Source of the DNA: Acidimicrobiia bacterium
GTDB lineage: Bacteria > Actinomycetota > Acidimicrobiia > IMCC26256 > PALSA-610
Reading direction: 5' to 3'
DNA length: 64,000 nt
Assembly (NCBI GenBank): GCA_027494135.1
Contig: JAOSJK010000001.1
Location: 847,378-911,377 of the forward strand
A program made the position numbers and the translations under genes. This document shows positions 1 to 64,000 of the stretch, in pieces. Below the pieces are notes generated by a model. The model ran no database searches. It saw only the letters and a list, made by a program, of their open reading frames with translations, and had not been told where the DNA came from. Positions within the stretch are counted from its first letter, which is position 1; the number at the start of each line of letters is the position of its first letter.

Positions 1-32
1 GAGCGGTAGGGCGCTACTCCAGGAGGGCGGGG

Positions 33-803
33 GTGGCTCTCGCGGCAACCGTGATGCTGGCCCTCGTGGCGTCCGGCTGCGGGGGCGACGACTCCGACGG
101 GGAGGGCGCGCCAGGTGCGGGAGCGGGAGGCGCCGCAGCACTGCCTGCTGCCGCATCCGGGTCCGACTCGGCCGACGTCCCCGCGATCACCGTTCGTGGC
201 GAGGGGCGCGTCCAGGGCCGGCCCGACCTGATGACGGTGAGCATGGGCGTCGACGTCAACGGCGACACCGCGAACGAGGCGCTCGACGAGGCGAACGTCC
301 TGGCCACGGCTCTCATCGAGACGTTCAAGGGCGAGGGCGTGGCCGAGAGGGACATGCAGACCAGCGACCTGTCGATCTGGCCCAACTGGGATCGCGATTC
401 GGAGCGCATCGTCGGCTACCACGTCTCCAACACGCTCACCGTCAAGCTGCGCGACCTGGACAAGGCCGGTCAGGTCATCGACACGGCGGCCGGAGCGGTC
501 GGAGACGCAGTCAGGTTCCACGGGGTGTCGTTCTCCATCGAGGACACGACCGATCTCCTGGCCGAGGCGCGCACCGATGCCGTCGAACGCGCAGCGGACC
601 AGGCACAGCAGCTCGCCGACGCGGCCGGCGTCGAGCTCGGTGACCTGAGGGCGATCGACGATACCGGCGGCTCGGCACCCCCGCCCACCTACTACGGAGC
701 CGACGCCGAAGCCGCACTCCGCGCGCCCGACTCGGTCCCGATACAGGAGGGGACCCAGGAGGTGACCCTCGAGGTCGTCGTCGTCTACGACATCGCCCAG
801 TAG
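33..803 (+). CDS. SIMPL-domain (DUF541) lipoprotein
   Basis: Predicted exported lipoprotein of 256 residues. The N-terminus is a short hydrophobic signal ending in the lipobox LVASGC, with Cys16 the likely lipidated residue, followed by a Gly/Ala/Ser-rich linker. The rest (about residues 55-255) matches the SIMPL/DUF541 family: an ITVRGEGRV start, the block ALIETFKGEGVAERDMQTSD near residue 90, and a C-terminal VTLEVVVVYDI strand. SIMPL proteins are periplasmic or surface proteins without a firmly defined biochemical role. The GTG start is supported by an AGGAGG at 21-26. A perfect palindrome follows the stop and may terminate the transcript. Confidence 0.88.
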   Translation: MALAATVMLALVASGCGGDDSDGEGAPGAGAGGAAALPAAASGSDSADVPAITVRGEGRVQGRPDLMTVSMGVDVNGDTANEALDEANVLATALIETFKGEGVAERDMQTSDLSIWPNWDRDSERIVGYHVSNTLTVKLRDLDKAGQVIDTAAGAVGDAVRFHGVSFSIEDTTDLLAEARTDAVERAADQAQQLADAAGVELGDLRAIDDTGGSAPPPTYYGADAEAALRAPDSVPIQEGTQEVTLEVVVVYDIAQ

Positions 804-815
804 CCCCAGCCCGGG

Positions 816-860
816 AGGGGCGTCGATAGACCACACATATTGTGGTCTATCGACGCCCCT
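816..860. repeat. Palindromic repeat family A, copy 1
   Basis: Perfect 20-bp inverted repeat (816-835 and 841-860) with a 5-nt loop, CATAT. The core arm CGTCGATAGACCACA recurs at 6472-6522 and 28278-28330. Here the outer arm is AGGGG/CCCCT, whereas the other two copies have ACGAG/CTCGT, so both sides of the stem changed together. It lies between two co-directional genes. It could be an intrinsic terminator lacking a T-tract, a REP-like element or a protein-binding palindrome. Confidence 0.9.
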
Positions 861-886
861 GGTCTGTGGGCCCGTAGCATCGGGGG

Positions 887-1654
887 ATGGACGACGAACT
901 GGTGCTCGTGGAGACCGCCGATCGCGTGCGGACGCTCACGCTCAACCGGCCCGAGGCGCGCAACGCGCTGAGCGCCGCTCTGCAGAGCGCCGCAGCCGAG
1001 GCGCTCACGGCCGCCGAGGCCGACTCCGGAGTCGACGTCGTGATCCTCACCGGCGCCGACCCCGCCTTCTGCGCGGGTCTCGACCTCAAAGAGCTCGGGC
1101 AGGGCGGCCCGACCATCGGTGGCGGCGCCGGCTACGAGGGGAGCCCCTTCACCGCTCTGTGGGCCGTGACCAAGCCCGTCATCGGAGCCATCAACGGCGC
1201 CTGCGTCACGGGCGGATTCGAGCTGGCCCTGGCCTGCGACTTCCTCGTCGCCTCCGAGAGGGCCAGGTTCGGCGACAGCCACGCGCGAGTCGGCTTCACA
1301 CCCGCCGCCGGCATGACCGTCTTCCTCCCTCAGGCCGTCGGGCTGCGCAGGGCAAAGGAGATGAGCCTCACCGGCAACTTCATCGACGCCGCCGAGGCGC
1401 ACCGCCTCGGCCTCGTCAACCACGTCGTGCCGCACGACGACCTCCTGCCGATCACCCGCGGCATCGCCGCCGACATCGCGTCGGGTGACCGGGACGCCGT
1501 GAGGGCGATGAAGCGCATCTACGACCGCTCATGGCGCGTCACGGGCGGCGACGCCATCGCATTCGAGCTCGAGGTCTTCTCCGGTCGCACCCTCGACGCT
1601 GCGACGATCGAGTCGCGGCGTCGCGACGTGGTGGAGCGCGGCCGCAGCCAGTAG
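887..1654 (+). CDS. Enoyl-CoA hydratase/isomerase family protein
   Basis: Crotonase-fold protein of 255 residues, full length for the family. The oxyanion-hole segments are visible as FCAGLDLKEL (about residues 61-70) and GACVTGGFELALACDF (about 104-119). Glu112 occupies the position of the first catalytic glutamate of classical enoyl-CoA hydratase. The second catalytic glutamate position reads His132 (FGDSHARVG), as in many actinobacterial EchA paralogues, so true hydratase activity is uncertain and another CoA-thioester reaction is possible. A GC-rich hairpin at about 1661-1684 follows the stop. Confidence 0.88.
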   Translation: MDDELVLVETADRVRTLTLNRPEARNALSAALQSAAAEALTAAEADSGVDVVILTGADPAFCAGLDLKELGQGGPTIGGGAGYEGSPFTALWAVTKPVIGAINGACVTGGFELALACDFLVASERARFGDSHARVGFTPAAGMTVFLPQAVGLRRAKEMSLTGNFIDAAEAHRLGLVNHVVPHDDLLPITRGIAADIASGDRDAVRAMKRIYDRSWRVTGGDAIAFELEVFSGRTLDAATIESRRRDVVERGRSQ

Positions 1655-1701
1655 TCGCGCCTCCCCGGCACCGGGGACGGGGAGTCCTACGCTACGCACC
1701 A

Positions 1702-3129
1702 GTGCTCTTCCCTACTGTCACATTCGCGATCTTCTTCGCCTTCGTGCTCCCCGCGAGCTGGCTGCTGATGCCGCATGGGACCCGGTGGCGGCTCTTCGTC
1801 ATCGCGGCTTCCTACTTCTTCTACGGATACTGGGACTGGAGGTTTGCGTTCCTGCTGGGCGCTTCGACCCTCTGGAACCAGGTCTGGGCCCACACCATCC
1901 ACCGCCTCAGGGGCGATCGCAGCCGACGGATAGCGCTGATCGCCGCAGTCGCCGGCAACCTCGGCGTGCTCGGCTGGTTCAAGTACTACCGGTTCTTCAC
2001 GGTCTCGGCCACAAACCTCCTCGGCGAACTCGGGATCCACGTCTCGCCCCGGATCCTGAGCGTCACGCTCCCCGTGGGGATCTCCTTCTTCACCTTCCAG
2101 GCCCTCTCCTACGTCATCGACGTCTACCGACGTGAGATCGAACCCGTCAGCTTCCTCGATTTCGCGCTCTTCGTGTCGTTCTTCCCGCAGCTCGTCGCTG
2201 GACCTATCGTCAGGGCGTCGGAGTTCCTGCCTCAGCTCCGCCGACGCCACGACCCCCGACGCGCCGACGCGAGCAAGGCGTTCTTCCTCATCATGGCCGG
2301 CCTCTTCAAGAAGGTCGTCCTCGCGAACTTTCTTGCGACGACGATCGTCGACGAGGTGTTCGGCCTGCCCGAGCACCACTCCTCCATCGAGATCCTCGTG
2401 GGCGTCTACGCGTACGCAGTGCAGATCTACTGCGACTTCAGCGGCTACACCGACATCGCGATCGGCATCGCGCTGCTGCTCGGCTTCCGCTTCCCTCAGA
2501 ACTTCGACGCGCCGTACACCGCCGTCTCGCTGCAGGACTTCTGGCGGCGCTGGCACATGACCCTGTCGCGCTGGCTCCGCGACTACCTCTACATCCCCCT
2601 CGGCGGCAACCGTGGCAGCCGCAACCGGACCCACCGGAACCTCATGCTCACGATGCTCCTCGGCGGCCTCTGGCACGGCGCGGCCTGGACGTTCGTCGTC
2701 TGGGGAGGCATACACGGTGGCGTCCTCGTCTTCGAACAGCGGCGCCGCGAACGGCTCGAGGACGCCGGGCTCGAGCCCCCGCCCGACACCCTGGGGCGCC
2801 GCGTGGTCGGGCGACTCGTCACCTTCCACATCGTCTGCCTCGCGTGGATCTTCTTCCGCTCGCCCGACTTCACGATCGCCCGGACCATGCTGACCCGACT
2901 CGCAACTGCGTGGGGCGACCCGTCTCCCCTCGTGACGGGCTCGGTTCTCCTCGCGGTAGCGGTCGGCGTACTGATGCAGTACACGCCTTCGGGCGTGATC
3001 GAGCGCTCTCAGATCGTGCTCTCCCGCCTCTCTCCCGTCGCCACCGGTCTGGTCCTCGCCGTCGGACTGCTGGTGATCGACGCGCTCGGGCCCCAGGGCG
3101 TCGCACCCTTCATCTACTTCGCCTTCTAG
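1702..3129 (+). CDS. MBOAT family membrane O-acyltransferase
   Basis: Polytopic membrane protein of about 475 residues of the AlgI/DltB/PatA type. Family signatures are QIYCDFSGYTDIAIGI, the long FWRRWHMTLSRW block followed by RDYLYIPLGGNR, and GGLWHGAAWTFVVWGG, where His325 is the expected catalytic histidine. I chose the GTG at 1702 because the open frame upstream of it is Arg-rich and non-membrane. Such proteins move acyl (often acetyl) groups across the membrane for O-acylation of surface polymers, usually with an SGNH partner. The next gene encodes an SGNH protein 17 bp downstream, supporting a two-gene acylation unit. Confidence 0.9.
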   Translation: MLFPTVTFAIFFAFVLPASWLLMPHGTRWRLFVIAASYFFYGYWDWRFAFLLGASTLWNQVWAHTIHRLRGDRSRRIALIAAVAGNLGVLGWFKYYRFFTVSATNLLGELGIHVSPRILSVTLPVGISFFTFQALSYVIDVYRREIEPVSFLDFALFVSFFPQLVAGPIVRASEFLPQLRRRHDPRRADASKAFFLIMAGLFKKVVLANFLATTIVDEVFGLPEHHSSIEILVGVYAYAVQIYCDFSGYTDIAIGIALLLGFRFPQNFDAPYTAVSLQDFWRRWHMTLSRWLRDYLYIPLGGNRGSRNRTHRNLMLTMLLGGLWHGAAWTFVVWGGIHGGVLVFEQRRRERLEDAGLEPPPDTLGRRVVGRLVTFHIVCLAWIFFRSPDFTIARTMLTRLATAWGDPSPLVTGSVLLAVAVGVLMQYTPSGVIERSQIVLSRLSPVATGLVLAVGLLVIDALGPQGVAPFIYFAF

Positions 3130-3145
3130 GGATGCGAGCCCACAC

Positions 3146-4235
3146 GTGACCCCCTCCCTCCGGACCCACGCCGGCGCCGCTCGCGCCGCCGGCTCCAGCC
3201 GGCCGGGCACGCGATCCTCTCGATGCTGATCGCGTTTCTCGCGGGAACGCTCCTCAACGCCGACGCGATCATGAAGACCGCCGAGGATCTCCCCTTCGGC
3301 TCCACGAAGCGATCCTTCGCCGTCGGCGTGATGAAGCCCATCCACTGGGTCGCCGAGTCGCTCCGACTCGACGCACCGCGCGAGCGGATCGACACCGCTC
3401 TCGGGCACGGACCGGTCACGACCGTGGACCCGTTCGCCGCACCCGTCGTCACGTCGACCACGTCGACGACAACGACCACGACGACACCCGTTCCCACGCT
3501 CCCCGGCGAGACGACCACCACGCAGCCCGGTGGGACGACCACTACGACGGCCCCCGTTCCAGGCAGGCAGGCGTCACCGAAGGACCCGCTGCGCATCTGG
3601 GTCGCGGGCGACTCACTCTCAGCGGAGTTCGGCAAGTCGCTCTACCGACTCGCAGCCGAGACCGGCGAGATGACCCCCTCGACGTCGTCGACTTCCAAGT
3701 CGCCACCGGCCTCGCGCGCCCTGACAAGTTCAACTGGCCGGCCGAGATCGAGGCGAAGACGAAGAAACTCGACGCCGAGGTCGTCGTGCTGATGTTCGGC
3801 AGCAACGACGACCAGACCATCCAGTCACCCGACGGCGCCAACCAGGCGTTCGGCACCGACGGCTGGAAGCTCGAGTACAGCCGGCGGATCGGCGCCGTGA
3901 TGGACCAGATCATCGCCCGCGATCGCTACGTCGTCTACGTAGGCGTACCCATCATCGAGAACGGCGGCCGCAACTCCCGGTACCAGCTGATCAACTCACT
4001 GATCGAGACGGAGGCGAAGGCGCGGAAGGGCCGCGCCTGGTACGTCGACTCGTACACCCTCTTCCAGAACGCCGACGGCGGCTACTCCCAGTACCTCCCG
4101 AACGACGACGACCAGCTCGTGGAGATGCGAACGGGCGACGGCATCCACTTCCAGAGGGCAGGGGCCGATCGTCTGGCGAAGCGCACCCTCGAGGTGATGG
4201 CACGGCCCTTCGCCATCGACTCGTACCGCGACTGA
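3146..4235 (+). CDS. SGNH/DUF459-type hydrolase, partner of MBOAT (frame broken)
   Basis: Two frames make one protein. The first carries a short hydrophobic N-terminal anchor (ILSMLIAFLAGTLLNA), a Thr-rich linker at about 3440-3550 and the SGNH block I motif WVAGDSLSAEFG. The second continues with VVVLMFGSNDDQ, VYVGVPIIENGGR and the C-terminal DGIHFQRAGADRLA, which holds the Asp/His pair. The break is at the CCCCC run at 3674-3678; one extra C restores MTPLDVVDFQVATGLARPDK. A second problem near the N-terminus is likely: the plausible GTG at 3146 is out of frame with the anchor, and ATG 3223 would remove its basic part. Probable role: O-acetyl transfer or esterase on a surface glycan together with the MBOAT protein. 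Confidence 0.72.
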
Positions 4236-4382
4236 GCAGGGCGTCCTGCGAGCATCTCCGCCGGGACGTGCCGCCTACGCCGGCAGACCCGCCCTACCGT
4301 CTCGCCATGTCGAGCGGTACCGTCTCATCGAACCTCGCAGCCGCGCCCGCGACGCCCGGGGGCCACCGGGTCGGAGGACCGC

Positions 4383-5786
4383 ATGAGCGACACCGGCGAC
4401 ACCAACCGCTTCACCGACCACATGAGCGACGAAGACGCCCTCATGTGGAACATCGAGAAGGACCCGATCCTGCGCTCGACGATCGTCGCCGTGGGTACCC
4501 TCGACCGGGCGCCGCATTGGGGACGGCTGCGCGAGACGATCGACCGGGCGACGATCCTGGTCCCGCGGATGCGCCAGCGCGTGCAGTCGCCACCGCTCCG
4601 CATCGGCCCGCCGCGATGGACCTTCGACCGTGACTTCGACCTCGACTTCCACCTGCGCCGGCTCCAGGTGCCGTCACCCGGCTCGCACTGCGCGCTCCTC
4701 GACGCAGTCCAGCCGATCGCGATGTCGAGCTTCGACCGCGCCAGGCCGCTCTGGGAGTTCACGGTCCTCGAGGGGCTCGAGGGCGACAGGGCCGCCGTGG
4801 TTCTCAAGATCCACCACTCCGTGACCGACGGTGTCGGCGGGATGGAGCTCCTGATGCACATCGTCGACGTCGAGCGCGACTCGATTTGGAACGACGATTG
4901 TCCCGCGGCCCACGCGCCCGACGTCCTCGACCCGATCGGCCTGGTGCGCGACTCCCTCGCACACACGACTCGGCGCCTGGCGGGCGTCGGACGGCGACTA
5001 CCCGGGGTGCTCGGGCGCGCCGCAACCGACGCCGTACGCGATCCCGGCCGGGCCGCGACGGAGGTTGCCCGCACGGCACGGTCGGTCGTGCGGTTGCTCG
5101 CCCCGGCGAATCATCCCTACTCGCCGCTCGTGACGGCACGCGGCCTGGGGCGCCGGCTCGACACCCTCGACGTCCCGCTCGACGACCTGAAGCGTGCGGC
5201 CAAGGCCGGTGAGGGCAGCCTCAACGATGCGTTCGTGGCGGCGGTCGTCGGCGGGTTGAGGCGGTACCACCAGCACCACGGCGCCGACGTCGAGCACCTG
5301 CGGATGACCATACCGATCAACCTGCGCACCGAGTCCGACCCTGCGGCCGGCAACCGCTTCGCCCCCGCGCGCTTCCCGGTGCCGATCGCCATCGCCGACC
5401 CGAAGGAGCGGATGCGCGCGCTCGGTTCGCTCGTCAGGGAGTGGCGCGCAGAGCCGGCCATCCGCTTGACCCACCCACTGGCCGGAGCGCTCAACCGCCT
5501 CCCCACCACGGTCACGACCGCCCTCTTCGGCGCGATGCTCAAGGGCTCCGACTTCACGACCACCAACGTCCCCGGATCACCCTTCCCCGTATACGTAGGG
5601 GGTGCGCTCGTCGAGCGCTTCTACGCTTTCGCTCCTCCGTCGGGCAGCAGCATGAACATCGCCCTCATGTCTCACTTCGACCAGTGCTGCATCGGCATCG
5701 TGACCGACACCACGGCGGTCCCCGACACCGACACGCTCATGGGCTGCCTGCGAGACGGCGTCGACGAGTTGGTCGCCATAGGCTGA
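4383..5786 (+). CDS. WS/DGAT-type acyltransferase
   Basis: A 467-residue wax ester synthase/diacylglycerol acyltransferase family protein. The catalytic motif HHxxxDG is present as HHSVTDG at residues 144-150, after an IKIHHS-like strand. The C-terminal half has the family landmarks SLNDAFVAAVVGGLRRYH and MTIPINLRT followed by GNRFAPARF. The enzyme would acylate long-chain alcohols or diacylglycerol with fatty acyl-CoA, giving wax ester or triacylglycerol storage lipid. The start is supported by GGAGG at 4373-4377. The GNAT gene follows after 30 bp. Confidence 0.92.
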   Translation: MSDTGDTNRFTDHMSDEDALMWNIEKDPILRSTIVAVGTLDRAPHWGRLRETIDRATILVPRMRQRVQSPPLRIGPPRWTFDRDFDLDFHLRRLQVPSPGSHCALLDAVQPIAMSSFDRARPLWEFTVLEGLEGDRAAVVLKIHHSVTDGVGGMELLMHIVDVERDSIWNDDCPAAHAPDVLDPIGLVRDSLAHTTRRLAGVGRRLPGVLGRAATDAVRDPGRAATEVARTARSVVRLLAPANHPYSPLVTARGLGRRLDTLDVPLDDLKRAAKAGEGSLNDAFVAAVVGGLRRYHQHHGADVEHLRMTIPINLRTESDPAAGNRFAPARFPVPIAIADPKERMRALGSLVREWRAEPAIRLTHPLAGALNRLPTTVTTALFGAMLKGSDFTTTNVPGSPFPVYVGGALVERFYAFAPPSGSSMNIALMSHFDQCCIGIVTDTTAVPDTDTLMGCLRDGVDELVAIG

Positions 5787-5816
5787 CGCGCCCTCGACGA
5801 TCCCCCGGAGGACAAG

Positions 5817-6464
5817 ATGCTCGACGCTGCTATCCGACCCGCGCGGCACGACGACCTCGACTTCCTCGTGTGGACGATGCTCACCGCGTCGATCTCGCAC
5901 CTGGAGCGCAGCGTTTGGGAGACGCTCTTCGACGCCTCAACCGCCGAGGTCGAGGCGCTGCTCCGAGCCGTCGCCACGTCGGAGAGCACCCACTGGTGCC
6001 ACGTCGATCGATTCTGGATCGCCGAGGCCGGCGGTGTCCCCGCAGCCGCCCTCTCCACCTTCGACCCCGAGGTCGACGGGACCAGGGCGCTCATGGACGA
6101 GATCGCAACCGCCGCGGTCCAAGCGGGCCTCAGCGATTCGCAGCTCACCGGCGCGCTGGAGCGCGGGCAGATCTTCAAGACCTGCTCTCCTTCCGACTAC
6201 CCGTCGTCGTGGGCGATCGAGAACGTCGCCGTCGTCCCCGAGATGCGCGGGCAGGGAGTCATCGACCAGCTCTTCGCGCACGCGCTGCACCTGGGACGTG
6301 ACGAGGGCTACGAGCACGCGCAGATCATGGTCCTTAACGGCAACACGCGCGCCGAGCGCGTGTACCTGCGCAACGGCTTCGACGTTCGCGCCGATTACCG
6401 CGGCCGCGATTTCGAGCAGACCTTCGGCTGCCCCGGCGTCAAGCTCCTCGCCCTCGAGTACTGA
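5817..6464 (+). CDS. GNAT family N-acetyltransferase
   Basis: A 215-residue protein starting 8 bp after a GGAGG site. The acetyl-CoA binding motif A reads VAVVPEMRGQGVIDQLFAHAL (RGQGV matches the Q/R-x-x-G-x-G/A loop). Motif B follows with MVLNGNTRAERVYLRNGFDV, typical of GNAT C-termini. The N-terminal part up to residue 115 is helical and acidic and gives no substrate clue. Family membership is clear; the substrate is not. Confidence 0.85.
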   Translation: MLDAAIRPARHDDLDFLVWTMLTASISHLERSVWETLFDASTAEVEALLRAVATSESTHWCHVDRFWIAEAGGVPAAALSTFDPEVDGTRALMDEIATAAVQAGLSDSQLTGALERGQIFKTCSPSDYPSSWAIENVAVVPEMRGQGVIDQLFAHALHLGRDEGYEHAQIMVLNGNTRAERVYLRNGFDVRADYRGRDFEQTFGCPGVKLLALEY

Positions 6465-6471
6465 CCAACAG

Positions 6472-6522
6472 ACCACGAGCGTCGATAGACCACAAATATT
6501 GTGGTCTATCGACGCTCGTGGT
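6472..6522. repeat. Palindromic repeat family A, copy 2
   Basis: Perfect 23-bp inverted repeat (6472-6494 and 6500-6522) with loop AATAT. It shares the 15-nt arm core CGTCGATAGACCACA with copies 1 and 3. It begins 8 bp after the GNAT stop and ends 45 bp before the molybdopterin oxidoreductase start, so it sits between two co-directional genes like the other copies. Confidence 0.9.
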
Positions 6523-6566
6523 TGGGGCGCGGTCACGGGGGGAGTGGCGCTGCGTACGCTCGGGGC

Positions 6567-7292
6567 GTGGCTGCGGACCGAGACGACGGCGACGCGGGCG
6601 CTCCATTCGGGAGGCGCGTCTTCCTCGCACTCCTGGGCCTCGGTGCAGCGGGCGTCGTGTGGGGAGCGAAGGCACAGGATCTCATGGAGCGGGCCCTCGG
6701 CCCCATCACCGCGAAGGACGGCAGCGGCCTCTCCTCGCTGCTCCCGGTCGGACGTTTCCGCATCTACACGGTCACCGGCGGGTTCCCCACGCGCTCGACC
6801 GACGAGTACCGCCTCCGGATCGACGGCCTCGTCGACCGACCGCTCGACCTCTCATACGACGACCTGCTCTCGATCGAGCCGTCGCACCTGACCCGCGACT
6901 TCCAGTGCGTCACCGGATGGCGCGTACGCGACGTCATGTGGACGGGGGTACGCCTCTCCGACCTCCTCGACATGGCCGGCGTGAAGAGCGCGGCGACCGC
7001 TCTGCACTTCACGTCATTCGACGGTCTCTACACCGAGAGCCTCACGCTCGATCAGGCCCGCCGCGACGACATGCTGGTCGCGTACCAGATGGAGGGTGAG
7101 CCCGTCTCGCGAGACCACGGCGGCCCGGTACGGCTCTACGTCGCCCCCATGTACGGGTACAAGTCGCTGAAGTGGTTGGACGGGATCGAGGTGACCTCGG
7201 AGGTTCGTACCGGATACTGGGAACAGGCCGGGTACGACACCGACGCGTGGATCGGCGACTCCAACGGCCGCGACGACGAACCGGTCGGCTGA
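6567..7292 (+). CDS. Molybdopterin-dependent oxidoreductase (SuoX/MsrP fold)
   Basis: About 241 residues from the GTG at 6567. The N-terminus has a twin-arginine-like segment (FGRRVFLALLGLGAAG), suggesting Tat export. The catalytic domain belongs to the sulfite oxidase/MsrP superfamily: YRLRIDGLVDRPLDLSYDDL, the DFQCVTGW motif with Cys114 as the expected molybdenum thiolate ligand, GVRLSDLLDMAG and HGGPVRLYVAPMYGYKSLKW. The next gene encodes a membrane cytochrome b-like protein, resembling the MsrP-MsrQ (YedYZ) arrangement, so electrons probably arrive from the membrane. The substrate is unknown. The moa/moe genes in this window could supply the cofactor. Confidence 0.86.
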   Translation: MAADRDDGDAGAPFGRRVFLALLGLGAAGVVWGAKAQDLMERALGPITAKDGSGLSSLLPVGRFRIYTVTGGFPTRSTDEYRLRIDGLVDRPLDLSYDDLLSIEPSHLTRDFQCVTGWRVRDVMWTGVRLSDLLDMAGVKSAATALHFTSFDGLYTESLTLDQARRDDMLVAYQMEGEPVSRDHGGPVRLYVAPMYGYKSLKWLDGIEVTSEVRTGYWEQAGYDTDAWIGDSNGRDDEPVG

Positions 7293-7311
7293 GCATGCCC
7301 GCAGCGACGCA

Positions 7312-7995
7312 GTGTCCACGATGACGGCGGACACGACGGATACGACGGAGCCGATGCAGGCGACGCAGGCGACGATCGTCCGCTTCGACCGGACCGAGCG
7401 CGCCCTCCACTGGGTCAACGCCGTCCTAGTGCTGGGGCTCCTCGCAACCGGGCTCGCCCTGTACGCGGGGCCGATCTCGACGGTCATCGGCCGCCGCCCA
7501 CTCGTCAAGGCGGTGCACGTCTGGTCCGGTCTCCTGCTCCCCGTCCCCGTGATCGTCGCTCTCGCCGGGCGCTGGGGTGCGGCCCTCAGGGCAGACCTCG
7601 CCACGATGAACCGCTGGACCGCTGATGATCGGCGTTGGTGGCGCCGCTCCGCCCGCCGTGGGGCGCGCCTCGGCAAGTTCAACCCCGGCCAGAAGCTGAA
7701 CACGGCGTTCGTCGGCGGGTCGCTGGCGGTCCTGCTCGGCACCGGGATCGTGATGCGCTGGTTCGAGCCGTTTCCCGACACCTGGCGTACCGGCGCGACC
7801 TTCGCTCACGACTGGTTCGCATTCGGTCTCGGCCTCGCCGTCGCGGCCCACGTGGTTCTCGCGCTCGCCGACCCGGTCTCGCTCCGGGCGATGAGGCGCG
7901 GCACGGTCCCTGTCGGGTGGGCGCGCCGGAATCGGCCGAGGTGGCACGAAGAGACGACCGGAATGCCTTCGGGCGACGCTCGGGACGACGGGTAG
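7312..7995 (+). CDS. Membrane cytochrome b-type subunit
   Basis: A 227-residue integral membrane protein with four hydrophobic segments. The first pair starts at ERALHWVNAVLVLGLLATGLAL and contains His at RALHWV; a second His lies in KAVHVWSGLLLPVPVIVAL, and further His residues in FAHDWFAF and AAHVVLALADP. This fits di-heme cytochrome b561 or formate-dehydrogenase gamma-like subunits. It follows the molybdopterin oxidoreductase by 20 bp, so I infer it passes quinol electrons to that enzyme. GTG 7312 or ATG 7321 could be the start. Confidence 0.8.
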   Translation: MSTMTADTTDTTEPMQATQATIVRFDRTERALHWVNAVLVLGLLATGLALYAGPISTVIGRRPLVKAVHVWSGLLLPVPVIVALAGRWGAALRADLATMNRWTADDRRWWRRSARRGARLGKFNPGQKLNTAFVGGSLAVLLGTGIVMRWFEPFPDTWRTGATFAHDWFAFGLGLAVAAHVVLALADPVSLRAMRRGTVPVGWARRNRPRWHEETTGMPSGDARDDG

Positions 7996-8004
7996 CCTCG
8001 CACC

Positions 8005-9136
8005 GTGCCCGAGCCCACAGCGATCGTCCTCCCAGCAGACTGCCGGCCGTCCGACGGCCGCTTCGGATCCGGTCCCTCCAAGGTGCGCCCGCAGACGATC
8101 GCAGCGCTCGCCGAGGCGGCGCCCGGCTACATGGGCACGAGCCATCGCAAGGAGGCCGTGCGCGGCATCGTGCACCGGGTGCGCGAAGGGCTGGCGTGCC
8201 TCTTCTCGCTGCCGACCGGCTACGAGGTCCTGCTGGGCAACGGCGGCTCCACGTCGTTCTGGGACGCTGCGGCGTTCGGTCTCATCGAACGCCGCAGCCG
8301 GCACCTCGTGATAGGCGAGTTCTCTTCCAAGTTCGCAGCCGTCACGAGGGCCGCCCCCACCTCGAGGATCCCGAAGTGCTGCCCACCGAGCCCGGGATCA
8401 CTCCGGCCACGTTCGACGACGCCGGCCCCGACCTCTACGCATACCCGCAGAACGAGACCTCCACCGGGGTGAGCATCCCCGTCCACCGCCCCGCTTCCGG
8501 CGACGGCCTGATCGCGGTCGACGCGACCTCCGCGGCCGGCGGGCATCGCGTCGATGCGCGCGACTTCGACGTCTACTACTTCGCACCACAGAAGTGCTTC
8601 GCAGGCGACGGTGGCCTGTGGATGCGCTCTGCTCCCCCGCGGGCATCGAGCGCGTCGAGCGCGTCAGGGCCACGGGACGCTGGATGCCTCCGACGCTCGA
8701 CCTCTCGATCGCCCTGGAGAACTCGCGCCTAGACCAGACGTACAACACGCCCGCCCTCGCGACGCTGTTCATGCTCGCGAACCAGATCGAGTGGATGCTC
8801 GACAGCGGCGGGCTCGAGTGGGCGGCGACACGCTGCGATACGTCTTCCGCCACGGTCTACGGATGGGCCGAAGCTCACGCGCACGCGACACCGTTCGTCA
8901 GCGACCCGACGGCGCGCAGTCACGTCACCGCGACCATCGACTTCGACGACACGATCGACACCTCCGCGGTCGCGAGGGTCCTGAGGTCGAACGGCATCGT
9001 CGACACCGAGCCGTATCGAAAGCTCGGTCGCAACCAGCTCCGCATAGCGATGTTCCCGGCGATCGAGCCCGCCGACCTCGCGGTGCTCACCCGGGCGATC
9101 GACTACACGATCGACGAGCTGGCCCGGCTCTCGTAG
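8005..9136 (+). CDS. serC: Phosphoserine aminotransferase (frame broken twice)
   Basis: Three frames together give a normal actinobacterial SerC. The N-terminus reads RFGSGPSKVRPQTI and YMGTSHRKEAVRGIV; the middle gives LYAYPQNETSTGV, VDATSAAGG and VYYFAPQKCFAGDGGLW, with the PLP-binding Lys in PQK; the end gives SRLDQTYNTPALATLFML and YRKLGRNQLRIAMFP. Breaks lie at the CCCCC run 8354-8358 (one more C restores the frame) and near 8622 (one more G restores it). The enzyme makes O-phosphoserine from 3-phosphohydroxypyruvate and glutamate. It lies just upstream of the selenoprotein pair; O-phosphoserine also feeds serine, the carbon source of selenocysteine, but that link is only suggestive. Confidence 0.85.
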
Positions 9137-9196
9137 ACGAACCGACTGAGCTGCACCACTCCTCCTACCGACTCCTCCTACCGACAAGGAGCACGA

Positions 9197-10657
9197 GTGA
9201 CGGACGAGAAGGGCCCTGCACCGGCTCACCTCGGCCTCCCCGACGGCTTGGTGGCCGTGGTCAAGCGCGACTGCCCCACCTGCGTGCTGGTCGAGCCGGT
9301 TCTGCAGGACCTGGCGGAGCGCGCAGCGCTGAAGGTCTACACACAGGACGACCCCACCTTCCCCGAAGGTGTCGACGTCGTCGACGACACCGATCTGGGC
9401 GTCTCTTTCGCACTCGAGATAGAGGCCGTCCCCACTCTGCTCCGGTTCGAGAGGGGCGAGCAGGTCGCGCGCACCGAGGGCTGGCTGCGCGAGCGCTGGG
9501 AGGAGCTGACGGGTGTGACGGGCCTCGGAGACGGCCTCCCCGACTACCGCCCCGGCTGCGGCTCACGCACTCTCGACCCCGATCTCGTCGCCCGCCGCAC
9601 GGCAGAGGCCGGCGCGACGCATCTCCGTTCGCGCCGTGTGACGCTCGGCGACGCCGAGGACGACATGGAGGCGACCTACGAGCGCGGCTGGTCGGACGGT
9701 CTGCCAGTGGTGCCTCCCACCCCCGAACGCGTAGCACGCATGCTCACCGGAACGACCAGAGACCCCGGCGAGGTGGTGGCGACGATCCCGCCCGACCTGG
9801 TGGAGTGCACCGTCGAGAAGGTCGCCGTCAACGCGGTTATGGCGGGGTGCAGGCCCGAGTACCTGCCGGTGGTGCTCTCGGCGGTCGCGGCGTCGTGCAC
9901 CGACACGTTCAACATGCACGGTCTCCTCTGCACCACGTGGTTCTCAGGACCGCTCGTCGTCGTGAACGGACCGATCGCGACCGCCATCGGGATGAACTCC
10001 GGGGTGAATGCTCTCGGCCAGGGGAACCGCGCCAACGCGACGATCGGTCGTGCGCTTCAGCTCGTGGTCCGCAACGTGGGCGGCGGGCGCCCCGGCGAGG
10101 TGGATCGCGCGACTCTCGGGCAGCCGGGCAAGTACACGTTCTGCTTCGCCGAGCGGGAGGAGGACTCACCCTGGGAGCCGCTGCACGTGGAGCGCGGCTT
10201 CGACGCGACGCAGTCGACGGTGACGCTCTTCGCCGCCGAGGGCGTGCGCGGCGTCGTCGACCAGATGTCCCGCGCCCCCGAGTCGCTCGCGAGGTCATTC
10301 GCCGCCTGCCTCGCCACTGTCGCTCACCCGAAGCTGCCGGTGGTGTGGGACGCCATGCTGGTCGTCTCGCCCGAGCACGCCCGCGTGTTCCGCGAGGCCG
10401 GGTGGTCGAAGGCGCGACTCCAGGAGGAGATCCGCTCGCTGCTGCTGCTGCGCGGCGAGGACTTCGTCCACGGCGCGGGTGGGATCGCCGAGGGGATGCC
10501 CGCCGCGTGGGCTCAGACGGAGTTACCCAAGTTCCGCGACGGCGGACTGCTCATCGTCCACGCCGGTGGAGGCGCCGGGCTCTTCTCGGGCATCATCGGC
10601 GGATGGGCCAGCGGTGCCATCGGCAGCGACCCCGTGACCATGGAGGTATCGACGTGA
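9197..10657 (+). CDS. Thioredoxin-like fusion protein, partner of UGSC selenoprotein
   Basis: A 486-residue two-part protein. Residues 1-110 look like a thioredoxin fold with the redox motif CPTC at about 26-29 (VVKRDCPTCVLVEPVLQDL) and a cis-Pro segment EIEAVPTLLRFERGE. Residues 150-486 form a large conserved domain with GWSDGLPVVPPTPERVARML, EKVAVNAVMAGCRPEYLPVV, NGPIATAIGMNSGVNALGQG and LGQPGKYTFCFAE. I recall this domain next to UGSC-family genes in other bacteria, but its function is unknown to me. It starts at GTG after an AAGGAG, and its TGA overlaps the next start (GTGA), implying translational coupling and perhaps a complex with the selenoprotein. Confidence 0.72.
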   Translation: MTDEKGPAPAHLGLPDGLVAVVKRDCPTCVLVEPVLQDLAERAALKVYTQDDPTFPEGVDVVDDTDLGVSFALEIEAVPTLLRFERGEQVARTEGWLRERWEELTGVTGLGDGLPDYRPGCGSRTLDPDLVARRTAEAGATHLRSRRVTLGDAEDDMEATYERGWSDGLPVVPPTPERVARMLTGTTRDPGEVVATIPPDLVECTVEKVAVNAVMAGCRPEYLPVVLSAVAASCTDTFNMHGLLCTTWFSGPLVVVNGPIATAIGMNSGVNALGQGNRANATIGRALQLVVRNVGGGRPGEVDRATLGQPGKYTFCFAEREEDSPWEPLHVERGFDATQSTVTLFAAEGVRGVVDQMSRAPESLARSFAACLATVAHPKLPVVWDAMLVVSPEHARVFREAGWSKARLQEEIRSLLLLRGEDFVHGAGGIAEGMPAAWAQTELPKFRDGGLLIVHAGGGAGLFSGIIGGWASGAIGSDPVTMEVST

Positions 10658-11193
10658 CCGGCTCCGGCAACGCGCGGATCCTGATCGACCCCACCGGAGA
10701 GCGAACAACCGCGACGCGAGAGCGTGCACCGCGCCCCCCGTCGGTCGACGGCAGGGTGGTGGGCCTCCTCGACATCGCGAAGCCCCGGGGCAGCGTCTTC
10801 CTCGATCGTGTGGCGGAGCTCCTGGTCGAGCGGGGCGCTCGCGTGGAGCGGTACTCGAAGCCCACGTTCACGAAGCCGGCACCGGTCGACCTCCGTCGCG
10901 AGATCTCGACGAAGTGCGACGTCGTGATCGAGGCTCTCGCCGATTGAGGATCGTGTACGTCGTGCAGTGTGCACGACACCGTGAACCTCGAGTCGGCCGG
11001 TGTCCCCACGGTCTTCGTGGCGTCCGACGAGTTCATCGACGCAGCGGCGGCTCAGGCGACCGCGCTCGGAGCCGACCCCGCGCGCGTCTTCGTCGCGCAT
11101 CCGATCCAGGACAGGACCGACGACGAGGTGCGCGCGCTGGCCGACTCCGCCATCGACGCCCTGGTGGCCGGGCTCACAGCTCCCACTCCCTGA
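10654..11193 (+). CDS. UGSC-family selenoprotein (in-frame TGA = Sec98)
   Basis: About 179 residues, read from GTG 10654 through an in-frame TGA at 10945-10947. The same frame is open on both sides, so no frameshift is needed. Before the TGA: ILIDPTGERTT, GRVVGLLDIAKPRGSVFLDR and KCDVVIEALAD. After it: GSCTSCSVHDTVNLESAG, then PTVFVASDEF and VFVAHPIQDRTDDEVR. This gives the family motif U-G-S-C. A hairpin directly downstream (10959-10977) fits bacterial SECIS geometry. The start overlaps the stop of the thioredoxin-like partner by 4 bp. I infer a redox selenoprotein; the reaction is unknown. A TGC-to-TGA base-calling error is the main alternative. The Sec machinery (selA/B/C/D) is not in the window. 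Confidence 0.85.
10959..10977 (+). promoter_or_regulatory. SECIS-like hairpin for Sec insertion
   Basis: Perfect 8-bp stem, GTCGTGCA (10959-10966) paired with TGCACGAC (10970-10977), with a GTG triloop at 10967-10969. The apical loop begins with G and lies 19 nt after the last base of the TGA at 10945-10947. This agrees with the known bacterial SECIS pattern of a short stem-loop inside the coding region just 3' of UGA with a G early in the loop. The codons across it are also those expected of the UGSC family. Confidence 0.75.
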
Positions 11194-11203
11194 CCCAGCC
11201 CGC

Positions 11204-13545
11204 TCAGGGGGCGAGGCAGGGTTCGCCCCCGCAGACCTCGATGAGCATCCCGTCGACGTGCAGGAACTCGCCCTTCTGCGCCCTCGCGCTCGGCTCGTCC
11301 CTAGGCTTGCCGTGTGGATCGGACCCGTAGTCCGGCGGTCGAGGCGGCTGGTTCTCCACGGGCGGCGCCGGGTTGCCGCTGTCCCAGACGACGAGCGCCG
11401 AACCGCCGAACGGGTAGCCCGGCACCTCGGGTATCCCCAGAACGGGTCGACGTCGGTGTGCCGGCCATCGGCTAGGGCGGGCTGCACGACGTGCGCCCCG
11501 ATCGTGCGGGCCTCGATCTCGGTCGCGAGGTTCGCCACCTGGTGGTCGCCGAACGCCTCGTGTATCAGCACCTGGTGCGCGGGTGTGCCCGGATACGGAT
11601 CGTCGGTCATGTGCCACGCGTAGCCGTTCGTCTCGCCGCGGTCCCACAGCATCTGGATCATGATGATGCCCATGGAGCGGTCCATCTCGTCCGGGTAGTT
11701 CGGGTTGAGGATCGTGGCGTAGAGGTCCCAGTCGACGCTGCGGTCGAGGAGGAGGCTGTAGTTCATGCCCGGTACCCCGAGCGCGGCACGCGTCCACTCC
11801 GTGGAGACCGCCGTCGCGGCACCGCCGCTGATGCCTCCCTGGCTTATCCCCTCGTAGTACACCTCGCCGGGGACGAGGACCGACGAGTCGGAAGCGCCGG
11901 CTCGGAACGCCGGATCCGACGCGAAGCCGTTGGGGTCCCTCAGGAGACGTGCGAGGAAGAGAGTGTTCAGGATCCCCTGCTGCAGCCTGTCGGCGACCGT
12001 TGGGAACTCCGACAGGTCGGTCAGGACCCCTACGACGTGCCCGACGTCGGCATCGGACATGCCGATGGTGTCGGTGCCGCAGTAGACCATGCGGTTCTCG
12101 TTCGCCATCAGGAGCTGACTCGTCGAGCTCGCCTGCGTGTAGGAGCCGAGCAGGCCGTGGCCGTACACCACGCCCCGGCCCGGTAAGACAGGATCTTCCC
12201 CGTGCTCGGTCACCGAGCGCGGGATGTTGCAGACGAAGCGCGCCGTGTACGAGCCGTTCCTCACCGGCAGCGCGTCGGGGCCGGCACCCGACGCGTACTT
12301 GTATCGCGATCCGGGCGCTCCCGTACCGGTCAGGTAGAGCGGCACCTCGAATGTGCCCGTGACCCGGCGATACACGTGATCGACGGCGACTTCGTCGTTC
12401 TGGACCGCGGTGACCGTGAAGTCGGGCGCGCCTCCTCCGAGAGACGCGAATGCATCGTCGCGGATGTGCAGCATCCGCTCACTCAGGTTGCGTTCGCTCG
12501 CGACCGTGAAGTCCCACGCGAGGTAGAGATCACCGCGGGCGATGCCGGCGTCGGCCAGGGTCGAGAAGATCTCCTCCATGTGAGGCCGACGGTCTTCGAC
12601 GGCGTCGATGAAGGTCGGATACAGACCGCGGTAGACGCGGAACGCCCGGCTCGGCCTGATCGTCTCGCCCGCCGAGTCCTTCAGCCGGCGCATGGCGAAG
12701 ATGTAGCGGTGGCCCTCCCGGAAGTTGATCCCCGGGCGGATGAAGAGCGCTCTGGTGGCGTCGCTCGTCGCCTTGCTGTCGAGCTCCGCCCAGACGGGGG
12801 TGACGTTCGAGCGTGTCGGCGTCGATCACGACGATCGGGGCGTCGGCATCGAGCGATCTCTGGATGTCGGTGACGGGCGCGGCCCCCGTCTCCGTCAGGT
12901 CGATGCCCGGTACGTACGCGACCCCGGCCGAGCCCGGGCTGAACCCGTCGTTCCTGTTCCACTCGGTGGGATCGACGTGCACGCCGGCGGCGTTGACGGG
13001 CGTTGCCCCTGCTGCGATGTGGACCCTCCTACCGGTGTCCGAGGTGGGGTCGGCGACCGTGTAGTAGTCGTTGGGGAACGGCAGGAGGCACTTCGTGCGC
13101 GAGAGGAAGTCGCAGCCGTCGGTGGCGTCCACACGGATGTTCGGCTCCCATGACCAGGCGACCGACGCGACGTCGCGCTCGGCGCCCTTCGCCGCCCGGA
13201 CGCTCACGTCTAGCCGCGTGACCCCGACGCTCAGGTCGTCTCCCGTGAAGCCCGCCGTTGCGCCGCCGGGGGAGACGGTGAAGCGGTCGGTCACGTCGAC
13301 CGCCTCCGACGGGATGCCCGTCTGCATCGAGGCCCGGAAGGTTGCCGGTGCCACCCCCGCGCCGAAGTCGACCTCCACGTCTACCGCTCCGCTGCGCGGG
13401 GCCTGACTGAGGTTCGCCGGAGCCACGACTACGACCGCGCCGCCGGGGCCCCCGGGTTGGTGTCGTACGCCTGGATCCACGCGCAGCCCGACGCCACGAG
13501 GGCGACCACCAGGGCCGGGACCGCTGCTCCGCCGCGCCGTCTCAT
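11204..13545 (-). CDS. Secreted alpha/beta-hydrolase-like lipoprotein (frame broken)
   Basis: Large exported protein of about 780 residues assembled from several frames. ATG at 13545 gives MRRRGGAAVPALVVALVASG-Cys, a lipoprotein signal. The middle contains NDYYTVADPTSDTGRRVHI and INFREGHRYIFAMRRL. The catalytic half has GVVYGHGLLGSYTQASS and YYEGISQGGISGGA, where GISQG is a nucleophile elbow, and HQVLIHEAFGDHQV near a possible acid/His. It ends VDGMLIEVCGGEPCLAP. Breaks lie at about 13449-13453 (5 C; one more restores), 12796-12800 (5 G; one fewer restores) and about 11431 (one more restores). Probable secreted esterase or lipase; substrate unknown. Confidence 0.7.
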
Positions 13546-13628
13546 CTGCACTCCCACCCGTCACCAATGCGACATTCTGCAGCCGCGAGACTACGCAGCG
13601 TGGTTCGCACCGGTCAACGGGAGCCCAC

Positions 13629-14798
13629 TCACCGCGGGGCGCAGACCCCCGCGCGGCTCGCGATGCCCGACGTGCGCCTCGCCTCACGGATCTGGTGCAG
13701 CTCGACTCCGTTGGTCAGGTAGCAGAACGAGAGACCGGTGTCGGGATCCGCCCAGGCGATCTGGCCGGCGGCGCCGTTGTGGCCGAACGCGCGGGGCGAG
13801 ACCGTGTGGCCCATCCCGCGCAGGTGGGCGCGCCCGTCATCGCCCGCGAGCACGAGGCCGAGGCTGCGGTTGGCGGGCACACCCAGGTAGTCCGGCATCG
13901 TGCACCGGACATGGCTCGTCACGTCGGCGAGCACGTCCGGGCTCCACATGTCGCCGGGGTTGTGCAGCAGCGCCTGGTAGTAGAGCGCCAGGTCGGCTGC
14001 GGTGGAGAGCCCGCCCGCACCCGGCATCCCGGCGGCGCGCGCCTCCGGGATGTTGAACGCGAGCAGGGCGTCGGGCGTCACCTCGGTTGCCGGCAGCTCG
14101 TCGATGCCGAACACGTCCTTGATCTCCTCGGGGGTCGCGAGCTCGCCGGTCGTCACCAGATCGTTGATGTCGAGCGACCTCTGCTCCTCCACCGGTACGC
14201 CGAGGCGCAGCCCGTCGAGGCCGAGTGGTCCGGTGATGCGGTCGCGCAGGAACAACCTGAAGTCGATTCCCGAGATTCGCTCGATCAGCTCTCCGAGCAC
14301 CCAGTGCGCCGAGGTCGGGTGGTACTCGTACTTCGACCCCGGCTCCCAGTTGAGCCGCCACTGCGAGAACCGCTTCAACCGCAGAGAACGGTCGAGCCAC
14401 TCGGGTGGTGCCATCGGAGCAGCGGGGAAGCCGGCGGTGTGCAGCATCACCTGCTCCACCGTCACGACCTCCTTGCCGTTGGTCGCGAACTCCGGGATGA
14501 GGTCTGCAACGCGCGCCGTGACGTCGAGCCTGCCCTCCCCGATGAGCATCCACACCCCGCCGGCCACGAGGGCCTTCGTCGCCGAGAAGATCACGTAAGA
14601 CGACCCGGGGGCGGCGTCGCCATACGACTCCCACACAGCGAGACGGCCGTCGCGGGCCAGCGCGATCTGGCACGACGGGAGGAGCCCACCGTCGATCTCG
14701 CGGCGAACGCGGGAGAGGAGCGCCGCAAGCGGCGCGGCTTCCACACCGAGCGTCGCCGGGTCGTCGACCGGCGTCCTGTCGAACGGGATGGTGATCAT
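13629..14798 (-). CDS. Serine hydrolase, beta-lactamase/EstB family
   Basis: A 389-residue protein preceded by GAGGAGG. The SxxK motif is SATK in SYVIFSATKALVAGG (about residues 72-75), with the Ser as nucleophile. The YxN-like position is in KYEYHPTSAHWVLGELI, and a late HNGAAGQIAWADP resembles the third box (HxG) of class C-type esterases. There is no signal peptide. Such proteins are usually esterases or penicillin-binding-protein-like hydrolases rather than lactamases. It is convergent with nothing close and seems monocistronic. Confidence 0.85.
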   Translation of the reverse strand: MITIPFDRTPVDDPATLGVEAAPLAALLSRVRREIDGGLLPSCQIALARDGRLAVWESYGDAAPGSSYVIFSATKALVAGGVWMLIGEGRLDVTARVADLIPEFATNGKEVVTVEQVMLHTAGFPAAPMAPPEWLDRSLRLKRFSQWRLNWEPGSKYEYHPTSAHWVLGELIERISGIDFRLFLRDRITGPLGLDGLRLGVPVEEQRSLDINDLVTTGELATPEEIKDVFGIDELPATEVTPDALLAFNIPEARAAGMPGAGGLSTAADLALYYQALLHNPGDMWSPDVLADVTSHVRCTMPDYLGVPANRSLGLVLAGDDGRAHLRGMGHTVSPRAFGHNGAAGQIAWADPDTGLSFCYLTNGVELHQIREARRTSGIASRAGVCAPR

Positions 14799-14975
14799 CG
14801 GGCCTCCTCGGGGCCCCGGAGGGTACCGAAGCCCGGCGCCGCCTGCTGCCGCGGCGCCACGGGACCAAGGTCAGCACGAGACAGGACGACCGGCGGCGGC
14901 ACAGGTGCCCGAGGGTCGTTGCCTCACGCCGAGGCGTTACATAACCTGCTCACAGACGACGGACGGGAGTTGGTC

Positions 14976-15509
14976 ATGCAGCGACTGCTGCGCGTGGTTG
15001 TCGCAGCGGCCCTCGCAGGGGGCACGCTGGTGCTGGGTACCTCACCTGCCGGAGCGAGCCTGAAGGGTCCTTGCGAGGCGAGCGGGACCTTCAAGTCCGG
15101 CGGGTTCACCGTCGATCCGACGTCGACCGACAAGGTCGAGATCCCCGCCAAGGACGACATCGCCTGGACCGGGAGCGTCCCCGGCAAGAAGAGCGACGAG
15201 CGACCGATCTCCGGCTCGGTCGAGGTCGCGTTCCCGCCCCCGATCGGCAAGATCACCGTCGGCAGCTGGTCCAGCGACAGCAGCACCTACGAGAACGCCG
15301 ACACCTACTCGTACGACGTACCCAGCGTCGTCGCCGGGTTCGACATCCCCGTCACCGGCAATCACCACGAGCCGGGGGTCATCTGCTCGGGGAAGGTCGT
15401 GGTCCGCGTGAAGGGCGGGGGGTTCGGTAACCCCCTCGCACTGGCGTCCCTGGCGTTCACGATCATCAGCCTCGTGGGCGTCTCACTCGCGATCAGGGTG
15501 AAGCCATGA
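14976..15509 (+). CDS. Exported protein with C-terminal membrane anchor
   Basis: A 177-residue protein of unrecognised family. ATG 14976 gives a clear signal peptide (LLRVVVAAALAGGTLVLG) with likely cleavage after PAGA. The body is Ser/Thr/Pro-rich and beta-like (EVAFPPPIGKITVGSWSSDS, YSYDVPSVVAGFDIPVTG) with two Cys that could pair (KGPC and VICSG). The end is one membrane helix, LALASLAFTIISLVGVSLAI, and a short basic tail. This suggests a surface-exposed domain anchored at its C-terminus. The small membrane protein downstream may be cotranscribed. Confidence 0.7.
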   Translation: MQRLLRVVVAAALAGGTLVLGTSPAGASLKGPCEASGTFKSGGFTVDPTSTDKVEIPAKDDIAWTGSVPGKKSDERPISGSVEVAFPPPIGKITVGSWSSDSSTYENADTYSYDVPSVVAGFDIPVTGNHHEPGVICSGKVVVRVKGGGFGNPLALASLAFTIISLVGVSLAIRVKP

Positions 15510-15549
15510 CGGTGTGCAGCAGCGCCGACCGTCGCATCGGAGGCAGAGC

Positions 15550-15756
15550 ATGAACAAGCGCGGACGACCCGTACTCGGAGCGGTGTCGGGCTTCTTCCTC
15601 GGACTCTTCCTCGGCCTCGACCTCCTCTTCTTCGGCGTGATCCCCCTCGACAGCATCGTCATCACGATCCTCCCGCTGCTCGGCCTGGTGGCCGGCCTGG
15701 TGCTCGCTTTCGTGGCGCCGTTGGGCCGTCCGAAGACCTCGCCTCCGTCGGGCTAG
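15550..15756 (+). CDS. Small membrane protein, 68 residues
   Basis: MNKRGRPVLGAVSG start with GGAGG at 15539-15543. Two hydrophobic stretches (VSGFFLGLFLGLDLLFFGVI and IVITILPLLGLVAGLVLAFV) make a helical hairpin, with a basic N-terminus and a short polar tail. No family is recognised. It sits 40 bp after the anchored exported protein and may be part of the same transcript. Confidence 0.65.
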   Translation: MNKRGRPVLGAVSGFFLGLFLGLDLLFFGVIPLDSIVITILPLLGLVAGLVLAFVAPLGRPKTSPPSG

Positions 15757-15768
15757 CGGCCACACGCG

Positions 15769-16170
15769 ATGGCTCTCGAGAAGCTCGACCCGACCGGCGT
15801 CCACGAACCTCAGGGGTACTCCCACGCGGTGATCGCCACCGGGACGCGCACCGTGTACACGGCCGGCCAGGTCGGGGTCGATGCCGGAGGACGCCTCGTC
15901 GGCGACGGCGACCTGCAGGCGCAGTCGGCACAGGCATTCGCGAACCTGCGGACCGGGCTCGAGGCCGCCGGGGCGACGCTCGCCGACGTCGCTCATCTCC
16001 GCATCTACGTCGTCGGCATGACCCCCGACTCCCTGGGCCCCGTCGTGGGCGGAGCGCTCGAAGCAGTCGGCGCCGACTTCCCCGTCACCGCCGCGACGAT
16101 GATCGGCGTGGCGAGCCTCATCGAGGCCGGCGCGCTGATCGAGGTGGAGGCCGTCGCAGTCATCGACTGA
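15769..16170 (+). CDS. RidA/YjgF family protein
   Basis: A 133-residue member of the Rid superfamily: YSHAVIATGTRTVYTAGQVG at the N-terminus, FANLRTGLEAAGATLADVAHLRIYVVGM in the middle and IEVEAVAVID at the end. RidA proper hydrolyses reactive 2-aminoacrylate and other enamines or imines. The Arg in AHLRIYVV matches the position of the conserved catalytic arginine. The closest subgroup cannot be fixed by eye, so a general imine deaminase role is inferred. Confidence 0.85.
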   Translation: MALEKLDPTGVHEPQGYSHAVIATGTRTVYTAGQVGVDAGGRLVGDGDLQAQSAQAFANLRTGLEAAGATLADVAHLRIYVVGMTPDSLGPVVGGALEAVGADFPVTAATMIGVASLIEAGALIEVEAVAVID

Positions 16171-16200
16171 GCGGAATGGCGGCTGGGCACCGCCCTGCGG

Positions 16201-18150
16201 CTATGCGCGGGCCCTCGACGGCGACTCCCCGGCCAGCACGACCCGACCGCGCCCACCGGCCTTCGCCGCGTACATCGCCGCGTCGGCGGCGTTGAGCAGG
16301 CCATCGGCATTGAGCCCCGGATGGCTGTTCACCGCGACCCCCACGCTCAGCCCGACGGTCGCCTGCACCTCTCCCAACCCGACCGGCGAGCCGACAGCCT
16401 CGACGAGTCGCTCCGCGAGCGCGACCGCCTCACGATCGTCCTGCACGGGCTCGGCTATCACCACGAACTCGTCTCCTCCGAGCCGCGCGACGAGATCACC
16501 GTCGCGCACAGAGCGCTGCAGCCGCCGCCCCACCTCCACGAGCACCGCGTCGCCGGCACCGTGACCTCTCGTATCGTTCACGACCTTGAAGCCGTCGAGG
16601 TCGGCGAAGAGCACGGCGACCGTCTCACCCGATCTGCGCGCCCGTGCGACTGCCCGCTCCAGCGCACCTAGGGCCGCCGCTCTGTTCGGGAGACCCGTCA
16701 GGGAGTCGTGACTGGCCTCGTGCGCCAGCCGCTCTCGCAGCTCCTCGCGCTCGGTGATGGAGGCCGAGAGCCTGTCGACGGCGCGCTCCAGCGACCCACC
16801 GAGCGCTCCCGGCATCGCCTCGCTCATCGACTCGTCGTCTATCTGCCCGTCGGCCAGAGCGGCCGCCTGGCGCTCCGCGACACGCAGAGCGACTACGAGC
16901 TCGTTCAGCGCCCGCGCGACAGCGGCGATCTCACGTGGGCCACGTTCGTCGACCAGCGGCGTCCCCAGAGCGCCGGAGCTGACGTTCCGCGCCTGCTCGT
17001 CGAGGCGACGGAGCGACAGGCCGATCGACCGAGCACTGAGGATCGTCATAGCGAGGGTGCACCCGATGAGAACCATCAACAGTTTGCGCGTCCGTTCCGC
17101 GTCTGTGGTCGCCGACCTGTGAGCGGCGACGGCTCCGGTTCGGATGCTCGCGACAGCTGTGTCCATCACACCGATCAGCGACTCGGAGCGTTCGTACGAT
17201 GCATCGAAGACCGTCGTGGCGTCGGGGAGCTCCTCGCCCGCGGGTTCACCGGTAGCGCCGGCCAGAAATCCGTCCACGATCTCGTCGAGCCGCACGGCAC
17301 CCGATGACTGCACGTACGTGATCCATTCGGCACGCGCCGCGCCCTCGAGCCTCCTATCCAGCGCGGTCGCGTCACGCTCGTACCGGTCGGTCGCAACGGC
17401 GAGATCCAGGAGCCATGGGCGGCCCTGGTCGCCACCGCGCAGCAGGTGCAGACCGATCGCTACGACCTGGTTCAACCCCGCGTCGACCGCGTCTGCTACC
17501 ACGGGTAGCGACGAGGTCTCATCGTGCATTCGCTCGAAGGCCGAGAAGCTCGCGACCAGGTGGTCCAGATCGACGGCCTCCTCCTCTACCACGGCCTGCA
17601 TCCCGATCTCGACCTGCTCGTAGCGCGCCACGAGATCGTCCGACGTCGAATGCCCGGCATCGAACCGGCGCCGCGCCGCCGCAAGCGACGAGAGCGGATC
17701 ATCGATCCGCGCGATGCTCGGCAGCGCGTCCACCACATCGTCGACGCGACCTCGCGCGACCTTCAGCTCCTCGCGCAGGTCGCGCCCGTACAGCGCCTCC
17801 GCCTGGGCGTCGTCGAGGCCCAGGTCGTCCGCCGTGCTGAGCGCGAGGCTGATGATGCGCTCCACGGCGATCCGATACCTCGCCTGCGTGAGGCTCCCGA
17901 CGAGGTCGGCTCCCTCGCGGACCTCCCTCGATTGCTCCGCCGCTTCCAGCTTCGGCGAGACCGTCTCCCAGGCGAAGAACGTCAGGCCGGCGAGGGGCAG
18001 CACGGCGAGACCCACCAGCCGCCACCTGATGCCGAACCTGCTGGAGCCGCGGAAGACCCCGCGGTCCGGCGCCGGCCTTCCGACGATGCCGGTCGGCCGG
18101 CGCGCCGGGATCCTTGCTCTTCCGGTCCATCGTCGCTCGGCCTCCTGCAC
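16201..18150 (-). CDS. Membrane diguanylate cyclase (HAMP-GGDEF)
   Basis: A 649-residue signalling protein. An N-terminal membrane helix (LVGLAVLPLAGLTFFAWE) is followed by a long helical, probably extracytoplasmic sensor of about 300 residues, a second helix (LLMVLIGCTLAMTILSARSI), a HAMP-like segment and a GGDEF domain. The active site is GGDEF at residues 558-562. An RxxD inhibitory site (Arg549-Asp552) lies five residues before it, so product inhibition by c-di-GMP is expected. No EAL domain is present. It would make c-di-GMP in response to an unknown external cue. Confidence 0.92.
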   Translation of the reverse strand: MQEAERRWTGRARIPARRPTGIVGRPAPDRGVFRGSSRFGIRWRLVGLAVLPLAGLTFFAWETVSPKLEAAEQSREVREGADLVGSLTQARYRIAVERIISLALSTADDLGLDDAQAEALYGRDLREELKVARGRVDDVVDALPSIARIDDPLSSLAAARRRFDAGHSTSDDLVARYEQVEIGMQAVVEEEAVDLDHLVASFSAFERMHDETSSLPVVADAVDAGLNQVVAIGLHLLRGGDQGRPWLLDLAVATDRYERDATALDRRLEGAARAEWITYVQSSGAVRLDEIVDGFLAGATGEPAGEELPDATTVFDASYERSESLIGVMDTAVASIRTGAVAAHRSATTDAERTRKLLMVLIGCTLAMTILSARSIGLSLRRLDEQARNVSSGALGTPLVDERGPREIAAVARALNELVVALRVAERQAAALADGQIDDESMSEAMPGALGGSLERAVDRLSASITEREELRERLAHEASHDSLTGLPNRAAALGALERAVARARRSGETVAVLFADLDGFKVVNDTRGHGAGDAVLVEVGRRLQRSVRDGDLVARLGGDEFVVIAEPVQDDREAVALAERLVEAVGSPVGLGEVQATVGLSVGVAVNSHPGLNADGLLNAADAAMYAAKAGGRGRVVLAGESPSRARA

Positions 18151-18193
18151 ATCACATCGGCAGGCCGAGCGACCCCCTTATCCCCCGCCCCGC

Positions 18194-18242
18194 GTTTTGG
18201 CGTCAGAAACCCGCGTATACCGCGAGGTTCTGACGCCAAAAC
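18194..18242. repeat. Long intergenic hairpin (single copy)
   Basis: Near-perfect palindrome: GTTTTGGCGTCAGAA and TTCTGACGCCAAAAC arms, then a second short CGCG/CGCG stem inside and a TATAC apex. It lies between the diguanylate cyclase start (18150) and the end of the LpqC-like esterase gene (18252), both on the minus strand, so it could terminate the esterase transcript. Its arm sequence is unrelated to families A and B. Confidence 0.8.
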
Positions 18243-18251
18243 GGGGGTGGG

Positions 18252-19383
18252 TCAGCTGGGGAGGGGGTGGGCGAGGGAAGAAGGCCCCATGAGCTCGTTG
18301 GCGTCGATCTCGAAGGTCGTCGGGCCGACGATCCCCTCGATCGCGGCGCTGAACTCGCTCCCCGGCCACGAGTGGCCAGCACCCTCGGCGGCATACAGCT
18401 CGACGGTCGAACCGCCCTCGCACCCGTCGTACCTCACGAGCGTCACCGACTCCGAGACCGCCTCCTCGACAGGTGCATCGGCACAGCCCTCTGCGCCGGC
18501 CCAACCGGCGAGCGCGTCCGGGATCGCCTGCATCTCCAGCCCGTCGAACGCCGTCAGGGTCTCGTCGTTGAACGAGAGCTGGTCCACACCGGCGCCGGTC
18601 TCGCCGTCGTAGGTGACGATCTCGTCGGCGGTGCCGTGGAACGCGATCACCGGCATTGGCCGCGACGCGGCGCAGTCGTCCGGATAGCGGAGACCGGCGA
18701 CCGGGGCGATCGCCGCGACGCGCTCGGAGAGCCTGCAGCCGATCAGCGACGTCATGAACGCGCCCATCGAGAGGCCCGTCGCGTACACGCGGCTCTCGTC
18801 GATGCAGAGCGCCGCCGCCGTGGTGTCGATGAGGTCGCTAATCAGCTTCACGTCGTCGACAAGGCCGTCCTGCTCGAGGACGTTCCAGTACGGGATCTCC
18901 CCGACCCCCTGTGGCGTGAGCACCACGAACGACTCCTCGCCGGCGAACGCCTCCAGGCCCGTGTGCGCGCGGTGCACCTCTGCCCCCTCCATGTAGCCGT
19001 GGAGGTCGAGCACCAACGGGAGCGGCATCGACGCGTCGTAGCCGGCGGGCACGAGCCGGTTGTACGTGCGCTCTGTCTCCGAGGAGGTGATCGTCTCCTG
19101 GGTCGACTCCCCCTGTCACGGGTACGATCCCGCTCTCGCAGCCCGCAGAGGGACGAGCCGGGATGTCGGCCGGGTCGGTCGGATCGGCCGGGGACGTCGT
19201 GAGCGTGGTGACGGTCTCGGGCGCTGAGGTCGTCGCCCCTGCCGACGTGCTGGTCGGCGACGACGCCGTGTCGTCGTCGGCGTCGTCACCGCCGCTGCTG
19301 CAACCGGCGGCGACCAGGGCCAGCAGCACCACCGGCACCAGCGACTTCACGGCCCCCTGCGCCACACGTGTCCTGGAGCTCAT
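18252..19383 (-). CDS. LpqC-like PHB-depolymerase-family esterase lipoprotein (frame broken)
   Basis: The N-terminus from ATG 19383 carries the lipobox LVAAGC after SLVPVVLLALVAAG, then a Ser/Thr/Pro linker. The catalytic part is an alpha/beta hydrolase: PLPLVLDLHGYMEGAEVH, nucleophile elbow YATGLSMGAFM, acid FHGTADEIV and a terminal EGAGHSWPG histidine. This matches secreted feruloyl-esterase/PHB-depolymerase-like proteins (LpqC type). The frame breaks at the CCCCC run 19109-19113; one base fewer joins VTG to ESTQETITSSETERTYNRLV. Likely a surface esterase; substrate not determined. Confidence 0.8.
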
Positions 19384-19417
19384 CCGCGAACCGTATCCGC
19401 CCCGGCCACCCCCCACC

Positions 19418-19468
19418 CCCTGTTTGGACCTCAGCGGAGCCCTGGCGACCAGATCCGTCCAAACAGGG
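19418..19468. repeat. Palindromic repeat family B, copy 1
   Basis: 51-bp element with perfect 12-bp arms CCCTGTTTGGAC (19418-19429) and GTCCAAACAGGG (19457-19468) around a 27-nt loop. Its reverse complement matches the element at 60519-60567 almost entirely, including the loop core CCAGGGCTCCGCTGA. It lies between the divergently transcribed esterase and SurE-like genes, a place where a terminator is not expected. Confidence 0.88.
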
Positions 19469-19572
19469 TTGCGTACTCGGCATCCACTGCCGGCTCCCGC
19501 TCCTCCGGCCCGAGCTCACCGGCGGCGCTAGTACCGTGCCGTCTGGCGGCCGAACGACGGACGACTGGGGGG

Positions 19573-20460
19573 ATGGTGTTGCGCAGATCTCTCGGACTCA
19601 CCACGGCGGTCTTCGTCACAGTGCTGGTTGCCGGTTGCGGATCCGACGGGGGTGACGCCGGCGACGCCGGCGACTCCGGCGGATCGTCGCCGTCGACGAC
19701 AGCCGGCAGCGCGCCGACGACCACTACGACGGCCGATGCGACCACGACGACGGAGGTCGCCGAGTCGCTGCAGGTCCTGGTCACCAACGACGACGGTGTC
19801 GGCGCCGAGGGACTCGACTCACTGGTCACCGCGCTGAGCTCACTGGAGGCGGTCACGGTCGTCGTCGTGGCGCCGTCCGAGCAGCAGAGCGGTACCGGGG
19901 GCAGCACCACCGAGGGGCCGTTGACGACCCACGCCAGCGAGACGGCCGGCGGCCACGAGGCGACAGCGGTCGACGGCTTCCCCGCAGACACCATCCGCGT
20001 CGCCCTCGACGACCTGGGCCTCGAGCCCGACCTCGTCGTCGCCGGCATCAACGAGGGCCAGAACGTCGGGCCGCTGGTCGAGGTCTCGGGAACCGTCGGC
20101 GCTGCCAGGGCCGCAGCGAGCCGAGGCATACCGGCGCTGGCGGTGAGCCAGGGACTCGGCGAGTCGTTCGACTACGAAGTGGCTGCCGGCATCGTGGCCG
20201 ACTGGATCGAGGAGCACCGCGAGGCCCTATTGGCCGGCGCGCAGGGGGCGGAAGTGGTCGTCAGCCTCAACGTCCCCAGCTGCGACACCGGCGAGCTGCG
20301 GGGCACGCTCGAAGTGGTGCTGGCCACCGACCTCGACGACTTCGCGCAGGACTCCGACTGCACCTCGACCCTCGAGAACCCGCCCGACGACGTCGTGGCG
20401 TTCGTCAACGGCTACGCCGCCCTGACGGAGGTGAGCGTCGAGCCGGCACCTGTGCCATAG
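19573..20460 (+). CDS. SurE-like nucleotidase lipoprotein
   Basis: A 295-residue protein. The N-terminal signal with lipobox VLVAGC predicts a lipid-anchored exported protein, followed by an acidic and Thr-rich linker. The domain from residue 68 has the SurE metal-site motif LVTNDDGVGAEGL, the SxxN-like segment in VVVAPSEQQSGTGGSTT, and VVAGINEGQNVGPLVEVSGTVGAARAA. SurE enzymes are cytoplasmic metal-dependent 5'/3'-nucleotidases; an exported, lipid-anchored form would instead act on extracellular nucleotides or phosphates. Confidence 0.85.
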   Translation: MVLRRSLGLTTAVFVTVLVAGCGSDGGDAGDAGDSGGSSPSTTAGSAPTTTTTADATTTTEVAESLQVLVTNDDGVGAEGLDSLVTALSSLEAVTVVVVAPSEQQSGTGGSTTEGPLTTHASETAGGHEATAVDGFPADTIRVALDDLGLEPDLVVAGINEGQNVGPLVEVSGTVGAARAAASRGIPALAVSQGLGESFDYEVAAGIVADWIEEHREALLAGAQGAEVVVSLNVPSCDTGELRGTLEVVLATDLDDFAQDSDCTSTLENPPDDVVAFVNGYAALTEVSVEPAPVP

Positions 20461-20582
20461 GTTCGCGACTATCGACCCCGGAGAACATCGGTGATCGGCG
20501 GCCCGAGCAGCGACCTCGCGATCGCACGGTCCTCCACGCCGTGGGAGTCCGGGCCGGTGGGGGGCTCGGTCTGGCGGTTCAT

Positions 20583-20619
20583 GTCGCGTCCAGCCACCGA
20601 ATCGGTGGCTGGACGCGAC
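20583..20619. repeat. Intergenic palindrome (single copy)
   Basis: 18-bp perfect arms, 20583-20600 and 20602-20619, around a single central A (arm core CGCGTCCAGCCACCGA). It lies in the gap between the SurE-like gene and the tRNA-Ala, about 120 bp past the SurE stop, and could act as its terminator. The rest of 20461-20728 shows no credible gene. Confidence 0.8.
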
Positions 20620-20706
20620 TATGGTCGGCGATCCACACGGCACCGAGCCAACACACCCTCCCCCCAACACCCCATACGCCCACCCCACCGGCTGAGACAT
20701 CACATT

Positions 20707-20742
20707 GTGGAGGTGATGGTGGAGGTGATGGTGGAGGTGATG
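20707..20742. repeat. Triplicated 12-mer at tRNA-Ala 3' end
   Basis: Three exact tandem copies of GTGGAGGTGATG. On the minus strand the unit covers the end of the T-stem, the 3' acceptor strand, the discriminator base and the start of CCA of the adjacent tRNA-Ala. The extra copies lie 3' of the tRNA. Likely replication slippage, or a scar of repeated recombination at a tRNA 3' end. Confidence 0.85.
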
Positions 20743-20805
20743 GGATTTGAACCCACGGCTTCTACGTTGCGAACGTAGCGCTCTGCCGGACTGAGCTACA
20801 CCCCG
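20729..20805 (-). tRNA. tRNA-Ala (anticodon CGC)
   Basis: Cloverleaf on the minus strand. The anticodon arm is CTACG-TTCGCAA-CGTAG, giving anticodon CGC. D-arm is GCTC...GAGC and T-arm GTGGG-TTCAAAT-CCCAT. The acceptor keeps a G3-U70 pair, the main alanine identity element. C1-C72 is mispaired; one more G in the GGGG run would give a perfect stem, consistent with the homopolymer errors elsewhere. A CCA is encoded, continuing into the 12-mer repeats. Confidence 0.9.
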
Positions 20806-20860
20806 GGCGGGTGACGAGGCTACCAAACGCCCGAAGCCGTCCCGCAGTGGGGAGGGCGAC

Positions 20861-21511
20861 TCAGCCGGCGCCTCCTCCGACCTGTCGTCCGGCAGCGGTG
20901 ATCGCCTCCTGGAGCCGGGCCGCGACCATCGTCGTGGTGAGGTCTCCGCGGGTGCGCTCGAGGACCGCGCGCAGCGCGTCGGTGGTCCGGCGCAGGCCAC
21001 CGGTCACGGCGTCGGGATAGTCGACCGTCACCAGCACGGCGTAGACGTCGTCCATCGCGACCATGAGCGCTTCGGCGCGGTCGAGGTTCCCGGCCCGGAG
21101 GCAGTCGAGCACTTCGCGTCGCAGCTCGCTCGCCGCCTCCGCCAACCCGTTCAGGTAGGCCGACGGCTCGACCCCGATCCGCTCCGGCGGCGGAAGCTCC
21201 TCGCCCTGCACCAGGGCGAGGGTCAGCCACGCCTCGGCAAGCTCCTTCTTGGCGTCGTGCAGGGGCCCGCGGCCGACGAGCACGGGGTGGCCATCGATGG
21301 CCTCGTCTGCGCCGGCGAGGTGATCGAGCGCCTCCTCGGCGAGCCGGCGTGACGCGTCGAACTCGCCTCGGTGCGTAGCGCGGATCGACGCCGCCGAAGA
21401 CTGGATCGCGCGCCTCGACGCGCCGATCATCACCTCGCGCGCTCGATGCTCGAGCTCGAGGGCCGCTCTCGCCGTCTCGCCGAGCGCAGCGATCTCGTCC
21501 GCGCGCCCCAA
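20861..21511 (-). CDS. Translin family protein
   Basis: About 216 all-helical residues. It starts REVMIGASRRAIQSSAASIR after the helix EIAALGETARAALELEHRA, has HPVLVGRGPLHDAKKELAEA and LVQGEELPPPERIGVEPSAY, and ends with LRREVLDCLRAGNLDRAEAL then DDVYAVLVTVDYPDAVTGGLRR and LERTRGDLTTT. The last segments match the translin/TRAX superfamily (TRAX-like RNases and nucleic-acid-binding octamers), which is well known in archaea and eukaryotes. TTG 21511 is my start choice: it lies 12 bp after the stop of the upstream membrane-protein gene and has AGGGG before it. Function in bacteria is not established. Confidence 0.78.
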   Translation of the reverse strand: MGRADEIAALGETARAALELEHRAREVMIGASRRAIQSSAASIRATHRGEFDASRRLAEEALDHLAGADEAIDGHPVLVGRGPLHDAKKELAEAWLTLALVQGEELPPPERIGVEPSAYLNGLAEAASELRREVLDCLRAGNLDRAEALMVAMDDVYAVLVTVDYPDAVTGGLRRTTDALRAVLERTRGDLTTTMVAARLQEAITAAGRQVGGGAG

Positions 21512-21522
21512 CGGTGCCGCCC

Positions 21523-22095
21523 CTAGGAGCCGGCGGTGCGGCGGAGCGCGAGCTCCGGCGCCGGCGACGCCGCACGCGGGAGGTAGCGCACCGTCGCGAG
21601 GCGCTCCGCGGCCGAACGCCGGTAGAAGGCGTAGAGAGCTACGTAGGCGCCGAGGAGCAGATCGGCAAGGACCTGGAGTCGCCAGACTGCGCCACTGCCC
21701 GAGACGACAGCGAGGAAGAGGGTGATCCCGGCCGCGCCACCGAGGACGGTGAAGCAGTCGCGGCGGCGCTTCGCCGAGACGAGGGCGGGGTCGAGGTCGG
21801 GCCCGACGCCCTGGATCGGCGAGACAGGCGCGCTGAGCGACGGGAGCGGGCCCGAGGTGCGGGCCGGTGGGCCGAGGCCCGTGCCGTTCGCCCGTCCCAG
21901 CACGCCGAGGCGGTAGTTGAAGTCGCCGATCGAGTCGCCCGAACGCGGGGTCCCGAGCGACTTCAGCGGGTTGCCACGGGATCGCAGAAGTGGCGGGGCG
22001 AGCACGACCACCCACGCAGCGACCAGGAGTGCGAGTACCACTACCGCCAAGACTCCTCGACCACCTTCATTGTCGGGGACGGTAACAACGGCCAC
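21523..22095 (-). CDS. Hypothetical membrane protein, translin neighbour
   Basis: About 190 residues from GTG 22095. A first membrane helix (GVLAVVVLALLVAAWVVVLA) precedes PPLLRSRGNP, a cytoplasmic stretch rich in Pro/Ser, then KRRRDCFTVLGGAAGITLFLAVV and LQVLADLLLGAYVALYAFYRR, two further helices. The tail is basic. No family is recognised. It is read in the same direction as the translin gene and ends 11 bp before it, so they form an operon. Confidence 0.65.
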   Translation of the reverse strand: MAVVTVPDNEGGRGVLAVVVLALLVAAWVVVLAPPLLRSRGNPLKSLGTPRSGDSIGDFNYRLGVLGRANGTGLGPPARTSGPLPSLSAPVSPIQGVGPDLDPALVSAKRRRDCFTVLGGAAGITLFLAVVSGSGAVWRLQVLADLLLGAYVALYAFYRRSAAERLATVRYLPRAASPAPELALRRTAGS

Positions 22096-22211
22096 ACCAA
22101 GAGTGGTGGACCCGGACAAGTGTGGGGCAGAGACGGGGGGGCGAGTCAAACCGCACCCCTCTGACCAGGCCTTTTGCCATCGCACGGACCTTGCGAACCC
22201 GTCGCCAGGCC

Positions 22212-22718
22212 CTAGAGGCCGAAGTCGTCGCCGTCGGCGGCCTCGCGCCGGAAGGTGCCCGAACGCCCGCCGGCCTTCTCCCACAGCGCCAGGTCGCCGA
22301 TCGTCATCGATCGGTCGATCGACTTGCACATGTCGTAGATCGTCAGCGCCGCGATCCCGCAGGCCGTGAGGGCCTCCATCTCGACCCCGGTGCGGTCAAC
22401 GGTATCGACCTGCGCCTCGATATCTACGTGGTCGTCCTCGATCCGGAAGTTCACGAACACCGACCCCACGAGCAGCGGATGGCAGAGCGGCAGCAGGTTC
22501 GAGGTCTGCTTCGCCGCCTGGATCCCCGCGATCCGCGCGACGGCGAGCACGTCGCCCTTGCTGATCGCCCCGGAGGCGATCGCAGAGGAGGTGTCGGGCT
22601 GCATCATCACCCTGCAACGGGCCACCGCCCGCCGGTGAGTGGACTCCTTGGCCGTGACGTCGACCATGCGGGCCCGTCCGAGCGGGTCGAGATGAGTGAA
22701 CTCCGATGCCATGGCCAC
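22212..22718 (-). CDS. moaC: Cyclic pyranopterin monophosphate synthase MoaC
   Basis: A 168-residue protein with complete MoaC signatures: FTHLDPLGRARMVDVTAK, LLPLCHPLLVGSVFVNFRI, VDTVDRTGVEMEALTACGIA and ALTIYDMCKSIDRSM with the catalytic Lys. It makes cyclic pyranopterin monophosphate from the 3',8-cyclo-GTP product of MoaA. GTG 22718 and ATG 22712 are both possible starts; neither has a strong ribosome-binding site. It is read after moaA on the same strand, 28 bp downstream. Confidence 0.93.
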   Translation of the reverse strand: MAMASEFTHLDPLGRARMVDVTAKESTHRRAVARCRVMMQPDTSSAIASGAISKGDVLAVARIAGIQAAKQTSNLLPLCHPLLVGSVFVNFRIEDDHVDIEAQVDTVDRTGVEMEALTACGIAALTIYDMCKSIDRSMTIGDLALWEKAGGRSGTFRREAADGDDFGL

Positions 22719-22745
22719 CGAGTCTAGGACCGGGCCGGACCCGAG

Positions 22746-23791
22746 TCAGCCGCCGATCTGGCTCATGGAGCGGTCGGGACGCACGAAGTCGTCCTGACCG
22801 ATGCGGTGCCCGGCCCACTTGCCGCCGACACCTCTGGCGATCTCCGCGGCGAGACGCTCGTCGAGGTCGGACGCGTCGAGGCCGCCGTCGGACCTCAGCA
22901 CCGCGCGGAGGTCGAGCTCGTCCACGGCGAAGAGGCAGACCCGGAACTTCCCTTCGGCGGTCACGCGGACCCGGTCGCAGTTCTCGCAGAACGGCTCGGA
23001 GACCGACGCGATCACCCCGATGTCGCCCTTGCCGTCGGCGTACTCGAAGCGCTCCGCAGGCTCGACGTGCCCTTCCTGTGGGCGCGAGCCGGTACCCGCC
23101 ACGGCGGCGGACTTCAGTGGGAAGGCCTCGTTGATCGTGGCGAGGATCTCACGAGCCGGGACCACCTTCTCGATGTTCCACTCGTCGTCGGCGTCGAGCG
23201 GCATGAACTCGATGAACCGCACGCCGACCCCCTTCTCGCGGCCGTATGCGGCGAGGTCGACGATCTCGTCGTCGTTCACTCCCCTCATCACCACGCAGTT
23301 GATCTTGACGGGGTCGAGTCCCGCGTCGAGAGCCGCGTCGACTCCCGCGAGGACCTTCTCGAGCGCGTCGCGGCGAGTGAGCTCCCTGAACGTCTCGCTC
23401 TGCAGCGAGTCGAGCGAGACGTTGATGCGACGCAGGCCCGCGGCGGCCAGATCGTGCGCGAGCTCCGGCAGCTTCACGCCGTTGGTGGTCATCGAGATGT
23501 CGACGCCGAGCGGGGCGAGGTACTCGACGAGACGCGTGATGTGCGCGCGCACCAAGGGCTCGCCACCGGTCACGCGCACCGCGTCGAAGCCGAACTGCTC
23601 GACGCAGAGCGCGCGATGCGTGCGAGCTCCTCGTAGGTGAGCAGCTCGTCGCGGGCCATCCACTGCAGTCCCTCGGCGGGCATGCAGTAGGTGCAGCGGA
23701 AGTTGCATCGGTCAGTGATGGAGATCCGCAGGTCTTTCACCCGGCGCCCGAACGGGTCGACGAGGGGGACCGGCATCGCGGCAGAGGTCAC
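22746..23791 (-). CDS. moaA: GTP 3',8-cyclase MoaA (frame broken)
   Basis: Radical SAM enzyme of molybdenum-cofactor synthesis. The N-terminus has DPFGRRVKDLRISITDRCNF and the CxxxCxxC cluster motif CNFRCTYC. The remainder has VRVTGGEPLVR, MTTNGVKLPELAHDLAAAGL, INVSLDSL, and the second cluster region FCENCDRVRVTAEGKFRVCLF. The C-terminal GG of SQIGG is the usual catalytic tail. Frame breaks near 23612 within RIARLCVEQFG; one more C restores it. GTG 23791 or ATG 23776 is the start. A 350-bp leader without genes lies upstream. Confidence 0.88.
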
Positions 23792-24140
23792 GGCTCGAAG
23801 AGTAGGCGAGGTGCCCCACCGATCGACCTGCAGGGTCCGAATCGTCGAGGGGGGCCCATCGTGGCTCCGGGGTCGGGTTCGCTCTGGCTCCCCGCAGGCG
23901 CAGCGACCAACTTCTGCCTACGGATCATCGCTCTCCCCGGTGCGCAGCGACGCCCCAGCCCGGCGCCTCTCCGCCTGCCACGAGGTGTTGTCAGCCTCCC
24001 TGGCTGCTACCGCCGGCCCGGCGGATCAGAGAAGTGAGAGCATGCTGACACTCAGAGTGTTGACCTGCAAGGGATCTCTCCCAGTAGCACCACGGAGAGT
24101 GACCAACGGCACAGATCGCGCCGGCCATGGGCCCAGGGGA
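23792..24140. other. 350-bp non-coding gap between moeA and moaA
   Basis: No credible coding frame on either strand. It would be the 5' leader or promoter region of moaA-moaC on the minus strand. A small inverted repeat ACACT-CAG-AGTGT lies at about 24050-24062. A molybdenum-cofactor riboswitch is conceivable here, but I could not match its conserved core by eye. Confidence 0.4.
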
Positions 24141-25361
24141 TCAGGTGAGGAGCATCACCGGCAGATCGCCTCCCGCAGGCACACCCTCGCCGTCGGGGAT
24201 GAGCGTCAACCCGTTCGCCGCAGCCATGGCCGACAGGACGTTGCTCGACTGGTCGCCCGAGCGTGAGGCATGGAACCGGCCGTCCTCGTAGCGGACCCGG
24301 ACCCGCTCCAGATAGACCTTGCCGTCGGCCCTACGGGGCATCGCGTGATCGGCGACCGCGACGACGACGGGCCGGAGCGGGTCGCGATGCCCCATCATCG
24401 TGCGCAGAGCCGGCCGCGCGAAGAGCTCGAAGCTGACGCTCGACGACACCGGGTTCCCCGGGAGGCCGAAGACCGGCTTCCCCTCGAGCGTGCCGAAGAC
24501 CAGCGGCTTGGCCGGCTTGATCTTCACCTGCCACCACTGGAACTCGACTCCGGGGCGTTCCGCCGAGAGCCGGCGGAGGCCGAGCTTCACGAAGTCGTAC
24601 TCGCCCATCGACACCCCACCACTCGTGAGGATCGCGTCGCACGTCTCGAGGCCGGCCTCGATGGTCGAGACGATGTACTGCTCGTCGTCGCGCGCTACGC
24701 CGAGGTCGACGGGCTCGCAGCCCGCGTCGGCAACGAGCGACAGCAGCATTGGTCGGTTCGAGTCGCGGATCTGCCCCGCAGCGAGAGGTCCGCTCTCCAC
24801 CAGCTCGTCGCCGGTCGACATGACGCCGACGCGAGCGCGCGGGTACGCGCTCACCCTCGCGACGTCGAGGCTCGCGAGCACGCCGACCGAGGCGGGCCCG
24901 AGCACGGTGCCGGCGTCGAAGACGCGCTGCCCCGCCCTCAGATCTCCCCCGGTCGGGCGGATGTGGTCACCGGACTCCGCCTCACGCATCACCAGCACGT
25001 GGTCGTCGTCGGTTGCCGTGCGCTCCACCATCACGATCGCGTCGGCGCCCTCGGGCACGGGTGCTCCCGTCATGATGCGTATCGCCTCTCCCGAGCCGAC
25101 CGCCGTCGACGGCGCGTAGCCCGCCGCGAGCTCGCCGACCACGCGGAGCCGAGCGGGAGAATCCTCGCTCGCGCCTCTCGTGTCGGCTGCCCTCACGGCG
25201 TACCCGTCCATCGCCGTGTTCGCGAACGGGGGCACGTCCTCGTTCGAGTCGACATCGTCTGCGAGGACGAGACCGAGCGCGTCGAGCCGGTCGAAGCTCC
25301 TCGGCTCCAGCTTCGAGACCGATTCGAGGATCCGCGCGCGGGCCTCCTCGTGGGTGATCAC
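24141..25361 (-). CDS. moeA: Molybdopterin molybdotransferase MoeA
   Basis: A 406-residue gephyrin-like enzyme that inserts molybdate into adenylylated molybdopterin. Motifs: PPFANTAMDGYAVRAADT, IMTGAPVPEGADAIVMVE, VGVMSTGDELVESG, DSNRPMLLSLV, TSGGVSMGEYDFVKLGLR, KPAKPLVFGTLEGKPVFGLP and GNPVSSSVSFELF. The start GTG overlaps the galU stop by 4 bp (GTGA), so both genes are coupled. With moaA and moaC it gives a partial Moco pathway in one place. Confidence 0.93.
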   Translation of the reverse strand: MITHEEARARILESVSKLEPRSFDRLDALGLVLADDVDSNEDVPPFANTAMDGYAVRAADTRGASEDSPARLRVVGELAAGYAPSTAVGSGEAIRIMTGAPVPEGADAIVMVERTATDDDHVLVMREAESGDHIRPTGGDLRAGQRVFDAGTVLGPASVGVLASLDVARVSAYPRARVGVMSTGDELVESGPLAAGQIRDSNRPMLLSLVADAGCEPVDLGVARDDEQYIVSTIEAGLETCDAILTSGGVSMGEYDFVKLGLRRLSAERPGVEFQWWQVKIKPAKPLVFGTLEGKPVFGLPGNPVSSSVSFELFARPALRTMMGHRDPLRPVVVAVADHAMPRRADGKVYLERVRVRYEDGRFHASRSGDQSSNVLSAMAAANGLTLIPDGEGVPAGGDLPVMLLT

Positions 25362-26245
25362 GCGAGCAGACCGCGACGGCGGGCGATGTCGACGATGATC
25401 GCCTCCACGTCGTCTGCGAGATCGGGTCGTTCCAGGGCGAGCTCGAGGTTCGCGCGCAGGAAGTCGACCTTCTGGCCGATGTCGAAGCGTCCCTTCTCGA
25501 AGACGCGCCCGTAGACGGTCTGGTCGTCGAGGAGCAGCGAGATCGCGTCTGTGAGCTGGAGCTCGCCTCCACGGCCGGGGGTGATGCTGTCGATAGCGCC
25601 GAAGATCTCCGGCGTGAACACGTAGCGGCCGATCACCGCGAGATTCGACGGCGCCTCGTCGGGCGGGGGCTTCTCCACGATGCGCCTCACCTCCACGAGG
25701 CCCTCGTGCACCACCTCCGGCTCGACGCAGCCGTACGACGAGATCTCCTCGGCGCGACCTCGAGGAGCGCCACGACCGAGCGCCCGTAGCGCTCGTGGAC
25801 GTCGAGCATCGAGCGGAGCAGAGCCGCGTCGTCGACCATGATGTCGTCGCCGAGGAGCACCGCGAACGGCTCGTTGCCCACGTGCTCGCGGGCTACCGAG
25901 ACGGCGTGCCCGAGTCCGAGTGGATCACGCTGCCGGATGTAGTGGATGTCGGCCATCTCGGAAGTGGCCTGCACCTCCTCGAGGAGGTCGTGCTTCCCCC
26001 GCTCGCTCCAGGTAGAACTCGAGCTCGAAGTTGCGGTCGAAGTGGTCCTCGATCGCGCGCTTGCCACGGCCCGTGATGATCAGGATGTCTGTCAGGCCGG
26101 CACGTACCGCCTCTTCCACGACGTACTGGATCGACGGCTTGTCGACTACCGGCAGCATCTCCTTGGGCGAGCTCTTCGTCGCGGGTAGGAACCGCGTACC
26201 GAGCCCGGCGGCGGGTATCACCGCCTTGCGGACCTTCGTCGTCAC
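25358..26245 (-). CDS. galU: UTP-glucose-1-phosphate uridylyltransferase GalU (frame broken twice)
   Basis: Three frames make one GalU. GTG 26245, with GGGAGG upstream, gives [20 protein letters not shown] and [20 protein letters not shown]. The middle gives [17 protein letters not shown] and [13 protein letters not shown]; the end gives [13 protein letters not shown]-like [29 protein letters not shown] and [15 protein letters not shown]. Breaks lie at the CCCCC run 25996-26000 (one fewer joins LERAG to KHDLLEEV) and near 25755 (one more G joins EVAPE to [11 protein letters not shown]). It makes UDP-glucose, also a donor for the trehalose enzymes encoded later in the window. Confidence 0.88.
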
Positions 26246-26335
26246 CGCCGCCTCCCGTCGTCGATACGGCGAGCCATCGTATTCCCCGACCACCCAAATA
26301 GATCGGCCGGCCCGTCGCCGGCACGAGGTCGGCGC

Positions 26336-26941
26336 TCAGGCGGCGTCGGAGCGCCTGCCGCGCGGCGGAGCCGACAGGTCGGCCTCCTCGTGGCGGATCA
26401 GCCGCCGGATGTTCCCCGAGTGGCGCACGATCACGAATCCGCTCAGCACCGCGATCACAGCCGTCTCCCGGATCCCGTAGCCGGCCGCGGCGACGAGCAC
26501 CGGCGACGCCGTCGTCGCGAGAATCGAGGCGAGTGATGCCTTCCGCAGCAGGCGTGCCACGACGAACCAGACGACCCCGACACCCACGGCGATCAGTGGG
26601 TACAGCACGACGAGCATGCCTCCCGCCGCCGCTACACCCTTACCGCCCCTCCTCAGGAGGGGGAACGTGTGGCCGAGGATCGCGGCGGCGCCGAGCGCGA
26701 AGGCCCCGGCCCGGCCGGCCACGCCCAGGCCCACTCCCGCTGCGGCGGCGCCCTTGGCGAAGTCCATCGCCATCACCAGGGCCCCCGCCCGCCACCCGAG
26801 GACGCGGATCACATTCGATGCACCCGGGTTCCCCGAGCCCTCGCTCAGGATGTCGTGTCCCTTGACACGGGCGACCAGAACGGCGCTCGGGAACATCCCC
26901 AGCGCGTAGGCGAGAGGGAGGAGGAGCAGGGTGGCCCACAT
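26336..26941 (-). CDS. plsY: Glycerol-3-phosphate acyltransferase PlsY
   Basis: A 201-residue polytopic membrane enzyme using acyl-phosphate to acylate glycerol-3-phosphate. Diagnostic motifs: SGNPGASNVIRVLG (motif 1), FPLLRRGGKGVAAAGG (motif 2) and SGNIRRLIRHEE near the end (motif 3). ATG 26941 puts the first helix at the N-terminus as usual. It is divergent from the CIRCE-preceded fmdB gene. Confidence 0.93.
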   Translation of the reverse strand: MWATLLLLPLAYALGMFPSAVLVARVKGHDILSEGSGNPGASNVIRVLGWRAGALVMAMDFAKGAAAAGVGLGVAGRAGAFALGAAAILGHTFPLLRRGGKGVAAAGGMLVVLYPLIAVGVGVVWFVVARLLRKASLASILATTASPVLVAAAGYGIRETAVIAVLSGFVIVRHSGNIRRLIRHEEADLSAPPRGRRSDAA

Positions 26942-27008
26942 GAGGGACTCATATTGGCACCGGCGCAGTGCCGATGGCTCGACCGGCGGAGCGGCCCTCG
27001 CCGCGCGC

Positions 27009-27040
27009 TACTATTAGCACTCGACCCTCGCGAGTGCCAG
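27009..27040 (+). promoter_or_regulatory. CIRCE operator (HrcA site) with -10 element
   Basis: TTAGCACTC (27014-27022), a 9-nt spacer, and GAGTGCCAG (27032-27040). This matches CIRCE (TTAGCACTC-N9-GAGTGCTAA) in all nine left bases, in the exact spacing and in seven right bases. A TACTAT at 27009-27014 could be the -10 box, so HrcA binding would block initiation. The next gene downstream, 46 bp away, is the FmdB zinc ribbon rather than groES/dnaK. Confidence 0.8.
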
Positions 27041-27086
27041 CGGGTGCTCGGAGGGCTGCGATGGCGAGAAGGACGGAGCAACAGCG

Positions 27087-27437
27087 ATGCCGACCTACGT
27101 CTACCGCTGCGCCAAGTGCGGGGACAACCTGGAGGTCTTCCAGTCGTTCCACGACACTCCGCTCAAGCGCCACAACGGCGGCTGCGGTGGGAAGCTCGCC
27201 AAGGTGATGGCACCCGTCGGCATCGTGCTCAAGGGCTCAGGCTTCTACAAGAACGACAGTGGCTCCAAGAAGTCGCTCAGCTCGCGCTCCGAGTCATCCT
27301 CTGACTCGTCATCCTCTGACTCGTCATCCTCGGATTCATCATCCTCGGAGTCGTCGTCGGGGTCGTCGTCTTCTGCCGACGCATGCTCCTCGTGCCCGTC
27401 GAAGCCGGCGGAGTCCGCCGGCAAGAAGACGGCCTGA
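27087..27437 (+). CDS. FmdB-type zinc ribbon protein with Ser-rich tail
   Basis: A 116-residue protein. The N-terminal domain PTYVYRCAKCGDNLEVFQSF, HDTPLKRHNGGCGGKL and APVGIVLKGSGFYKNDS is the FmdB/CxxC_CxxC_SSSS regulatory-type zinc ribbon. CAKC is intact, but the usual second CPxC is reduced to one Cys (GGCGG). The tail is made of repeated Asp/Glu-Ser-Ser-Ser-Ser units, encoded by near-identical 15-nt repeats at about 27290-27350, and ends with Cys-containing ACSSCPSKP. A CIRCE operator upstream suggests heat-shock control. Cellular role of FmdB proteins is unclear. Confidence 0.85.
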   Translation: MPTYVYRCAKCGDNLEVFQSFHDTPLKRHNGGCGGKLAKVMAPVGIVLKGSGFYKNDSGSKKSLSSRSESSSDSSSSDSSSSDSSSSESSSGSSSSADACSSCPSKPAESAGKKTA

Positions 27438-27462
27438 CGCGACACCGTCGGCACCGCAGCCC

Positions 27463-28295
27463 ATGACCAGCGCAGACATAGGCGTCTTCGGTGGGTCCGG
27501 CTTCTACAACTTCCTCGACGACGCCACCGAGATCGACCTCTCCACTCCGTTCGGGGCCCCCAGCGCGCCCGTGACCGTGGGGGAGGTCGCGGGGCGCAGA
27601 GTCGCCTTCCTACCGCGCCACGGTCGCCGGCACGAGCACGCACCCCACTCGATCCCCGCGAAGGCGAACCTCTGGGCCATGCGGCTCCTCGGCGTACAGC
27701 ACGTGATCGGCCCGTGCGCGGCGGGCTCGCTCGCCCCCCGCATCGCGCCCGGCGAGTTCGTCGTCCTCGACCAGCTCGTCGACCGCACCTGGGGGCGTCC
27801 CGACACCTACTACGACGCCGGCTTCGCACACCACGTCTCGTTCGCAGACCCCTACTGCCCGGTCCTCTCCGCGCTCGCGGTCGACGCCGGCAGGAGGGCG
27901 GGTGTGACGATGCACGAGAGCGGCACTGTCGTAGTGATACCGGGGCCGCGCTTCGCCACCCGCGCGGAGTCGCGCTCCTACAGGGCGCAGGGCTGGGACG
28001 TGATCAACATGACGCAGTACCCCGAGGCCTACCTCGCACGTGAGCTCGGCATGCACTACTGCGGCATAGCCCTCATCACCGACTACGACACAGGAGTCGA
28101 GGACGACGAGAGCGTCGAGCCGGTCACGCAGGCTCAGGTCTTCGAGTTCTTCGAGGAGAACCTCCACCGCGTGCGCTCCCTGCTGACCGAGCTCGTACCG
28201 TCGCTCCCCGCCGGCGTCTCGGATCCCGCCTGCCACTGCACCGACGCCGTCGGCCCCTCCACCCCCACTACCCCCAACCCCACGAGCGTCGATAG
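27463..28295 (+). CDS. mtnP: S-methyl-5'-thioadenosine phosphorylase
   Basis: A purine nucleoside phosphorylase-family protein with ADIGVFGGSGFYNFLDD, FLPRHGRRHEHAPHSIPAKA, VIGPCAAGSLAPRIAPGEFV, VVVIPGPRFATRAESRSYRA and WDVINMTQYPEAYLARELGM. It phosphorolyses methylthioadenosine, the by-product of polyamine synthesis, in methionine salvage. As written, the frame has no stop until 29886. A missing C in one of the C-runs at about 28257-28280 would shift into a TAG at 28293-28295, inside the palindrome that follows. I take that as the probable end; the exact C-terminus is uncertain. Confidence 0.82.
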
Positions 28296-28330
28296 ACCAC
28301 AATATTTGTGGTCTATCGACGCTCGTGGGG
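28278..28330. repeat. Palindromic repeat family A, copy 3
   Basis: Perfect 24-bp inverted repeat (28278-28301 and 28307-28330) with loop ATATT. The arm core CGTCGATAGACCACA is identical to the copies at 816 and 6472. It sits between mtnP and the SAF-domain gene, both on the plus strand, and contains the presumed mtnP stop. Confidence 0.9.
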
Positions 28331-28428
28331 GGTATGGCAGAGCGACTCGGTGGCGGGTACCCTCCCGCGCGCAGCACTTCCCCCGATCGAGCCCGAGGCG
28401 CCGTCGCGCCAGCCCGAAGGGGGATCCG

Positions 28429-29131
28429 ATGCGCCGCTCGCCCCGCGCCGTCGTCATGTGGGCCACTGCCCTCCTGGTCGCACTTGCGACGGCGCGCTTC
28501 GTCGCCGCCGACCTGGCGACACTGCACCGCTCCGCGCGCGCTCTCGGGGCACCCCGGGGCGTCGTGGTCGCCTCACACGACCTGCCCCTCGGTGCTCTCC
28601 TCGACCCGACCGACCTGAGAATCGTCCGGTCCGCCTCGGAGCGGTTCCCGAGCGGCACCCTCGGCGACGAGCGCGACGCCGTCGGCAGGATCGTCACCGT
28701 CCCCGTGCTGGCAGGGGCACCGGTTCTCGAGGGTGCGCTCGCGCCAGGGGACCGCACAGGACTCGACGGCCTCGTGCCCGAGGGGCGACGGGCGATCCGC
28801 ATCGCCGACGACGCCGGTCTCGCGCCGGCACCCGGAGCCGTCGTCGACGTCATGGTGACGATCGACCCGTCGCTCGTCGCCGCCGCCGGCGGCGGTGACC
28901 CCACGGTGATCGTCGCCCGGGCAGCCCTCGTCCTGCCTTCTGCACCGACCGCCGCGACCGCGCGCCGGGCGGTGGCGCGCCGTCCGACGACTCTGGGATC
29001 ACGCCCTCGTGACCGAGGACGAGGCCAAGCGGCTAGCGTTCGCTACTGCCCACGGCGTCGTCACCCTCGCCCTTGCGCCCCCGGAGGACGCGTGCTGCAG
29101 GACATCGTCCTCGGGATCGTCCAGGGACTGA
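28429..29131 (+). CDS. SAF-domain (CpaB/RcpC-like) membrane-anchored protein (frame broken)
   Basis: ATG 28429 with AGGGGG upstream. One N-terminal membrane helix (VVMWATALLVALATARFVAA) precedes a SAF domain: GVVVASHDLPLGALLDPTDL, VGRIVTVPVLAGAPVLEGAL and a C-terminal ALAPGAVVDVMVTI-like strand set. This resembles the Flp-pilus assembly protein CpaB/RcpC, but no other pilus gene is nearby. The frame shifts between about 28930 and 29000. The second frame reads RLWDHALVTEDEAKRLAFAT and ends at 29131, overlapping uppP by 40 bp. Role uncertain. Confidence 0.68.
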
Positions 29132-29886
29132 CCGAGTTCCTCCCGGTATCGTCCAGCGGCCACCTCGTGGTCGTTCCAGCCATGCTCGGATGGGACCAGC
29201 CGTCGCTCACGTTCGACCTCGTGCTCCACCTCGGGACCCTCCTCGCGGTCGTGGCTGTCTACCGCCGCGACCTGTACGAGCTGGTTCGCGGGCTCGCGAA
29301 CCGCGGAGCGGACCCGGCTCGCGCACGGCGCCTGCTCCTCCTCCTGATGATCGGGACGGTGCCCGCCGGCATCGCCGGGATCGCATTCGCCGACTACTTC
29401 GAGAAGGCATTCGACGCGCCGCTCGTTACGTGCGCGCAGCTGGTCGTGACGGCCGTCATCCTCCTCTTCGCGGAGTGGTTCGCCGCCAGGCCGCGGCCGC
29501 GCAGTCGCCCGATCGACTACCCGACCTCAGGGGCGATCGGCGTTGCCCAGGCAGTCGCGATCCTTCCGGGCATCTCGCGTTCGGGCGCGACCATCTCCAT
29601 GGCGCTGGGACTCGGGGTGGAGCGCGCGGAGGCCGCGAGGTACTCGTTCCTGCTCTCCATCCCGGCGATCGTCGGCGCAGTAGCCACCCAGATCCCCGAC
29701 GTGACAGGAGGCGGGTTCGAGATCACCAGCTCGGTCGTGGCCGGCTTCGTCGCCGCCACGGTCTCGGGGTACCTGGCCATCGAGGGATTCCTCAAGTTCC
29801 TTCGCACACACTCGCTGCGCGCCTTCGCCTACTATCTGCTCGTCTTCGCGCCGATCGCGGCGATCGTCATCGAGGTGCGCGCGTGA
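29092..29886 (+). CDS. uppP: Undecaprenyl-diphosphatase UppP
   Basis: A 264-residue membrane phosphatase that recycles undecaprenyl diphosphate for cell-wall synthesis; it is also linked to bacitracin resistance. Motifs: IVQGLTEFLPVSSSGHLVVV, with the catalytic Glu and Ser-rich loop, and AILPGISRSGATISMALGLG, with the conserved Arg. GTG 29092 follows a GGAGG at 29082-29086. Its TGA overlaps the start of the HAD gene (GTGA). Confidence 0.93.
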   Translation: MLQDIVLGIVQGLTEFLPVSSSGHLVVVPAMLGWDQPSLTFDLVLHLGTLLAVVAVYRRDLYELVRGLANRGADPARARRLLLLLMIGTVPAGIAGIAFADYFEKAFDAPLVTCAQLVVTAVILLFAEWFAARPRPRSRPIDYPTSGAIGVAQAVAILPGISRSGATISMALGLGVERAEAARYSFLLSIPAIVGAVATQIPDVTGGGFEITSSVVAGFVAATVSGYLAIEGFLKFLRTHSLRAFAYYLLVFAPIAAIVIEVRA

Positions 29887-30608
29887 TCACCACTGCCATC
29901 TTCGACTACGGCGGCGTCATCTCCAGCCCCCTCTTCCGGGGAATCGGCGAGTTCGAGGCCTCCGAGGGCTTCCGCAAGGGCTCCCTCATCACACTCCTGT
30001 TCGGCGAGGTCCACTACGTGGGGGTCGAGGGCCGCGCGGTCGCGTCGGAGATCGCCGACGAGCTCGACGCCGACCCCGACACCCTGGAGGCGGAGGGAGA
30101 GGCAGTCGACGTCCCCGACTGGCACCTACTGGAGCGTGGCGAGATCGGCTTCGCGCAGTACCTCGACTCGATGATCGCGAAGGCACCGCACTTCCTAGGC
30201 AGGCCGCTCGATCTCGAGGCCTACGGTCGCTTCATGACAACCTCGGCCCCCGGCGTCCACTGGATGGTCGTGCACCGGATCCGCGAGCTGCGCGACTCCG
30301 GGCTCCGCCTGGGGCTGCTGACGAACAACGTCAAGGAGTTCGGCGACCACTGGCGCTCGTCGTTCCCCGTCGAAGAGCTCTTCGAGGTCGTCGTCGACTC
30401 GAGCCACGTGGGCATGCGGAAACCCGAGCGCGAGATCTACGAGCTGACGTGCGACCGGCTGGGTATCCATCCCGCCGAGGCCGTCTTCGTCGACGACAAC
30501 GCCGACAACATCGCTGCCGCAGAGCTGCTCGGCATGTCCACGGTTCACTTCGGAGAGGACCCGTGGGCAGCGCTGGCGGCCCTCGACGAGATCCTGAGCC
30601 GTCGCTGA
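29883..30608 (+). CDS. HAD-superfamily hydrolase (subfamily IA-like)
   Basis: A 241-residue protein with HAD motif I TAIFDYGGVIS, where the first Asp is the nucleophile and the usual second Asp is Gly. Motif II is LGLLTNNVKE, the motif III Lys lies in GMRKPEREIYEL and motif IV is AVFVDDNADNIAAAELLGM. The DYGGVI form is typical of the epoxide-hydrolase N-terminal/ACAD10-type HAD branch, in which phosphatase activity varies. The start overlaps the uppP stop, implying coupled translation. Substrate unknown. Confidence 0.83.
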   Translation: MITTAIFDYGGVISSPLFRGIGEFEASEGFRKGSLITLLFGEVHYVGVEGRAVASEIADELDADPDTLEAEGEAVDVPDWHLLERGEIGFAQYLDSMIAKAPHFLGRPLDLEAYGRFMTTSAPGVHWMVVHRIRELRDSGLRLGLLTNNVKEFGDHWRSSFPVEELFEVVVDSSHVGMRKPEREIYELTCDRLGIHPAEAVFVDDNADNIAAAELLGMSTVHFGEDPWAALAALDEILSRR

Positions 30609-30648
30609 ATCGAGTTGCCATGCCAAATGGACCGACGAAGGGCGAAGA

Positions 30649-31264
30649 GTGGACTCCTGGACGATGATCGAGTGCGAGCGGAGCGAGCTCGCAGACCTGG
30701 CCGAGTCACTCACCGACGAGCAGCTCGAGGTTCAGTCGCTCTGCGACGCGTGGCGCGCTCGCCACGTCATCGGCCATGTGATCGCAGTCGCGACGACATC
30801 CAAGCTCGCGACGATTGCGGGCGTCCTCCGTAGTGGATTCAACGTAGACCGCTATCTCGCGCGACGGCGTGAGCCGCGGGCGAGGGTCACGCGCGAATCT
30901 CGTCGCCGCCATGCGCGCCAGCGTGACCGCGCGCACCCTCCCTCCGATGATCAAGGCCGAGGGCATCCTCGCCGACACGCTCGTCCATGTGCAGGACATA
31001 CGCCGCCCACTCGGGCTACCGAGAGAGATCCCGCCGGAGCGGATCCGCGTCGCCCTCGACACCGAGAAGGGCAACGCCATCATGGGCGTCAAGCGGCGCG
31101 TCGACGGTCTCCGCCTCGTCGCCACCGATATCGACTGGACCCACGGTGAGGGCCCGGAGGTCGGTGGCACCGGCGAGGCGATACTCATGGCCATCCTCGG
31201 TCGCCGGATCGCGATCGACGACCTAACGGGCGACGGGGTGGCCACGTTCGCCTCACGCAAGTAG
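30649..31264 (+). CDS. Mycothiol-dependent maleylpyruvate-isomerase-like DinB protein (frame broken)
   Basis: The N-terminus WTMIECERSELADLAESLTD, followed by SLCDAWRARHVIGHVIAVAT with a metal-binding His, matches the actinobacterial TIGR03083/MDMPI family of DinB-fold enzymes. The second frame continues with MIKAEGILADTLVHVQDIRRP, RIRVALDTEKGNAIMG and GTGEAILMAILGRRIAIDDL, as in those proteins. The break lies near 30868 (CGCGCGACGG region). Family members are mycothiol S-transferases or isomerases; the substrate here is unknown. Its presence suggests the host makes mycothiol. Confidence 0.75.
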
Positions 31265-31272
31265 CGCCCGGT

Positions 31273-32661
31273 CTACGCCCCGCTCATCGTCATCTCCGAG
31301 ATGAGCAGGGTCACGCCGGCCACGGGGCCCGGAAGGAAAGTGAGGTCTGATCCGACCTCTGCCACGTCGCGCAGCATGCGCTGCATGGTCGAGGCGATCG
31401 TGACCTCCCTCACCGGCTCGGCCAGCTCACCAGCGCGCACCATGAGTCCCTCGGCGCCGACCGAGAAGTCGCCGCTGATCGGGTTCGTCCCCGAGTGCAG
31501 CCCGCTCACCGACTGCACGTAGAGCGCCTCCGGCACCGACGCCATGACCTCGCCCGGCGAGAGCCGCCCCGGCTCCATCCTCAGCGCCCTGACACCGACA
31601 CCTGGCATCGACTTGTACCCGCCCCTGACTGCCGACCCGGTCGAAGGGCGCCCCGCACGCCTTCCCGTGTAGACGTTCTCCAGGAACCCTCGCAACGCGC
31701 CGCCCACCACCAGCTCGTTGCGCCGTACCGGGACTCCCTCGCTGTCGTGCGTCGAAGCCCCGAGCGCCCTTGCGTCGGTCGGGTCGTCGACGAGGCTGAC
31801 TGCCGCGGACGCGATCTCCTCGCCCTCGCGTCCCGCGAAGGGTGAACGGCCCTTGAGCACCGACTCGCCGCTGAACGCCGCGCTCAGCACGCCGAGGAAG
31901 GCTCGCGTCACCAGCGGGTCGAGGATCACCGGGAGTCGACTCGTGCGCGGCTGCCTCGCCCCGAGCAGTCTCACGGCACGCTCCGAGGCGTCGCGCGGGA
32001 TCGTCTCGAGGTCGAGGTCGCCGATCGTGCGGCCCGCCGAGAAGCCGTAGCCGGTCTGCGTCTCCACTCCCGCGCCTGCCATCGCGACCGCGTACGCGGA
32101 GCACACGGTGCGTCGGGACTGCGCACCTATGCCGAGCGAGTTCGCTACGGCCGTCTCGATCGCGGCGTCGCCGTAACCCGCCGCCTCCACGCCCCGGACA
32201 CGCGTGTCGGCGGACCGCGTGGCCTTCTCCAGCTCGAGCGCAAGCTGCACCTTGTCGTCGGCGGTTACGGCGAGCAGGTCGTCGCGCCAGAGCTCGAGGT
32301 GAGCGGCGCCTAGATCGGCGGAGTCACGATCGGAGAGGTCGGCGACGTCCGCCCCGGAGGCGAGCCCATACCACTCGTCGGGCTGCCCGAACTCGACGTT
32401 GTCGCGCGCCTCGGCGAGAGCGTCGTCGACCAGGTCGGCGTCGAGCGACCCGGCCCACGCGAAGCCCTGCCTGCTGTTCGCTACGACTCGGATCCCGACG
32501 CCGTGCACGCCCGAGACCGAGAGCGACTCGACCTCACCGCCGAACACCTCTACGTCGGTGTCGCGCCGCCGGGTCGCGTACACCTCGATCTCCTCGCCCC
32601 GACCGGCCCGGCCGGCGATGCGACGAGCGAGATCGAGCAGATCGACGTCGTCGTCACGCAC
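31273..32661 (-). CDS. tldE: TldE/PmbA family metalloprotease subunit
   Basis: A 462-residue TldD/PmbA family protein without the HExxxH motif, as expected of TldE/PmbA. Landmarks: RIVANSRQGFAWAG-like VVANSRQGFAWAGSLD, LPVILDPLVTRAFLGVLSAA, FSGESVLKGRSPFAGREGEE, LENVYTGRRAGRPSTGSAVR and SGTNPISGDFSVGAEGLMVR. It pairs with TldD to form a heterodimeric protease that degrades unfolded peptides and matures some peptide natural products. The start overlaps the tldD stop by 8 bp. Confidence 0.9.
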   Translation of the reverse strand: MRDDDVDLLDLARRIAGRAGRGEEIEVYATRRRDTDVEVFGGEVESLSVSGVHGVGIRVVANSRQGFAWAGSLDADLVDDALAEARDNVEFGQPDEWYGLASGADVADLSDRDSADLGAAHLELWRDDLLAVTADDKVQLALELEKATRSADTRVRGVEAAGYGDAAIETAVANSLGIGAQSRRTVCSAYAVAMAGAGVETQTGYGFSAGRTIGDLDLETIPRDASERAVRLLGARQPRTSRLPVILDPLVTRAFLGVLSAAFSGESVLKGRSPFAGREGEEIASAAVSLVDDPTDARALGASTHDSEGVPVRRNELVVGGALRGFLENVYTGRRAGRPSTGSAVRGGYKSMPGVGVRALRMEPGRLSPGEVMASVPEALYVQSVSGLHSGTNPISGDFSVGAEGLMVRAGELAEPVREVTIASTMQRMLRDVAEVGSDLTFLPGPVAGVTLLISEMTMSGA

Positions 32662-34049
32662 CGGATGTACCGCCCACGGTCAGTCCGTTGACCCGGAGCG
32701 TCGGCTGCCCCGAAGACACCGGCACGCCCTGGCCGCTCTTGCCGCAGATCCCCGTCCAGGTCTCGAAATCGGAGCCGACCATATCGATGCCGGCGAGGGC
32801 CTCCGGGCCGTTTCCTGTCAGCTGGGCGGCGTGGATCGGCGCGGTCACCTCGCCATCCTCGATCAGGTACCCCTCCGTCACCCCGAAGACGAAGTCGCCC
32901 GTCGCCGTGTTGACCTCCCCTCCCCCAAGGCGGACGCAGTAGATGCCCCGGTCGGTCGAGCGGATGATCTCCTCAGGATCCTCGTCGCCTGCGAGGAGGA
33001 ACGTGTTCGTCATGCGCGGCATGGGAAGGTGGCGGTAGCTCTCCCGCCGGCCGTTGCCCGACGGCGCGCGCCCCTCCTTCCGAGCTCGCATGTAGTCCCA
33101 CATGAAGTCGGAGAGCACACCGCGGTCTATCAGCACGTTGCGCCGCGCCGGCGTGCCCTCGTCGTCGATGGCGTAGGTACCCCACTCGCGCGGATAGGCG
33201 CCGTCGTCCACGAGCGTCACGCTCTCGGGTGCGACGCGCTCCCCGACGCGCCCCCGGAAGACCGATGCCTCCTTGCCGACCAGGTCGGCCTCGAGCCCAT
33301 GGCCGCACGCCTCGTGGAAGAGCACTCCGCCGGCGCCCCTCCTGAGCACGACCGGGAGCCTCCCGACCGGAGCGGGAACTGCGGAGAGCAGGGTCAGCGC
33401 CCTGCGCGCGGCGAGTCGCGCCGCCTCCTCCGCATCGACGTCGTCGAACAACTCGAACCCGACCGAACGTCCCGGCGCCTCGATGCCCGTCTGCATCCCC
33501 GAGTCGCCCTTGGCCACGCACTCCACCCTGAGTCGGGTACGTACCTGGTCGTCGGCGGCGAGCAGACCGAGGGAGTTCGCCACCTGGAATCGCCTGTGAG
33601 CATCGGCGTAGCCGACCGTTACCGAGGTGATCGCGCTCCCCTCTTCGCGCGCCGCGGAATCCGCGCGCGCGAGCAGATCGACCTTCCTCGCCTTCTCGAC
33701 ATCCTCGGGGAGGATCAGGACCTCGTGAGTCGCATCCACGTGCTGCATCGCGAGTGGCACGACGTTCACGCCGGCGCTATCGCCACGGGCCGCGGCCGAC
33801 GCCGCCTCAGCCGCCGAACGCAGGCCGGCCTCGGTGAGGTCGGCCGTGTGCGCGAAGCCGGTCGTCTCCCCCCGGACCACCCTCACACCGGCACCTCGTT
33901 CGCGCCCCCGACACGAGCTCCTCGACCCGACCGTCGTCGTAGCGCGCCGAGGAGGTGCGGGTGTCCTCCACGAACACCTCCGCGAAGTCACCGCCTCTGG
34001 CGAGCGCTCCTCGCAGGGTCGTCGAGATGATGCCGGGATCGATGATCAT
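32654..34049 (-). CDS. tldD: TldD metalloprotease (frame broken near N-terminus)
   Basis: ATG 34049 is preceded by GGGGGAG and gives MIIDPGIISTTLRGALARGG and FAEVFVEDTRTSSARYDDGR. After a break at the CCCCC run 33903-33907 (one base fewer joins EELVSG to RERGAGVRVV), the chain runs intact: RPVVLRRGAGGVLFHEACGH-type segment with the zinc motif HEACGH (HExxxH), EWGTYAIDDEGTPARRNVLI and YCVRLGGGEVNTATGDFVFG. It is the catalytic partner of the TldE subunit encoded immediately downstream. No obvious precursor peptide gene is nearby. Confidence 0.9.
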
Positions 34050-34115
34050 GCACTCCCCCATGGCGAGGTCGGGCCGAAGGTGCCTGGGCCCCCGCGCCGT
34101 GCGTATCGTAGGTGC

Positions 34116-34502
34116 GTGGACATTCGGCCAGGACTCACCTCCTCGGCCACCCTGACAGTGGCCGAACCCGACACCGCTCTCTTCATGGGCAGCGGCGACG
34201 TGCCTGTGCTCTCGACGCCCAGGGTGGTAGCCCTGGCCGAGCAGGCGGCGTGCGAGGCGGTCGCCGGCGTCCTCGACCCGGGGATAACCACGGTCGGGTC
34301 GGAGGTGCAGCTCACCCATCTCGCGGCCAGCCCGATCGGCCGCGAGGTGACCGCCGAGGCGATGCTGGAGTCGGCCGAGGGTCGCAAGCTCGCCTTCCGG
34401 GTGACGGTGAGCGACGCACGAGGACTCGTCGCCGTCGGGCGCATCCACCGCGTGGTCGTCGTGCGCGACCGCTTCCTCGAGAGGGCCGACGGCGACGCCT
34501 GA
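34116..34502 (+). CDS. Thioesterase, FlK-like hotdog family
   Basis: A 128-residue single hotdog-fold protein. GLTSSATLTVAEPDTALFMG is followed by VLSTPRVVALAEQAACEAVA and TTVGSEVQLTHLAASPIGRE, then AFRVTVSDARGLVAVGRIHR. Thr (STPR), Glu (LAEQAA) and His (LTHLA) lie where the fluoroacetyl-CoA thioesterase FlK keeps its catalytic triad. Most such proteins hydrolyse short acyl-CoAs or remove toxic thioesters. GTG 34116 is divergent from tldD with a 66-bp shared promoter region. Confidence 0.83.
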   Translation: MDIRPGLTSSATLTVAEPDTALFMGSGDVPVLSTPRVVALAEQAACEAVAGVLDPGITTVGSEVQLTHLAASPIGREVTAEAMLESAEGRKLAFRVTVSDARGLVAVGRIHRVVVVRDRFLERADGDA

Positions 34503-34511
34503 GCCCTCCGT

Positions 34512-36134
34512 CTAGGCGAGGTTGCTGGAGCGCGGGTAGGCGTCTTCGGGGTCGGTGAGCACGTTCACCAGGGAGACGCCCGGCGTCTCGAACGCCCGGT
34601 CGAGAGCGGGTCCGATCTGCGACGGCTCCGCGACCAGCTCGCCCCGTCCGCCGAGCGCCTCGACGACCTTGTCGTAGCGCGTCCCTGGCCGTAGGTCGGC
34701 GACGACGTCGTAGCCGAAGAACTGCTGCATGGGGTGCTTCTCCAATCCCCAGATCCCGTTGTTCCCGACGATCGCCGTCACGTTCACGCCGTGTCGGACC
34801 AGCGAGTCGAAGTCGCCGAGCGCGAAGCCGGTGGCTCCGTCGCCGAGCAGCAGCACGATGCGGCGGTCAGGACAGGCCACGCCCGCCCCGAGCGCGTATC
34901 CCGGTCCCATCCCGAGGCAGCCGTAGGGGCCCGGGTCGAGGAAGGTGCCCGGCAGGTAGGAGTCGACGTACTTGCCGGCATACGAGACGAAGTCGCCACC
35001 GTCGCCGATGACTATCGCGTCGCGCTCCAGGCGCTTGCGGAGCTCGCCGTACACGCGGGTCGGCTTGATCGGCGAGGCGTCCGCACCCAGGGAATCGACG
35101 TCGGCGTCTCGGAGCACTTTCTCCTGGTCGCGCAGCCGCTCGATCCAGGCGTCGTGCGAGCTGCGCGCCGCCGGTGGCACGCCCGACTCCGCGAGGGCCG
35201 ACAGTGCCAGTGCGAGGTCGCCGGCGACGGCCGCCGCGAGCTCGACGTGCCTCGCTACCCCTGCCGCCGAGTCGCAGAGGTGCACGACGCGCGCATCACC
35301 GAACTTCCCGAACGCGAGCCGGAAGTCGAGAGGCGTGCCCGCCACGACGACCAGGTCGGCGCCCTTGAACGCGACGCCGCGCGTGCGCGAGAAGGCCAGG
35401 TCGTGGTCGGCCGGGATGGTCCCACGGCCCATGCCGTTGACGAAGACCGGGACGCGGGCCGCCTCGGCCAGCCGGACCAGAGCGCCCTCGGCTCCGCCCC
35501 AGTACACGTCTCCCCCGGCAACGAGCACCGGCCGCTCGGCGGCACCCAGGAGGCCCGCCACCTCGGCGATGGCCTCCGGATCGGGTTCCTCGGAGGAGAT
35601 CTCGGCCTGCTCCGCACCGGGGATCGTCACGTCGCCCGACGCGAAGGCGTCGAGCGGGATGTCGACGAAGGTCGGGCCGCGATGAGGCGTGCGTGCGGCC
35701 AGCAGTGCGGCGTGGACCTCGGCGACGATCGAGGCGGCGTCCGTCGCCGTCGCCGCCGACTTGACCACGCTCTCGACGATCGGGAGGTGATCGAGCTCCT
35801 GGAGCGACCCGGAGCCCCACCGCGCCATCGGCGCCCGACCGGCGAGCACGAGCACCGGAGATCCGTTCATCGACATCGACGTCATCGCGCTGACGCCGTT
35901 CGTCACCCCGGGGCCCGCCGTGAGAGCGGCGCAGCCGGCCCGCCGGGTCACCTTGGCGTAGCCCTCCGCGGCGAAGGCCGCCGACTGCTCGTGTCGGGTG
36001 TCGACCAGTCGGAGCCCCGCCTGCACGCAGCCGTCGTAGAGCACGAAGAGATGGCCGCCCGAGAGGGTGAAGATGGTGTCGACGCCGTGGCTGCCCAGCA
36101 CGTCGACGGCGAGGCGGCCGCCGTGCGGGCTCAC
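34512..36134 (-). CDS. Thiamine-diphosphate enzyme, acetolactate synthase-like
   Basis: A 540-residue ThDP enzyme. The N-terminal PYR domain has TIFTLSGGHLFVLYDG and RHEQSAAFAAEGYAKVTRR, with the catalytic Glu. The central domain follows (RPVLVAGGDVYWGG). The C-terminal PP domain has LGMGPGYALGAGVACPDRR and the ThDP motif GDGATGFALGDFDSLVRH ending in VGNNG. It lacks acetolactate-synthase specificity markers I can assign by eye; glyoxylate carboligase, oxalyl-CoA decarboxylase-like or 2-hydroxyacyl lyase roles remain open. GTG 36134 overlaps the stop of the upstream hydrolase (GTGA). Confidence 0.88.
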   Translation of the reverse strand: MSPHGGRLAVDVLGSHGVDTIFTLSGGHLFVLYDGCVQAGLRLVDTRHEQSAAFAAEGYAKVTRRAGCAALTAGPGVTNGVSAMTSMSMNGSPVLVLAGRAPMARWGSGSLQELDHLPIVESVVKSAATATDAASIVAEVHAALLAARTPHRGPTFVDIPLDAFASGDVTIPGAEQAEISSEEPDPEAIAEVAGLLGAAERPVLVAGGDVYWGGAEGALVRLAEAARVPVFVNGMGRGTIPADHDLAFSRTRGVAFKGADLVVVAGTPLDFRLAFGKFGDARVVHLCDSAAGVARHVELAAAVAGDLALALSALAESGVPPAARSSHDAWIERLRDQEKVLRDADVDSLGADASPIKPTRVYGELRKRLERDAIVIGDGGDFVSYAGKYVDSYLPGTFLDPGPYGCLGMGPGYALGAGVACPDRRIVLLLGDGATGFALGDFDSLVRHGVNVTAIVGNNGIWGLEKHPMQQFFGYDVVADLRPGTRYDKVVEALGGRGELVAEPSQIGPALDRAFETPGVSLVNVLTDPEDAYPRSSNLA

Positions 36135-36972
36135 GCTGTGCGCGCCTCGCTCCTGAGGCTCCCCGGCACCGCCGCCAGGAAGCCGACGATCTCGGTGAGC
36201 CACGCGTCGGGCACCTCGAACTGAGGCGAGTGGCCCGCACCGGGGATGATCGCCAGACGCGCTCCGGGGATCCTCTCGGCCATCCTGCGCGACGACCCAC
36301 GGAAGGGCTTGTCGAGCTCACCCACCAGCACGAGTGTGGGGCAGGTGACTCCACCGAGCGCATCCAGCTCGTCGGCCTGGTAGGCGATCTGACGTGCGAG
36401 GCCGGCCCACATGCGCTCGGAGAGGTCGGCCCACTTCCGCTCTCCGAACTCCTTGTAGCCCGGGCGCTCCTCGACCAGCTTCTGATACGCGGGGTTGTCG
36501 AGCGGCGCCGCGTCGTCGAGGATCTGCTTGAGCACGTCCTTGCCCTCGGTGAGCGCGATCTCGGCGGCCAGATCCATCAGGGTCGGGTCGAATCCCGGTA
36601 TGGGGCCGTGCGACGTGTCCATCAGGACGAGGGCCTCGACCCTCTCGGGGTGACGGATCGCGAGGCCGCGGGCGACCATTCCCCCATCGAGTGGCCGAGT
36701 AGCCGGAAGGACCCGAGGCCGACCGCGTCGCCTACGGCCAGGACGTCGTCGCGGAGGCGCTCGAGCGTGTAGGTCTCGTGATCGTGCGGCTTGTCGCTCG
36801 CGCCGTGCCCTCGATGATCGAACGTGACGACGGTGTGCGTCGCGGCGAGGACGTCGACGTGGTCGTAGAAGTCCTCCTTGGCTCCACCGAAGCCGTGAAC
36901 CAGCATCAGCCCCGGCCCCTCACCGCGAACGTCGACCTCCAGCCCGACCCCGTCGCCTGCGGTCACTCTCAC
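36131..36972 (-). CDS. Alpha/beta hydrolase (frame broken)
   Basis: GTG 36972, 6 bp after GGGAGGG, gives VTAGDGVGLEVDVRGEGPGL and LVHGFGGAKEDFYDH with the oxyanion HG. FDHRGHGASDKP is typical of the family. The nucleophile elbow GHSMGG is restored by adding one G at the run 36681-36685 (plus-strand C run), followed by MVARGLAIRHPERVEALVLM. LVLVGELDKPF supplies the acid and PGAGHSPQFEVPDAW the His. It is coupled to the ThDP enzyme downstream, so it may hydrolyse a related thioester or ester. Confidence 0.85.
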
Positions 36973-37103
36973 AGTCGTCCCTCCCCGTCGCCCCGGCACA
37001 TCAGCCGGGCCTCCCGGCTGCTCCGGTAGCACACCATCGTCACCCATGAGCGCGTGCCGGCGCCAGCACCCCCACTCCGGACGCGGTTCCGTAGGATGTC
37101 CCG

Positions 37104-38087
37104 ATGCAACCCACCGAGGAGCAGGCGCCCTCCAGCAAGCGCGCCCCCCTCTCCTTCTGGGTCAGGATCGCCATCAGCGCCGTCCTGCTCGCGGTCCTCG
37201 CGTCGAACGTCCCCGACCTCGACGGGATACTCCCCGCCCGGCACCACACCCGTACGGTTGCGCTCCTGCTGCTCGCGATCGTCACGACCTTCGTCGGCGT
37301 CGTGCTGTCGGCCTGGCGGTGGCAGCGGGTGCTCGCGGTCTTCGACGCACCCGTGGGGCTCCGCACTCTCACGTCGCACTACCTGGCGGGCCTCTTCGTC
37401 GGCAACGTCCTCCCGTCGACGATCGGGGGTGACGTGCTGCGCGTTGCACGCTGCTCGACCAGCACCGGGTCGGCGGAGACGGGATTCGCATCGGTGGTGC
37501 TCGAGCGCCTGACCGGCTTCGTGGCACTCCCGGTCCTGGTGTTGACCGGCTTCCTGGTCCGGCCGTCGCTGCTAGACGCCGACCGGTCCTGGCTCGCTCT
37601 CGTCATCGCCGGCGTCACTCTCGGCACCCTCTCGGTGGTTCTCTTCCTCGCCGGCCACCCGTCGATCGCGGGTCGATACCACGGCAGCGAGAGCTGGACG
37701 AGGTTCATCGGCGCGGTGCACAAGGGTGTCGACAACATGAGGCGCAGGCCGCGCCTCTCGCTCGGTGTGCTCGCAACAGCCCTCGTCTATCAAGCCTCCG
37801 TGGTCCTCTCGGTCGCCCTCCTGTTCCGCACCCTCGACCTGCCCGTGCCGCTGGCCGGAGTGGTGGCGTTCGTCCCGGCCGTCGCGATGATGCAGGTGCT
37901 TCCACTCTCGATCAGCGGCCTAGGGGTGCGCGAAGGGATGCTCGTGCTCTTCCTGCACCCCTTCGGCGTCAGCAACGGCCAGGCGATCGCCGTCGGGCTG
38001 CTGTGGTACGCGTCTACGCTCGTCGTCAGCATGATCGGCGCGCCTGCGTTCGCCGTCGGCCATCGCTCGAGCACGCGGGTGCGATGA
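37104..38087 (+). CDS. Lysylphosphatidylglycerol-synthase-TM family (UPF0104) membrane protein
   Basis: A 327-residue polytopic protein with eight or so helices. Signatures: VVLSAWRWQRVLAVFDAPVG, LAGLFVGNVLPSTIGGDVLR (the LPST-GGD-R block typical of this flippase-like family), ASVVLERLTGFVALPVLVL and LPLSISGLGVREGMLVLFL. Relatives include the flippase half of MprF and AglD-like proteins. No soluble lysyl-transferase domain is attached. ATGA overlap at 38084-38087 couples it to the PAP2-like gene. Confidence 0.85.
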   Translation: MQPTEEQAPSSKRAPLSFWVRIAISAVLLAVLASNVPDLDGILPARHHTRTVALLLLAIVTTFVGVVLSAWRWQRVLAVFDAPVGLRTLTSHYLAGLFVGNVLPSTIGGDVLRVARCSTSTGSAETGFASVVLERLTGFVALPVLVLTGFLVRPSLLDADRSWLALVIAGVTLGTLSVVLFLAGHPSIAGRYHGSESWTRFIGAVHKGVDNMRRRPRLSLGVLATALVYQASVVLSVALLFRTLDLPVPLAGVVAFVPAVAMMQVLPLSISGLGVREGMLVLFLHPFGVSNGQAIAVGLLWYASTLVVSMIGAPAFAVGHRSSTRVR

Positions 38088-38870
38088 CGGAGGCCGAGAC
38101 CTCCCCGCGCCTGAGCGAGCTGCCCGGAGCGCGGCAGCTGCGCGACGGGCGTCGCGTCTATTGGTGGGCCGAGATCCTCGCGGTGCTCATCTTCTACCTC
38201 GTCTACTCCGCGGTCCGGAAACGCCAACCAGGGCGGGGAGTCCGAGGCGTTCGCCCACGCACGTCAGATCATGGATCTGCAGCGCTGGATCGGGTTCAAC
38301 CACGAGGAGACGCTGCAGGACTGGGCACTCCACTTCAGGCCGATCGTCATCGCCTGCAACTACTTCTACGGGTCGTTCCACTTCCTCGTCACGATCGCCG
38401 CCGCCGTCTTCCTCTACCGGCGCTTCCCCGACGACTACCCGCTCTTCCGCAACACGCTCGCGCTTGCCACCAGCGTCGCCCTGATCGGGTTCGTCACCTA
38501 TCCGCTCATGCCGCCACGTCTCCTCCCAGAGTCCTACGGCTTCATCGACACGCTCGCGAAGTACCCGACGTTCTGGTCGTTCAACTCGGGGGCCATGAGC
38601 AAGCTCTCCAATCAGTACGCGGCCATGCCGAGCGTGCACGTGGCGTGGGCTACGTGGTGTGCGCTCGTCTTCGTGCCCCGAGTGCGCACTCGCCGCGCGA
38701 AGGCATTCGCCGCCGCGTATCCGATCGTCACCGTCGTCGTAATCGTGCTGACGGCGAATCACTATCTGATCGACGCGGTGGGCGGGCTCGCGATACTCAC
38801 CGTCGGGTACTTCGGAGCTCGCGCAATCACCCGAGCCGGCCGTGGCCCGGCCCGGAGCCTCGCTCCCTGA
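38084..38870 (+). CDS. PAP2-superfamily membrane phosphatase-like protein (frame broken)
   Basis: The N-terminus MTEAETSPRLSELPGARQLR leads into a first helix WAEILAVLIFYLVYSAVR. After a break near 38218 (AAA run; one base fewer gives RNANQGGESEAFAHARQIM) the chain continues WIGFNHEETLQDWALHFRP, several helices, the PAP2 motif AMPSVHVAWATW and the final motif LTANHYLIDAVGG with His and Asp. The fold is that of inositolphosphotransferase/PAP2-like enzymes common in Actinobacteria. Likely a lipid phosphate phosphatase or phosphotransferase. Confidence 0.8.
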
Positions 38871-38906
38871 CTTGCGGCGGGGCCGTACGGGACCGATCCT
38901 GCGGGT

Positions 38907-39662
38907 ATGGCATTCGACCTCGACCATGTGGCGCTCGCCGCACCGGACATCTCCGAGGCGCTGGATCTCTTCGCAGGAACCCTCGGCGGGACGATCACCT
39001 CGGGCGGGCAGACCGTCGGCTTCCGTCCCGTCCAGGTCTGGATCGGAGACAGCACGGGCGAGGGGATGACCGTCGAGCTGATCGAGCCCTGGGATGTCGA
39101 GCACAACGACTTCCTCGCCCGCTTCCTGGCCGCGAAGGGTGCAGGTCCGCACCACCTCACGTTCAAGGTCCCCGACCTCGTCGCGGCTCTCGACCGGGTC
39201 CGTGAAGCCGGCTACACGCCCGTACAGGTAGACCTCTCGGAACCCGAGTGGCGCGAGGCCTTCCTCATGCCGCGTGAGGCCCACGGCACCGTCGTCCAGC
39301 TCGCGCAGCCCGGAGAGATCTTCGCCGACCGCGCGGCCATGCTCGCCCGGATCGCTTCGAACGGCCCGCGGCAGCACCCCCGGTGGTGGCACAAGCCTGC
39401 GGTGAACGGCGCGCCGCCCTCGTACCTGCGACGCGTGGTTCTCGCAACCGCGTCGCTCCCGTCCGGTCTCGGCTTCTTCGGCGCGCTCCTCGGCGGCCAC
39501 GAGGGCGCCTCCGGTGACGGCTGGGTCGAGCTCGCCTGGCCGGGAGGCGCGCGCCTGCGGCTGGAAGAGCGCCACGACCGCCCACCCGGCATCGACCGTC
39601 TCGAGATCGACGGCGTCGATGCCGAGATCACCGTCGCCGGCACGAGGCTGGCGACCGCGTAG
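38907..39662 (+). CDS. VOC family protein (double glyoxalase fold)
   Basis: A 251-residue protein. The first module FDLDHVALAAPDISEALDLF, with VELIEPW and GPHHLTFKVPDLVAALDRVR, resembles methylmalonyl-CoA epimerase-type VOC domains, with metal-ligand His in LDHVAL and HHLTF and Glu in VELIEP. The second module (about 170-251: RRVVLATASLPSGLGFFGAL) is a degenerate copy. Could be an epimerase, dioxygenase or glyoxalase-like enzyme; substrate not evident. Confidence 0.78.
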   Translation: MAFDLDHVALAAPDISEALDLFAGTLGGTITSGGQTVGFRPVQVWIGDSTGEGMTVELIEPWDVEHNDFLARFLAAKGAGPHHLTFKVPDLVAALDRVREAGYTPVQVDLSEPEWREAFLMPREAHGTVVQLAQPGEIFADRAAMLARIASNGPRQHPRWWHKPAVNGAPPSYLRRVVLATASLPSGLGFFGALLGGHEGASGDGWVELAWPGGARLRLEERHDRPPGIDRLEIDGVDAEITVAGTRLATA

Positions 39663-39681
39663 GGGCCGCAGCGCCGAGTCG

Positions 39682-40569
39682 CTACTCGCGGGGCGAGCGG
39701 ACGAGGCCGATGACGACCTCGCGCACGGCCTGGTCGGCCAGCGAGAGGCGCACGCCGCGCGCAGTCACCAGCGCGAGCCGTCTCGGCGGCATGCCCACGA
39801 TCGGCAGCGTCTGCAGGCCCGGATCGTCCGGTGGCACCGCCGTGGCCGGCATGATCGCCACCCCGACACCCGCTGCCACGAGGTCGAGGATGAGGCGGAC
39901 GCCCTCGACCTCCAACGGCACCTTGAGGGTGATCCCCTCGGCTCTCGCTGCGTCGTCGATCTCGCGCCGGAGCGGGTTGATGACCGGAGGGAGAACCATC
40001 GGGTGCTGCGCGAGGACCGCGAGCGGGACCGGCGCCTCGTGGCCCAGATCGAGACCGACCGGCAACAGGGCCACGAGCTCCTCGTCGCGCAGGGGCTCGA
40101 CGACGAGCCTGGCATCGTCGACCGGCTCCGTGAGGACGGCCTGCGCCAGGGTGCGGTCGGCCACCTCCACGGCGAGCCTCTCCGAAGCCCCCTCGCTGAC
40201 TCGCAGCGAGACGCCGGCCGCCCTGAGCCGCATGTCGGCAACCACGGCCGGGACCAGCCAGCGACTGATCGTGCCGACCACCCCGAGGCCGGCATGACCG
40301 GTCTCGAGGCCCTGGATCATCGAGAGGTCGAGATGGAGGGCGTCGATCTCCTGGCGGATCCTGCGTGCCCTGTCGAGCACCAGCATCCCGAACTCCGTCG
40401 GGGTGGCCCCCTTGCGGCTCCGCGTCAGCAAGGGGACCCCGAGCTCGGACTCGATCTGGCGGACCTGCTCCGAGACGTTCGACTGCACGGTGTGGAGCGC
40501 GTCGGCGGCGGCGGTGAAGGAGCCCTCCGCCTCGATGGCCAGCAGAGTCTCCAGGTGCCTCAGCTCCAT
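39682..40569 (-). CDS. LysR family transcriptional regulator
   Basis: A 295-residue LTTR. The N-terminal winged helix reads MELRHLETLLAIEAEGSFTA then DALHTVQSNVSEQVRQIESE and LGVPLLTRSRKGATPTEFG. The co-inducer domain follows with SRWLVPAVVADMRLRAAGVS and GVGVAIMPATAVPPD. The region upstream has an AT-rich promoter and a palindrome that it may bind for autoregulation. Its target could also be the divergently read whiB-like gene. Confidence 0.92.
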   Translation of the reverse strand: MELRHLETLLAIEAEGSFTAAADALHTVQSNVSEQVRQIESELGVPLLTRSRKGATPTEFGMLVLDRARRIRQEIDALHLDLSMIQGLETGHAGLGVVGTISRWLVPAVVADMRLRAAGVSLRVSEGASERLAVEVADRTLAQAVLTEPVDDARLVVEPLRDEELVALLPVGLDLGHEAPVPLAVLAQHPMVLPPVINPLRREIDDAARAEGITLKVPLEVEGVRLILDLVAAGVGVAIMPATAVPPDDPGLQTLPIVGMPPRRLALVTARGVRLSLADQAVREVVIGLVRSPRE

Positions 40570-40617
40570 CTCACCCCTCCGCAGGCACCGCCGTAGGCCT
40601 CTACTCGCCCCGGTGAA

Positions 40618-40655
40618 TATCCATCATGATCATAGATGGATACTATCGTTGTCAA
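40618..40655 (-). promoter_or_regulatory. Promoter and palindromic operator of lysR-like gene
   Basis: Inverted repeat TATCCATC (40618-40625) and GATGGATA (40635-40642) around ATGATCATA, in locally AT-rich DNA that stands out from the window. On the minus strand, TTGACA (40655-40650) and TATGAT (40634-40629) could be -35 and -10 boxes, though the 15-nt spacing is short. The overlap suggests autoregulation by the LysR protein. Confidence 0.55.
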
Positions 40656-40767
40656 CCGTTGGACAGATTTCCTCGCTTCAAGTTGAATATTTCGGTGGGC
40701 GTCCGGAACCGTAGGACGCGGACGGACGCGCTTACTTCACCGATCCCGGGAGAGGAACCCAGGACCA

Positions 40768-41115
40768 ATGGCTGCCGAGACCATCCCCAACCTCATCTTC
40801 ACCGGCGTCCTCGAATGGACGACCGAGGCCGCGTGCCAGGGCCAGACTCGCCACTTCTTCGCCCCGCCCGGCGAGCGGCCGGAGGCACGCGTGGTGCGCG
40901 AGGCGCAGGCACAAGAGGTGTGTAGCACGTGTCACGTCCTCGGCGAGTGCCGCGACTGGGCCCGCGAGCACCGCGAGTACGGGTACTGGGGCGGAGAGTC
41001 GGAGGAGGAGCGGGCCGCTGCCGGCTACCGGGTCGACATGCCCGTCGGCCGCGCCGCGCGCTACCCGCGTGGTGACGGCAGGCCCGTGCGCCCGCGCGAG
41101 ATCCGCTCCGCCTGA
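40768..41115 (+). CDS. WhiB-like iron-sulfur transcription factor
   Basis: A 115-residue Wbl protein, a family restricted to Actinobacteria and their phages. The four cluster Cys are in EAACQG and VCSTCHVLGECRDW (C-x2-C-x5-C). The turn motif GYWGGESEEER follows, and the basic C-terminus (RPVRPREIR) fits DNA contact. Wbl proteins bind a [4Fe-4S] cluster and act with sigma factors in stress and developmental control. The start is supported by GAGAGGA upstream. Confidence 0.93.
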   Translation: MAAETIPNLIFTGVLEWTTEAACQGQTRHFFAPPGERPEARVVREAQAQEVCSTCHVLGECRDWAREHREYGYWGGESEEERAAAGYRVDMPVGRAARYPRGDGRPVRPREIRSA

Positions 41116-41190
41116 GACCCGCCCGGCGGGCACCACCGACCGTCGACGTCCCGGCGGTAGTCTCCCCGACGCCACGAACCGGGAGAGCAG

Positions 41191-42246
41191 GTGGGCAGCA
41201 TCGACACTCCTGACGGCGTCGACCTCGAGCGCCTCCGGCCGTACTTCGCCCAGAACGTCGCCGGCGCCGGCGATCGCGAGCTCTCCGCCACGCTGATCTC
41301 CGGTGGCCGCTCCAACCTCACGTACGCGATCTCCGACGGAACGAGCGAGTGGGTGCTCCGACGTCCGCCGCTCGGGCACGTGCTGCCGACCGCTCACGAC
41401 ATGGGGCGCGAGCACCGTGTTCTCGCCGGCCTCGCCGGAACCGACGTCCCGGTTCCGCGCGTCTTCGCCTTCTGCGACGACGAGTCGGTGAACGGCGCGC
41501 CGTTCTACGTCATGGAGAAGGTCGACGGCGTCATACTCCGGACGTCCGACGACCTCGCCGTCCTCGACGAGCGCGACGCCCGCGCCTGCTCCGAGGCGCT
41601 CGTCGACGTGCTCGCACGGATACACGCCGTCGACTACGAGGCCGTCGGGCTGCGCGACTTCGGGCACCCCGACGGGTTCCTGGAGCGGCAGGTGCGCCGG
41701 TGGGGCGAGCAGTGGGAGCGATCGAAGACCCGACCGCTCCCCGCAATCGAGGAGCTGGCCCGGCGCCTGCGCGCGGCCCTGCCCGAGTCGCCACCACCGA
41801 CGATCGTGCACGGTGACTACCGGCTCGACAACACGATGCTCGCAGCCGGTGATCCGAGTCGCATCGTCGCCGTGCTCGACTGGGAGATGGCCACTCTCGG
41901 CGACCCGCTCGCCGACCTCGGCCTCTTCCTCCTCTATTACGGACGCTCCGACGCGCAGGTCGTCGCTACGGGCGCGACGATCGATCCCGACGCCGGCTTC
42001 CTCGCACGGGACGAGGTCATCGCGCGGTACGCGTCCCTGAGCGGCCGATCCGTCGAACAGCTCGACTTCTACGAGACGCTCGCCGCGTACAAGCTCGCGA
42101 TCATCGTCGAGGGGATCCATGCCCGCTTCCTGATGGGCAAGACGCTGGGCGACGGCTTCGACAGCATGGGCGGCCTCGTCGAGAGCCTGGCGGAGTCGGC
42201 CCTCGAGGCATGCGGCCGGTCGTCCATAGCCGCGCTGCGCGGCTGA
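41191..42246 (+). CDS. Phosphotransferase family protein (APH/ACAD10-like)
   Basis: A 351-residue kinase-fold protein. GGRSNLTYAISDGTSEWVLR is the nucleotide-binding N-lobe and MGREHRVLAGLAGTDVPVPR follows. The catalytic loop is IVHGDYRLDNTML and the metal site VLDWEMATLGDPLADLG. This subgroup accompanies acyl-CoA dehydrogenases (ACAD10/11-like), where it phosphorylates 4-hydroxyacyl-CoAs, rather than conferring aminoglycoside resistance. GTG 41191 has GGGAG upstream. Confidence 0.87.
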   Translation: MGSIDTPDGVDLERLRPYFAQNVAGAGDRELSATLISGGRSNLTYAISDGTSEWVLRRPPLGHVLPTAHDMGREHRVLAGLAGTDVPVPRVFAFCDDESVNGAPFYVMEKVDGVILRTSDDLAVLDERDARACSEALVDVLARIHAVDYEAVGLRDFGHPDGFLERQVRRWGEQWERSKTRPLPAIEELARRLRAALPESPPPTIVHGDYRLDNTMLAAGDPSRIVAVLDWEMATLGDPLADLGLFLLYYGRSDAQVVATGATIDPDAGFLARDEVIARYASLSGRSVEQLDFYETLAAYKLAIIVEGIHARFLMGKTLGDGFDSMGGLVESLAESALEACGRSSIAALRG

Positions 42247-42271
42247 GCGACGCCGTCATCGGGAGAGCCCT

Positions 42272-42687
42272 GTGACGCCGCCTGGACGCCCCTCGTCCTC
42301 GTGGCGCTCGGCGGCTCCGCCGGGGCGTCCGCCCGCTACTGGTTGTCGCGAGAGCTCCCCGTGAGCGCGGGCACCTTCCCGACGACGACCCTCGTCGTCA
42401 ACGTCGCGGGCGCGTTCCTCCTGGGACTCCTAGTAGAGATCGTCGCGAAGCACGAAGAGCGCGCTGCGTGGGCGCGGCATCTCGTCGGGGTCGGGATGCT
42501 CGGCGCCTTCACGACGTTCTCGACCTTCTCGTCCGAGGTGGTGCTGCTGGGTCGCGACGGTCACACCTCCACAGCGATCGCCTACGTGGCTGCGAGTGCC
42601 GCTCTCGGAGTTGCGGCCGCGGCTTCGGGACTCCTCGCGGGCGGGTGGCGACCGGTCTGGCCCGTTCCGGACGAGGGTGAGTCGTGA
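42272..42687 (+). CDS. crcB: Fluoride channel CrcB/Fluc, first copy (frame broken at N-terminus)
   Basis: Small four-helix fluoride exporter. The intact frame begins VALGGSAGASARYWLSRELP and contains TFPTTTLVVNVAGAFLLGLL, with the conserved Asn, and MLGAFTTFSTFSSEVVLL, with the TTFSTF motif. The likely start is GTG 42272 with GGGAG at 42261-42265. Adding one C near 42282 gives VTPPWTPLVLVALGGS, a normal N-terminus. Fluc works as a dual-topology dimer; here a second copy follows with a 4-bp overlap. Confidence 0.87.
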
Positions 42688-43051
42688 CCCTCCTCGGCGT
42701 CGCGCTCGCCGGGGCGGTAGGGGCCGGCTCGCGCTTCGCGCTCGAACGAGCGACGACTCAGCGCCACGGCCACCACTTCCCGTGGGGGACGCTCGTAGTC
42801 AACGCGACCGGCCTCTCGTCATCGGTCTCGTCGTCGGTCTCGGCATGTACCACGGACTCGGCACCGGGGCGCGCAGCGTCGTCGGCACGGGATTCCTCGG
42901 CGGCTACACGACCTTCTCGACGTTCGCGGTCGAGACGGTGCGACTGTGGGAGGACCGATCCCACCGACTCGCAGCCTCCTACGCGGCGGCGTCCTTCGTC
43001 TTGGGCCTCGCCGCCGCGGCGTCCGGGCTCGCGCTGGCTGCGGCCCTGTAG
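42684..43051 (+). CDS. crcB: Fluoride channel CrcB/Fluc, second copy (frame broken)
   Basis: GTG 42684 overlaps the first crcB stop (GTGA). The N-terminal half reads LLGVALAGAVGAGSRFALER and FPWGTLVVNATG; the frame breaks near 42815, and the C-terminal half continues LVIGLVVGLGMYHGLGTGAR, GTGFLGGYTTFSTFAVETVR and a final helix. One extra base near 42815 joins them. Tandem crcB genes are typical of heterodimeric Fluc channels in Gram-positive bacteria. Confidence 0.83.
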
Positions 43052-43169
43052 TCGCCCCGCACTACCCCGGGCCCGCTTCTCTGTGACGCGACATGTAAGG
43101 AACGACGAGGCTGCGCGCTCTCCGGTCTGTCCGGCCCCGCACGCGGGCCGGCGGATCGAGGAGGACACG

Positions 43170-43838
43170 ATGAGCACGCTCCGCACAGCGGTCGCAGGCC
43201 TCGCCCTGACGGTCGCGACAATCCCGTTCGTCGCCGGGGCCGCCCAAGCCGCCCCGGCACCCCCCGTGGCCGAAGAGGCCGAAGAGGCCGCGCCCGGGGT
43301 CGTCATGATCTGCGACGCCGTGCCCGAGCTCTGCGGTGGGGGCCCGGCGCTGGAGCTCGCCGTCATCGAGCCCGACCTGTGCGAAGTGATCCCGGAGCTC
43401 TGTGGCCCAGCCGAGCCCGAGGACGACGCAGTGCCACCCGAGACACCCGAGACCCCAGACACCCCCGAGACCCCAGACACCCCCGAGACCCCGGAGACAC
43501 CTGAGACACCTGAGACCCCGGACACCCCCGAGACCCCAGACACCCCAGAGACCCCAGACACCACTGAGACACCTGAGACACCTGAGACCCCGGAGACACC
43601 TGAGACACCCGAGACGCCCGACGAGGCGCAGGAGATCCCGACGACGACTCCCGAGACGACCCCCGTGACGACTCCCGAGACGACCACCACCACGCCGGCG
43701 AGCTCGAGTGGTGGGAGCCTGCCGTTCACCGGCGGCGGATCGATTCCGCTGGCAGTCGGTGCCCTGGTCGCGCTTGGCGGAGGAGCAGCCCTGGTCGTGG
43801 CCTCCCGCAGGCGGACTCGGGTCCCGAGCACCTCCTGA
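43170..43838 (+). CDS. LPxTG-like surface protein with Pro-Glu-Thr repeats
   Basis: A 222-residue protein from ATG 43170 (GAGGAGG upstream). A signal peptide ends near AAQA. A Cys-containing acidic region (ICDAVPELCGGG and CEVIPELCGP) precedes about 60 residues of Pro-Glu-Thr/Pro-Asp-Thr repeats, then a Thr/Ser-rich stretch. The end is a sorting-type signal: LPFTGGGSIPLAVGALVALG, hydrophobic helix, and RRRTR tail. It is probably attached to the wall by a sortase not present here. The repeats may be a stiff spacer. Confidence 0.85.
   Translation: MSTLRTAVAGLALTVATIPFVAGAAQAAPAPPVAEEAEEAAPGVVMICDAVPELCGGGPALELAVIEPDLCEVIPELCGPAEPEDDAVPPETPETPDTPETPDTPETPETPETPETPDTPETPDTPETPDTTETPETPETPETPETPETPDEAQEIPTTTPETTPVTTPETTTTTPASSSGGSLPFTGGGSIPLAVGALVALGGGAALVVASRRRTRVPSTS
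43440..43620. repeat. Coding repeat: (GAGAC/ACCCC)n Pro-Glu-Thr tract
   Basis: Tandem 9-nt and 18-nt units built from ACACCCGAG, ACCCCAGAC and ACACCTGAG variants, encoding Pro-Glu-Thr and Pro-Asp-Thr. The tract is interrupted once by DTTETP. Copy number is likely variable between strains and hard to assemble. Confidence 0.85.
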
Positions 43839-43914
43839 GCCTGCCCGGTCCGGCGGGCCTGCGCCCCAGTGGCGTCGGGCCCGCCGGGCTGCCGGCGCGT
43901 GCGAGTATGCACCC

Positions 43915-44784
43915 ATGCGCCTCGCCTCCTTCGACGGCCGTATCCACGCGATCGACGGCGACTTCGACGACCCCGCGACCCGGGCCTCCGACCTCGCAGC
44001 GCTGACCGGCCTCTCACCCGACCCGGTCGAGTTCCTCGCGGCCGGGGGCGTGGAGGCGGCCCGCGAAGCTCTTGCGGCCGCGCCGCCGGGACGGCCGATC
44101 GAGGCGTTCCGCGTCGACCCCGTCGTTCACGGTCCGAGGAGCGTTTGGGCCGCCGGCCTCAACTACCGCGACCACGCCGCCGAGACGGGGCAGGCCATCC
44201 CACCCGCGCCGGCGCTCTTCACGAAGTCCCCGGGTTCGCTGATCGCGCACGGCGCGTCGATCGTCGTACCACCGCACGTGGAGCAGCCCGACTACGAGGG
44301 TGAGGTCGCCGTCGTGATCGGCAGGGACGCACGAGACGTCGACGAGGCCGAGGCCCTCGACTTCGTCGCAGGCGTCACCATCGGCCACGACGTCTCGGCA
44401 CGCGACCACCAGTTCGTCACGGGGCAGTTCTCGTGGTCCAAGTCGTTCGACACCTTCTGCCCGCTGGGCCCGGTCCTCGTCACCCTCGACGAGGTCGACG
44501 TCTTCGACCTACCGATCGAGACGCGGCTCAACGGCGAGGTGGTCCAGTCGTCGACGACGGCGCACCTCGCCTACTCGATCCCCAGGCTCGTCGCGTGGAT
44601 CACGCAGGGCCTGACCCTCCTCGCAGGCGACGTGATCCTCACCGGTACGCCGGCAGGTGTGGGCGTCGCGCGCGACCCACAACGATTCCTGACTCACGGA
44701 GACGTCGTCGAGATCACGGTCGCAGGGGTCGGGACGCTGCGGAACCCCGTAGTCCGGCACGGCCCGCCTCTACCCGGGTCGTAG
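43915..44784 (+). CDS. Fumarylacetoacetate hydrolase family protein
   Basis: A 289-residue protein. The C-terminal catalytic domain has WAAGLNYRDHAAETGQ, ALFTKSPGSLIAHG, EQPDYEGEVAVVIGRDARDV with metal-ligand Glu residues, GHDVSARDHQFVTGQFSWSK, SFDTFCPLGPVL and DVILTGTPAGVGVARDP. The N-terminal 80 residues are the small accessory domain of FAH-type enzymes. Relatives are acylpyruvate hydrolases, isomerases or decarboxylases of aromatic catabolism; the exact reaction is not evident. Confidence 0.88.
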   Translation: MRLASFDGRIHAIDGDFDDPATRASDLAALTGLSPDPVEFLAAGGVEAAREALAAAPPGRPIEAFRVDPVVHGPRSVWAAGLNYRDHAAETGQAIPPAPALFTKSPGSLIAHGASIVVPPHVEQPDYEGEVAVVIGRDARDVDEAEALDFVAGVTIGHDVSARDHQFVTGQFSWSKSFDTFCPLGPVLVTLDEVDVFDLPIETRLNGEVVQSSTTAHLAYSIPRLVAWITQGLTLLAGDVILTGTPAGVGVARDPQRFLTHGDVVEITVAGVGTLRNPVVRHGPPLPGS

Positions 44785-44793
44785 GCTGGACGC

Positions 44794-45639
44794 ATGACAG
44801 TGCAGTGGTCGGCACGCCCGCAGCTGCGGCGGCCGGCGCTGGTCGCCGCCTTCGAGGGGGTGGAACGACGCTGCCGGGGCGGCGTCCGACGCCGTCCAGC
44901 TTCTCGGCCGGCTCCACAGGGCGGAGTCATTCGCCGAGATCGCTGCGGACGAGTACTTCGACTTCCAGGCGTCTCGTCCCCGAGCGACGATCATCGACGG
45001 CGTCGTCACGTCGATCGCATGGCCGAGGACCACCTTCCTCGCGGCCCGCATCCCCGACGCGACCCATGATCTCGTCCTTCTCCTGGGAGTCGAGCCGAAT
45101 CTGCACTGGCCCGACTTCTGCCGGGAGGTCCTCGGCGTCGCGCGCGACTGCGGGTGCGAGATCGTCGTGACTCTGGGTGCGCTCCTCGCCGAGGTCCCCA
45201 CACCCGACCGGTGCGCCTCACCGGCGTGACCGACGACCCAGCGACCGCGGACAGGCTGGATCTCCTCCAGTCCCGCTACGAAGGGCCGACGGGCATCGTC
45301 GGCGCCGTGCATGCCGAGGCCCACCGGATGTCGCTGCCCTCGGTCTCGCTGTGGGCCCCCGTCCCCCACTACGTGGCCACGCCACCGAACCCCAAGGCGA
45401 CCCGCGCCCTGCTGGATCGACTCGGCCGCCTGCTCGCGCTGCCCATCGACCTCTCCGACCTAGACGCTGCTTCTGCGGCGTGGGAGGGACAGATCGACCT
45501 CGCGGCCTCCGACGACGGTGAGGTCAAGGCGTACGTGAAGTCGCTCGAGGAGCGGTACGACGCCGAGGAGACGCCGTCAGGCGACTCGCTCGCAGCCGAC
45601 TTCGAGAGGTACCTGAGGGACCAGACCGACGACGACTGA
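44794..45639 (+). CDS. PAC2 family protein (frame broken twice)
   Basis: ATG 44794 gives VQWSARPQLRRPALVAAFEG. A break at the GGGGG run 44856-44860 (one fewer gives EGWNDAG) leads to ASDAVQLLGRLHRAESFAEI and DEYFDFQASRPRATIIDG, then LVLLLGVEPNLHWPDFCREV and EIVVTLGALLAEVP. A second break near 45200 (one more C) continues HTRPVRLTGVTDDPATADRL, YEGPTGIVGAVHAEAHRMSL and YVATPPNPKATRALLDRLG. These are hallmarks of actinobacterial PAC2 proteins, related to proteasome assembly chaperones and often encoded in hosts with a proteasome. Function in bacteria unproven. Confidence 0.83.
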
Positions 45640-45647
45640 GCGTCCCG

Positions 45648-47024
45648 CTACTGCAGGAGGTCTCGGGCTACCTCTTCGAAGAGCCGCGTCGACAGCAGCA
45701 GCGACTCCACGTCGACGCGCTCGTCGTGGCCGTGGAACATGGTCCCGTAGTCCTCGAAGGTCAGCCGGCTGCTGAACAGTCCGAAGCCGTACGCGACCGA
45801 TCCCGCCCGCCGGAAGAACCGAGCGTCGGTCGCACCGACGGTCAGGAACGGAACCAGCGACGACCCCTCCACGAAGCGCCCCGAGACGCGCCCCAGCGAA
45901 TCCCACAGCGGCGTATCGGCGGGGGAGATGGTCGACTCGTTCTCGTCGTCGAACGGCGTGATCTCCACGTGCGGGTAGAGGTCGCCGAGCGCCTCCGCGA
46001 GCATCCCCTGGAGGTCGCTGCCCTCCTGCCCGGGGAGCGTTCGGATATCGACCTCGAGGTCCACCGAGTCGGGGATGACGTTCGTCTTGGTCCCACCATG
46101 GATGATCGTGGGCGCGAACGTGGCGTGGGTGCAGGCGTGTGCCTGTCGGGCCATCCCGATCGGGAGCTCCTCGCAGAGCGCGTCGAGGCGGGCCGGATCG
46201 GTCAGGTCGGCGGGGAGACCGACGCCCTCGATGAAGCTGCGCCAGGTGTCGTGGATGGTCGCTACCGGCCGGTAGTCGGCGAGGCGGCGCACGATCTCTG
46301 CAGCGGTCACCAGGGCGTTGTCGGTCCGGTAGGGCTGCGACGCATGCCCCGGTGTGCCTCGGATCCGCAGACGGCACCAGTACGACCCCTTCTCCCCGAC
46401 GATCACGGGCAGACGCAGCCCGCCGTCGGACGCAGGGATCTGGAACCCACCGGACTCGGTGATCACGTAGTCGGCCGAGACGGCGTCGCGCTCGTTCTCC
46501 ACCATGTGCTTCGCGCCCCAGGTGCCGAGGTTCTCCTCGTCGGCGACCGCCAGATAGACGAGAGTGCCCTTCGGACGGAACCCGGAGTCGGCGAGGTGCT
46601 TGAACGCGACGGCCATCGTCGCGGTCAGGTTGAGCATGTCGACAGCCCCGCGGCCCCATACCTCACCATCGATGATGTCGCCGCCGAACGGATCGTTGCT
46701 CCACCCGTCGGCACTCACGGGGACCACGTCGGTGTGACCCATCAGCAGGAGTGGTCGGAGCGTTCGGATCGGTGCCCTCTATCCTGGCGACCAGGTTGTC
46801 GCGGCCCGGCCGCGTCTCGTAGCGCTCGATGTCGAGCCCCGCGCTCCCCCAGGTATGCGTCGAGGACGTCGCTGCTGCGCACCTCGAACCCGGAGTCGGG
46901 TGTTCCGTCGTTGACGCACGCGTTGCAGGATCAGGTGCTGGAGCAGATCAGTCGCCTCGGCCGCGGTCGCGTCGTCGTCCGGGAGCATCGCCGCCGTCCC
47001 GCCCGTGATCCTCTGGTCGCTCAT
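45648..47024 (-). CDS. M20 family metallopeptidase (N-terminus frame broken)
   Basis: From residue about 95 onward the chain is intact: LLLMGHTDVVPVSADGWSND with the first zinc His and Asp, VWGRGAVDMLN, LAVADEENLGTWGAKHMVEN with the catalytic Glu pair, RGTPGHASQPYRTDNALVTA, HGGTKTNVIPDSVDLEVDIR and TMFHGHDERVDVESL. ATG 47024 starts SDQRITGGTAAMLPDDD and EATDLLQHLIL. Between about 46750 and 46925 the frame changes at least three times, denser than elsewhere. The fold is that of ArgE/DapE-type peptidases or carboxypeptidases; substrate unknown. Confidence 0.8.
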
Positions 47025-47127
47025 CCCCCGACGCTAGCCATCAGCCGGTCCCGGCGTGGCCCGGAGCGGAACGTGATCCTCTCAGGTGTCCCACCCGGTG
47101 GTCGTGCCGGGTTACCGTGAGAGCCGC

Positions 47128-47200
47128 GCCGGGTTAGCTCAGTCGGCAGAGCATTCGCCTTGTAAGCGAACGGTCGTCGGTTCGATTCCGACACCCGGCT
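47128..47200 (+). tRNA. tRNA-Thr (anticodon TGT)
   Basis: Acceptor GCCGGGT pairs with ACCCGGC. D-arm is GCTC...GAGC and the anticodon arm TTCGC-CTTGTAA-GCGAA, giving TGT. The T-arm is GTCGG-TTCGATT-CCGAC. The discriminator is T, and CCA is not encoded (CCG follows), unlike the tRNA-Ala in this window. Confidence 0.95.
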
Positions 47201-47297
47201 CCGAAGCGCGCTCCCGCTACCCGACACGCCCTCTCGTCGGGGTCCCCAGGCGGAGATGCTTGTAATTCGCGCGCCACCCGGCCAACATCGACCTCCA

Positions 47298-47555
47298 ATG
47301 GATCTCAGCGAGCGCGACCGCCACATGCTCGATTTCGAACGCGCATGTTTCACGCTGCCCGGCACAAAGGAGTCCGCGATACGCGCGCGGTTCGCCATGT
47401 CGCCCGCCTCGTACTACCGGATCCTCCGGGATCTCCTCGATGACGAGGCGTCCTATCGGTACGACCCGCTCACAGTGAAGCGACTCCGCCGCGACCGCGC
47501 TCTCCGCCGCAGGCAGCGCATCGAGGGCCGTCGCGCCGACCCGGGCTCTCGTTGA
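47298..47555 (+). CDS. DUF3263 family protein
   Basis: An 85-residue basic protein: MDLSERDRHMLDFERACFTL, GTKESAIRARFAMSPASYYR and DPLTVKRLRRDRALRRRQR. This is the DUF3263 family, found across Actinobacteria, with a helix-turn-helix-like core (RARFAMSPASYYRIL). A DNA-binding role is plausible but unproven. It lies between tRNA-Thr and the LytR_C protein gene, an arrangement I believe is common in the phylum. Confidence 0.85.
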   Translation: MDLSERDRHMLDFERACFTLPGTKESAIRARFAMSPASYYRILRDLLDDEASYRYDPLTVKRLRRDRALRRRQRIEGRRADPGSR

Positions 47556-47591
47556 TCCCTCCCGGGGCGCCGCGCGGGGCAGAATGTCGGC

Positions 47592-48147
47592 ATGGCTCGA
47601 GGCACCGGCATGACAACGGGGTCGCCGCCGCACGGCGAAGACAGCGCACTGGCGCGCACAGCGGGGTTCGCGGCGGCCAAGGGCGCCGGGGTCATCGCGG
47701 CCGCGGTGCTCGTGGGCGTCCTCCTCCTACAGATCGTCGACGACGGCTCGACCGGACCGATCGGCGCGGCCGGCGACGGCAAGCCGGACACAACCACGAC
47801 AACCGGAAAGTCGTCGCCCGACAAGACCACTTCGACGACCGAGGCGACCGCGCCGGCGAAGAACGCCGACCAGGTGAAGGTGCTCGTCCTCAACGGCGGG
47901 GCCGCCGCAGGGTCGGCCGGCACGATGTCGGAGACCCTGAAGCAGAAGGGCTACACGAACCAGGAGCCTGCCAACGACGACGACGCGACGCGAACGGGGG
48001 AACGTCGTCCACTGTCGAGAGGGCCTGGAGCGCGAGGCGGCGGCACTCGCCGTCGCCGTAGGCGAGGGGACCCCGGTCGAGACCTTTCCGGATCCTGCGC
48101 CTCCCAACAGCGACACCGCCGACTGCGTCGTGATCGTCGGCGCGTAG
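47592..48147 (+). CDS. LytR C-terminal domain protein (frame broken)
   Basis: A short cytoplasmic N-terminus, one membrane helix (GAGVIAAAVLVGVLLLQIV), a Thr-rich linker and a LytR_C domain: VKVLVLNGGAAAGSAGTMSE, LKQKGYTNQEPANDDDATRT and, in the other frame, GNVVHCREGLEREAAALAVA and SDTADCVVIVGA at the end. The break is at the GGGGG run 47996-48000 (one base fewer). LytR_C domains occur in cell-wall-associated proteins. It follows DUF3263 directly and is probably cotranscribed. Confidence 0.82.
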
Positions 48148-48166
48148 CCGGCCCCGAGACGAGACG

Positions 48167-49312
48167 TCAGCCCGCGCGGCGTAGCAGCCTGTCCCGCTGC
48201 GGTCCTGTCGCGGCGTCGATCGCGGTCCACGCCATGGCGACCGCTCCGTCGACCACCGCGGAGTCGGCCGACGCGCCGACGCATGCCGCCGCGAACTCGC
48301 TCTGGTGGTTCATCGCTCCCCCGTCTCGATCCCGATGCAGGGGGTGGATCGACGGCACCGCCAACGACACGTTGCCCATATCTGTCGAGAAGGTCATCGA
48401 GGAGCCCGCCGGGAACGATCTACCGAGATCCTCGGCGTTCGTGCGATAGATCGCCGCGAGCCCGGCGTCGTGGTCCATGTGCGTGTACGCAGGCGAGACG
48501 TCCTCGATGCTCAGGGCGGCCCCCGTGGCGAGCGCCCCGGCCTCGAAGCAGCGCTCCACCCTCGCTCGCACCGCCTCGACGCCGTGCATCGTCTCCGACC
48601 TCACCATCCACCGCCCCGAGGTGTGGGCCGGCACCACGTTCGCGGCGTCACCCCCGTGCATCACGAACCCGTGCACCTGATCGGAAGCGCCGAGGTGCTG
48701 GCGCAGCAGGCCGATCGCGGACTGCGCGACGACGAGGGCGTCGGCTGCGTTCACGCCCCGCTCCGGCGCCGCCGCCGCATGCGACTCGCGACCCGTGTAG
48801 AAGACGTCGAAGTGGGCCACGGCCCTGACAGCGGGCTCGAGGCACTCGACCGGACCGGGGTGGACCATCAGCGCCGCGTGCACGTCGTCGAACGCTCCGC
48901 GCTCGAGCATGAGCACCTTGCCGCCGCCCCCCTCCTCCGCGGGAGTGCCGAGGACGGTCACGGTCAATCCCACATCGTCTACGAGCGGGGCCAGCGCGAG
49001 GCCCGCGCCTACCGCGGCGGCGGCGATGATGTTGTGACCGCAGGCGTGGCCGATCTCCGGTAGGGCGTCGTACTCGGCGCAGATCGCGATGTGGAGCGGA
49101 CCGCTTCCGGCACGCGCCGCGAAGGCCGTGGGCATCCCGCAGTACCCCGACTCGACTTCGAAGCCCCGCGTGTCGAGCGCCTCGGCGGTCCACGCGCACG
49201 CACGCTCCTCCTCCCAACGGACCTCGGGGTGGGAGTGGATCAGGTGCGACAGCGAGATCAGGTCGGCCTCGTTCCGCTTCACCGAGGCGAGCGCCGCGCC
49301 CTTCGCGTCCAT
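48167..49312 (-). CDS. M20 family amidohydrolase (PM20D2/AbgB-like)
   Basis: A 381-residue protein from ATG 49312. LSHLIHSHPEVRWEEERACA, HIAICAEYDALPEIGHACGH and NIIAAAAVGAGLAL carry the metal ligands; TVLGTPAEEGGGGKVLMLER follows, then the lid domain with FYTGRESHAAAAPERGVNAA. The end has FSTDMGNVSLAVPSIHP and AMNHQSEFAAAC. Around 48335-48355 two compensating homopolymer shifts appear: the expected HPxIGIETGGAMNHQ reads HPLHRDRDGGAMNHQ. Relatives cleave aminobenzoyl-glutamate or dipeptides. Confidence 0.85.
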   Translation of the reverse strand: MDAKGAALASVKRNEADLISLSHLIHSHPEVRWEEERACAWTAEALDTRGFEVESGYCGMPTAFAARAGSGPLHIAICAEYDALPEIGHACGHNIIAAAAVGAGLALAPLVDDVGLTVTVLGTPAEEGGGGKVLMLERGAFDDVHAALMVHPGPVECLEPAVRAVAHFDVFYTGRESHAAAAPERGVNAADALVVAQSAIGLLRQHLGASDQVHGFVMHGGDAANVVPAHTSGRWMVRSETMHGVEAVRARVERCFEAGALATGAALSIEDVSPAYTHMDHDAGLAAIYRTNAEDLGRSFPAGSSMTFSTDMGNVSLAVPSIHPLHRDRDGGAMNHQSEFAAACVGASADSAVVDGAVAMAWTAIDAATGPQRDRLLRRAG

Positions 49313-49329
49313 GCGGGTAGCGTCGCACC

Positions 49330-50136
49330 GTGACCCGCACCGACGCAACGCGCCCCACTGGAGAGCTGTTGGCGCCCTTCGCGGCTTCGGCCCGCGAGCT
49401 CGCCGTGCTCTCCGACTTCGACGGCTCGCTCGCCCCCGTGGTGCAGGATCCCGACGACGCGGTGGCCCTCCCTGCGGCTCTCGACGCACTCCGGCGGCTC
49501 GTCCCGCTGGTGAGGAGGGTCGGCATCGTCAGCGGCCGCGCCGTCGAGTTCCTCACCCTCCGGGTCGCTCTACCCGGAGTCGAGCTGGCAGGTCAGCACG
49601 GTCTCGAGTTCGAGCGCTCCGGCGAGCGTCGACTCGACGCAGCGGCGTTGCCGTACGTCGAGGTGATGAGGGTCGCGGCGGCCGAGGCCGAGAGCCTCCT
49701 TCCCGGGATCAGGGTCGAGGACAAGGGCGCGAGCATCACACTGCACTGGCGAGGCCGGCCCGCCCGCGCCGACGAGGTGCGTGGCGTGGCGGCGGAGCTC
49801 GCCGAGCGGCACGGCCTCGTGTTGCTCCCCGGCCGCCTGATCAGCGAGCTGCGCCCGCCCGTGGTCGCCGACAAGGGGACTGCCGTCGAGGCTCTCGCTT
49901 CGGGGTGCGCCGCCGCGATCTTCGCCGGCGACGACGACGGTGACCTCGCCGGCTTCGAGGCACTCGACCGCCTGACGTCGTCCGGCGACCTGCGGCATGC
50001 GCTACGGATCGGCGTGAGCTCACCGGAGGCACCCGCGGAGCTGATGGCGCGCGCCGACGTCGTCGTCGACGGGCCTCCCGGCCTCGCCGCTCTGCTGAGC
50101 TCGCTCGCCGGCATCATCGGAGGCGCTCCGGACTAG
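49330..50136 (+). CDS. otsB: Trehalose-6-phosphate phosphatase OtsB
   Basis: A 268-residue HAD phosphatase. Motif I is LSDFDGSLAPVV with nucleophile Asp and DxD; VGIVSGRAVEFL is motif II; GLEFERSGERR and RVEDKGASITLHWRGRP belong to the cap; ELRPPVVADKGTAVEAL holds motif III Lys; and IFAGDDDGDLAGFEAL is motif IV. It dephosphorylates trehalose-6-phosphate to trehalose. The stop overlaps that of otsA tail-to-tail (CTAG at 50133-50136). It is divergent from the M20 amidohydrolase gene. Confidence 0.93.
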   Translation: MTRTDATRPTGELLAPFAASARELAVLSDFDGSLAPVVQDPDDAVALPAALDALRRLVPLVRRVGIVSGRAVEFLTLRVALPGVELAGQHGLEFERSGERRLDAAALPYVEVMRVAAAEAESLLPGIRVEDKGASITLHWRGRPARADEVRGVAAELAERHGLVLLPGRLISELRPPVVADKGTAVEALASGCAAAIFAGDDDGDLAGFEALDRLTSSGDLRHALRIGVSSPEAPAELMARADVVVDGPPGLAALLSSLAGIIGGAPD

Positions 50137-51505
50137 CTCCCGGCGTGGCCGAGGAGATCGTCGAGCCACATGACCGGCGTACGGGCACCCGCGAGCTCGC
50201 GGAGTCGTCGGGCGCGCGCGGCGCGCTCCGCTGCGGGCTCGTCGAGCGCCGCAGCGAGCGAGCGCGCGGTCTGCTCCAAGTCGTACGGGTGGACCTCGCG
50301 TGCTGCGTCACCCAGCTCGTCGAAGGCGCCCGCACCACGCGACAGGCAGAGGACGCCGTCGCGCTCGTTGAGCAGCGGTCCCTCTTTCGCCACGAGGTTG
50401 AGTCCATCGATCAGGGGGTTCACCAGCAGAGCGTCGTAGCGCTGCAGTCCGGCCACGCTGCGGGCGAAGTCGTCGCGGTCGTCGAGCACGATCGGTTGCC
50501 AGTCGCGTGTCCCCCACCGCTCGTTCACCGTCGACACCGCCTCCTCGACTTCATTGGCGTACTCGACGTACTCCGCCAGCCTCTGGCGTGACGCGTACAC
50601 CATGGCGACGAAGACCACACGGCCGCGCAGATCAGCGCGCTCCTTCAGCAGCAGGTCATACGCCAGGAACCCGCGCACGAGGTTCTTCGACGGCTCGACG
50701 CGGTCGGTGCGCACTATGAGTGCCCGATCACCTACCAGGTCGTCGAGTGATCTGCGCGCCTCGGCAGCCGCAGGCGACGCGGCCACCTCTTCGAGGGCTG
50801 CACGATCGGGCCCCAGCGATGACGCGAAGGGGGAGTGCGAAGCAGCGCCACCCCCGAGCACCTCGCGAACCGACGCCCGATACGCGGCAGCCCATCGTGG
50901 CGTGTGGAACCCGGAGGGGCCTCCACCCATCGAACCGCAGATGGCTGCCGCCACATCGTCGGGGAGCACCCTGATGCCGCCCGGCCCACAGAACGGCGTG
51001 TGGGTGAAGTGCAGCACCTGGAGATCCGGCCGGACGCGCCGGACCATCGACGGCACGAGAGCCAGCTGGTAGTCCTGCACCAGGACCACGTCGCCGTCGT
51101 GCGCCGCCTCGCAGACCGCGGCGGCGAAGACCTCGTTCACCGCCGCGTAGGCGTCCCAGGCCTCCCTGAACGCGGGGTCGAAAAGCGGACGCCTGACGAG
51201 GTCGAAGATCCCGTGGTGGAGGAACCAGAGCACCGAGTTGGAGACGATGTCGTAGTGGAGCCGGTGCAGGTGCTCGTCTATGTCGAGGAGCCGCACCTCG
51301 ATGCCGGGGGCCCTGGCCTTCCCGGCCCGCAGCGCCGCCCTGTCGCCGGCGCCGATGGCGGCGGCCACCCAGACGGCCGGATCTTCGTTGCGCAGGAGGA
51401 GAGGACCGAGCGCGCTCACCACGCCCCCGCCCCCCTACGTGCCTCGAACTCCCCGCCGCCCGAGTCTACGAACGTGTACGGACCGCGGTGCGAGACGATG
51501 ATCAA
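50133..51505 (-). CDS. otsA: Trehalose-6-phosphate synthase OtsA (frame broken near start)
   Basis: GT20 enzyme making trehalose-6-phosphate from UDP-glucose and glucose-6-phosphate. TTG 51505 gives IIVSHRGPYTFVDSGGGEFE. Adding one base at the CCCCC run 51424-51428 yields GAGGVVSALGPLLLRNEDPA, with the donor-binding GG. Further: NSVLWFLHHGIFDL, VLVQDYQLALVPSMVRRVRP, FTHTPFCGP, IVRTDRVEPSKNLVRGFLAY with the conserved Arg and Lys, and LLVNPLIDGLNLVAKEGPLL (DGLNLVAKE). The start lies 10 bp after the treT stop, suggesting a treT-otsA operon. Confidence 0.92.
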
Positions 51506-51515
51506 CGCCACGACC

Positions 51516-52779
51516 TCACTCGGTGGCGTTCAGGTCGCTGAAGAGACGCAGCCAGTCCTCGAGCTCCCCTAGTGGAGAGGAACTCGCGCCGCACGTGCTC
51601 GTGCCCCGCCGTCCCGAACCGCCTCGCCGTCTCCGCGTCGGAGAGGATCTCGACGCAGCGCGCGGCGCACTCGTCTACGGAGTCGACGAGGTATCCGCTC
51701 ACGCCGTCTTCGATCTGCAGCGTGATTCCCCCCCGCCGACCACCTACCACCGGACGTCCCTTCCAGAGCGCCTCGCTGACCGTGAGACCGAAGCCCTCGC
51801 GCAGCGACTTCTGGACGACGACGCCGGCGGCCCGCTGGAACGCGTTGATCTGAACGGCCCCGACCTGCTGCAGGTTGGAGAGCAGGAACACGTCGCGATC
51901 CCCGGCCCGAGCCTCCTCGCAGAGCTCCCAGTAGTGGAACCCCTCGGGGTCGTCGGTCGCCATCGACCCTGCGAGGATCAGCTGGAGCCCCGGCACCTCC
52001 TCACGCGCGATGCGGAAGGCCTCGATGACGCCGACCGGGTCCTTCCACGGGTCGAAGCGGCTGACCTGGCACATGATCGGCCGACCGGGATCGACGCCGT
52101 AGGAGCGACACATCTCGTCGACGAACGGCTGCGCCAGGTCGAGGTTCTTGACCGAGAGCGGGTCGATGCACGGCGGCGCCTGCACGACACGGTCCATCTC
52201 CAGCGACTCGGGCACGAACGACGGCATCGTCCACACAGAGACGTCGTACTGCTCCACATAGGGTCGGAAGAACTCCCACACGCGCGGGTTCGCGTCGGTG
52301 AGGTCGATGTGGCAGCGCCAGATCCATTTCGCGCCGTTGTTGTCGAACCTGTGTCCGCGCACGAACTCGCGAATGGCCACCGGCTGTGGGTCGTGGAGCA
52401 CGACGAAGTCGTACTCGCCTTCGAGGGCCGTCGCGTTGTCTACCGTCCGCTCGAGGTAGACGCGTTCGTCGCGCAGGTCCCACTCGATGTCGGCTCCCTG
52501 AAGGGCGTTGTGCGCCGACTTGGTGACATGGAAGAACTCGTCGGTCCCGCGCATCACCTGCCAGTCGGCCTCCAGGCCCGCTGCACGCAGCAGCGGCACG
52601 TGCGTGGCGAGCAGCTCCGCCACCCCGCCCCCGTAGGCGGTCGCGTTGACGTGCAGGACCCGCGCGCCTGCGAGCGGGGCTGCGAGCTCCCGGATCCGCT
52701 CGATCGTGCCGGGCTCGACGACTTCGGCGTAGTCGGAGAGGTTCTTCTCGAGTAGAGGGACACGTTCCAGCAACGGCAC
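51516..52779 (-). CDS. treT: Trehalose synthase TreT-type glycosyltransferase
   Basis: A GT4 enzyme. ARVLHVNATAYGGGVAELLA is the N-terminal Rossmann entry; VVLHDPQPVAIREFV, WIWRCHIDLTDANPRVWEFF and PPCIDPLSVKNLDL are typical of TreT, which makes trehalose from NDP-glucose and glucose. The C-terminal domain has PIMCQVSRFDPWKDPVGVIE and VVVQKSLREGFGLTVSEALW. The last residues shift frame near 51570: one base fewer gives STRELEDWLRLFSDLNATE and the stop at 51516. GTG 52779 is the start. It provides a second trehalose route beside OtsAB. Confidence 0.88.
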
Positions 52780-52888
52780 ATTCCCGGTCTTGTGGGGTCA
52801 GGGGCGGTGTGGTCAAGGGGCGCCGCGGGTCCGGGCTCTCCACCCCAAGGGGTGCGCGCCCGAGCCGCCGCGGGCCAATCTATGCGAT

Positions 52889-53923
52889 GTGACCCGCGCC
52901 ATCGTCTGTCCCGACAAGTTCCGAGGGACCCTCACCGCTGCGGAGGCCGCCGCCGCGATGGCGCGCGGGCTCCGGCGCGGCGGGATCGACGACGTGCGGG
53001 AGATCCCCCTCGCCGACGGGGGCGAGGGCACTCTCGAGGCGCTGCTGAGCGCGTCCGGCGGATCGCTGCGCGTCGAGCGGGTCACCGGCCCCCTCGGCGC
53101 CGCCGTCGATGCCCGATGGGCTGTGCTCGCCGGCGGGGTGGGGGTCGTCGAGATGGCCCGCGCGAGCGGCCTGGCACTCGTCGAGGGCCGGAACGACCCG
53201 CTCGGGGCATCGACGAAGGGGACCGGCGAGCTCATCGCCGCCGTCGCCCGCTCCGGGATCCGCAGGATCATCGTCGGGGTAGGGGGCAGTGCCACCACCG
53301 ACGGCGGACTGGGAGCCGTCGAGGCGCTCGGGTGGTCGCTCCAGGGCCTCGACGTCACAGTGGCGTGCGACGTCACCACGCGGTTCCTCGACGCGGCCCG
53401 GACGTACGGGCCACAGAAGGGCGCCGGCGACGCCGAGATCGCACTGCTCACACGGCGTCTCGACCGCCTCGCACAGCAGTACGCCGAGCGGACCGGCGTC
53501 GACGTGACCGACCTGGAGGGCGGTGGCGCGGCCGGCGGTCTTGCCGGCGGGCTGGCGGCGATCGGCGCGACCCTGGAGCGCGGCTTCGAGGTGGTCGCCC
53601 GCGCCGTCGGTCTCGACGACGCCCTGGCATCTGCGGACCTCGTGGTCACCGGCGAGGGCAGGCTCGACACGACGAGCCTCGCGGGCAAGGTCGTCGGCGG
53701 AGTCCTCGACTGGGCGACCGGGGAGGGCGTAGGACATCTCGCCGTCGTCGCCGGTCAGGTGACCCGCGACGCTCGCGCCGCGCTCTCGCGGCGCGGAACG
53801 GTTCAGGTGCTCGCTCTGACCGACCGCGTCTGGTCGTCGGGTGAGGCGTTCACCCGGGCTTCACTCCTCGTCGAGGAGGCCTGCATCGAGGTCGCCCGGC
53901 CCACCGCGTCGACCGCTCCCTGA
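52889..53923 (+). CDS. Glycerate kinase
   Basis: A 344-residue GckA/GlxK-type (PF02595) glycerate 2-kinase. RAIVCPDKFRGTLTAAEAAA, EIPLADGGEGTLEALL, GASTKGTGELIAAVARSGIR, IIVGVGGSATTDGGLGAVEA, TYGPQKGAGDAEIALLTRRL, GGGAAGGLAGGLAAIGATLE and VTGEGRLDTTSLAGKVVGG are all standard. GTG 52889 is in frame. It overlaps the 3' end of gpgS by 63 bp in convergent orientation. Phosphoglycerate made here may feed either glycolysis or, after conversion to 3-phosphoglycerate, the glucosylglycerate route. Confidence 0.92.
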   Translation: MTRAIVCPDKFRGTLTAAEAAAAMARGLRRGGIDDVREIPLADGGEGTLEALLSASGGSLRVERVTGPLGAAVDARWAVLAGGVGVVEMARASGLALVEGRNDPLGASTKGTGELIAAVARSGIRRIIVGVGGSATTDGGLGAVEALGWSLQGLDVTVACDVTTRFLDAARTYGPQKGAGDAEIALLTRRLDRLAQQYAERTGVDVTDLEGGGAAGGLAGGLAAIGATLERGFEVVARAVGLDDALASADLVVTGEGRLDTTSLAGKVVGGVLDWATGEGVGHLAVVAGQVTRDARAALSRRGTVQVLALTDRVWSSGEAFTRASLLVEEACIEVARPTASTAP

Positions 53924-54810
53924 GCGGGCCCGGTACTCCGCGATCGTCGCGATAGGAGGCCGCTCGCGCACCTCGACGGCGACTCTCTCGGGCGAGTACG
54001 AGGGATCGAATCGGACCAGCTCCGCGGGCTCCTGTTCGACCGGCCCGAGCCCGGCGCGTCGCAGCGCGGTCACGAGGACGGCGAGTGCCTGCGGGCCGAG
54101 ATCTGCGAGCGGTCGGTTCCGGTGCTCGCGCACACCGAGATCGACCTGGGCGATCGCGTCGAACCCGAAGCGTTCGCAGACGTCGATCAGCAACCCGATC
54201 TCGACACCCCAGCCCATCACGAAGGGGAGCGTCTCGACGGCGCTGCGCCTGACCGCATACTCCCCGGAGAGCGGCTGCACCACCTCGGCCAAGGTGGGGA
54301 AGAGGTGACTCAGCAGCGGCCGGGCGACCAGCTCCGTTACACGGCCCCCTCCGCCGTGCTCGCCCCTCAGAGGTCGTTGGTAGTAGCCCTTGGTGAGCAC
54401 CAGTCCGCGGTGGAACAGCAGCGGTGCCACCAGGCTGCTGACGAAGTGCGACCGGAAGTCGCGTACGTCGGCATCGAGCCAGCAGATGAGGTCGCCGTCA
54501 CACGCGTGGAGCGACTTCCAAAGGGCATTGCCCTTGCCCGAGCCCGGACCCGCCGCCGGCAGGATCGAGGACTCGGCCACGACCCGGGCGCCGGCCTCGG
54601 CCGCCTCTACGGCCGTGGCGTCGGTCGAGGCGTCGTCGATCACCACGATCTCGTCCACGAGCGCAACAGCCTCCACGAGGTCGCGCCGGATGGTCGTGAC
54701 GATCCCCCGACCGTCGCCGCCTCGTCGGCGGCGGGCAGGCAGACCGACAACCTGCTCCCACAGCGGGACTTCGCTTCCGCGAGGGCCTCCGCGCCCGCCA
54801 TCTCCTCCAT
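53861..54810 (-). CDS. gpgS: Glucosyl-3-phosphoglycerate synthase GpgS (frame broken)
   Basis: GT81-type enzyme. ATG 54810 starts EEMAGAEALAEAKSRCGSRL and VCLPAADEAATVG. Adding one base at 54704-54708 gives GGIVTTIRRDLVEAVALVDE. Then VVIDDASTDATAVEAAEAGA, GKGNALWKSLHACDGDLICW, LDADVRDFRSHFV, the diagnostic KGYYQRPL, GGGRVTELVARPLLSHLFP, QPLSGEYAVRRSAVETLPFV and GWGVEIGLLIDVCERFG. It transfers glucose to 3-phosphoglycerate, the first step of glucosylglycerate or methylglucose polysaccharide synthesis in Actinobacteria. An alternative ATG is at 54801. Confidence 0.88.
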
Positions 54811-54878
54811 CGCGCGAGCGTAGGGGGCAGGGCGGGGCTGCGCCCCGGAGGCGGTGTTACGCTTCCCGTCGAACACGC

Positions 54879-54975
54879 GCTCATCCAGAGCGGCCGAGGG
54901 ACAGGCCCTGTGACGCCGCGGCAACCAGTCGCCCGGGACTCCGGGTGGCCAGGTGCCAATGCCTGACCGATGAGC
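54879..54975 (+). promoter_or_regulatory. SAM riboswitch (S-box class, SAM-I/SAM-IV type)
   Basis: P1 is GCTCATC (54879-54885) with GATGAGC (54969-54975). The core CCAGAGCGGCCGAGGGACAG, then GGCCCTGTGACGCCGCGGCA and ACC, followed by GGTGCCAATGCCTGAC, matches the S-adenosylmethionine-binding consensus (AGAG, GAGGGA, GGCCC, GCAACC, GGTGCCAA). It lies 96 bp upstream of the threonine-synthase-like gene on the same strand. SAM-IV is usual in Actinobacteria; the exact class needs a covariance search. Confidence 0.92.
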
Positions 54976-54981
54976 AGCCAA

Positions 54982-55062
54982 GAGCGGCGAGAACCTCCGC
55001 TCGAGGCGCTCGAGAGCGCGTCGAGAGCAGCCGGTGCCCGCAGGTACCGGAGCGGAGGAGGA
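54982..55062 (+). promoter_or_regulatory. Riboswitch expression platform with sequestered SD
   Basis: CCTCCGCTC (54994-55002) is perfectly complementary to GAGCGGAGG (55050-55058), which overlaps the Shine-Dalgarno GGAGGAGG (55055-55062). A competing hairpin is possible: GAGCGG (54982-54987) with CCGCTC (54997-55002). The two structures are mutually exclusive, giving a plausible translational switch. Confidence 0.6.
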
Positions 55063-55070
55063 CCATCGAC

Positions 55071-56303
55071 ATGGGATTCGTGCTCGGACTTCGTTGCCGG
55101 GAGTGCGGCCGTGAGTACCCCGCCGACCCGATCTACACCTGCGAGTGGTGCTTCGGCCCGCTCGAGGTGGCCTACGACTACGACGCCATACGCGCGACCA
55201 CGAGCAGGGAGCGGATCGCCGCCGGACCACCCAGCCTGTGGCGCTACTCCGACCTCCTCCCCGCGAAGTCCGACCCGGCGCTCGACCTCGGAACCGGCTT
55301 CACGCCGCTGGTCCGTGCCGACCGGCTCGCGGAGGCTCTCGGGCTGGGGGAGGTGTGGGTCAAGAACGACACGCGCAACCCCACGAACTCCTTCAAGGAC
55401 CGGGTCGTCTCGGTCGCTCTGGGCAAGGCCCTCGAGTTCGGGTTCAAGACCGCCGCCTGCGCATCGACCGGGAACCTCGCCAACTCGGTCGCGGCCCATG
55501 CGGCGCGCGCCGGGCTGCGCTCGTACGTCTTCATCCCGGCCGACCTCGAGCAGGGGAAGGTGATCACGACGGCCGTCTACGGCGGCAACCTCGTCGCCGT
55601 CGAGGGCAACTACGACGATGTGAACCGGCTCTGCGCCGAGCTCGCCGGAACGTACGAGTGGGCATTCGTCAACGTGAACGTGCGCCCCTACTACGCGGAG
55701 GGTTCGAAGACCCTCGCCTACGAGGTCGCAGAGCAGCTCGGGTGGCAGGTGCCGGACCACGTGGTCGTCCCCGTCGCCTCGGGCTCACTTCTCACCAAGA
55801 TCGAGAAGGGCTTCCGCGAGCTCCACCGGGTCGGGCTCCTCGACGACGACCCGCAGGTGCGCGTCTCGGGCGCGCAGGCCCTCGGCTGCTCTCCCGTCGC
55901 CACCGCCTGGTTGGAGGAGTCCGACACGATCCGTCCCGTGAAGCCGTCGACGATCGCGAAATCGCTGGCGATCGGCAACCCGGCCGACGGCTACTTCGCG
56001 CTCGACACCGTGCGCCGGACGGGTGGCGCGTTCGCGGCGGTGACCGACGACGAGGTCGTGGAGGGCATGCGACTCCTCGCACGCACCGAGGGGATCTTCG
56101 CGGAGACGGCGGGCGGCGTCACCGTCGCAACGCTCCGGCGCCTCGCCGCCGAGGGCGTGGTCACCCCCGACGAGCGCGTCGTCGTCTACGTGACGGGCCA
56201 CGGGCTCAAGACCCTCGAGGCCGTAGCCCCCGTGGTCGGCCCGACGGCGACGATCCGCCCGACACTCGAGGCGTTCCACGAGGCATTCACCGTCGAGGAC
56301 TGA
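55071..56303 (+). CDS. thrC: Threonine-synthase-like PLP enzyme, SAM-riboswitch controlled
   Basis: A 410-residue PLP-dependent enzyme. The N-terminus holds a zinc-ribbon-like pair, LRCRECGREYP and YTCEWCFGPLEV. The PLP Lys is in RNPTNSFKDRVVSVALGKAL, with ACASTGNLANSVAAHAARAG as the phosphate-binding loop region, VVPVASGSLLTKIEKGFREL and IFAETAGGVTVATLRRLA. Threonine synthase converts O-phosphohomoserine to threonine. Control by SAM and the adjacent ThiS/MoaD-like carrier suggest the paralogue may instead put sulfide or a thiocarboxylate on O-phosphohomoserine to make homocysteine; this is inference. Confidence 0.88.
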   Translation: MGFVLGLRCRECGREYPADPIYTCEWCFGPLEVAYDYDAIRATTSRERIAAGPPSLWRYSDLLPAKSDPALDLGTGFTPLVRADRLAEALGLGEVWVKNDTRNPTNSFKDRVVSVALGKALEFGFKTAACASTGNLANSVAAHAARAGLRSYVFIPADLEQGKVITTAVYGGNLVAVEGNYDDVNRLCAELAGTYEWAFVNVNVRPYYAEGSKTLAYEVAEQLGWQVPDHVVVPVASGSLLTKIEKGFRELHRVGLLDDDPQVRVSGAQALGCSPVATAWLEESDTIRPVKPSTIAKSLAIGNPADGYFALDTVRRTGGAFAAVTDDEVVEGMRLLARTEGIFAETAGGVTVATLRRLAAEGVVTPDERVVVYVTGHGLKTLEAVAPVVGPTATIRPTLEAFHEAFTVED

Positions 56304-56345
56304 CCCCGTAGCAGAAGACCCCACCGACACCGCCAGGAGCAGCGA

Positions 56346-56621
56346 ATGCCCGTAACAGTCCGCATACCCACCCAGCTGAGGAACCTGACGGGCGGCGCAT
56401 CGGAGGTCTCCCTCGCAGGAGCGACCGTCGCCGAGCTGCTGCGCGCGCTGGAGGTCGCGCACCCCGGCTTCGCGGAGCGCCTCTTCGACGAGACCGGTGA
56501 GCTCCGACGCTTCGTGAACGTCTTCGTCGCCGAGGACGACATCCGCTTCCTCGCCGGCGTCGAGACCACCGTTGCCGACGGGCAGACGATCAGCATCGTC
56601 CCCGCCGTCGCCGGCGGGTAG
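56346..56621 (+). CDS. ThiS/MoaD-like sulfur carrier (CysO-like)
   Basis: A 91-residue beta-grasp protein: MPVTVRIPTQLRNLTGGASE, VAELLRALEVAHPGFAERLF, RRFVNVFVAEDDIRFLAGVE and the C-terminal VADGQTISIVPAVAGG ending in Gly-Gly, the site of adenylation and thiocarboxylation. This matches CysO/MoaD2-type carriers that deliver sulfide to PLP enzymes. It starts 42 bp after the threonine-synthase-like gene under the same SAM riboswitch. It is less likely to be MoaD for Moco because moaA/moaC/moeA are 30 kb away and no moaE is seen. Confidence 0.88.
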   Translation: MPVTVRIPTQLRNLTGGASEVSLAGATVAELLRALEVAHPGFAERLFDETGELRRFVNVFVAEDDIRFLAGVETTVADGQTISIVPAVAGG

Positions 56622-56641
56622 CCGCCCGGAGTCGGGGGCGC

Positions 56642-57310
56642 CTAGCCGGCGGCCACGTAGAGGTGGGTGGCGATCTCCGGCGGCACCACGTGCTCGCCGG
56701 TAGCCGTCCGCACGGTGACGTCACCGGCCGTGCCGTCCGCACCGGCGACGACCGTCGCACTCGCTCCAGGGATGAGGCGGGCCTCTGCGATGAACCGGAG
56801 GCTCTCGTCGTCGAGCTCGAGTCGCTCGCTGATGCGCGCCACGGTCACCCGGCCGGCGGGGGCGCCCGCGAGCGCGACCGTGGGCTCGGAGCGGGTCCGG
56901 CGCTGCGTCCCCGGGATCGGGTTCCCGTGCGGGCAGGTCGCGGGGTCGCCCAGGAGCTCCACGAGCTTCTCCTCGACGTCGGCGGATATCACGTGCTCCC
57001 AGCGGGCCGCCTCCCGGTGGACCTTCTCCCATTCCAGACCGATCACATCGGCCAGGAGCCGCTCCGAGAGCCTGTGGCGGCGCACGATCGTCGTTGCGAG
57101 GCTCCTGCCCTTCGCCGTCAGGTCGAGAGTGCGGTCGTCGAGGAGGCGGAGGTAGCCGTGATCGGCGAGGCGCCCGACGGTCTCCGACACCGCCGCGGCC
57201 GAGAGGCCGAGTCGTTCGACGATGCGGGCGCGCATGGGGCGGACCCCCTCCTCCTCCAGGGAGAGGATCGCCTCCAGGTACTCCTCGGTGGTGTCGTGCC
57301 ACTCGGCCAC
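56642..57310 (-). CDS. DtxR/IdeR/MntR family metal-dependent regulator
   Basis: About 222 residues from GTG 57310, chosen because GGGAG lies 8 bp before it. AEWHDTTEEYLEAILSLEEE, RARIVERLGLSAAAVSETVG and RLADHGYLRLLDDRTLDLTA form the winged helix. LLADVIGLEWEKVHREAARW and EHVISADVEEKLVELLGDPA with CPHGNPIPG form the metal-binding dimerisation domain; Glu, His and Cys ligands are at the expected positions. A C-terminal FeoA/SH3-like domain follows. It probably represses the divergent iron ABC genes in high iron. Confidence 0.9.
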   Translation of the reverse strand: MAEWHDTTEEYLEAILSLEEEGVRPMRARIVERLGLSAAAVSETVGRLADHGYLRLLDDRTLDLTAKGRSLATTIVRRHRLSERLLADVIGLEWEKVHREAARWEHVISADVEEKLVELLGDPATCPHGNPIPGTQRRTRSEPTVALAGAPAGRVTVARISERLELDDESLRFIAEARLIPGASATVVAGADGTAGDVTVRTATGEHVVPPEIATHLYVAAG

Positions 57311-57353
57311 GGAGCTCACTCCCGACGGCGCCGGCCCGGAAGGCCGACGGAAC

Positions 57354-57372
57354 TCAGGTAAGGGTATCCTAA
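57354..57372. promoter_or_regulatory. DtxR/IdeR-type box upstream of iron ABC ATPase
   Basis: TCAGGTAAGGGTATCCTAA agrees with the DtxR consensus TTAGGTTAGSCTAACCTAA at about 15 of 19 positions. It lies between the divergent dtxR-like gene (start 57310) and the ABC ATPase start at 57378, only 5 bp before the ATG, so it could control both directions. Confidence 0.72.
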
Positions 57373-57377
57373 GTTCC

Positions 57378-58436
57378 ATGCTCCCCCTCCCGGCCCCGGC
57401 GCCTGCGCTGAGCCTCGGCGCGCTCGTCAAGAGGTTCGGATCCGTCGCGGCCGTGGCCGGAGTCGACCTCGACGTCGCCACCGGAGAGCTCCTCGCCCTC
57501 CTCGGGCCCTCGGGGTGCGGGAAGACCACGACACTCCGCCTGGCGGCCGGCTTCGAGCGGCCCGACTCCGGGACGGTCACCCTCGGCGGCGAGGAAGTCG
57601 CCGGCCCGGAACGGTTCGTGCCTCCGGAGCGGCGCCGCATCGGCGTGGTCTTCCAGGACTACGCGCTCTTCCCACACCTCTCCGTCGCGGACAACGTCGG
57701 CTACGGCGTCCGCGACCGGGGGCTGCGGGAGTCGCGCGTCGCGGAGATGCTCGACCTCGTCGGCCTCGCCGGCGAGGCCCAGCGGCGCCCGCACGAGCTC
57801 TCCGGCGGCGAGCAGCAGCGCGTCGCCATCGCACGCGCCCTCGCCCCCGACCCCGCCGTCGTCCTCCTCGACGAGCCGTTCTCCAACCTCGACGCCGCGC
57901 TGCGCGGACGCGTGCGCGACGAGGTGCGCGACATACTCACCGCTGCCGGCGCGACGGCCGTCTTCGTCACCCACGACCAGGAGGAGGCGCTCAGCCTCGC
58001 CGACCGTGTCGCTGTCATGTCGGCCGGCCACCTCCGCCAGGTCGGGACTCCACCGGAGCTCTACGAGCAACCCGCCGACCGGTTCGTGGCGACCTTCGTC
58101 GGCGACGCCGACCTCGTCTCGGGCGACTTCGATGGAGAGCGGGTGACCACGGTGCTGGGAGCACACCCGACGTCACGCGCTCTGCCGACGGGCCCGGTCG
58201 ACGTCGTCCTGAGGCCCGAGCACGTCCGCCTGCGGCTCGACGGCTCGGGGCCCGGCACGATTCGCCGCATCACCTACTTCGGTCACGACCAGATGCTCGA
58301 CGTCGCTCTCATCGACGGAGGGCTGATCCACGCCCGGCTCGGGCCCGGGAACACGCTGCAGGTCGGAGACCGGGTAACGGTGTCGGTGATCGGCGATGTC
58401 GTGGCGTTCCCCTCGGCAGCGCCGGGCGGTCGGTGA
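57378..58436 (+). CDS. Fe(3+)/polyamine-type ABC transporter ATP-binding protein
   Basis: A 352-residue ATPase. Walker A is GPSGCGKTTTLRLAAG, the Q-loop VVFQDYALFPHLSVADNVGY, signature HELSGGEQQRVAIARALAPD, Walker B VVLLDEPFSNLD and the switch His FVTHDQEEALSLADRVAVM. The C-terminal TOBE-like regulatory part has PVDVVLRPEHVRLRLDGSG. It belongs with the iron-binding protein and permease encoded at 60.7-63.4 kb. ATG 57378 is the start, immediately after a DtxR-type box. Its TGA overlaps the next GTG. Confidence 0.92.
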   Translation: MLPLPAPAPALSLGALVKRFGSVAAVAGVDLDVATGELLALLGPSGCGKTTTLRLAAGFERPDSGTVTLGGEEVAGPERFVPPERRRIGVVFQDYALFPHLSVADNVGYGVRDRGLRESRVAEMLDLVGLAGEAQRRPHELSGGEQQRVAIARALAPDPAVVLLDEPFSNLDAALRGRVRDEVRDILTAAGATAVFVTHDQEEALSLADRVAVMSAGHLRQVGTPPELYEQPADRFVATFVGDADLVSGDFDGERVTTVLGAHPTSRALPTGPVDVVLRPEHVRLRLDGSGPGTIRRITYFGHDQMLDVALIDGGLIHARLGPGNTLQVGDRVTVSVIGDVVAFPSAAPGGR

Positions 58437-59824
58437 CGGCACCGGCCGAGTCGGCCGAAGTCGTCGTGCTCGGCGCGGGCCCGGCCGGTCTCGGCGCCGC
58501 GTACAGGCTCGCCACCTCCGGACGCTCGGTGATCGTCGTCGAGCGCGAGGCGCGCGTCGGCGGCCTCGCCGCGAGCTTCGATGTAGCGGGCGTGCGCGTC
58601 GACCACGGCAGCCACCGCCTCCATCCGTCGACTCCACCGCCCGTGATGGCAACCATCCGCTCACTCCTCGGCGCCGACCTGCAACAACGACAGCGCAACG
58701 GCAGGATCCGCATCGCCGATCGCTTCGTCGCGTTCCCGCCGCAGGCCGCCGACCTCCTGCGTCACCTCCCGTTGCGCGTGACCTCCCGTCTCGCTGTCGA
58801 CGCGCTCACGGGGGTCGCTGCGCCGCGCGCGCGACGGCTCCTTCGAGGAGGCTGTGAAGGCAGGGGTCGGCCCCACGCTCGGAGCGCACTTCTACTTCCC
58901 TTACGTCACGAAGCTCTTCGGAATGCCCCCTCGTCTTCTGTCCTCGGAGCTGGCGCGCCGGCGCGTCGGCTCCGGTTCCGCCGCCGCCGTAGCCCGCCGC
59001 GCCCTGCGGCGATCGCACGACCGCGGGTTCTTCTACTCGCCGGCTCAAGGGTTCGGCCAGATACCCGAGGCGCTCGCCCACGGCGCCGTCGGGGCCGGCG
59101 CGACGATCCGCCTCGCGCCGAGGTGCAGGGGCTCGCAACTAGCCGGGACGGCGCAACCGTCACCCTGGCAGACGGATCGGTGATCTGTGGAGGGCGGGTC
59201 TGGTCGACGCTCCCTCTCCCCGCCCTGGCACAGATGGCCGGAGCACCTCGCGGTGTGCTCGTTGCCGCGGCGGGCCTGACCCAGCGCGCCCTCGTCCTCG
59301 TCTACCTTGCGCTTCCGATCCCGCGGTGGACCGAGTACGACGCGCACTACTTCCCCTCGCTCGACGTTCCCTTCCACCGCGTCTCGGAGCCCAAGCGCTA
59401 CCGCGACTCTGCGGACGATCCGCGCGACGTGACCGTGCTCTGCGCCGAGATCCCGTGCGATCTCGGCGACGCGACCTGGTGCGCCACCACGCAGGAGCTG
59501 GGCGACCTCGTCGCGACTTCGCTCGAGCGCGAAGGGCTGCCATCGGCGGCGCCGGTGCACGTCGAGGCGCGACGGGTTCCGAATGCGTACCCGGTCTACG
59601 ACCTCGGCTATGCAGCCCGCTTCGCTGCGCTGGACGCCTGGGCCGCTTCACGGCCGCGGCTGCTCACCCTCGGCCGGCAGGGGCTCTTCGCCCACGACAA
59701 CACCCACCACGCCCTGGCGATGGCGTGGGCCGCTACCGACGCCCTGCGCGACGACGGCTCCTTCGACGAGTCGCTCTGGGCGGCGGCACGTCGGGACTTC
59801 GCCGACCACGTCGTCGAGGACTGA
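58433..59824 (+). CDS. FAD-dependent amine-oxidase-like protein (frame broken twice)
   Basis: GTG 58433 overlaps the ABC stop (GTGA). EVVVLGAGPAGLGAAYRLAT is the dinucleotide-binding motif, with VVEREARVGGLAASFDVAG and DHGSHRLHPSTPP. In the middle frame: VKAGVGPTLGAHFYFPYVTK, LFGMPPRLLSSELARRRVGS and FFYSPAQGFGQIPEALAHG. The last frame gives VWSTLPLPALAQMAG, VYLALPIPRWTEYDAHYFP and GRQGLFAHDNTHHALAMAWA. Breaks are near 58832 and 59115. It resembles protoporphyrinogen-oxidase/UDP-galactopyranose-mutase-like flavoproteins linked to cell-surface sugar or lipid genes. Function unknown. Confidence 0.77.
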   Translation: MTAPAESAEVVVLGAGPAGLGAAYRLATSGRSVIVVEREARVGGLAASFDVAGVRVDHGSHRLHPSTPPPVMATIRSLLGADLQQRQRNGRIRIADRFVAFPPQAADLLRHLPLRVTSRLAVDALTGVAAPRARRLLRGGCEGRGRPHARSALLLPLRHEALRNAPSSSVLGAGAPARRLRFRRRRSPPRPAAIARPRVLLLAGSRVRPDTRGARPRRRRGRRDDPPRAEVQGLATSRDGATVTLADGSVICGGRVWSTLPLPALAQMAGAPRGVLVAAAGLTQRALVLVYLALPIPRWTEYDAHYFPSLDVPFHRVSEPKRYRDSADDPRDVTVLCAEIPCDLGDATWCATTQELGDLVATSLEREGLPSAAPVHVEARRVPNAYPVYDLGYAARFAALDAWAASRPRLLTLGRQGLFAHDNTHHALAMAWAATDALRDDGSFDESLWAAARRDFADHVVED

Positions 59825-60502
59825 CCGCGCCGCTGCCACATCTGCTTCGCCACGGTGGGCACCACGTGACGCAGATAGGTCGGGAGCTTCACGAAAGATC
59901 GGCCGTGCTCGCGGAACGAGTACGTGATGGGCACTTCGCAGTACCGGAACCCCTTCGCCAGAAGATCGAGGGTGAGCACCTGCGCGTAGTTGTAGTCGTG
60001 CGCTATCTCCGCTGCCTCGGCCGCCGGGAGCGAGAGTGCGCGATAGCCGCTCTGCCCGTCGGTGATCGGCAAGCGCGTCAGAAGCCTCATCGCGAGAGTG
60101 AGAACGCGGTTTCCGAGTGCGCGGTGCGGTCGCATCCGTCGCGCGGCGCCGGCGAACCGTGAACCGGCCGTGTAGTCGGCACGCCCGTCGACGATCGGGG
60201 CCACCAGTCGCTCGAGCTCCTCGGGCGCGTACTCCCCCGTCGGCATCGCAGAACGCGACCACCACAGCGCCCATCTCGACCCCGGCCGCGAGCCCGGTGC
60301 GCACCGCTGCGCCGAGTCCCCGCGGCACTCCGTGCCTCACCACGCGTGCGCCGGCCGCCGCGGCCACCGCGGCGGTCGCGTCGGCAGAGCCGTCGTCGAC
60401 CACCAGCACCCGGACCGGGCGACCGCAGACCGACGCGGGCGCGCGCCGTACGAGCAACCCGACCGTGGCGGCCTCGTCGCGGGCGGGCATGAAGAGCACC
60501 AC
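59608..60502 (-). CDS. Family 2 glycosyltransferase (DPM synthase-like; frame broken)
   Basis: VVLFMPARDEAATVGLLVRR starts a GT2 domain, with VRVLVVDDGSADATAAVAAA and, across a break at 60234-60238 (one base fewer), AFCDADGEYAPEELERLVAP. Then DYTAGSRFAGAARRMRPHRA, LPITDGQSGYRALSLPAAEA and YCEVPITYSFREHGRSFVKL. This resembles dolichol-phosphate-mannose synthase-like enzymes that build lipid-linked sugars. GTG 60502 is my start. The C-terminus is uncertain: as written it runs 217 bp antisense into the FAD gene to 59608, probably because a stop is missed after KQMWQRR. Confidence 0.72.
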
Positions 60503-60518
60503 CGGCCCGCCCCCGAGT

Positions 60519-60567
60519 CCTGTTTGGACGCAACTGGTCACCAGGGCTCCGCTGACGTCCAAACAGG
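60519..60567. repeat. Palindromic repeat family B, copy 2
   Basis: 49-bp element with perfect 12-bp arms CCTGTTTGGACG (60519-60530) and CGTCCAAACAGG (60556-60567). It is the inverted counterpart of the element at 19418-19468 and shares the loop core CCAGGGCTCCGCTGA with it. It lies between the divergent glycosyltransferase and iron-binding protein genes. Confidence 0.88.
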
Positions 60568-60624
60568 GGGTGGGGGTGGGCGTGGGGGTCATCGGCGCTC
60601 GCTTGCGTTCCGGGCGGGTGGGTG

Positions 60625-60661
60625 AAGTAAGGTTACCCTTACTTAGGTAAGGGCAACCTTA
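60625..60661. promoter_or_regulatory. Overlapping DtxR/IdeR-type boxes
   Basis: AAGTAAGG-TTAC-CCTTACTT (60625-60644) is a palindrome with 8-bp arms, and TTAGGTAAGGGCAACCTTA (60643-60661) matches the DtxR consensus at about 15 of 19 positions. They overlap by 2 bp and lie 40 bp before the iron-binding protein start, so repression of the iron transporter by the DtxR-type regulator at 56642 is likely. Confidence 0.75.
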
Positions 60662-60701
60662 CAACTTCTGAGACGGTGGAAGCTACGAGCGAGGTGTCAC
60701 G

Positions 60702-61741
60702 ATGACCCAGACCCACCACCCCCGCAGGCGGCGAGCGCGTCACCTCGCGACCGCCGCCCTCGCGCTCGCCGCACTCGGTCTCGGTGCCTGCGGGGGTCCG
60801 GAGGCGACCGGCTCACCGTCTACTCGGGCCGTACCGCCGACCTCATCGAGCCGATCCTCGAGAAGTTCTCCGGGGAGACCGGCATCGCCGTCGACTTCCT
60901 GCCCGGCGACTCCGCCGACCTCGCGGTGCAGATCGAGACGGAGGGCTCCAAGTCACCCGCCGACGTCTTCATCTCGCAGAGCCCGGGCGCGACCGGGTAC
61001 CTGCTCGGCAAGGGGCGCCTGGCCGCGCTCCCGGCCGACGTGGTGGAGCGCGTTCCCGCGGAGTTCCGCGGCGACGGAGCGGAGTGGGTCGGTGTCTCGG
61101 GGCGCGTTCGTGTCCTCGCATACAACACCGACGACGTCAAGCCGGCCGACCTGCCCGACTCCGTGCTCGACCTGACCGACCCGAAGTACAAGGGCAGGGT
61201 TGGCGTCGCACCGACGAACGGGTCGTTCCAGGACTTCGTCACCGGGATGCGCTCCCTGATCGGCGACGACGAGACGCTTGCCTGGCTCGAGGGCATGGTC
61301 GCGAACGACGTGCGCACGTACCCGAACAACGTCGCGATCATCGAGGCGATCCAGCGCGGCGAGGTTCCCTTCGGCCTCGTGAACCACTACTACAACGAGC
61401 GCGCCAAGGCCGAGGATCCGGGTACTCCGACCGAGAACCACCTCTTCGCCGACGGCGACCCCGGGACGATGATCCTCGTCACCACCGCCGCCGTCCTCGA
61501 CAGCTCCGATCACACGGACGACGCGACACGGCTGGTGGAGTTCCTGCTCTCGAAAGAGGCTCAGGAGTACTTCGCCGCCGAGACCTTCGAGTACCCGCTC
61601 GCTGCCGGCGTGAAGCCCGCCATCGAAGACCTTCCGGCGCTCGACTCGATCGCCGCTCCCCACATCGACCTGTCGGACCTCGGGGGCGGGTTGCAGCGAA
61701 CTCGCGAGATGATCAGGGACAGTGGTCTCGAACGCGCCTGA
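60702..61741 (+). CDS. Fe(3+) ABC transporter substrate-binding lipoprotein (frame broken)
   Basis: Signal and lipobox are in LATAALALAALGLGACGG. A break near 60800 (one more C gives ACGGPGGDRLTVYSGR) joins the mature FbpA/FutA-like protein: RTADLIEPILEKFSGETGIA, VDFLPGDSADLAVQIETEGS, ADVFISQSPGATGYL, LAYNTDDVKPADLPDSVLDL, GVAPTNGSFQDFVTGMRSLI and LVNHYYNERAKAEDPGTP. The YY pair is a typical ferric-iron ligand. The C-terminal stop overlaps the permease start by 20 bp. DtxR-type boxes precede it. Confidence 0.9.
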
Positions 61742-63368
61742 GCTGACGGCGCTCGCAACCCGGCCGGGTGCGCCGCACCCTTCGTGGCGTCCCGCGCGGA
61801 CGCGACCACCGGCGAGGCTCGTCGCCACGAGCCTCGTGATCGCCGCCCTCTTCGCTGCTCCACTCGCATACCTGGTCTGGGAGAACCTGAGCCGCGGCAC
61901 CGACCTCTTGGAGACGCTGCGCAAGGAGCGCGCTCTCGATCCGCTCCGTCGAACCCTCGTCCTGGGGGTCGGAGTCTCCCTCTCGACGGTCGTGATCGGA
62001 ACGGCCCTGGCCTGGCTCGTCGTGCGTACCGACCTACCCGGCCGGCGCGTGTGGCGCCTGGTCGCCCCGCTCCCCCTGGTGATCCCGTCGTTCGTCGGAG
62101 CCCTCTCGTTGCTGGCGGCGTTCGCTCCCGGCGGCCTCGCCGACGAGCTGCTCTCTCCCCTCGGCCTCGATCGCATGCCACGCATCGAGGGGCTCCGCGG
62201 CGCTGTGCTCGTTCTGACCCTGCTCACCTACCCCTATGTGTACCTACCTGTGTCGGCCCGGCTCGCCGCCCTGCCGCCGTCGCTGGAGGAGAGCGCCCGG
62301 TCGCTGGGCCGCTCCCCATGGGGCGTCTTCCGCACGATCGTGATGCCGCAGATCTCGGGCGCCGTGTGGGCAGGAGCCCTGCTGGTCTTCCTGTACTCGC
62401 TGAGCGAGTTCGGAGCGGTGCAGCTGCTGCACTACGACACGCTGACCCGCGCCATCTACTCGGCGCGGCTCTTCGACCGCGACGTCTCCCTGGCCCTGAG
62501 CCTCGTTCTCGGCGCCGTAGCCCTGACGGTCGTGGCGGTGGAGCGCCGTGTCGCGGCGCGGCGCTCGCGCACCGAGGCAACGGGCGCAGGCGGATCGACG
62601 CTGCAGGCTCCGCTCGGGCGATGGAAGGCACCCGCACTCGCCCTCGTCTCGCTCGTAGTGGGGCTCGCCGTCGTCGCACCGGTGGCAGTCCTCGTCCACT
62701 GGGTCGTCCGTGGCGCGGCAGGAGACGCCAACCTCGACCTCGCCGGCCTCCTCGACCCCGCCATCGCCACCGGGCTGTTGGGGATCGTGACCGCGGTCGC
62801 GGCACTGGCGGTGGTTCTCCCGGTCGCGTACCTCACAGCACGACACCGATCCCTCCCGGGGGGAGTGTCGAACGGTCTCGTCGTGAGCGGGTTCGCGCTG
62901 CCCGGAATCGTCGTCGCCATCGCGTTCGTCGCAATGGTCCTCGCGGTGCCCGGCATCGACCGTCTCTATCAGACCTACACGCTCCTCGTCGTGGCGTACG
63001 TGGTCCACTTCGGCTCGCAGTCGATGCGCGCGGCCCAGGTGGCCGTCGACGGTGTGCCGCGGCGCGTCGAGGACGCAGCACGCTCACTCGGGGCCGGACG
63101 CGCGCGTCGCCTGCTCACCATCGAGCTTCCGCTGATGCGCGGCGGCCTCGCCGCCGGCGCCGGCCTGGTGCTGCTCTCGACGATGAAGGAGCTGCCCGCC
63201 ACTCTCGTGCTGCGCCCCATCGGCACAGAGACACTCGCCACGCAGGTCTGGGCTGCGTCGAGCGAGGGCTTCTACGCGCAGGCAGGCCTCGCCGCGCTCG
63301 TCCTCCTGTCGATCTCCGGGCTGCTCACGTGGTTCCTCACCGTCCGCAACCTCGAACGATCGCAGTAG
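61722..63368 (+). CDS. Fe(3+) ABC transporter permease, FbpB-like
   Basis: A 548-residue permease with two homologous halves of about six helices each. Each half has an EAA-type loop: EESARSLGRSPWGVFRTIVM with PQ, and EDAARSLGAGRARRLLTIEL with P. The N-terminal helix starts LVATSLVIAALFAAPLAYLV. It completes the iron importer with the upstream lipoprotein and the ATPase at 57378. GTG 61722 overlaps the preceding gene by 20 bp, implying coupled translation. Confidence 0.92.
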   Translation: MVSNAPELTALATRPGAPHPSWRPARTRPPARLVATSLVIAALFAAPLAYLVWENLSRGTDLLETLRKERALDPLRRTLVLGVGVSLSTVVIGTALAWLVVRTDLPGRRVWRLVAPLPLVIPSFVGALSLLAAFAPGGLADELLSPLGLDRMPRIEGLRGAVLVLTLLTYPYVYLPVSARLAALPPSLEESARSLGRSPWGVFRTIVMPQISGAVWAGALLVFLYSLSEFGAVQLLHYDTLTRAIYSARLFDRDVSLALSLVLGAVALTVVAVERRVAARRSRTEATGAGGSTLQAPLGRWKAPALALVSLVVGLAVVAPVAVLVHWVVRGAAGDANLDLAGLLDPAIATGLLGIVTAVAALAVVLPVAYLTARHRSLPGGVSNGLVVSGFALPGIVVAIAFVAMVLAVPGIDRLYQTYTLLVVAYVVHFGSQSMRAAQVAVDGVPRRVEDAARSLGAGRARRLLTIELPLMRGGLAAGAGLVLLSTMKELPATLVLRPIGTETLATQVWAASSEGFYAQAGLAALVLLSISGLLTWFLTVRNLERSQ

Positions 63369-63373
63369 CTCTC

Positions 63374-64000
63374 GTGCGCTCGAGCCCGCGCCGCACTGCG
63401 TTCCTGGTCGGGCTCGGGGTGGCTCTCTGGTGCGCTCCGGGTGCGTGGGAGCGGTCGACGGAGAACGCTCGCACCACCGCCGACGAGCCGCAGTACCTGA
63501 TGACGGCTCTCAGCATCGCCGAGGACCGCAGTCTCGACGTGAGCGACGAGCGCGCCGCCGGTCGGTACCGCGCGTGGCACGCTGCCGGGCTCCCTCTCCA
63601 GGAGGAGGTGCAGGCCGACGGTTCTCGCGTCAGTCCCCACGATCCGCTGCTCCCGGCGCTCCTGGCGCTCCCGGTGGCAACCGGCGGCTGGCTCGCGGCG
63701 AAGCTCTCGCTCGGGGTTCTCGCGGGAGCACTCGCAGCCGCGATGGTCTGGGTGAGTGTCGAGAGGTTCGACGTGCCGCTGCGACTCGCCGTCCCGGTAG
63801 TGCTCGCGTTCTCCGCCTCGGCGCCGCTCGCCGTCTACGCGACACAGGTGTACCCGGAGATAGCCGCCGCGCTCGCCGTCACCGTCGCCATAGGCGCGAT
63901 CGCAGGGCATCCGACCCCGCGCTCGACAGCGGCTCTGGGCGTCGCGGTCGTCGCCCTGCCGTGGCTCTCCGTCAAGTACGCGCCGATCGCGGCGGCCCTG
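63374..64000 (+). CDS. Polytopic membrane protein, glycosyltransferase-like (partial)
   Basis: Open frame from GTG 63374, 5 bp after the permease stop, to the window edge (209 codons, no stop). It starts VRSSPRRTAFLVGLGVALWC and has TTADEPQYLMTALSIAEDRS, a His/Asp-containing VSPHDPLLPALLALPVATGG and several helices (LGVLAGALAAAMVWVSVERF, LRLAVPVVLAFSASAPLAVY). The DEPQYL loop after the first helix is the arrangement of GT39/GT87-like lipid-linked sugar transferases, with an acidic pair near the membrane. Family call is tentative because the C-terminus is missing. Confidence 0.6.
   Translation, partial: MRSSPRRTAFLVGLGVALWCAPGAWERSTENARTTADEPQYLMTALSIAEDRSLDVSDERAAGRYRAWHAAGLPLQEEVQADGSRVSPHDPLLPALLALPVATGGWLAAKLSLGVLAGALAAAMVWVSVERFDVPLRLAVPVVLAFSASAPLAVYATQVYPEIAAALAVTVAIGAIAGHPTPRSTAALGVAVVALPWLSVKYAPIAAAL

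Follow-up and report, generated by a model that had tools for sequence, protein, structure and literature searches.

A UGSC-family gene and its upstream partner

Within the window, by which we mean the whole stretch of 64,000 nucleotides that was analysed, two overlapping genes on the forward strand carry the following features.

9197..10657, + strand: partner gene, which joins a thioredoxin domain to a conserved domain that no database model covers; the stop TGA (10655-10657) overlaps the UGSC GTG start at 10654
9245..9511, + strand: N-terminal thioredoxin domain, roughly residues 17-105 of the partner, carrying CPTC; Cys26 codon 9272-9274, Cys29 codon 9281-9283
9557..9559, + strand: codon of Cys121 of the partner (PGCGS), invariant in 51 aligned sequences and TGA in the f42 family
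9644..10654, + strand: conserved domain at the C-terminus, roughly residues 150-486 of the partner, with invariant Cys218 and without a Pfam or NCBIfam model
10654..11193, + strand: UGSC-family selenoprotein gene; GTG start, stop TGA 11191-11193, 179 residues when TGA is translated as U
10945..10947, + strand: in-frame TGA, predicted Sec98 of the UGSC motif; aligned TGA in 80 of 80 relatives, 28 TGA and 12 Cys codons in diverged paralogues
10959..10977, + strand: predicted bacterial SECIS apical hairpin (fold and model test); 8-bp stem, loop GUG at 10967-10969, 19 nt past the TGA

The only stop codon inside the downstream gene is the TGA at 10945-10947; the frame is open before and after it, and its translation reads VIEALAD-U-GSCTSCSVHD around U98. 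One match of PF24696 spans the TGA in one piece (profile positions 2-171 of 172, 163.1 bits against a cut-off of 25, E 9.2e-48), and NF041046 matches the protein over positions 2-146 of 147 (160.7 bits, cut-off 125, E 2.4e-47). Both curated cut-offs are passed over essentially full profiles, which establishes membership in the UGSC family. A preliminary description of this DNA had already read an unshifted open frame before and after the TGA, the residues U-G-S-C-T-S-C and a UGSC-family identity, and the translation and the two models bear out these readings. Its expectation that a standard gene caller would miss or split the gene also proved correct: the mechanical list of open reading frames breaks it into a frame at 8554-10947 that stops with the TGA and a 74-aa remainder at 10969-11193.

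With the window gene, a selenoprotein family already in print gains a further member. In 2008, UGSC was reported from the Global Ocean Sampling data set as a major selenoprotein family (PMC2398784); it is also named in algal selenoproteomes (PMC7539508), and a 2026 review lists its function as uncharacterised (PMC13188914). Genes of this type get lost in annotation, even in the deposited plasmid of Acidovorax sp. T1 (L145), where an annotated “hypothetical protein” stops at a TGA (6211-6213) and the frame continues beyond it.

Evidence for selenocysteine at position 98

Comparison with relatives bears directly on the proposal that the TGA encodes Sec98. The codon aligned with it is TGA in all 80 named relatives, an agreement well outside what chance would give; these relatives were picked by similarity to the window protein as the best 80 of at least 394 confirmed stretches. 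Among 40 hand-picked diverged paralogues, the same column holds TGA in 28 and Cys in 12, with the motif variants UGAC in two and UAAC in one of the TGA forms; both Sec and Cys occur at the first place of the motif, as the preliminary description had stated, and the alignment with Sec and Cys homologues that it had suggested as a check yields TGA throughout the close relatives and a mixture in the diverged ones. Across the class genomes, selA is present in 80 of the 82 with a TGA-containing UGSC gene among the matches listed, versus 121 of 214 others (Fisher p 4e-14; the 82 were entered by hand, and 12 weak selA rows were set aside). Genomes with only Cys forms among the matches listed number 11, of which three, counted by eye, have selA.

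Published limits for the bacterial SECIS element comprise a loop of 3-9 nt, a stem of 4-16 bp, a G within the first two loop bases, a distance of 16-37 nt from the UGA and an MFE of -7.5 or lower (PMC13188914). The window hairpin falls within them, with 8 bp, the loop GUG, 19 nt and -15.5 kcal/mol over the 51 nt that follow the TGA (-23.2 over 59 nt). All 81 close UGSC genes (the 80 relatives and the window) have a SECIS-type hairpin of at least 6 bp, and codon variation in hairpin codons 102-108 is nearly frozen, at 0.09 versus 1.12 bits, when only positions with at least 95% of one residue and at least 70 rows are considered and Met and Trp are left out. One G-C pair is exchanged for A-U in four relatives and for G-U in one; RNAalifold predicts six pairs, one of them covarying, with a covariation term of -0.1. 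The single-sequence fold stands out only mildly (z -1.55; 14 of 200 shuffles fold equally well), and the hairpin test is less clean in diverged UGSC genes, where it is passed by 21 of 28 Sec forms and by 5 of the 12 with Cys. Taken together, the shared TGA, the frozen hairpin codons and a structure inside the SECIS limits support the predicted decoding of TGA 10945-10947 as selenocysteine.

A thioredoxin-fused partner with a second Sec/Cys site

The preliminary description made no mention of the gene upstream of UGSC. This partner lies directly upstream in 77 of the 80 named relatives (best 80 of 394), with the thioredoxin domain in the same frame in 71, and neighbourhood clustering places it in 77 of 81 loci, window included. 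No other neighbour cluster occurs in half of the loci, counted over raw reading frames with shadow frames included. In two relatives without a partner match, L104 and L116, the match to the window protein begins 27 and 61 bases away from the end of the locus, so their upstream region is not visible; the third, L134, has upstream sequence and no match. For the class, we compared the first 80 UGSC matches listed (131.8 bits or more) with part of the partner matches, and the partner is directly upstream in 77; the exceptions are G267, whose match lies 230 bases from the contig start, G205 and G270. If the start nearest the stop is assumed, 39 of 77 loci could have the four-base stop/start overlap seen in the window.

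The N-terminal domain of the partner has a thioredoxin fold with CxxC: profile comparison with PDB thioredoxins reaches E 1.1e-4, and Foldseek gives a probability of 1.00 with E 0.006 or worse. It is a distant member, since it falls below the TIGR01068 cut-off (E 4.2e-4, 20.5 bits against 96.8). Cys26 and Cys29 of the CPTC motif are invariant in 51 aligned partner sequences, drawn from 72 fused partners (the corresponding UGSC alignment holds 48 of 81 sequences). The C-terminal domain has no model in our Pfam and NCBIfam searches, and no Foldseek match of the partner in the PDB reaches E 0.001, and this domain has no confident relative among them; fumarase matches in the same search were doubtful.

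The C-terminal domain is probably the “Unknown_1” that a 2008 paper described as fused to UGSC (PMC2398784). On the Acidovorax plasmid, too, a conserved domain is joined to UGSC: the domain of the window partner occurs there in one frame with UGSC. In the window, by contrast, a separate gene upstream of UGSC encodes this domain, with thioredoxin as its fusion partner. In Arthrobacter the parts are separate, in the order trxB-trxA-domain-UGSC. The same parts are thus joined differently, as thioredoxin plus domain in the window, as UGSC plus domain in Acidovorax and not at all in Arthrobacter. In the accessible portion of the UGSC literature, no mention of a thioredoxin-fused partner gene was found.

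In the genomes of a related family, designated f42, Cys121 of the partner is replaced by an in-frame TGA (PG-U-GS) in all six with a listed full-length partner, and a 6- to 8-bp SECIS-type hairpin with the loop CGGGC follows at 20 nt. Judged by its sequence, the f42 partner is apparently a second, undescribed selenoprotein: no row of the selenoprotein table fits it in the accessible text of the 2026 review (PMC13188914), the string “PGUGS” has no literature match, and the f42 partner L243 has no NCBIfam match at E 0.01, NF041383 included. In G076, G276 and G027, the partner match has its TGA at the edge and not within the conserved gene. Further in-frame stops were observed in other partner matches, namely a single TGA in G412 and G419, TAA or TAG in G424, G377, G390, G076 and G119, and several stops in G340.

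Fold, proposed role and relation to known selenoenzymes

The AlphaFold model of UGSC (mean pLDDT 93.5) contains five strands alternating with helices, and its top rows in the PDB include MttC, LarB, flavodoxin and lumazine synthase, with TM-scores up to 0.51. Thioredoxin, peroxiredoxin and glutaredoxin are absent from the 50 PDB matches listed, and a PDB search with the UGSC profile returned nothing below E 0.45. On this model, UGSC looks like a flavodoxin-like alpha/beta protein, not the thioredoxin-like one guessed in 2008 (PMC2398784). Sec98 would sit between strand 3 and the following helix, with Cys101 completing U-G-S-C.

We assign a probability of about 70% to the following reading: the TGA is decoded as selenocysteine through SelA, SelB, tRNA-Sec and a SECIS element, and the flavodoxin-like UGSC protein is coupled to its thioredoxin-fused partner as a reductase of a small organic substrate, a thioredoxin-fed selenol reductase being its most likely role. 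By comparison with other genomes, SelA, SelB and tRNA-Sec, together with the hairpin just behind the TGA, would insert the residue. Coupling to the upstream gene is indicated by adjacency and overlap, with further support from the different ways in which the same parts are joined elsewhere, and an electron-fed pair is hinted at because the adjoining gene joins thioredoxin to an unnamed domain. Electrons would pass from the CPTC domain of the partner, perhaps via Cys121, to the Sec98/Cys101 pair, a route that we propose because the CxxC is invariant and Cys121 is replaced by Sec in the six listed f42 partners. The pair could then reduce a small organic substrate held by UGSC, by the C-terminal domain of the partner or by both. 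An enzyme with a substrate, rather than a general redox protein, is favored by the plasmid copies of UGSC, three of the seven matched having been looked at, which stand beside PEP-mutase-type, phosphosulfolactate-synthase, HMG-CoA-lyase or CoA-transferase genes. From these neighbours of distant copies, 2-oxo and sulfonated three-carbon acids may be guessed as first candidate substrates.

Less probable, though still deserving weight, is a role of UGSC as a general thiol oxidoreductase or antioxidant, acting in disulfide, peroxide or thiol repair without a dedicated small-molecule substrate and merely recycled by the partner. A redox function is assumed for most uncharacterised selenoproteins (PMC13188914), and the thioredoxin domain of the partner would suit such a role; however, the flavodoxin-like model, whose listed PDB matches lack the usual thiol-redox folds, argues against it, and up to eight UGSC matches per genome (class survey, among the matches listed), together with the three plasmid copies in catabolic-looking clusters, fit specific substrates better.

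A further alternative, which we regard as very improbable, is that the gene is a real selenoprotein gene in a host that is losing selenocysteine decoding, so that the protein is no longer made. The search for selA, selB, selC and selD proposed in the preliminary description was successful in part. In the host genome, selA was found in three pieces with two changes of frame (apparent indels), selB as one open frame of 323 bits, and tRNA-Sec with anticodon TCA at a score over the gathering line; selD had no acceptable match in the searched assembly, which is 77.5% complete. The single weak selD candidate (27.4 bits) was rejected, as its frame reads as purine-synthesis PurL, an assignment made by reading rather than by family search. 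The missing selD and broken selA weaken the host side of the case for selenocysteine and would favor decoding loss, but selB, tRNA-Sec, the UGSC gene and its hairpin are intact, and selD is above the cut-off in 11 of the 14 family genomes searched, a set that includes the host's own. Nor did the host assembly yield a gene located next to selD in several relatives (a query without a positive control), and a SerC-like gene in the window is likewise frame-broken, split by an apparent indel error. Given these observations and the 77.5% completeness, an assembly gap is the likelier reason for the state of selD and selA.

The same apparent indels, in the SerC-like gene and in selA, are what might recommend a substitution error in the assembly that turned a Cys codon into TGA, yet we give this next to no credence: the same TGA recurs in the 80 relatives (best 80 of 394), the hairpin codons are nearly frozen, and the hairpin test is seldom passed by partner genes with Cys at Cys121, which served as a control (13 of 72 at 6 bp, 2 of 72 at 8 bp). 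Equally implausible is a true stop, leaving a pseudogene or a 97-residue protein and a separate 74-residue frame, as mechanical ORF calling would have it, since protein conservation continues across the TGA, each UGSC match listed in the class survey has either no internal stop or one TGA and never TAA or TAG, and Cys takes its place in the 12 diverged paralogues.

Returning to the proposed thioredoxin-fed reductase, the genomic context adds a nearly fixed thioredoxin partner, a corrected fold and a Sec/Cys exchange at a second conserved site, which together point to a probable electron donor and to residues for mutagenesis. The function of UGSC is now testable with two purified proteins. We also find it rather probable, with somewhat less confidence, that UGSC and its thioredoxin-fused partner together make up a selenium reductase module not recognised before, in which the second subunit would itself be a selenoprotein in one lineage, with a relay from CxxC to Cys/Sec121, to Sec98/Cys101 and on to the substrate.

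Among known systems, GrdB of glycine reductase and PrdB of D-proline reductase share with UGSC a UxxC(xxC) Sec site after a strand and a weak in-register profile likeness. In hhalign, UGSC and PrdB-like proteins (19 of 25 loci aligned) place Sec on Sec and Cys on Cys with a score of 28.1, versus a maximum of 21.65 in 60 column shuffles, at E 0.0015 and a probability of 16.7% (1.7% with the narrow alignment). The weak HMM echoes of GrdB/PrdB are rivalled by unrelated models (PRK08931, E 0.016; PF01497, E 0.0084). Membership of UGSC in these families was rejected, as its scores lie far below their cut-offs: TIGR01917 gives 14.1 bits against 602.2, TIGR04483 has no match at E 1 and PF07355 none at E 5. 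Neither PF07355 nor TIGR04483 matches in the host genome, and PrdB-like proteins match in 92 of 296 class genomes without exceeding the family cut-off, the host not being among these genomes. The likeness of the Sec domains, seen at the level of sequence, is suggestive only, and the partner gene has no profile likeness to PrdB-like proteins.

Selenocysteine-containing thioredoxins (UxxC) and the VPGUxxT protein (NF041383) offer a second comparison, in that a thioredoxin-type domain belongs to a selenoprotein system and the PG-U of f42 recalls VPGU; the partner differs in retaining both Cys of its thioredoxin motif in 51 sequences, with the f42 Sec at position 121, outside the motif. In outline, the proposed action would resemble that of GrdB and PrdB, the Sec reductases for glycine and D-proline that are linked to thioredoxin. 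Glycine reductase performs thioredoxin-linked reductive chemistry (PMC13188914), and the proposed module would share with it a thioredoxin-fed relay while differing in the partner domain through which that relay would run.

Reading frame and selenocysteine codon of the UGSC gene

Window features relevant to this section and the next are listed below.

9197-10657, plus strand: partner gene of the UGSC gene
10654-11193, plus strand: UGSC gene, 179 residues
11204-12693, minus strand: convergent downstream gene with an apparent frame change near 11440 (two overlapping open reading frames)
20729-20805, minus strand: tRNA-Ala (cgc)
47128-47202: tRNA-Thr (tgt)
54878-54976: SAM riboswitch aptamer, 69.7 bits

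Translation of 10654-11193 gives a frame that is open on both sides of a single internal TGA at 10945-10947, as the preliminary description had claimed. The proposed family also holds: a single alignment to the Pfam model PF24696 (UGSC family) spans residues 10-175 and scores 163.1 bits (cut-off 25), and the NCBIfam model NF041046, "UGSC family (seleno)protein," scores 160.7 bits against a cut-off of 125. Given this open frame and these two matches, the earlier finding is correct, and the gene is a new member of an already known family.

Sequence comparison supports the reading of this TGA as selenocysteine (Sec98). Among the named relatives, which are the best 80 of at least 394 confirmed stretches and are labeled mostly as Acidimicrobiia or other Actinomycetota, with some Myxococcota or Deltaproteobacteria, the aligned codon is TGA in all 80. 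When NF041046 was run against 296 genomes of the class, 104 gave a match, 76 of them above cut-off, and every row among the matches listed contains either no internal stop or one TGA. The alignment with Sec and Cys homologues suggested earlier as a check is provided by 40 more distant matches picked from the class list, with TGA (28) or Cys (12) at the Sec site. Exchange of Sec and Cys in one column is a classic sign of selenocysteine.

The seven codons 102-108, 3' of the TGA, are nearly restricted to one codon at each position, their mean entropy being 0.09 bits compared with 1.12 bits for 58 conserved-residue positions elsewhere; the TGC cysteine (104), AGT serine, GTG valine and GAC aspartate codons are identical in the window and all 80 relatives (81/81). 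In the RNA fold, these codons form a stem (GUCGUGCA/UGCACGAC) with a GUG loop, 19 nt 3' of the TGA. One stem pair changes from G-C to A-U on both sides in four relatives, and to G-U in one, leaving the protein unchanged. The consulted part of a 2026 review (PMC13188914) gives, for bacterial SECIS elements, a loop of 3-9 nt, a stem of 4-16 bp, a G among the first two loop bases, a spacing of 16-37 nt and an MFE of at most -7.5; the window hairpin lies within these limits, as do hairpins of at least 6 bp in 81/81 close UGSC genes. However, the window fold is only mildly better than shuffled sequences (z -1.55; 14 of 200 shuffles equally good), the RNAalifold covariation term is small, and among 40 diverged UGSC genes the hairpin test is passed by 21 of 28 Sec forms and by 5 of 12 Cys forms.

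In the search for sel genes, likewise proposed earlier, the host assembly was found to contain selA (E 6.9e-100; three pieces with two frame changes, C1:1022593-1023891), selB directly behind it in one open frame (323 bits) and tRNA-Sec (58.3 bits against 47; anticodon TCA), while selD was not found by search of this 77.5%-complete genome. Counting this genome, 14 family genomes were searched, and 11 carry selD above cut-off. At 6 of 10 loci of relatives, selD has the same neighboring gene, which was not found in the host assembly either, by a query lacking a positive control. An assembly gap is likelier than loss of selD. Among the matches listed, selA is present in 80 of 82 class genomes with TGA-UGSC (absent from genomes G188 and G291), compared with 121 of the 214 remaining class genomes and 3 of 11 genomes with only Cys-UGSC.

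The partner gene and its probable selenocysteine form

The TGA stop of the partner and the GTG start of UGSC lie in a four-base overlap, an arrangement shared by 39 of 77 loci when the candidate start nearest the stop is taken. The partner lies directly upstream in 77 of the 80 named relatives (best 80 of at least 394 stretches), and two of the three remaining loci end too near upstream to judge; its thioredoxin part is in frame with the rest in 71 of the 80. The same position and strand are found for 77 of the 80 top-scoring UGSC class matches among those listed. The first 105 residues form a thioredoxin domain with CPTC; beyond residue 105, no Pfam or NCBIfam model was found. Further upstream, a gene that we interpret as SerC-like (phosphoserine aminotransferase; 8005-9133) is split over two frames; the apparent indel falls within the interval of about 8470-8593.

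Other arrangements occur in the three plasmids opened out of seven plasmid matches. In Acidovorax, UGSC, with TGA, continues in frame into the partner's domain (264 residues aligned at 49% identity). The Arthrobacter plasmid carries genes for thioredoxin reductase, thioredoxin, the domain protein (37%) and UGSC with Cys, in that order, and in Natrinema UGSC with Cys precedes the domain protein (48%). Since UGSC, thioredoxin and the domain are variously joined and ordered, they point to one functional unit, putatively fed by thioredoxin. In Acidovorax sp. T1 plasmid p2-T1 (locus L145, 5917-6480 and onward), the deposited "hypothetical protein" stops at the UGSC TGA, and the frame runs on through the rest of UGSC into the partner domain. 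A UGSC/"Unknown_1" fusion was reported in 2008, in the part of PMC2398784 consulted, and Unknown_1 is probably the partner's conserved domain.

A partner-profile search of the class revealed one TGA inside a full-length gene in four genomes of a related family (f42), and a further search added two (loci L280-L285 in all), so that 6 of 6 f42 genomes with a full-length match among the matches listed carry it. In all six, the TGA lies inside a long open frame, replaces the codon of Cys121 (9557-9559 in the window), reads FKPG-U-GS and is followed downstream by a UGSC gene with its own TGA. A nearly identical hairpin with a CGGGC loop lies 20 nt behind it, with 8 bp in five genomes and 6 bp in one; applied to 72 Cys-form controls, the same test accepts 13 at a stem length of 6 bp and 2 at 8 bp, and it rejects the sequence behind Cys121 in the window's own Cys-form partner. 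In three further partner matches, the single TGA falls outside the conserved gene, and these were rejected as Sec forms. The selenoprotein table of PMC13188914, as far as consulted, has no fitting row; its nearest-looking motif, VPGUxxT (NF041383), does not match the one f42 partner scanned, and a literature search for "PGUGS" found no paper. The f42 protein looks like an undescribed selenoprotein. Cys121 is invariant in 51 aligned partners, and Sec at this position in f42 marks it as a likely redox residue in the window's partner. The partner, with its Sec-containing form, is the more interesting part of the result than the UGSC gene.

Fold and comparison with GrdB/PrdB

The UGSC AlphaFold model (mean pLDDT 93.5) has five strands alternating with helices, and Sec98 lies in the connection from the third strand to the helix that follows. 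Its top PDB matches, with TM-scores up to 0.51, include flavodoxin-like MttC, LarB, flavodoxin and lumazine synthase, among others, and no thioredoxin appears in the best 50 rows listed. The model and these rows speak against the 2008 guess of a thioredoxin-like fold.

The sequence around Sec98 resembles GrdB/PrdB, with weak HMM echoes, but other models echo as weakly. Profiles of UGSC and of PrdB-like proteins of the class align in register (E 0.0015, probability 16.7%), scoring 28.1 against at most 21.65 in 60 shuffles; with a narrow alignment, the probability is 1.7%. This likeness is no more than suggestive. The distant PrdB-like proteins (loci L177-L201) were detected in 92 of the 296 genomes of the class, always below the family cut-off, and most rows among the matches listed have one in-frame TGA; the class search gave no match in the host genome.

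Comparison supports Sec, the partnership, the fold model and the conserved redox residues; the electron order and the substrate class are inferred. On the best reading, UGSC would be a Sec reductase that is fed by thioredoxin, acts on a small organic substrate and works like GrdB/PrdB.
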